From a virus: DNA of 22,335 nt. Below are positions 1-22,335 of this stretch, one piece after another; positions within the stretch are counted from its first letter, which is position 1; every line of letters begins with the position of its first letter. The translations under genes and the position numbers were made by a program. The stretch is from the IMG/VR virus record IMGVR_UViG_3300032240_000637, positions 1-22,335 of that record, one strand, 5' to 3'. The notes under the pieces were generated by a model. The model saw nothing but the letters and a program-made list of their open reading frames with translations. It made no database searches and had not been told where the DNA came from.

Positions 1-219
1 ACAGAAGAAAATAAAGTCGAAGCGCCAGCGGCAGCACCAGAAACTGCACCGGAGCAACCACAAGCAGAATTAAACATCAGCGATCTTGCAGCATTGAGAA
101 GTATCGTTGAAGTGGCATCACAGAGAGGAGCGTTCAAAGCAAATGAACTAGAGGCAGTAGGTAAAACTTTTAATAAGTTAAACACATTCCTAGAGTCGGT
201 TGCAAAAAAGGAGGCTTAA
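1..219 (+). CDS. C-terminal part of a small conserved phage protein (5' end outside window)
   Basis: An open frame runs from the first base to a TAA at 217-219 (72 residues visible). It begins with an Ala/Pro/Glu-rich linker (about residues 7-22), followed by a compact helical segment with the pattern DLAALRSIVEVASQRGAFKA and a C-terminal lysine-rich end. The sequence looks like a short hypothetical protein common in T4-like marine phages; this is recalled from general familiarity and was not searched. Function is unknown. The stop is followed one base later by the ATG of the next gene, and the last codons contain that gene's Shine-Dalgarno sequence, so the two are almost certainly co-transcribed and translationally coupled. 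Confidence 0.75.
   Translation, partial: TEENKVEAPAAAPETAPEQPQAELNISDLAALRSIVEVASQRGAFKANELEAVGKTFNKLNTFLESVAKKEA
208..214 (+). promoter_or_regulatory. Strong Shine-Dalgarno that fixes the ATG 221 start
   Basis: AAGGAGG lies six bases before the ATG at 221. This is near-ideal spacing and rules out the in-frame TTG at 200, which would place the ribosome-binding site inside the gene. Confidence 0.85.
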
Positions 220-220
220 A

Positions 221-850
221 ATGGCCAAGAATTTAAAACACGTCGGTAAAGTAAAGAACACAGGTGCTAGAGTACTTGTAGTTTTTAGAACACTGCCCGG
301 AGAGTCTAATATGTCTCTCGTATTACCAACAGCAACACTACCTGATCAGTATCACGATTCTATTATGAAACTAGTAGAAACAGAACAGGCACAAGACGCA
401 TACGAGTTTGGCGAGATTATGCACATTCGTCCATTCCCAGATGGCCGTCCTATGCTACGAGCAATGCAACAAGATAACAGATTGCAAAAAGTAGCAACAG
501 ATAATGTGCTTATGACTCCAAATCCAAATGCTGAAGTGATCTTAGCAGACTTAAATGTTATGATTGCTGAACAAAAGAACTGTACGATCGACGATCTATG
601 TACTTTTGTTAAAGGCGGTGAAGCTGAGAAAGTTAAAGCACAAACTAAATCACCAAAAGCTCCAGAAGCTGCTCCTATTAAAGCACAGGCCGCAGATAAT
701 GCAGTTCTTTCTGATTCAGATATTGCTAAATCGTATCGTAGCCAAGCTGATGCATTGTACAAGGAAGCCGCACAGCTTCGTAAACAAGCAGACGAGTTAG
801 ATCCTCCAAAAAAGAAAACAACTAAGACGGTAGAAGAAACTAGTGCCTAA
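221..850 (+). CDS. Conserved hypothetical phage protein with charged helical tail
   Basis: The protein has 209 residues starting at ATG 221, chosen because of the AAGGAGG at 208-214. The first ~130 residues form a compact domain (MAKNLKHVGKVKNTGARVLVV near the start; later a PDGRPML segment and VLMTPNPNAEV). After residue ~145 comes a low-complexity Lys/Ala/Pro linker and a predicted amphipathic helix (SYRSQADALYKEAAQLRKQADEL), ending in a basic PPKKKTTK stretch. The N-terminal domain resembles a family of unknown function found in marine T4-like phages (familiarity only, no search run). There is no signal peptide or membrane segment. Its stop overlaps the GTG start of the next gene by eight bases. 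The function is not known. Confidence 0.85.
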   Translation: MAKNLKHVGKVKNTGARVLVVFRTLPGESNMSLVLPTATLPDQYHDSIMKLVETEQAQDAYEFGEIMHIRPFPDGRPMLRAMQQDNRLQKVATDNVLMTPNPNAEVILADLNVMIAEQKNCTIDDLCTFVKGGEAEKVKAQTKSPKAPEAAPIKAQAADNAVLSDSDIAKSYRSQADALYKEAAQLRKQADELDPPKKKTTKTVEETSA

Positions 851-1148
851 ACCGTTATTTAGGCCGCCAAGACATTTAGTCAAAGAGTGGCCAGAAGTTT
901 TTGAGGACCTGTATATGAACACGATGCCGGTGGCCTATCTAGTCACCGTTCACATCGAATTCGATAATGGTCGTGTCTGGCAAATTGATATCAAAGAACA
1001 GTTAACTGATTCTAACCCTGATGAAATTGCCGACCGACTGTTAGAGACAATGCAGGAATATAAAGATACGATTAAGAAAATGGATTTTAAAATTGATATC
1101 GATAAACTTAAAAAGGATATCGGAGATTCAACTAAAACTATGCTCTAG
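843..1148 (+). CDS. Small conserved phage protein, unknown function
   Basis: The protein has 101 residues from a GTG at 843 that lies within the end of the preceding gene (8-base overlap). There is no strong Shine-Dalgarno, so initiation probably depends on coupling; a later ATG at 915 would remove the well-formed PLFRPPRHLVKEWPEVFEDLYMN segment and is less likely. The central part (VHIEFDNGRVWQIDIKEQL) looks like a beta meander and the C-terminus is a charged helix rich in Lys and Asp. It resembles a short protein repeatedly found in T4-like marine phage genomes (from memory). It may be a small virion or assembly protein, but nothing in the sequence proves this. The 3' end overlaps the convergent dehydrogenase gene by 11 bases. 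Confidence 0.8.
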   Translation: MPKPLFRPPRHLVKEWPEVFEDLYMNTMPVAYLVTVHIEFDNGRVWQIDIKEQLTDSNPDEIADRLLETMQEYKDTIKKMDFKIDIDKLKKDIGDSTKTML

Positions 1149-2361
1149 TATTACCGTAGTGAATTACTTTGTAATCTTTGTTATTTAGATCAAAAGTTCT
1201 CCAAGGGTCAATTACGATTGACCCTTTTTCTATTATGCAATAAAGATCTTGTTGTTCTTCAAAGCCACGATATTCGTAGGTAACTTTTTTGTTGTGTGCT
1301 AACAGAACAACACCATATACTCCGCCCATATCATCACCAGTAAGTGGATCGATATACGTAGGCGCATATCCTAACTGCTCGCAGTAGTGTCCAATTAATA
1401 AACTATAACTGCCATCGAGATATTCTACATCAGGTTTATAGGCCTTACCGTGGATAAAGATCGACATTCTATTTTGCTTGGCGTGTCTAACTAATTCTTT
1501 AGCAAGATTTTCTGCTTGTATTTCGCGAGCATTCATAATACTATCAAACAGATCATACCCTAGACCTAGCTCTTGTGCCATATATCGTAGAGCAATATTA
1601 TCCCTAGGATGGCAAGCACCACCGTCTCCCATACCAGCTTTCATATACTGTGGTCCCATAATACGCATTGTTGATTTAGCCAGTGCATCTGTTACTACAT
1701 CCACATTGATATTGCCCTGTTTGATAGCAACATCCTGTATCATATTGACGAGACCAATTTTAGCAGAGATGAAAGTATTGTAGAATACTTTGATACACTC
1801 ACACTCGTCCCAGGTTCCAATAACATAACGAGGTTCATTCTCCATAACAGTCTTGTAAAAATCTACTAACTGTTTTGCATCTCCGGTTTCGTTACCATCT
1901 TCTGTGCCAATCATTACCATTTCAGGATTAACCATATCCCAGGCTACTGATCCCATAGCAATCAAATATGGATTATAGATAAATCTAGTATTAGTAACGT
2001 GCTTAACAAATTCACGTCTTACTGTTCCCGGAAGTACTGTAGATATAAGAACTAGTAACTGATCTTTTTTCATATACTTGTTTGCTTCTTTGAGGCACCC
2101 TATGACAATATGGTAAGAAAAGTCTTTTGGTTCTAAATGAGCTGTAGGCGCCCTGCCGTCATATGCAGGATCGTGAGGAGTAGGCACTGCAATGAATACA
2201 ATGTCTTTGCCGTGTACACAGGCCTCTATGCTATCAACGACATCAATGTAATTGCTGTGTCTATCTGTTACATCGTATCCGGTCACTGAATGTCCTTTTT
2301 GAGCAATCGCTTCAGCGCACGGCATTCCTAATTTACCAACTCCAATAAAACCAATCTGCAT
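1138..2361 (-). CDS. UDP-glucose/GDP-mannose dehydrogenase family protein
   Basis: A 407-residue NAD-dependent nucleotide-sugar 6-dehydrogenase, close to the usual length for the family. It would oxidise a UDP- or GDP-hexose to the hexuronic acid in the host cytoplasm. The N-terminal Rossmann motif is GFIGVGKLG (residues 4-12), with VPTP at 59-62 and STVLPGT at 107-113. The central helix carries the family's Lys/Asn/Lys pattern (KVFYNTFISAK, K191, N195, K201). The catalytic cysteine is C250 in GGACHPRD, matching the family motif GGxCxPKD with Arg in place of the usual Lys. ATG 2361 is preceded by GAGG at 2367-2370. The gene diverges from the plus-strand enzyme cluster at 2408 and likely supplies a uronic acid sugar for it. 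The substrate (UDP-Glc, GDP-Man or UDP-HexNAc) cannot be told. Confidence 0.9.
   Translation of the reverse strand: MQIGFIGVGKLGMPCAEAIAQKGHSVTGYDVTDRHSNYIDVVDSIEACVHGKDIVFIAVPTPHDPAYDGRAPTAHLEPKDFSYHIVIGCLKEANKYMKKDQLLVLISTVLPGTVRREFVKHVTNTRFIYNPYLIAMGSVAWDMVNPEMVMIGTEDGNETGDAKQLVDFYKTVMENEPRYVIGTWDECECIKVFYNTFISAKIGLVNMIQDVAIKQGNINVDVVTDALAKSTMRIMGPQYMKAGMGDGGACHPRDNIALRYMAQELGLGYDLFDSIMNAREIQAENLAKELVRHAKQNRMSIFIHGKAYKPDVEYLDGSYSLLIGHYCEQLGYAPTYIDPLTGDDMGGVYGVVLLAHNKKVTYEYRGFEEQQDLYCIIEKGSIVIDPWRTFDLNNKDYKVIHYGNTRA
1203..1229 (+). terminator. Hairpin with UACG tetraloop and T run, terminator of the left plus-strand operon
   Basis: A perfect 10-bp stem (AAGGGTCAAT at 1203-1212 pairing with ATTGACCCTT at 1217-1226) closes a TACG loop, a UNCG-type tetraloop, and is followed by further Ts to 1229. 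It stands 55 bases after the stop at 1148, where the + operon should end. On the opposite strand there is no T run, so it should act only on + transcription. It lies within the 3' coding part of the convergent dehydrogenase gene, covering its GSIVIDP codons. Confidence 0.65.
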
Positions 2362-2371
2362 AAAAACCTCA

Positions 2372-2379
2372 AATAAATA
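2372..2379 (+). promoter_or_regulatory. Putative T4-type late promoter for the plus-strand enzyme cluster
   Basis: AATAAATA differs only in its first base from the T4 late -10 box TATAAATA. It lies 28 bases before the TTG start at 2408. It faces past an identical box on the opposite strand at 2389-2396. Confidence 0.5.
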
Positions 2380-2388
2380 ATAGTAGCA

Positions 2389-2396
2389 TATTTATT
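2389..2396 (-). promoter_or_regulatory. Putative T4-type late promoter for the dehydrogenase gene
   Basis: On the minus strand this reads AATAAATA, a late-promoter-like box, 27 bases upstream of ATG 2361. The spacing matches the other late-box candidates in this window (24-28 bases). Confidence 0.5.
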
Positions 2397-2400
2397 GGAG
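2397..2400 (+). promoter_or_regulatory. Shine-Dalgarno supporting the TTG start at 2408
   Basis: GGAG with a seven-base spacer precedes TTG 2408. No ATG in this frame occurs before residue ~49, so the TTG start is well supported. Confidence 0.7.
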
Positions 2401-2407
2401 ATAATAG

Positions 2408-2908
2408 TTGTATAGGCAAGGTTTGATAGAACCATTCTGGAGTGATAAACACAAAGACCTAAAGTATGTCCGAGAACCATTTAATAATCAAAGCGATTTA
2501 GACAAATGGAGAGCTCAAGGATATACCCAAGAATTTTTCACAGGCGAAATGTTTGATATGAAAAGTTCGATGCCTGATTGGACGACTCCTTTCTTTTCAT
2601 TATTCAAAGGCACTAATATAGGTTTAAGTTTTTATAAGATGAATACCTGTGTTATATTGCCTCGACATCAAGATACTTACGAATATTATAAAAAAATATT
2701 TACAATCAAAGATACTAGCACAATCTGGAGAGCTATTATTTTTCTAGAAGATTGGAAACCCGGACACATTTTCGAAATCGACGATACTGCAATAACAAAC
2801 TATCGAGCTGGAGAATATGTTGTATGGCAATATGATACACCACATATGGCTGCAAACTTAGGAAGTGATCCTCGATATACCGCACAGATCACATTTACCA
2901 ATGTTTGA
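2408..2908 (+). CDS. 2-oxoglutarate/Fe(II)-dependent oxygenase-like protein (aspartyl/asparaginyl hydroxylase type)
   Basis: The protein has 166 residues from TTG 2408 (GGAG at 2397-2400). It looks like a small double-stranded beta-helix oxygenase. The metal triad is visible as H87-x-D89 in LPRHQDT and H146 in YDTPHMAANLG, and R156 in DPRYTAQIT is placed to bind 2-oxoglutarate. The strand pattern between them (RAIIFLEDWKPGHIFEIDD, then YRAGEYVVW) is typical of the aspartyl/asparaginyl beta-hydroxylase-like group in phages. Such enzymes hydroxylate or oxidise amino acids, sugars or small molecules. The first gene of the 2408-5558 cluster, its stop overlaps the ATG of the aminotransferase gene by eight bases, so its substrate is probably shared with that pathway. 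The exact reaction is unknown. Confidence 0.75.
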   Translation: MYRQGLIEPFWSDKHKDLKYVREPFNNQSDLDKWRAQGYTQEFFTGEMFDMKSSMPDWTTPFFSLFKGTNIGLSFYKMNTCVILPRHQDTYEYYKKIFTIKDTSTIWRAIIFLEDWKPGHIFEIDDTAITNYRAGEYVVWQYDTPHMAANLGSDPRYTAQITFTNV

Positions 2909-3491
2909 TAAAATCTTAGAGTTTGAAACTGCCCTAGCAAAGTTTACTGGGGCTCCTTACGCTGTTAGTACAGACTGTTGCACTCACGCAATAGAACTGT
3001 GTATGCGATATTCTAAAATAAAATATTGTGCATTTACAGCCTATACATATCTAAGTATACCGATGACTATGCACAAGCTGGGCATCGACTACGAATTACT
3101 AGACGAGACCTGGGTTGGAGAATATAACTTTCACGGTACTGCTATTTGGGATAGTGCTCGTAGATTAGAAAACAAAATGTATCGTAAAGGTCAATTACAA
3201 TGTTTGAGCTTTGGCTACGACAAGCCATTGAATAACGGACGAGGCGGTGCTATACTGTTAGATAACAAAGAAACATACGAAGAACTTTTAAAAATGCGAT
3301 ACGACGGCAGGGATCTATCAGTCAGTCCGTGGGTCGAACAAATAGAATTTAAGTTAGGATTTCATTATAAATTAAATCCAGAAGAGTGCGTAACAGCTTT
3401 AGAAAAACTAGCAACATATATAGAAGCAGGAGATTACACTCCTAAAGAAAAACAATATCCAGATTGCAGGAGAATTAATTTTGTTGAATAG
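2901..3491 (+). CDS. Minimal DegT/DnrJ/EryC1/StrS-type sugar aminotransferase
   Basis: ATG 2901 gives 196 residues; an in-frame ATT at 2865 lies deep in the previous gene and was not used. The pattern of a PLP-dependent sugar aminotransferase is visible: FETALAKFTGAPYAVSTDCCTHAIEL at the N-terminus (cofactor phosphate region), the PLP-ring aspartate as D84 in IWDSARR, and the Schiff-base lysine as K108 in SFGYDKPLNNGRGGAILL, matching the family's SFxxxKxxxxGxGG. A KMRYDGRD...FKLGFHYKLNPEECVTALEKL segment follows, corresponding to the family's substrate loop and helix. The usual length is about 360-400 residues: spacing is shortened and the C-terminal small domain is missing. The reading frame is intact, so it appears to be a naturally compact form. 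It overlaps the amidinotransferase gene by 11 bases, suggesting that its amine product is the next enzyme's acceptor. Activity of so short a form is unproven. Confidence 0.75.
   Translation: MFDKILEFETALAKFTGAPYAVSTDCCTHAIELCMRYSKIKYCAFTAYTYLSIPMTMHKLGIDYELLDETWVGEYNFHGTAIWDSARRLENKMYRKGQLQCLSFGYDKPLNNGRGGAILLDNKETYEELLKMRYDGRDLSVSPWVEQIEFKLGFHYKLNPEECVTALEKLATYIEAGDYTPKEKQYPDCRRINFVE
3468..3473 (+). promoter_or_regulatory. Shine-Dalgarno supporting the TTG start at 3481
   Basis: AGGAGA with a seven-base spacer stands before TTG 3481, inside the 3' end of the aminotransferase gene. A second TTG at 3484 would have a ten-base spacer and is the less likely start. Confidence 0.7.
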
Positions 3492-4392
3492 CAATAATGA
3501 ATGGGGTCAGTTACGAGAAATTATTGTAGGATCGGCAACTAACGCACACTGGCCAGTGAATTGTCAATCATTTCGAACTTTAGAAAAAACAACTGCTTGG
3601 ACATTTTCTCCTGTTCCTAAAGGACCTGTTACAAAATGGGTCATCGATGAAGCTAACGAAGACCTTGATAATTTATCCAGTCATTTACAGTCATTGGATA
3701 TCATTGTACATAGACCTAAAGATTTAGATTTTCAATCATTTGATGGTATGTATAATTACTGTCCTCGTGACAGGGTATTAATATTAGGAAATAAATTTGT
3801 TGATGCACCTATGATGTATCGCACTCGTATACCAGAACTGTTGGCGATTGAACATTTATTAGAAGGTGAAATGCTACATTGTTCTTCTAAGGATGTTACG
3901 TTTGACGCTGCTAATATCTGTAGACTAGGCAAAGATCTATTATATCTCGTAAGTGACAGCGGAAATCTTGCTGGGGCAGAATGGTTACAAAAAGCATTTC
4001 CAGAATATACCGTTCACGTTCTAACTAATATCTATCGTGGTGTACATATCGACAGTACTATAAGTCCTATACGTGAAGGACTGGTTGTATTAAACGCTGA
4101 TAGACTTACAGAAGATACTGTACCAGAACCATTGAAATCTTGGGATAAAATTTGGATCACTGGCGAACAGTTACATTCTCAATCATTTGTAGAATATCCC
4201 TATGCCAGCAAATACATAGGATTAAATTTCTTAACCGTAAATCCAAAACTAATTATTTGCGATCCTTATCAAACTCATCTTAGACAAGAATTAGCAAAAC
4301 ATAAAGTAGAATCAATCGGAGTACCGTTAAGACATAGTAGAACACTCGGTGGCGGACATCACTGTGTTACTTTGGATTTAGTTAGAGAGTAA
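3481..4392 (+). CDS. Arginine amidinotransferase family protein (glycine/inosamine amidinotransferase type)
   Basis: The protein has 303 residues from TTG 3481. It belongs to the amidinotransferase branch of the guanidino-group-modifying enzymes. The catalytic triad is complete: D142 in TFDAANICR, H189 in RGVHIDSTIS (with D191) and the nucleophile C295 in LGGGHHCVTLD, close to the GGGxHCxT motif of glycine and inosamine-phosphate amidinotransferases. These enzymes move the amidino group from arginine to an amine acceptor, releasing ornithine and forming a guanidino compound. The N-terminus NNEWGQLREIIVG is also typical of the family. The gene directly follows a StrS-like aminotransferase gene, so the acceptor may be an aminated sugar or cyclitol made by that enzyme. 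The length is somewhat below the usual 340-390 residues, but all key residues are present. Its stop overlaps the next ATG as TAATG. Confidence 0.88.
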   Translation: MLNSNNEWGQLREIIVGSATNAHWPVNCQSFRTLEKTTAWTFSPVPKGPVTKWVIDEANEDLDNLSSHLQSLDIIVHRPKDLDFQSFDGMYNYCPRDRVLILGNKFVDAPMMYRTRIPELLAIEHLLEGEMLHCSSKDVTFDAANICRLGKDLLYLVSDSGNLAGAEWLQKAFPEYTVHVLTNIYRGVHIDSTISPIREGLVVLNADRLTEDTVPEPLKSWDKIWITGEQLHSQSFVEYPYASKYIGLNFLTVNPKLIICDPYQTHLRQELAKHKVESIGVPLRHSRTLGGGHHCVTLDLVRE

Positions 4393-5558
4393 TGGACTAT
4401 CAACAAGACCTCTTTTATAGTAATATTCCACGCGATGGAAAAAACTTCTCTACTAAATTAGGATTTCTACAATCTGAATTAGTAGACTTTTGTTTTCTGT
4501 CTGAAGTAACAACTCCCTACTATATCTATACAGGAACTAATCGTATTGTAAAATTAGAAAATTTAATTTACAGCGAAAAAATTGCAAACAAGATTAACAA
4601 ATTAGGGTTGGGCATTTATCTGTATGAACCGATGTGTTTACGCAAAGGGGATGGTCATAACTGTTCTTTCTACAGTGAATTTAAAAATACCGATACTGAC
4701 ATTCTTTCCGACGAGCTAGATAGTATAGAAATTTTTATTAGAAACAATAATCTAACAAATGTTAATATATACACATCAGATTATAATATAAAAAGACTAC
4801 AATCACAATATCCCAATTTAAATCTATATTGTTTAGATATATTTCTTAGACACAGGTTAGTAAGAAATAAAAAATCTAATAACGAAATTAAAAAGAAATT
4901 CTGGTGTGGCAACTGGCGTTACACTGCACACAGGCATCTTGTTATGTCTTATCTAGTAAACTTAGACGGGAACTATAGTTGGAATGTTAAATGCGACTCT
5001 AGCATACTTAAATCTAATGCGTGGTTTGACGTTGAACAATCGTCTAGAAAGGCTAGACTATTAGAAGGCGCTGATATTTTAAAAGATAAAGTATTTTCAA
5101 TAGATCAAACATTGTCGCCTGTTAGTATAGAATCTGCGGGAGATGTTTATATTCCTGGAGGTAATTCTCCCAAGTACACTGATAGATTTTCTAAAAGCTA
5201 TACCGATTCTTTTTGTGCAGTAATTAACGAAACTCGATATGCACAACCATTAGGATATTTCAGCGAAAAAACTTTAAGTGCAATGTATCATAAGTTGCCT
5301 ATTCTATTAGTAGCACCTCCAAGAAGTCTCGAATATCTAAAGACCTTTGGGTTTAAAACTTTTGATCATTGGTGGGATGAAAGCTACGATCTAGAAGAAG
5401 ATCATCAAACAAGACTAGAGCAAATATTTGATATTATTGACTTTATTAACAGTAAATCTTTAGACGAGTTATGCACTATGTATGAAGAAATGCTGCCAAT
5501 AATAGAACACAATCTATCATTGATTAATACAATACCTTACAATTCGACAGTTTTGTAA
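4392..5558 (+). CDS. Glycosyltransferase-like protein (FSEK family, copy 1)
   Basis: The protein has 388 residues; ATG 4392 overlaps the previous TAA by one base. The C-terminal half shares a clear pattern with two minus-strand genes of this window (7702-8859 and 9640-10878): an Arg/His motif (NWRYTAHRHLVMSYL, ~174-188), then INETRY (278-283), FSEK (290-293), LPILLVAPP, and LKTFGFKTFDHWWDESYD (~316-333). ET...SEK followed by a hydrophobic proline strand resembles the nucleotide-sugar-binding C-terminal domain of GT-B glycosyltransferases such as the GT10 fucosyltransferases. The N-terminal ~160 residues are not shared and likely bind the acceptor. It would add a sugar, perhaps the one modified by the three genes before it. 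The donor and acceptor are unknown. The 3' end overlaps the convergent radical SAM gene by 22 bases. Confidence 0.6.
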   Translation: MDYQQDLFYSNIPRDGKNFSTKLGFLQSELVDFCFLSEVTTPYYIYTGTNRIVKLENLIYSEKIANKINKLGLGIYLYEPMCLRKGDGHNCSFYSEFKNTDTDILSDELDSIEIFIRNNNLTNVNIYTSDYNIKRLQSQYPNLNLYCLDIFLRHRLVRNKKSNNEIKKKFWCGNWRYTAHRHLVMSYLVNLDGNYSWNVKCDSSILKSNAWFDVEQSSRKARLLEGADILKDKVFSIDQTLSPVSIESAGDVYIPGGNSPKYTDRFSKSYTDSFCAVINETRYAQPLGYFSEKTLSAMYHKLPILLVAPPRSLEYLKTFGFKTFDHWWDESYDLEEDHQTRLEQIFDIIDFINSKSLDELCTMYEEMLPIIEHNLSLINTIPYNSTVL

Positions 5559-7702
5559 AATGTAATAGGTTGGTAGTTGGGAGTTTCTACTACGTACTGT
5601 TGATAATCACTCCAATCGCCTTGTCCTTTCCAAGCCCAATCAAAACTCCACTCAGTGGTCTGATTAAGATAAAATTCTTCATTTAACAATTCTTCAAACT
5701 CTTGGTGTGATCGACCTTGTTCTCCCCATACCGGCTTGGCTAATTTCCTAGCACGTTTAGCAGCGTTGCCGTCCATACGAGAATACTCTTGAGCAAAGAA
5801 CGGCCCGTGTCTATGAGATTCTCGTGGATCATTTTCTGTATCGTGGACTTGATTGAATTTAATTTTAAAATCAGCTGTCCATTTACCCGCGTCATCTATA
5901 ACAAAATGATATTCAGCCCAGTACTGTCCGGTACCAAAGTGTCCACCAAATTCTGCTGTATCCAACTCTGGAGAGAAATTAATCGTAATACTGTAACCGC
6001 CACGGGCTCGCCATAAAGTACGAAGTGTAGGCCATATTTCATTTACAAGACTGTCGGCGTAAGGGTTTATGTTTGTCTTGATAATATTATAATCGTACTT
6101 TTCATAAGTTAGGTCTTTGCGAGTAGTATCATTATTAAAAGTTAAATCATAGTGATACTTGGCAAGATCAGGACGTACCGGATAATCAATGTGCTGCTCT
6201 GGTGCAAGATTGTCAACAAGTATGTTGAAACCTTTTACACGAGTAAGCACGTGACTTCCACCTAATTTAAAATCTTTTGTAATCCAAAACCCTAGGTACT
6301 TCTGTCCTGACAGATTAAATCTATCTGGATTCTGTCCTGCGATAGTTTCCGGACCTAGACCAAAGCCCATACCTGTGCCGATATTGTTGATATTCTCATT
6401 ACGCATACGCCATAAGAATGTCATTGTGTCTGCAAAGTCTTGATATGTTTCTGTAGGAAATCCCACGATCCAATTTGTTGCTGCATAGATTCCCACACGC
6501 TTCCCATCGCGGAAGTTTTGTTCCATCTCTGCTACAGTAACACCTTTGTCAATATCATCTAACACTTTTTGACTACCGCTTTCACAACCATAGTTAAGAG
6601 CAATACATCCGCTGTCAGCAAGGTCTTGTAGATAGGCAAGATCCATACGACCATCACACCGAGCATATCCTGTCCATTTGATTTTGAGACCTTTCGCTAC
6701 AACTCCTTTAGCAAAGGCACGTAGTTCTTTTAGATTGCCATTGACTAAGCTATCAATAAACCAAATAATATCTGTACCTTTATTATAATAGAGATATTCT
6801 ATTTCAGATAATGCATCTACTGCCTGACGCTGTCGATACTTCCAAAAATGTGTTTCTTCACAGAATGTACATTTTGCTGTACAGCCGCGGCTTAGTTCAC
6901 TTAGAGCACCGTTGGGTATTTCGTAATCGTTAAAATCTATGCTGGAATAATCTGGCATAGGTAAATTATTTAAATTAATACGTTGTTCTTCTGGCTGTGT
7001 AAGATACTGCGGAGTTGAATGAGTAACCCCCGTTTCAACTTCGTCTAATATTTTTAAAATATTTTGTTCGCCCTCACCATTAACAACATAATTGTAATAG
7101 GGTTCAATTTTAAACCAACCGTGTTGTACATTGCTGCCACCAATTACTATTTTTGCATTAGGTAATTGTTTTCTAAGTTCAGTAATCAACCATTTAGTCG
7201 GTTCTTCACTAAACTGATACATTGAGAATCCAATAACATCAGGTGCGTAGTCTACAATATCCTTGATGTATTCCTTGTATTGTTCCTCAAACAACGGATG
7301 AACAAACTTATAATAATTCTCTCCCACCCATCTCCAACTACTTGCTGGATTCCATAAAGTAAAATTGACAATATTTTTTGGTTTGATATTTAATCTGTAT
7401 TCTCTGTAACATTTAGCATTAACATCTAGTATACGTGTTTGGTATCCTGCTTCTTTAGCCACTGCACTTAGACGTGCAAGGTTGAAAGGTGGAAATCGTG
7501 CAGACCATTCTGGCATCAACACTAATATTAACTTGGTATTTCTACTGGCATAATCAATAGTGACATCTGTAACATTTTTTTGAACACTGGTCTTAGCATA
7601 AGGCGCAATCGCCGCAAGCATAGCCTTGTGACGATCCTCGAGGTCAGCCGGCTTTTCTCTTGGTTCAGACTTATGTTTAAAATTTTTAAAATTAAATCCC
7701 AT
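5537..7702 (-). CDS. B12-binding-domain radical SAM protein with long C-terminal extension
   Basis: The protein has 721 residues. After a basic lead, residues ~57-220 form a cobalamin-binding-type Rossmann domain (PPFNLARLSAVAKEAGYQT, DVIGFSMYQF, KIVIGGSNVQ, YVVNGEGEQNILKIL). The radical SAM domain starts at ~268 with the [4Fe-4S] motif C274-x3-C278-x2-C281 in SRGCTAKCTFCEE, followed by WFIDSLVNGNL, ALNYGCESGSQKVLDDIDKG and IVGFPTET, all typical of B12-radical SAM enzymes (class B methyltransferases and relatives). The last ~270 residues are Trp/Tyr-rich and not recognised (GTGQYWAEYHF, ESHRHGPFFAQEYSRM). The likely reaction is methylation of an unactivated carbon or phosphorus, or a rearrangement, on a sugar or other pathway intermediate. 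ATG 7702 overlaps the upstream TGA by one base (coupled). It is the last gene of the long minus operon. Confidence 0.85.
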   Translation of the reverse strand: MGFNFKNFKHKSEPREKPADLEDRHKAMLAAIAPYAKTSVQKNVTDVTIDYASRNTKLILVLMPEWSARFPPFNLARLSAVAKEAGYQTRILDVNAKCYREYRLNIKPKNIVNFTLWNPASSWRWVGENYYKFVHPLFEEQYKEYIKDIVDYAPDVIGFSMYQFSEEPTKWLITELRKQLPNAKIVIGGSNVQHGWFKIEPYYNYVVNGEGEQNILKILDEVETGVTHSTPQYLTQPEEQRINLNNLPMPDYSSIDFNDYEIPNGALSELSRGCTAKCTFCEETHFWKYRQRQAVDALSEIEYLYYNKGTDIIWFIDSLVNGNLKELRAFAKGVVAKGLKIKWTGYARCDGRMDLAYLQDLADSGCIALNYGCESGSQKVLDDIDKGVTVAEMEQNFRDGKRVGIYAATNWIVGFPTETYQDFADTMTFLWRMRNENINNIGTGMGFGLGPETIAGQNPDRFNLSGQKYLGFWITKDFKLGGSHVLTRVKGFNILVDNLAPEQHIDYPVRPDLAKYHYDLTFNNDTTRKDLTYEKYDYNIIKTNINPYADSLVNEIWPTLRTLWRARGGYSITINFSPELDTAEFGGHFGTGQYWAEYHFVIDDAGKWTADFKIKFNQVHDTENDPRESHRHGPFFAQEYSRMDGNAAKRARKLAKPVWGEQGRSHQEFEELLNEEFYLNQTTEWSFDWAWKGQGDWSDYQQYVVETPNYQPITFYKTVEL

Positions 7703-8859
7703 CAGTTCATTGCTCGAATAAATTCAGTTTTATTTTTTAATACAGTATAATTATATTCACAGATCGCCTTTGCTTGATCTAAAAAGTATTCAAGTTCAGT
7801 TGGTAATAAGTTACACAGTCTTTCTGTTTCTTTAACAATCTTAATCATACGTTTGCCGTCATCTGTTTCAAGATCATAACTTTCGTCAATTATGCCTTCG
7901 AATGTTTTGTATCCTAACTGCTTTAGATACTGCAAGCTATTAGGAGCGGTGGCAACAATGAAAGGATGCTGCATTCCAATACATTTGAAAATCTTTTCGC
8001 TCCAGAATGGAACTCCATCGTATCCTGGTTTAGTATGATAGGTAGTTTCATTTACCAAACTAAAGTAGGTATCTAGATAATACCTGTCGGTAGAGTTAGT
8101 CTGTTCAGCACGATTAGTTACTAGATCCTCTGTATCGAGATACAACGGATCCGTATCCTGTATATCGCTATTCCTATCTAATATATCTAGTATCTCTCTA
8201 TCGCCCGAATAGTATCTTTGCATTTCGTTCCATCTACTAGGCCAGGTGTCTTGTGGGAAATCACTCTTTCCAAAACTTACATATCCTTGTTCTATTAGAT
8301 TTTTATCCTTTAGCATTGTTAACATCAACGGACGATGCAATCTCCACCGGCGATTGAAGTTAATATACTTCTTATTATACTGTTTTTTTGACAGTGTGTC
8401 TAGTGATTTCGTTAATTGGTGTGTTATAACATCCCACATCGCTTCTTCGAACAGACTGTACCATTCTACACGGATAGGCTCCTGACCTAACTGGCTCGAT
8501 AGCATTTTAACATAGTCGACCATATTGGGGACAGAGCTCATAAAGATGATCTGCCTGGCAGGTATTCCTCTCATTACAATATTATGATATATGCTGTCTG
8601 CTGATTTTAAGAAAGGTTCAAGACCGTTGTCTAATACAATAAACAGTTTACCTTTTTTTACTCGATCGATATCTTTGGCAGACATCAATTGAAATATATC
8701 GTAGCATTTAAAACTGTTGTGACAGCTAAATTGACAATACCAATAGTTAAAACTTTCACCTTTACGAGTTGTAGTTGCACGAGAAGTGGTCATTTCTAGT
8801 CTAGGATTAGATGGGTCGTATGTTATTAGATACGGACTGGGATTGTTTACGCAAGGCAT
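7702..8859 (-). CDS. Glycosyltransferase-like protein (FSEK family, copy 2)
   Basis: ATG 8859 gives 385 residues and overlaps the TAA of the upstream gene (TAATG); an in-frame TTG at 8895 would add 12 residues and a 37-base overlap, and is less likely. The C-terminal half carries the same landmarks as the proteins at 4392-5558 and 9640-10878: NRRWRLHRPLMLTML (~169-183), LVNETTY (268-274), FWSEKIF (285-291), HPFIVATAP, and LKQLGYKTFEGIIDESYDLE (~312-331). This suggests the same GT-B-like donor-binding domain. The N-terminal part differs and holds a Cys-rich patch (YCQFSCHNSFKC). No signal peptide is visible, so it should act in the cytoplasm. It sits between the SGNH hydrolase and the B12 radical SAM genes. 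The sugar donor is unknown, and assignment as a glycosyltransferase is inferred from the C-terminal motif. Confidence 0.6.
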   Translation of the reverse strand: MPCVNNPSPYLITYDPSNPRLEMTTSRATTTRKGESFNYWYCQFSCHNSFKCYDIFQLMSAKDIDRVKKGKLFIVLDNGLEPFLKSADSIYHNIVMRGIPARQIIFMSSVPNMVDYVKMLSSQLGQEPIRVEWYSLFEEAMWDVITHQLTKSLDTLSKKQYNKKYINFNRRWRLHRPLMLTMLKDKNLIEQGYVSFGKSDFPQDTWPSRWNEMQRYYSGDREILDILDRNSDIQDTDPLYLDTEDLVTNRAEQTNSTDRYYLDTYFSLVNETTYHTKPGYDGVPFWSEKIFKCIGMQHPFIVATAPNSLQYLKQLGYKTFEGIIDESYDLETDDGKRMIKIVKETERLCNLLPTELEYFLDQAKAICEYNYTVLKNKTEFIRAMN

Positions 8860-9647
8860 TATAAGATTTTTCGCTTTATTCTTTTGTTTTTCCAAGACTT
8901 GGGATCTAATTGATCAATGTTATTAGATTTACGAACCAACTCCTCCTGTAACTGTACCCATTTAAGTGTTTCCTCAGATAACACCAGTTGAGAGAATATA
9001 TTTTGAATGTATCTAAGATGCATTGCTGGGGACGGATGATAATCTATTGTATGATTTTCATTATGATACATTTTTATCTGCGGCCATTGACCGTTGCATC
9101 CTACTGTTAACAGATCCGGTTTAATCAGTTTAAGTACCGGCTCATATAAATTCATTACATCATCTAGCCCTTGAGTAGGGTCATCAGAATTATAATGATT
9201 GTATCTAGATGGACGATCAACAAATGGACTCATATTAAGCATATGATACTCACACTCCGACTTAGTTAACATATGATACGTTAAAGTTATCAATCCAAGG
9301 TCTCTAATTAAATATCCGCGAAGGTCGCTATACTTCTTAATGAATTCATCAGTATAATAATTTTGTGTATAGATATTTCCGGGAGTTTCCCATCGCTGTT
9401 TTACATAACGATCTTCTCGTGTAGTACTAGACCACATAATCATAACTAGATCGTCTTTACTAAAATTATATCGTTGGTTGGCTTCTGCTACCTGTAGAGC
9501 AATAAACTCGTTACCAGCACCGCTTTGTGCAAAGTTATAATATTCATTAACTTCTTGTCCAATTATATCTGCCCAGGTAGGCCACCAATAGTCAGTCATA
9601 CTACAACCAAACGCAAAGAATCGTTTATATTTTTTAAATTCAATCAT
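8859..9647 (-). CDS. SGNH/GDSL-type hydrolase-like protein
   Basis: The protein has 262 residues; GAGG at 9655-9658 precedes ATG 9647. Signature blocks of the SGNH esterase fold are present: the nucleophile serine S16 in FAFGCSMTDY, a Gly/Asn block in NFAQSGAGNEF (N46), and the Asp-x-His-Pro block in DYHPSPAMHLRYI (D202, H204) near the C-terminus. The order and spacing fit a small cytoplasmic esterase or acyl hydrolase. Family members often remove or move O-acetyl groups on sugars. Embedded between two glycosyltransferase-like genes, it may edit an acyl group on the same glycan. The first block reads GCSM rather than GDSx, as in other divergent members. The start overlaps the upstream gene by eight bases. 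The substrate is not known. Confidence 0.7.
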   Translation of the reverse strand: MIEFKKYKRFFAFGCSMTDYWWPTWADIIGQEVNEYYNFAQSGAGNEFIALQVAEANQRYNFSKDDLVMIMWSSTTREDRYVKQRWETPGNIYTQNYYTDEFIKKYSDLRGYLIRDLGLITLTYHMLTKSECEYHMLNMSPFVDRPSRYNHYNSDDPTQGLDDVMNLYEPVLKLIKPDLLTVGCNGQWPQIKMYHNENHTIDYHPSPAMHLRYIQNIFSQLVLSEETLKWVQLQEELVRKSNNIDQLDPKSWKNKRIKRKIL

Positions 9648-10878
9648 TAAAGTACCTCGAGGATCTATTTAATGATTCAAGTAACGAGTCTTTATGAAAA
9701 TCGCTGTTACGAGATAATGTAAAATTATGTTCTATTGTTGGCATTGATGACATTATTCTTTTAATTTTTTCATCTCTAGGCAATCGAACCCAATCTAATA
9801 AAATATTGTGTGTGGCCTGCATACGTTCTACATCATCTTCAATATCATTGTATGACGAATCTATTCCACACCAATCTGTTCTAAAACCAAGTGTTCTCAT
9901 TGCGGCCAATGTACCTGCCGATGCAAATAAAATTAACGGATGTCCTAGTGCCAGCGGCTTATAAATCTTTTCTGTAGGAAAAATAGTATCTTCATTAAAC
10001 TTAGTTTCTGTAATAACTGTTATTAAACTGTTTTTATAGATATCAATGTTGTATTGTCCGCCTGCGTTATCTTGTGACCAATCACCATCTATAAATTTAG
10101 GAAAGTTTGTTGTCATAACTATTCCGTAGTCTACTAGGTTGGTATCTGCTAGATGCACTGCTGTACGATCTAACTTGGATATTTGATTAGCACTCACTAA
10201 TCCCTTGTCTAATATCTTGTCTTTAACTAGTTTGTAAAGATGTGCTCCTCTATGCGGTCTGAATATTCTATTAAGGCTATTATAATCCGATGCATTAGGA
10301 TTTGTTACAGAATAGTTTACCACTGGCGTAGGCGGAACATCTTTATCAAAGAATACTTTTAAAAATGTATTAGAATACATAACTTCAAACAATCTCTGTT
10401 CGTTGTTTTTTATTAACCATTCGGTATATTGCTGTTCTACTTTCATATTACCTTGTAATATCAAAACAGATCCTGCTGGAAACTCTGCATTACGGATAGC
10501 ATCAGTAGTAGCTCGGAAACAATCAAAATCTTGAGACACAAACATTCCGCCTTCTTTATCACCGGCAATGACTATTCTTAATAAACGCTTACGAACTAGT
10601 TTTTTAATCTTATCTGGAATAACTGATATAATATGATCTCGCGGAGTACCTTTATCTTTTAAAACTCCGTTCCACCATTGCGGGTCGCCATTTACGTCAA
10701 TAAAATAACAGCCCGGGTCAGTAACTTCATCAACTGTAGCGATCGGAATACCGTATTCTAATAATCTATTCTTGATGATAGATCCCGGAGATACCAGCCA
10801 GAACTTGTTGTCTCCATTCTCTGTTAAATGAATCATATTAGAATCATAAAATTTTAAATTGTCAAAGTATGCTTTCAA
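9640..10878 (-). CDS. Glycosyltransferase-like protein (FSEK/PTEK family, copy 3)
   Basis: The protein has 412 residues from TTG 10878, which overlaps the preceding TGA as TTGA and has GGAG at 10887-10890 (eight-base spacer). It is the most divergent of three related proteins in the window. Shared landmarks are IFRPHRGAHLYKLV (~205-218), VITETKF (288-294), FPTEKIYKPLALGHPLILFAS (~300-320), and MRTLGFRTDWCGIDSSYND (~327-345). This C-terminal block again resembles a GT-B nucleotide-sugar-binding half. Residues 1-180 are unrelated to the other two copies and may recognise a different acceptor. It lies between a radical SAM gene and the SGNH hydrolase. No membrane segment was seen. The function is inferred only from the family resemblance. 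Confidence 0.58.
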   Translation of the reverse strand: MKAYFDNLKFYDSNMIHLTENGDNKFWLVSPGSIIKNRLLEYGIPIATVDEVTDPGCYFIDVNGDPQWWNGVLKDKGTPRDHIISVIPDKIKKLVRKRLLRIVIAGDKEGGMFVSQDFDCFRATTDAIRNAEFPAGSVLILQGNMKVEQQYTEWLIKNNEQRLFEVMYSNTFLKVFFDKDVPPTPVVNYSVTNPNASDYNSLNRIFRPHRGAHLYKLVKDKILDKGLVSANQISKLDRTAVHLADTNLVDYGIVMTTNFPKFIDGDWSQDNAGGQYNIDIYKNSLITVITETKFNEDTIFPTEKIYKPLALGHPLILFASAGTLAAMRTLGFRTDWCGIDSSYNDIEDDVERMQATHNILLDWVRLPRDEKIKRIMSSMPTIEHNFTLSRNSDFHKDSLLESLNRSSRYFND

Positions 10879-12068
10879 GAATATAACTCCGCTAACTCTG
10901 GAAATGTCTTTACAAAATGTCTGTTTCGAATTTCATCATAATGGTCGGTCACATTTAAAAATTCATTTTTTAGTTCTTCATTATAGATTGAATTTTTAAG
11001 ATGCGATAGGACATTATTAATTTGATTATCAATTGCTGGACTATAAGATACTGCTGAAAGTTTTTCTATTATTCTATTTTTTAAATCGTCATTTAAAATA
11101 CTGTAACTGTAGTAGTGCGGGTTTATCAAATTGTAAAAACTTGGACGTGATATTGTACGATCAAACAAATTATTATCGTAGATATAATTTAAAAACTCAG
11201 GTAAGGTATAGACATTAAACACAGAAATAACTGATGCAATTTCAAGTTTAATGTGCGGTGCGTGTTCTCTAATATATCTTATATTATTTTCTAACAGTGG
11301 CCAATCGGTTCCTTCACGGATATACTCGCCTCGGTCGGCCCAACTATCTAAACTGACAAACGCTTCTACTCGTGAAAAATGTTTCCAATAGTCTACTATG
11401 GATTTTCTTTTATACTCGATTGTACTTAGATTTGTACTATAACGAATACGCACATTGGTGTTGCCGGTATCGATTAAATGTTGTAGCATTTCGTAATGCT
11501 TGTCCATTAACAATGGTTCTCCGCCAGCAAAGTAAATCTCTTTAACTGTATCAATATGCGGCAATAACTGTTCATACAGGCTGTCATTATTAACACCTCC
11601 GGAGAATATAAAAACATCTCGATTAAATCCGTTTTTATTATCCTCGGTGGCCCAACTACTCGAATACGTCCCACTGCAACTGCGGCATTTAAAATTACAT
11701 ATATTGCTCCACCGAATATCCAAATACTTAAGATTCATTTCGTCTAGAGATCCGTCCGGATTTGTAAAATAGGCAAATTTATTAAACTCTTGAAAATCTA
11801 AATTCTTTACCTGACGTGAACTTTTTATACCGTTATCTTCACTATGATAACAAGCAGAACATTCATCACAGCGTTCTCCATTGAGCATCTTTAAACGCAT
11901 TGTTTTGTACTGATCGCTATTCCAGATTTCTTTTACAGTATTATTGCGAACATTACCTAAGGGCTTATTGTGATCGCCAATACAACAGGGAAGGACGCTG
12001 CCATCCGGATTGGAGTAGAAGTGTACCCAGGGCAGGATACAGAATGTCTTAGACGATGCGGCAGTCAT
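10875..12068 (-). CDS. Radical SAM protein with N-terminal SPASM/twitch-like Cys cluster (copy 1)
   Basis: ATG 12068 gives 397 residues and a 20-base overlap with the upstream gene; an in-frame ATG at 12128 would add 20 residues without a Shine-Dalgarno and is the alternative. The radical SAM motif is C124-x3-C128-x2-C131 (SNICNFKCRSCSG), followed by the SAM-binding GGEPLL motif. Before it, an extra cysteine set (C10, C28, C29, C67, C70, C73; FCILPWVHFYSNPDG, VLPCCIGD, ERCDECSACYHSE) looks like a SPASM/twitch cluster for an auxiliary Fe-S centre placed N-terminally, as in several phage proteins. Such enzymes modify peptides or sugars by hydrogen abstraction. The adjacent upstream gene encodes a relative with the same layout, so the two may act in sequence or together. 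The substrate is unknown. Confidence 0.82.
   Translation of the reverse strand: MTAASSKTFCILPWVHFYSNPDGSVLPCCIGDHNKPLGNVRNNTVKEIWNSDQYKTMRLKMLNGERCDECSACYHSEDNGIKSSRQVKNLDFQEFNKFAYFTNPDGSLDEMNLKYLDIRWSNICNFKCRSCSGTYSSSWATEDNKNGFNRDVFIFSGGVNNDSLYEQLLPHIDTVKEIYFAGGEPLLMDKHYEMLQHLIDTGNTNVRIRYSTNLSTIEYKRKSIVDYWKHFSRVEAFVSLDSWADRGEYIREGTDWPLLENNIRYIREHAPHIKLEIASVISVFNVYTLPEFLNYIYDNNLFDRTISRPSFYNLINPHYYSYSILNDDLKNRIIEKLSAVSYSPAIDNQINNVLSHLKNSIYNEELKNEFLNVTDHYDEIRNRHFVKTFPELAELYS
10887..10890 (-). promoter_or_regulatory. Shine-Dalgarno supporting the TTG start at 10878
   Basis: On the minus strand GGAG occurs eight bases before TTG 10878, within the upstream radical SAM gene. It supports the TTGA stop/start overlap as the true start. 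Confidence 0.6.
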
Positions 12069-13413
12069 AATAGAAGTTTTCCAATTCTGGGAAGGTTGCA
12101 ACAAAATCTGTGCCTCTACGGCGGTCATATTCGGTAAACCAATTAAAGAAGTCGCGTTTGCCTTCTAACAGCTTCTCGTTAGTATACTGAGTCGTTTCCA
12201 TATACTTTACAACTCTTTCAAATTTAGCGTACTCTAAGTCGTTGAATTTGCTGCGGTTTTTATCGTCTAGATTGGCTAGAATGAAGTCTAGATGGTTTTT
12301 CATATAGTTCATAAACTCATCTTTGGGCAGTATATTCATATCGTACTGCAACGGTTCTTTCAAAAACGGTGTGTCAAAGCGTATGCGTTGCCATTTGTTT
12401 TGATCGTTACCATTGTACTTTACACGCCATTCTAGAATCTTTTCTAATAGACTTTGGAAAGTTGTTACTGTTAAAATATTAAATGTAATCATAAATGTAA
12501 CTGGCAGATTAGTTTTTGTTAGGTAGGTGTCTAGATTCTTTTCCCATACAGCAATATCTAGGCCTGTTCGAATATATTCTGCAGGTTTGCCCCAAGTATC
12601 AATACTAGTAAACAGTTTAAAGTCTTTGATTTTCTTTTCACTTAATAGTTTGTTTACTTTCTCTACGAGTCGATCGATGAGGATCGGTTTGACCCCGAAG
12701 TTGCTATTAATGTTAAGCTCAAGATTAGGTTTAGGATTATTATTAAGCTCATCTAAAAGTCTCCAAGTTGATTGTTGTAGCAGCGGCTCGCCGCCAGTGA
12801 TGCGTAAAATTGTCAATGTCTTGCTAACTTCGGGCCACCAACGCCACCACGCTTCTACATAGGGATTGGTTTCTTCTTCATAGACTGTAAACCAGTTAAT
12901 ATCATTACGATGATTCTTAACCATATTATATGGTCCGAAATCTTTAATCTCTTTATGATATGCACTGCTATGTTTAGGATGACAGTAGCCGCATTTAAAA
13001 TTGCACTCGTTGCCAAAACTGATTTCAATATATTGCGGATTTACCGGAGCTAGGGGACTGGCTTTAATAGCTCCTAGTCTTTCTTCAGTATAGATACTTG
13101 CATTACGTTCTTTGCGATCGCTGATATAGTCTTCGCCCATTGCTTCGATGTTCCAACAGTAATTGCAACCACTAGGTTTTTGTCCTGCCATCATTTCAGC
13201 ACGTTGATTAATCTTTTCTTTAGTGTTATGTAATGCACTAGGATCTAATGCAATTTCTTCTAACGGAATTTTATGTGGAGCAGGATGATAACAACTATGT
13301 GTTTCTCCTGTTTGCAAATAGATAGTCGTATGATGCCATTTCGCTAGACAAAACGTAGGACTGATCTCATTCATTATAGGAATGAATTTTTGTATCCGTG
13401 CCTTGTCATCCAT
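12049..13413 (-). CDS. Radical SAM protein with N-terminal SPASM/twitch-like Cys cluster (copy 2)
   Basis: The protein has 454 residues from ATG 13413 (AAGGA upstream). It has the same architecture as its downstream neighbour: an N-terminal cysteine set (C22 in TFCLAKWHHT, C41 in HSCYHP, C83 and C86 in SGCNYCWNIE), then the radical SAM motif C137-x3-C141-x2-C144 in GNECNFKCGYCHP, and ITGGEPLLQQS for SAM binding. The core also carries LFTSIDTWGKPAEYIRTGLD, paralleling AFVSLDSWADRGEYIREGTD of the neighbour. The two are therefore diverged paralogues in tandem, with fewer auxiliary cysteines in this copy. The insert rich in Trp (EAWWRWWPEV) is specific to it. The likely role is radical modification of a glycan or peptide; no substrate can be read off. 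Confidence 0.82.
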   Translation of the reverse strand: MDDKARIQKFIPIMNEISPTFCLAKWHHTTIYLQTGETHSCYHPAPHKIPLEEIALDPSALHNTKEKINQRAEMMAGQKPSGCNYCWNIEAMGEDYISDRKERNASIYTEERLGAIKASPLAPVNPQYIEISFGNECNFKCGYCHPKHSSAYHKEIKDFGPYNMVKNHRNDINWFTVYEEETNPYVEAWWRWWPEVSKTLTILRITGGEPLLQQSTWRLLDELNNNPKPNLELNINSNFGVKPILIDRLVEKVNKLLSEKKIKDFKLFTSIDTWGKPAEYIRTGLDIAVWEKNLDTYLTKTNLPVTFMITFNILTVTTFQSLLEKILEWRVKYNGNDQNKWQRIRFDTPFLKEPLQYDMNILPKDEFMNYMKNHLDFILANLDDKNRSKFNDLEYAKFERVVKYMETTQYTNEKLLEGKRDFFNWFTEYDRRRGTDFVATFPELENFYYDCRIV

Positions 13414-14476
13414 TTAGATTTTCCTTTGCTAATTCAAATTGTTCTTTCAGCCAGTCAAAGTCATTTATCTTTGCCAACTCAGCGGGTGCGTTTTGCCAGA
13501 ACAGGCCAAAATACTTTCCTGCTATTGCACCCATATATGCGTAAGCACCGTATGGTACAGATTCATTGAGCGTGTTCCACGCTTCCAATCGCTGCTGTGT
13601 TTCTTTATCGTCTTGACGATCAATTACTCTACTGGCTAATTTACAACATTCACGGAATGCACTGCGCCAGGTACTAAATGCATCAGTATTAAATCGAGTA
13701 ACATTACTAATTTCTGGCATTGGACGAAATAGCTTTGATATGCTAGTTGTCATATCTGCTTTAGACAGATCCATATCAATAGTCATCTGCGTTGGTAATA
13801 ATTTAACTCCACCATATCCATATACTAGATCGTTCACTGGATTTTGACTTTGCCAAACATACACTGTGTTTTTTGCATTAAAATCAAAATGCGGGATTTG
13901 ATAATCAAATTTAAAACTATCTGCAATATCAGCATCAGCATCTACAACATAGAACATATCTGTGGAAACACGCTTAGCCGCTTCAATATGTGCTTGGTGT
14001 ATGCCCTTAACTCCTTGAACCCAATGTACTCGATTACCATCTATATGTGTTAGCAGTGCAGAAAAATTTGTCTCTGCAGACGGTTCATTGTACGAAATAA
14101 AAACTACGTCATATTTTCTTGGGTAACTGGCCACTGTGTCCATTTCTTTTTTATTTGTAAAGAATCTATATTCCCATTCTCGTTGCAGTATACGTGCATT
14201 CTTAGGAAATATACAGATACCGTCATAGAAGTTGCCGTTCTTAAATACGTGAACGTATTTTTCATCCCACTTAGGCACACGATAATCTAAATTAAATTCT
14301 GGGTCTAATAAAACATAATCCCATACTACCCAAAACATTTTAGTAAAAGCTCTGCGTTTTACTTCTTCAAAAGACTTTACGTTTTCTAATTTTTGTGCGT
14401 TAGGATATCTCTGCCTGAATTCTTCCCAAGCAGTATTGCTGATTGCCCCCTTACCAACATAAAAAATATCATACAT
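13406..14476 (-). CDS. GT-A-like glycosyltransferase with N-terminal extension
   Basis: The protein has 356 residues. Residues ~122-356 match the next upstream gene's product: YDVVFISYNEP, WVQGVKGIHQAHIEAA, the nucleotide-sugar/metal motif DADAD at 179-183 (FYVVDADADI), YGYGGVKLLP and STWRSAFRE. This is the layout of a GT-A glycosyltransferase, with Asp-x-Asp at the end of a hydrophobic strand. The first ~120 residues (FYVGKGAISNTAWEEFRQRYP...) are an added domain missing from the paralogue; it contains its own strand-helix pattern and may be a remnant or second Rossmann-like domain. No signal or membrane segment. ATG 14476 overlaps the upstream stop by eight bases. Donor and acceptor are unknown. 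Confidence 0.7.
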   Translation of the reverse strand: MYDIFYVGKGAISNTAWEEFRQRYPNAQKLENVKSFEEVKRRAFTKMFWVVWDYVLLDPEFNLDYRVPKWDEKYVHVFKNGNFYDGICIFPKNARILQREWEYRFFTNKKEMDTVASYPRKYDVVFISYNEPSAETNFSALLTHIDGNRVHWVQGVKGIHQAHIEAAKRVSTDMFYVVDADADIADSFKFDYQIPHFDFNAKNTVYVWQSQNPVNDLVYGYGGVKLLPTQMTIDMDLSKADMTTSISKLFRPMPEISNVTRFNTDAFSTWRSAFRECCKLASRVIDRQDDKETQQRLEAWNTLNESVPYGAYAYMGAIAGKYFGLFWQNAPAELAKINDFDWLKEQFELAKENLNG

Positions 14477-15362
14477 TGTCAGGCATTCTATAATAGGTTA
14501 AACCTAGATTAATTGTTTCATCGTATAAATCTAGGGTGTACTTGCTTTGTGCTGCATCAAGCAGTGGCCAATCGAGACCCAACTCTACTTTTAATTTTTC
14601 TCCAACCTCTATAATATCCGCTTCAATATTATCGTGCTTGATATTTTCTTCATACATAGTTCTCAATATTTCAAAGTCACGCACATCAACATAATTCCAA
14701 TCAGTACAATTGGTCATCCACGTCCCTAGTCGAGCTCCAAGAATTGCATAGATTCCGTTTTCTTCGTGGGCCCCAACTGTTGACCACATACGCAGTCTAT
14801 GAATGTTATGCCACCATATGCGTTCTTTAATTTCTTGTGGAGGAACTTTAACTCCGTCAAGTAAAGTCATCTTGACGCCTTCACGGAATCCTGCCCGCCA
14901 GGCTTGGAATGGAGATCCTGTAATAATGCTTTCACTGTAGATACGTGGAAAGTTTTTATAACCATCTTCCCAGCAAAAGTCTACTTGGCCGCGATCGCTA
15001 TCTGAGTTTTCGTGGGTTTTCATATTAAGCACAAAGTCTTTTTTCCAGATCTTCAGTCCACCGTTTCCGTAACGCAGACCATTGATACTATTACGACCAC
15101 ACCATCCATAGACCTGTATCTTAGGATCTGTCATATCAAGTTCTAGATTGAAAAACGTAGGATCTACAATGTTATCAGCATCTACAGTAATAAACCATTC
15201 TGTTTCACTCATTTCTGCTGCTGCTTTATGTGCGTGGTCGCTGCCTTTAACTCCGTGAACACGCTTTGCCCAAGGAACCTTGTTACATAAATCTGCATAG
15301 TGTAGATCAGCATTCGGCTCATCGTAGCTTAAAAATACAACATCAAATTCTATAATTTTCAT
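14469..15362 (-). CDS. GT-A-like glycosyltransferase (single-domain paralogue)
   Basis: The protein has 297 residues; ATG 15362 overlaps the preceding TGA (ATGA). It starts directly with the GT-A core: FDVVFLSYDEPNAD, RVHGVKGSDHAHKAAAEM, the DAD motif at D61-D63 in FITVDADNIV, YGNGGLKIWKKDFVL and PFQAWRAGFREGVKM. These landmarks are shared in order with the product of 13406-14476, so the pair arose by duplication. The motif order fits a metal-dependent glycosyltransferase acting in the cytoplasm. The C-terminal third (about residues 190-297) is rich in Trp and charged residues and probably binds the acceptor. No Shine-Dalgarno is visible; translation likely depends on the coupled stop. Donor sugar unknown. 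Confidence 0.72.
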   Translation of the reverse strand: MKIIEFDVVFLSYDEPNADLHYADLCNKVPWAKRVHGVKGSDHAHKAAAEMSETEWFITVDADNIVDPTFFNLELDMTDPKIQVYGWCGRNSINGLRYGNGGLKIWKKDFVLNMKTHENSDSDRGQVDFCWEDGYKNFPRIYSESIITGSPFQAWRAGFREGVKMTLLDGVKVPPQEIKERIWWHNIHRLRMWSTVGAHEENGIYAILGARLGTWMTNCTDWNYVDVRDFEILRTMYEENIKHDNIEADIIEVGEKLKVELGLDWPLLDAAQSKYTLDLYDETINLGLTYYRMPDNV

Positions 15363-15991
15363 TTTATTTCAATAACATAATTTTTAAAAATGCGTCTGGT
15401 GTAAACGCTAAATGCTTCTGGTAGATCTAAACTTCTAAAAGTTTTAGATGCTGCAATTAAATCGGATATTTTTAAAGAAATCATTTTGTGTAAAATATTA
15501 GGATCGTTGTAATCAGTTATTAAAAAATTCATTACTGTTTCTCCGTCCCAATAAATCTTACGCTGCACTACAGGCTGGAACTGTTTATCTAATTTATAAG
15601 TTCCAGAAAATTCCTCAGTCATTTGAAATTTCAAAGATTTTTTACTTCTATCGTATGTGATATAGATATCCGGCTTTTCGATTTCAGACCATTCTTTAGA
15701 AATTATTCTATGCAGTACATCGTCGATCTTAAACACAGATTTTAATTCTGCAATTTCAAGTGTATTTGATCGCATATCGATTACACAAGAATGTATATTG
15801 ATCTTTCCTTCTAATATTAACTCTGCCATTTCTCTGTCGATAGCAATTTTATTCTTTTCATCAGCAAACGCATAGGATGGTCCTACCGAAGTGACCTTAC
15901 CAGTATCAGGATCGAACGTTGCATAATAATCTATCTCTACGGGAGTATAGTTTTTTAGCCAAGATTCAAAATCGTCAATTATTTCTTCCAC
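15359..15991 (-). CDS. Conserved hypothetical phage protein
   Basis: The protein has 210 residues from a GTG at 15991 with a strong Shine-Dalgarno (GAGGAG, 15997-16002) inside the end of the upstream gene (13-base overlap). It is not recognised as an enzyme. It begins with an acidic helix (MEEIIDDFESWLKNY) and then a beta-rich region with DYYATFDPDTGKVTSVGPSYAF, IAIDREMAELILEGKI and VFKIDDVLHRIISKEWSE; the second half is mixed strands rich in Lys and Asp. There is no signal peptide, membrane segment, Cys cluster or DxD motif. It may be a structural or scaffold partner of the glycan machinery or simply a phage gene carried in this block. It separates two pairs of glycosyltransferase genes. Confidence 0.75.
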   Translation of the reverse strand: MEEIIDDFESWLKNYTPVEIDYYATFDPDTGKVTSVGPSYAFADEKNKIAIDREMAELILEGKINIHSCVIDMRSNTLEIAELKSVFKIDDVLHRIISKEWSEIEKPDIYITYDRSKKSLKFQMTEEFSGTYKLDKQFQPVVQRKIYWDGETVMNFLITDYNDPNILHKMISLKISDLIAASKTFRSLDLPEAFSVYTRRIFKNYVIEIK

Positions 15992-16818
15992 GCTATCTCC
16001 TCTAAGATATTGATCATTTCTGTATTAATCTTATCTTTTTCAACATAATGCACAATGTCCGATTGTTGATAGTTTCCTATCTTTAACTGACCTTTTTTAT
16101 TAAGATAGAATCCCACGTGGTCTGATACACTGTCTGCAGGCCACGGCCAATTCTGTACCATTGGCTTCATATGGACTATCCTTGGAAACTCTAATTCGTA
16201 GGCAACATCATCTGTTATGTCAAGTAGTTTAGCAGATAGAGCAAACGCTTCATCTGTACCAACTACCTTTGGCTTGTTTACTGACAAAAATAAATTACTA
16301 AACTCTTTTGAATTTTTAAGAATATATCTTCCTAGAGTAAAAAACTCTTTGGCTAATTTGCTATCTTTTTTAAAGAAGGTATACATCGAATATAAGTTAG
16401 GTAAATTATTTTTAGTAAATGTTCTCCTATATTCGTCTGAGGTAACTGTCTCGCCTCTATAGGTATAGGCTTTGTTTGCGATATATAATTCTGCATTTTC
16501 AACAAAATAATCAATCCAGTGACTGTAATCTCTTAAAAATAACATATCGGCATCAAGGCAAACTGTTTCGTCAAACGGTGATAATTGATCCATCCAACTA
16601 CGACCATCCCAATACACTTCCTTGTCCCAATGAATTACGTGATCAAATACCCAGGTAGAATTAAAGCGTGTTATCTGTTGTGGATCGTCTATCACCAATG
16701 CAACTTTATCGTAACCTGGTTTCTGTGTGTTTTTAATACTTAAGGCCAGCGCATAGGCTAACTGTGTGTAATCAACTTCACTCGAGGTCGAAACAACTAT
16801 TAGATATCCAAAGTTCAT
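15979..16818 (-). CDS. GT8-like glycosyltransferase (DxD type), copy 1
   Basis: The protein has 279 residues; ATG 16818 has GGAG five bases upstream and overlaps the preceding stop as ATGA. The N-terminus (FGYLIVVSTSSEVDYTQLAYALALSIKNTQ) and the DAD motif at D89-D91 in VCLDADMLFLRDY follow the pattern of retaining GT-A glycosyltransferases of the glycogenin/GT8 kind. Toward the C-terminus, VVGTDEAFALSA and FPRIVHMKPMVQNWPW correspond to the acceptor/leaving-group region with a His. It should use a nucleotide sugar and divalent metal in the cytoplasm. The next upstream gene encodes a related protein, so this is another duplicated pair. The sugar is unknown. Confidence 0.72.
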   Translation of the reverse strand: MNFGYLIVVSTSSEVDYTQLAYALALSIKNTQKPGYDKVALVIDDPQQITRFNSTWVFDHVIHWDKEVYWDGRSWMDQLSPFDETVCLDADMLFLRDYSHWIDYFVENAELYIANKAYTYRGETVTSDEYRRTFTKNNLPNLYSMYTFFKKDSKLAKEFFTLGRYILKNSKEFSNLFLSVNKPKVVGTDEAFALSAKLLDITDDVAYELEFPRIVHMKPMVQNWPWPADSVSDHVGFYLNKKGQLKIGNYQQSDIVHYVEKDKINTEMINILEEIAWKK

Positions 16819-17681
16819 ATTAGCTCCAATAGTGCATCTGCGTTACGCACAAGACTTTGTTTATTCATAACGTGTACATCGGTATTTTTAATTGCAGCGG
16901 CACACATATTAGAATCAAACATAGGAGAAACTAAAAATGTTAATTTACCGTTAGAGTCTACACTATGTAAAATGTCTTTATCAATAGTTGTAAGCAATGG
17001 CGGTAAGGCTGTTGTTCGATCGGTTTCAAAACCAGACATTATGTGTTTGGCAATACTAAATGCAATGTCATTTCTATACTGCTGAGTATTAAATCTAAAA
17101 AGATCACCGTAATATTGATAGTTGGTTCTAACAAAATTCACTAGATTAAAAAATTCTCTGCTATATTCATTTTTAGTAAACATAACAGTAGTGGCCCAGA
17201 ACATATGGATTCCAGTATCTGAAATATATTTGTCGTGATATCCAACGCGACTAGGACCGTAGATATCATTCATTGAATCTGCAATCAATACATCTTCTTC
17301 AGAATCCCAAAACTCATTTAGTCTATTTGAAAAAATTAAAAAATCACTATCTAACAGCAGTGTACGATCATAGGGAGTGATATCGTAGGCCGATGCTCGA
17401 TTAGAATTTGCAAAAGGCACTACTTTGTTAAGTTCAACTCCGTCCCATAGCCTACGTTGATTCTCAGTAACTGGTTTTTCAACTGTAATAATATTTTCAA
17501 ATACTTCTGTAGATCGTTGATAGATGTTCGACTGCTTCATCCAGGCTAACGTAGTTTCATCTGTAACTAATGTCACTGGAATTCCTAGATGCTTTTTAGC
17601 TAGGCCGCCTGAAATTAGGGACATCAACGCATAGTCAACGTCTCTATTATTGTGAGCAAAAATCAATGCACCTTTTTTCAT
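16815..17681 (-). CDS. GT8-like glycosyltransferase (DxD type), copy 2
   Basis: The protein has 288 residues; ATG 17681 overlaps the upstream TGA (ATGA). It begins GALIFAHNNRDVDYALMSLISGGLAKKHL and carries the metal/nucleotide motif DSD at D111-D113 in TLLLDSDFLIF, followed by SDTGIHMFWATTVMFTKNEYS and YRNDIAFSIAKHIM. The order matches its neighbour at 15979-16818 (DYTQLAYALALSI; DAD; GTDEAFALSA), which makes the two diverged paralogues. It lacks a signal peptide and membrane segment. A role as a nucleotide-sugar-dependent glycosyltransferase is well supported by fold-level motifs, but family placement is approximate and donor and acceptor are unknown. Confidence 0.7.
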   Translation of the reverse strand: MKKGALIFAHNNRDVDYALMSLISGGLAKKHLGIPVTLVTDETTLAWMKQSNIYQRSTEVFENIITVEKPVTENQRRLWDGVELNKVVPFANSNRASAYDITPYDRTLLLDSDFLIFSNRLNEFWDSEEDVLIADSMNDIYGPSRVGYHDKYISDTGIHMFWATTVMFTKNEYSREFFNLVNFVRTNYQYYGDLFRFNTQQYRNDIAFSIAKHIMSGFETDRTTALPPLLTTIDKDILHSVDSNGKLTFLVSPMFDSNMCAAAIKNTDVHVMNKQSLVRNADALLELI

Positions 17682-18028
17682 AGGTCTAATAATTTTTCCA
17701 CAGTTCTGCTTTTCTTTAAATTTTGATACTGTTCAAAATATTCGTTTGTTGCTTCGAAATATCTCGAAATAATGTCATCTTGGAAATGCTGTAGATCATC
17801 TACTAACACGGGATTATCATTTTGATCTAACATAACTACACCAAAGGCACGCTCTTTGTCAATTAGGGTCTGTGTAAAACTAATCAACTCTCTATCAATT
17901 TTAAAGATGCCGCCGCCAAAGCCGTAGGTTAGTTTGGCTTCAATTTTTTCTTTTAGTGTTTTACGTTGGATTGAAAAAGATTGCCGATAATTGGCAAAGT
18001 TTAGCGCAGTTTGAAGTTGGTCTTCCAT
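17678..18028 (-). CDS. Small conserved protein leading the 12-gene minus operon
   Basis: The protein has 116 residues from ATG 18028, chosen because AGGAGA at 18033-18038 lies just upstream; an in-frame ATG at 18046 would include that site inside the gene. It contains TALNFANYRQSFSIQRKTLKEKIEAKLTYGFGGGIFKIDRELISF and ends with a charged helical region (YFEQYQNLKKSRTVEKLLDL). The sequence looks helical with one Gly-rich turn (GFGGG). It resembles a small hypothetical protein of marine T4-like phages (from memory). It has no enzymatic motif. A late-promoter-like box at 18054-18061 precedes it, so it is the first gene of a long co-transcribed block of glycosyltransferase and radical SAM genes. 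Confidence 0.78.
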   Translation of the reverse strand: MEDQLQTALNFANYRQSFSIQRKTLKEKIEAKLTYGFGGGIFKIDRELISFTQTLIDKERAFGVVMLDQNDNPVLVDDLQHFQDDIISRYFEATNEYFEQYQNLKKSRTVEKLLDL

Positions 18029-18032
18029 ATTA

Positions 18033-18038
18033 TCTCCT
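18033..18038 (-). promoter_or_regulatory. Shine-Dalgarno that fixes the ATG 18028 start
   Basis: AGGAGA on the minus strand ends four bases before ATG 18028. It excludes the more upstream in-frame ATG at 18046. Confidence 0.8.
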
Positions 18039-18053
18039 ATTAACATAGCAGTT

Positions 18054-18061
18054 TATTTACC
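18054..18061 (-). promoter_or_regulatory. Putative T4-type late promoter for the 12-gene minus operon
   Basis: On the minus strand this reads GGTAAATA, with the TAAATA core of the T4 late box, 25 bases before ATG 18028. Two bases differ from TATAAATA. The spacing agrees with the other candidate boxes in the window. This is the only intergenic space from which the genes at 5537-18028 could be driven. Confidence 0.45.
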
Positions 18062-18073
18062 GTGCTATATTAA

Positions 18074-18094
18074 GGGTGAAAATATTTCTAACCC
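18074..18094 (-). repeat. Weak inverted repeat after the radical SAM gene
   Basis: On the minus strand GGGT and ACCC can pair around an A/T-rich partly paired middle, seven bases after the TAG at 18101-18103. No T run follows, so it is at best a weak terminator or mRNA-end structure. Confidence 0.3.
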
Positions 18095-18100
18095 GGTACT

Positions 18101-19195
18101 CTATCCAATAAAGTTCTGTACATCTAAAAATTGGTCTCTACATTGACTTATAACATCTTCAGTAAACTTACCGCAGGCACGAGTGCATACATATACCGAA
18201 TTATCTCGAAATACTTTATCCCATTCAGTCTGCCATTGTGTACTATTAACGACAGATTCAATTGTAGTGTGTCTTAAATTAAGAAATTCCATTCCGCCAA
18301 ATTTACTATCTAAAAATTCTTCTAAATTCTTTCTAGAATCCATTATATAATTATAAACTAATTCGCCTGGTTTTTCATAGAGGTAAGGAATGGCTGCGAC
18401 AAATGTACAAGGCCAAACATAGCCCTGAGCATTGATATGTATCGTTTTGGTCTGTTTTACCTGGCAGTTAATTGTTGCTTGGCTAAAGATTTGTTTATAA
18501 TTTTCTACTGTTTCTTTGGTAACAAAAGTTATACTCTGTTCTGTAGGAGCTTCTAATTTATATGCCACATTTCCATTGCGATCTAATACATCATAACTTT
18601 TACTTCCGATAAATCTACTAGATTCTTTTTCTCGAAAACTTTCAAAACCTAGATCGTTGGCTATCTGCTTGGCCTGTTCTAGTTGATGCTGGTTATGTTT
18701 GAATATAATATAATTCCATCTTGCTTTGCCGCCCGCATCGATAAACGCTTGGGCATTTTCAATAATAGTATTATAGTCAGTGCCTACTCGATATATGTGG
18801 TTAGTATCACTTAGTCCGTCTATTCCAAATTGTACTCTGTGATTATCCGGTAATGCCTTTGCAAGATTTCTCCACCAATCTTTAGTTCTAGCACTGCCGT
18901 TGGTATCTATTTCTATATAGATACTAGGATTATTTGTAGCAAAATATTCTATGGCTAAAATTAAATCCTTGTATAATATTGGATCTCCGAAATTTCCGCA
19001 CATTGTTACAGCTCTTAATTGCTTAACAAAATCTACAGGAATTATTTGTTTTAATAGGTCGATAGGAATATCATTTATAGGTAACAACGGATTTTCTACA
19101 TCACCGTGATAATTCCTAGCACACATAGGACAACGTGCTTGGCACTTGCTTGTGACTTCAAGACTTAATGATGTAATTTCGTGATATTGATACAT
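18101..19195 (-). CDS. Radical SAM protein with C-terminal SPASM-like cysteines
   Basis: The protein has 364 residues from ATG 19195; no clear Shine-Dalgarno is visible. The radical SAM motif is C18-x3-C22-x2-C25 in SKCQARCPMCARN. A variant SAM-binding loop follows (MCGNFGDPILYKDL, ~65-78), with EIDTNGS and QFGIDGLSDTNHIYRVGTDY typical of the domain. C-terminal cysteines C244, C263, C337, C341 and C352 (INCQVKQ, VWPCTF, VCTRACGKF, SQCRD) form a SPASM-like auxiliary cluster set. Its arrangement is the usual one, unlike the two radical SAM proteins at 10875-13413 with N-terminal clusters. It sits alone between the tail-fibre genes and the long minus operon. Likely a modifier of a peptide, protein or sugar; the substrate is unknown. 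Confidence 0.85.
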   Translation of the reverse strand: MYQYHEITSLSLEVTSKCQARCPMCARNYHGDVENPLLPINDIPIDLLKQIIPVDFVKQLRAVTMCGNFGDPILYKDLILAIEYFATNNPSIYIEIDTNGSARTKDWWRNLAKALPDNHRVQFGIDGLSDTNHIYRVGTDYNTIIENAQAFIDAGGKARWNYIIFKHNQHQLEQAKQIANDLGFESFREKESSRFIGSKSYDVLDRNGNVAYKLEAPTEQSITFVTKETVENYKQIFSQATINCQVKQTKTIHINAQGYVWPCTFVAAIPYLYEKPGELVYNYIMDSRKNLEEFLDSKFGGMEFLNLRHTTIESVVNSTQWQTEWDKVFRDNSVYVCTRACGKFTEDVISQCRDQFLDVQNFIG

Positions 19196-19201
19196 TGTTT
19201 A

Positions 19202-19217
19202 GATACTTATTAGTATC
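19202..19217 (-). repeat. Short perfect hairpin between tail-fibre and radical SAM genes
   Basis: GATACT and AGTATC (6-bp stem) enclose a four-base loop, six bases upstream of the ATG at 19195. Lying in the 41-base gap 19196-19236, it could hide or shape the translation start of the radical SAM gene. No T run follows, so a terminator role is not supported. Confidence 0.4.
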
Positions 19218-19236
19218 CCACTAGTCTGAGAATATT

Positions 19237-21195
19237 TTAACCGTTAAGAATTGTAAAGGTGCTGATAACCGGACATTCTACTGTAAAGTTTCCAGTGCCG
19301 CTTGGTTGCAGTAGTCCTGAGGCTTCCAATGTAGAAACTACTAATTGAATAATTCCGTCAATGGAGTCAGGGCCGCCAGCAATACCAAGATGATCATCTA
19401 GCCATTCGACTTGAATTTCTAATGATGTTGCTCCACCGTTTACATTGTTTACACCCGGTGTTCTGGCTGACATTTTAAATGAGTTATTTGAATACGGATT
19501 TGATGATGCTACTGTAAAGAATGTTTGGAATGTATTTGTTAAACTGTAAAAATTTCCAACTCCGCTTGATACTACGCCACCTGGAATTGCGCCGCCAAAT
19601 CTCACTGTTCCTACATTCTGTAATAGTGTGGTCCAGGACAGATTCTGTGTACTGCCTGTGCCGCTTGTGCGACTGGTTGTAAAACGTAGTTCTCCGCCAC
19701 TGTTAAAGAAATATCTAGCAGCATCTCCGTTGCTCCACGAAGCACTGACTATGGTGCTTAGTCTTGCAGCCCAAGGAGTATTATAGTTTGCTACCCATAC
19801 TTCTGTCCGTGGCGCTGGCGGGGTCGAACGTGTAATGTATTGACCAGTACCTGGAGAATTCATTCTATTAGATACAATAACGTTGGCATAACTATCGTAT
19901 TGCGAATATGGTGAGTTTATCGCATTAGCTCTAACTAAATTACCTTCGGATATTGCTGTCAATGAAGGTGTTGTATTATATAGATGTAGCCACGAATTAA
20001 AAATATCGTATTTGAGTCTGCTCCATTCTTTGATGGAAACTGTATTACCTTCAGCAACTGCTGAACTTTGAACGATTTGTCCCCATCCCGAATTCCCTAC
20101 ACCTGAACCTAGTACACCAACTACTTTTGCACGAATAAGATTATAATCCGACTGCGAAATTGTCTTTGAAAGAACATTGCTAATGTTACCGATTGAAGAA
20201 TCGCCGACTAAAAATGTTATCGCTGCTTTTCCGTTAGTTAATGATAGTACTACAACTTCATTACCTTCTGTAGTACTATCATTAACTAATGTAATTGTTG
20301 TTGAACCAGTTCCTGTAATTCCGCCATCGGTACTGGTTATAGTAATGCTGCCTGTTAGGCCGCCTGCAAAATCGCTGCCAGTAACACCACCACCGGAAAG
20401 AGTAAATGCTATAACTGACCCATTGGTAACATATTGAGTTTTTAGAGTAACGGTAAGGGTTTCGCCTTCGCTGACACCGGGCTGATTTAATGACAGCGTA
20501 TATACAGGATCAAAGTATTGTATGATAACAACCCCTGTTCCTCCTGCGCCGCCTCCTGCTGAGTCACCGCCACCGCCGCCTCCGCCGCCTAAGTTTGCTC
20601 CGCCGGCTCCGCCACCGCCACTAATTGCACCTACGCCGCCACCGCCTTGTGCTGCTGGAGCACTAACATTAGCTATACCTGTGGTTGTAGTGGAGTCGGC
20701 CCCACCACCACCGCCGCCACCATAATAGGTACCAGTTGTGGGCCATCGATATCCGTCTCCACCACGACCTGGATAATTGCCGGCATTATACCCGCTTTGA
20801 CCAGCACCTGCACCACCACCACCATCATACCTTGCGGCAATTGGACCTGGCGGTGTATAACCATATGCTGCTCCGCCATAATAGTTTGCGGTTACTCCTT
20901 TTAATACTGAACTTGTAGAGCCACCAGCACCTGCATTTGATGCACCTGCTGCGCCTGCTGCTGCTGTTACTGATCCGAATGCTGATGCTTGATTGCTTCC
21001 GCCAACTGTAACTGTAACCGTAGCTCCAACTACTACGTTAGTTGTTAATACTACTTGGCCACCGGCTCCGCCGCCGCCACGATTGGTGCCGCCTGAACCA
21101 CCGCCGCCAACAACAAACACCGTGTCGACTATTGATAATCCTGCCGGTACGGTCCACGTTGTGCTTGAGTTAAATGTTAGTGTGTTTAAGGCCAT
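19237..21195 (-). CDS. Tail-fibre-like adhesin with glycine-rich, Calx-beta-like and fibre-tip domains
   Basis: The protein has 652 residues in three parts. Residues 1-227 are a glycine-rich domain: TLTFNSSTTWTVPAG lead, then runs of GGGG separated by short Ser/Ala/Tyr segments and ending GTGVVIIQYFDP, as in Gly-rich phage adhesins. Residues ~230-335 look like a Calx-beta-type domain (YTLSLNQPGVSEGETLTVTL; FTLSGGGVTGSDF; TLVNDSTTEGNEVVVLSL). Residues ~340-652 are homologous along their length to the next upstream protein, with SQSDYNLIRAKVVGVL, GWGQIVQSSAVAEGN and ARYFFNSGGELRFTTSRT. It would be a distal, receptor-contacting fibre protein. The DNA is locally rich in Gly codons, giving a proline-rich antisense frame that is not a gene. 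A late-box candidate precedes ATG 21195 at 21220-21227. Confidence 0.78.
   Translation of the reverse strand: MALNTLTFNSSTTWTVPAGLSIVDTVFVVGGGGSGGTNRGGGGAGGQVVLTTNVVVGATVTVTVGGSNQASAFGSVTAAAGAAGASNAGAGGSTSSVLKGVTANYYGGAAYGYTPPGPIAARYDGGGGAGAGQSGYNAGNYPGRGGDGYRWPTTGTYYGGGGGGGADSTTTTGIANVSAPAAQGGGGVGAISGGGGAGGANLGGGGGGGGDSAGGGAGGTGVVIIQYFDPVYTLSLNQPGVSEGETLTVTLKTQYVTNGSVIAFTLSGGGVTGSDFAGGLTGSITITSTDGGITGTGSTTITLVNDSTTEGNEVVVLSLTNGKAAITFLVGDSSIGNISNVLSKTISQSDYNLIRAKVVGVLGSGVGNSGWGQIVQSSAVAEGNTVSIKEWSRLKYDIFNSWLHLYNTTPSLTAISEGNLVRANAINSPYSQYDSYANVIVSNRMNSPGTGQYITRSTPPAPRTEVWVANYNTPWAARLSTIVSASWSNGDAARYFFNSGGELRFTTSRTSGTGSTQNLSWTTLLQNVGTVRFGGAIPGGVVSSGVGNFYSLTNTFQTFFTVASSNPYSNNSFKMSARTPGVNNVNGGATSLEIQVEWLDDHLGIAGGPDSIDGIIQLVVSTLEASGLLQPSGTGNFTVECPVISTFTILNG
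20234..20289. repeat. Perfect 21-bp inverted repeat with 14-base spacer inside the tail-fibre gene
   Basis: The arm at 20234-20254 is the exact reverse complement of the arm at 20269-20289; the spacer is 20255-20268. Each arm contains the palindrome AGTACT. On the coding (minus) strand it spans the Calx-beta codons for LVNDSTT, then EGNE, then VVVLSLTN. The mRNA would fold into a 21-bp hairpin in mid-gene. Confidence 0.9.
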
Positions 21196-21219
21196 TTTTT
21201 TAAATTCTACTTGGGCTGT

Positions 21220-21227
21220 TATTTAAC
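21220..21227 (-). promoter_or_regulatory. Putative T4-type late promoter for the large tail-fibre gene
   Basis: On the minus strand this reads GTTAAATA with the TAAATA core, 24 bases before ATG 21195 and four bases after the stop of the upstream fibre gene (TGA at 21232-21234). The geometry is like that of the boxes at 18054 and 2389. Confidence 0.45.
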
Positions 21228-21231
21228 ACTA

Positions 21232-22173
21232 TCAAGTATATGAAATTGCAGATAGTGAATATGTCGGACTTGTGATAGTAAATGCTCCGAACGGATAGAG
21301 TGTTCCGGATGCTTTTGTTTCTTCAACATTGATAGATAAGATACCGTCAACTGAATCGCCGGGAGGGGTGCTCGCAGGATCTGATCCTGGCGCTGCTAAT
21401 GTATCTGGATCTACATACGAATCAATCCAGCTAATTTTAATTACAAGCTGCGTTGCAGTACCGCCGATATTATCAGCAACATTCGATTTGGCTTCTAATT
21501 TAAAACTATTATCGGAGTACGGTGTACTAGATGATCTAACATAAAATGTCTGATAGCTATTTGTTAATTTATAGAAATTAACTATTAAATTTGGATCGGC
21601 ACTAAATGCCTGTGTACCGACTGTTGACAATAAAGATGTCCAGGCACCATTTTGTGCTGTAAGAGCTCCGCCGGTTCTGGTCGAAGTAAATTTAATTTTG
21701 CCGCCGCTATTAAAAAAATATCTAGCGTTATTACTGTTTAGAAAAGTCAAAGTTAATTCACAACTTGCCAATGTACTCCAGGCTGTTTCCAAAGTTCTAT
21801 TGGCTTTTGCACTTAGTACTGTCTGCCCAGGAGCCACTGTAAATCTATTACTTACTGCAATATCTGCCAGTATACTGTAATCAGTATTTGGATTTCCTGG
21901 ACCGTATCTAATCGGTGTTGTTTTTTGTATTTCTACAATTGAAGGTAATACACCATCTTGATGTAGTTTTGCGTTAAGAATATCAAAACGCAGTGCATCC
22001 CATTGAGCTTTAGTTGCAACGTTTCCTTCAGATACCGCTGTGCTTTGTACAGCCTGTCCATAGCCTTTGTCAGCAGATCCGACACCGATAATAGGAATAA
22101 TTTTATTCCTAATAGTATTGTAGTCTAGTGCGCCAATTGGATCACCAGATGCCGTTGCTACAGTTTGTACCAT
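21232..22173 (-). CDS. Tail-fibre-like structural protein (short paralogue)
   Basis: The protein has 313 residues; ATG 22173 comes two bases after the stop of the preceding gene. Its whole length aligns in order with the last ~310 residues of the 652-residue fibre protein: DYNTIRNKIIPIIGVG, GYGQAVQSTAVSEGN, ARYFFNSGGKIKFTSTRT, FYKLTNSYQTFYVRSS, SDNSFKLEAKS and GDSVDGILSINVEE. It begins directly with this module and has no glycine-rich or Calx-beta part. The family resembles virion proteins with fibre or baseplate roles in marine myoviruses. It may form a mixed or alternate fibre with its paralogue. The exact place in the particle is unknown. Confidence 0.75.
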   Translation of the reverse strand: MVQTVATASGDPIGALDYNTIRNKIIPIIGVGSADKGYGQAVQSTAVSEGNVATKAQWDALRFDILNAKLHQDGVLPSIVEIQKTTPIRYGPGNPNTDYSILADIAVSNRFTVAPGQTVLSAKANRTLETAWSTLASCELTLTFLNSNNARYFFNSGGKIKFTSTRTGGALTAQNGAWTSLLSTVGTQAFSADPNLIVNFYKLTNSYQTFYVRSSSTPYSDNSFKLEAKSNVADNIGGTATQLVIKISWIDSYVDPDTLAAPGSDPASTPPGDSVDGILSINVEETKASGTLYPFGAFTITSPTYSLSAISYT

Positions 22174-22175
22174 AA

Positions 22176-22335
22176 TTATAACACCAACGCTTCAACAACT
22201 TTTACACCTTCATCATCGCTGCTTTCGAGTGCAACTGCAAAAACACCACTAGCGTGTGGAACTGCCATCATTGCACAACCGTCATTAGTTGCAATTAGGT
22301 CATCGCCTTTCTTGATGCGACCAATTACCTTAACT
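22176..22335 (-). CDS. C-terminal end of a phage structural protein (5' part outside window)
   Basis: A reading frame enters from the right edge and ends at TAA (22176-22178), showing 52 residues. The sequence VKVIGRIKKGDDLIATNDGCAMM and then VPHASGVFAVALESSDDEGVKVVEALVL fits the terminal beta-rich module of phage tail or fibre proteins, where a GRVxxGDxI pattern occurs near the end. It is followed two bases later by the ATG of the short tail-fibre protein, consistent with one structural operon. Only the end is visible, so identity is uncertain. Confidence 0.6.
   Translation of the reverse strand, partial: VKVIGRIKKGDDLIATNDGCAMMAVPHASGVFAVALESSDDEGVKVVEALVL

Follow-up and report, generated by a model that had tools for sequence, protein, structure and literature searches.

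A very probable Rho-independent terminator of a phage operon lies within the codons of a convergent dehydrogenase gene

Terminators placed inside an opposing gene are a known class in E. coli, where 58 convergent overlaps have been counted, one of the two genes having a Rho-independent terminator in 19 of these overlaps and both genes in 2 (PMC2174442). Convergent transcription units are likewise served by bidirectional terminators, in which an A tract before the stem gives a U tract on both strands (PMC7566282, PMC12207403), and the program TransTermHP, where a gene runs tail to tail into another, extends its search as far as 500 nt beyond the stop of the former (PMC1852404). In this paper, we have analysed a 22,335-nt stretch of viral DNA (positions 1 to 22,335 of IMG/VR record IMGVR_UViG_3300032240_000637; hereafter the window), in which the last gene of a + strand operon runs into a dehydrogenase gene on the - strand, and a hairpin with a T run is found within the codons of the latter. 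Judged from sequence comparison, this element is very probably the intrinsic (Rho-independent) terminator of the operon that ends with the 101-aa gene, dual-coded with the dehydrogenase. The features at the junction are as follows.

1-219, + strand: 72-aa ORF of the same operon, open at the window edge (phrog_13789)
221-850, + strand: 209-aa gene, upstream in the same operon (phrog_15894, function unknown)
843-1148, + strand: 101-aa gene, function unassigned, the last gene of the operon, presumed to be terminated by the hairpin 54 nt on
1138-2361, - strand: UDP-glucose/GDP-mannose dehydrogenase-like gene (407 aa), convergent, with the hairpin near its 3' end
1203-1226, + strand: hairpin with a perfect 10-bp stem, arms 1203-1212 and 1217-1226, loop TACG at 1213-1216
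1225-1229, + strand: T run (U tract), TTTTT at the base of the 3' arm, then CTATTAT
1204-1224, - strand: codons G-S-I-V-I-D-P, dehydrogenase residues 380-386
1201-1203, 1225-1227 and 1228-1230, - strand: flanking codons W, K and E, which together with GSIVIDP cover the hairpin and the T run

The 407-aa dehydrogenase matches PF00984 (E 1.3e-16), PF03721 (E 2.5e-16) and phrog_9148, UDP-glucose dehydrogenase (E 7.1e-98), and no match to the 101-aa protein was found in Pfam or PHROG. The stop of the 101-aa gene and the end of the dehydrogenase gene overlap by 11 nt (1138-1148). A run of nine or ten + strand ORFs, with the 101-aa gene as its end, is seen in three loci (L204, L207 and L224). Relatives of the 209-aa protein occur near structural genes in the jumbo phages RaK2 and PA5oct (L329, L330), and it is suggested that the phage of the window shares an operon with the RaK2/PA5oct jumbo-phage group. 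RaK2 ORF057 was considered as the counterpart of the 101-aa gene, being equal in length and in the corresponding place, but was rejected, as it shows no similarity to the 101-aa protein. Elsewhere in the window, a 388-aa + strand gene and a 721-aa - strand gene form a second convergent overlap of 22 nt (5537-5558), shortly past which the only + strand terminator-like site is a weak one at 5809-5829. Two long neighbouring - strand ORFs (19237-21195 and 21232-22173) contain a similar stretch (GSADKGYGQAVQSTAVSEGN and GVGNSGWGQIVQSSAVAEGN), and the former has a glycine-rich N-terminal part and looks like a tail protein by eye.

The + strand sequence of 1201-1230, CCAAGGGTCAATTACGATTGACCCTTTTTC, contains the stem, the loop and the T run. 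Folding of 1190-1250 gives -13.0 kcal/mol (z -2.49), an equally good fold being reached in 6 of 200 shuffles, and the stem-loop on its own gives -12.4 kcal/mol. Its ten pairs and 4-nt loop lie within the range of intrinsic terminators (about 5-12 pairs, loop of 3-8 nt), its U tract stands directly 3' of the stem on the transcribed + strand, and it is located on the same strand as, and 3' of, the last gene of the transcription unit, 54 nt past the stop at 1148. Against the terminator reading, the stem has just 4 G-C pairs and the U tract is interrupted by a C. When both strands of the 22-kb window were searched with strict criteria (8 or more Watson-Crick pairs, 4 or more G-C pairs and 5 or more T in 8 positions), the hairpin at 1203-1226 was the sole match; the average over 40 dinucleotide shuffles was 0.025 sites, with no shuffle reaching 10 pairs. 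A loose consensus scan of the window, with 13 terminator-like sites against 10.5 +/- 3.2 expected, is uninformative alone. A - strand hairpin, GCCTAAA...TTTAGGC, with a poor T tract was also noticed at 845-864, at the start of the 101-aa gene. The 10-bp stem and + strand T run that an earlier note on this DNA had described are confirmed at 1203-1229. The UACG tetraloop of the same description is present at 1213-1216, but it is closed by a U-A pair and is not conserved, the relatives showing AACA, AACG, TATT, GACA or 6-nt loops, and a special UACG loop is rejected on account of this variation. In most relatives the T run reads TTTTTC or TTTCTC, with a weaker tract in three loci (L018, L207 and L209).

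The hairpin and the U tract lie entirely within the opposing coding sequence, in the codons of E-K-G-S-I-V-I-D-P-W (residues 378-387), the stem encoding GSIVIDP (residues 380-386) as had been read earlier. The dual-coding reading as such is supported, although it overlooked that the protein motif supplies most of the palindrome. If serine is encoded by TCN, the amino acids fix the pairing of lysine base 2 with tryptophan base 1, of the first base of glycine with the second of proline and vice versa, of serine with aspartate in the same manner, and of the first isoleucine base with the second base of the codon preceding aspartate, and a tenth pair arises if that codon is one for isoleucine. K-G-S(TCN)-I-x-x-D-P-W is near-palindromic in its codons (GG/CC, TC/GA, A/T), and the E-K codons (GAA AAA) yield the U tract on the opposite strand. 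With most of the pairing dictated by the protein in this way, a conserved hairpin could be the shadow of a conserved protein. Three synonymous third-position pairs are free, i.e. 1204-1225 (proline base 3 with lysine base 3), 1207-1222 (aspartate base 3 with glycine base 3) and 1210-1219 (isoleucine base 3 with serine base 3; isoleucine or valine in the relatives).

Occurrence of the stem follows gene order. Relatives of the 101-aa gene were collected, 80 being kept out of 263 (another relatives search kept 80 out of 597); 32 loci among the 80 kept relatives of this gene also hold the dehydrogenase, and the stem lies 47-54 nt past the stop in all 32. In a set of 168 distinct dehydrogenase loci, limited to those that have the DPW motif, a stop and a last 300 nt not shared with another locus, the stem is present in 43 of the 45 loci that face the 101-aa gene (perfect in 42, with one G-U in L135), these 45 including the window's own record (L284) and its near twin L001, and 8 Watson-Crick pairs are reached in none of the 113 co-directional loci. 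The two facing loci without a stem, L019 and L060, have no detectable substitute hairpin with a T run near the junction, and a dehydrogenase that faces another gene (L069) has no stem of this type. The dehydrogenases of Synechococcus phage Bellamy and Pelagibacter phage HTVC008M, of the same enzyme family and 59% and 51% identical, respectively, lie in co-directional operons, unlike that of the window, and their loci (L281, L283) were not matched by the model at any E of 10 or below. Among the co-directional loci, L081 carries nine stem pairs, one of them G-U, so that the convergent context is not required for a near-complete stem to arise; its sister L108 scores lower in the model search (21.8 bits, E 0.068). 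The stem carriers are essentially one clade, so the association with gene order rests on few independent events and by itself weighs little; a tree test of correlated gain and loss found 2 independent pairs on starred branches, without significance.

Orientation was judged from the T run, which is found on the + side alone, the - strand sequence after the stem being GGAGAACTTTT. Three wobbles in otherwise complete stems (L135, L311 and L037) are G-U in the + strand RNA and A-C in the - strand RNA, and, though few, they point to the same strand as the T run. None of the six dehydrogenase junctions examined has a strong - strand hairpin. A palindrome of this kind also folds in the dehydrogenase mRNA, and the - strand of the window scores 22.2 bits with the model, which might be taken to mean that the hairpin acts there, e.g. 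by stabilising the 3' end, by influencing ribosome speed or as an RNase site; we consider this improbable, since the U tract is missing on that side (for which reason a bidirectional terminator is rejected as well), the wobbles become broken A-C oppositions there, and co-directional homologues retain the protein motif, not the stem.

The free positions demonstrate that base pairing is under selection. All viral contigs were scanned for E-K-G-S(TCN)-I-x-x-D-P-W in any synonymous codon, a scan that is blind to the free positions and gives a complete list. It found 61 stretches, in 59 of which the 101-aa gene faces the dehydrogenase; all three free pairs are Watson-Crick in 57 of these 59, and the remaining two (L135, L311) have two Watson-Crick pairs and a G-U wobble that pairs in the + strand RNA alone. 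The single co-directional stretch of the scan (L313) has none of the three pairs, and an incomplete stretch (L293) has all three. In the 43 facing dehydrogenases whose serine is TCN (a set that includes L019 and omits L060, which has an AGY serine, and L284), the lysine-proline, glycine-aspartate and serine-isoleucine/valine pairs are matched in 41, 42 and 41 cases, where the composition of the columns predicts 36.4, 33.4 and 22.5 (for each pair, 0 of 5000 permutations did as well). The corresponding counts in 86 TCN homologues that do not face the 101-aa gene, 25, 26 and 32, are those of chance (27.0, 29.0 and 29.7 expected). The glycine-aspartate pair is G:C in 37 of the 43 facing dehydrogenases, and glycine at the stem is mostly written GGG, a codon that accounts for 6% of glycines in the rest of these genes.

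These pairs have also changed type repeatedly. On a DNA tree constructed with the motif excluded, the serine pair underwent at least 9 type changes, among A-T, G-C, C-G and T-A, and the glycine and lysine pairs at least 3 each, one change of the latter giving A-C in the sense strand and G-U in the + strand RNA. The covariation score is 0.277 against 0.104 in shuffled alignments, and none of 500 shuffles scored as high. In an alignment of the window and 33 of the 61 blind-scan stretches, chosen across variants and exclusively from those facing the 101-aa gene, the 19 distinct rows have all 171 cells of the 9-pair stem paired, 15 of them altered on both sides. Synonymous stem sites in relatives, which the earlier note had proposed as the check on its reading and whose mismatches it had named as grounds for giving it up, therefore speak in its favour, as paired synonymous changes preserve the stem and 57 of the 59 facing stretches keep three pairs out of three. 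The dual role proposed in that note, i.e. codons of the enzyme and terminator for the genes ending at 1148, is supported by these paired changes, by the link to the convergent neighbour, by the near-fixed distance from the stop and by the T run on the + side, from which we infer that RNA polymerase terminates at the hairpin.

The end of the 101-aa gene is a variable cargo slot. In the loci L201-L280, the conserved + strand operon meets very different - strand genes there (1138-1148 in the window) with an overlap of about 3 to 28 nt, among them a group sharing LIIGLGDSFT, others sharing CLYPFAAFS, and a 531-aa protein. These opposing genes face the 101-aa gene at nearly equal spacing, and some carry hairpins with a T run of their own while others have none. 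When all the collected loci were surveyed under strict conditions, their 296 convergent ends gave 36 hairpins with a T run (types sorted by stem substrings), of which 35 are of the dehydrogenase type and one is not (L243), i.e. a comparable perfect hairpin at 1 of 261 other convergent ends; control windows deeper in the opposing genes gave 2 of 599. A general habit of these phages is therefore rejected, and, perfect hairpins being rare at convergent ends, the dehydrogenase case is a special solution rather than the rule. A looser, energy-based look at the opposing-gene types at the 101-aa end found a hairpin of -9 kcal/mol or lower with a T run in 7 of 20 types (the dehydrogenase, the L211 group, L213, L243, L245, L256 and L273) versus 3 of 60 inner windows (Fisher p 0.0018), with nothing at L222/L223, L259 and L274. 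It serves as a hint only, because the cut-off was set after the values had been seen, 2 of the 20 types are co-directional and some types show nothing; the counts were made by hand on the first member of each cluster. Hairpins straddling the junction were also seen in L212, L221 and L234, at the stop of the 101-aa gene, and in L273, with T runs on both strands (e.g. AAAGGCTAT...ATAGCCTTT), and for this reason look bidirectional, unlike the dehydrogenase type.

The location of the element, where the 101-aa gene borders on a wide variety of opposing genes, could be read as that of a DNA site, either a dyad bound by a protein or a cruciform for recombination where varied modules face the 101-aa gene. 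Such a site is highly improbable, since a search of 47 loci whose junction involves some other opposing gene did not find the dehydrogenase-type motif (best score 14 bits, E 1.8), a cruciform needs no one-sided T run, and the sequence of the arms varies while their pairing persists, which fits a structure and not a fixed binding site. That the palindrome is a functionless by-product of a conserved protein motif and codon bias is hardly credible, even though the motif fixes most of the 9 pairs, stems of 6-7 bp occur in homologues without a convergent gene (L140, L096, L121) and L081 comes close to a full one, because the free synonymous pairs exceed chance solely where the 101-aa gene faces the enzyme, sampling codons for the window's peptide with the usage of these genes gives a stem of 9 or more pairs in 1.6% of cases, and cellular loci with KGS..DPW keep all three pairs in none of 8; protein constraint alone is thus rejected by the synonymous controls and the blind scan.

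In the terminator reading, the signal would be written in the C-terminal codons of the dehydrogenase because the overlapping genes leave no room between them. The enzyme motif would supply most of the pairs, the choice of three synonymous pairs would close the 9-bp stem, the E-K codons would supply the U tract opposite, and the + strand transcripts would end by intrinsic termination; the presumable benefit is that these transcripts are kept out of the dehydrogenase gene, which would be spared antisense transcripts. We further suggest, tentatively and with a probability somewhat below even, that the enzyme itself has been altered in sequence to suit the transcription signal of the operon next to it. 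Where the clade reads I-E-K-G-S(TCN)-I, many relatives read I-P-x-[GN]-S-V, often with an AGY serine, and the clade motif may have arisen because the terminator needs the lysine, the TCN serine and the isoleucine. In L037, an isoleucine-to-threonine change converts a mispaired position to a C-G pair.

The junction is thus a clear natural example of a single stretch of DNA that encodes protein on one strand and very probably halts transcription on the other, and its compensated synonymous changes are numerous enough to reveal selection without experiment. What makes the case interesting is the evolutionary proof and the near-palindrome in the protein motif: paired synonymous positions opposite the end of a convergent gene offer a simple test for similar sites, and in phage genomes short of space a protein motif whose codons nearly form a palindrome can provide a terminator ready for use. 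A literature search that covered few subscription journals found no terminator covarying with the codons of a dehydrogenase or another phage gene, and the dehydrogenase member of the class and its codon-level proof appear to be new.

The element is the same as the terminators of the E. coli convergent overlaps in that a hairpin and a U tract lie in the codons of the opposing gene and the genes overlap (PMC2174442). The E. coli set consists of predictions counted in one genome, whereas here one element is tracked through a clade of uncultured phages, and, unlike that set, it has compensated synonymous changes and a conserved enzyme motif that gives most of the stem (PMC2174442). TransTermHP would score such a tail-to-tail site, but it predicts, and makes no joint test of conservation and coding (PMC1852404). 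The dehydrogenase hairpin differs from bidirectional terminators in having no U tract on the - side and in that its stem lies inside a gene.
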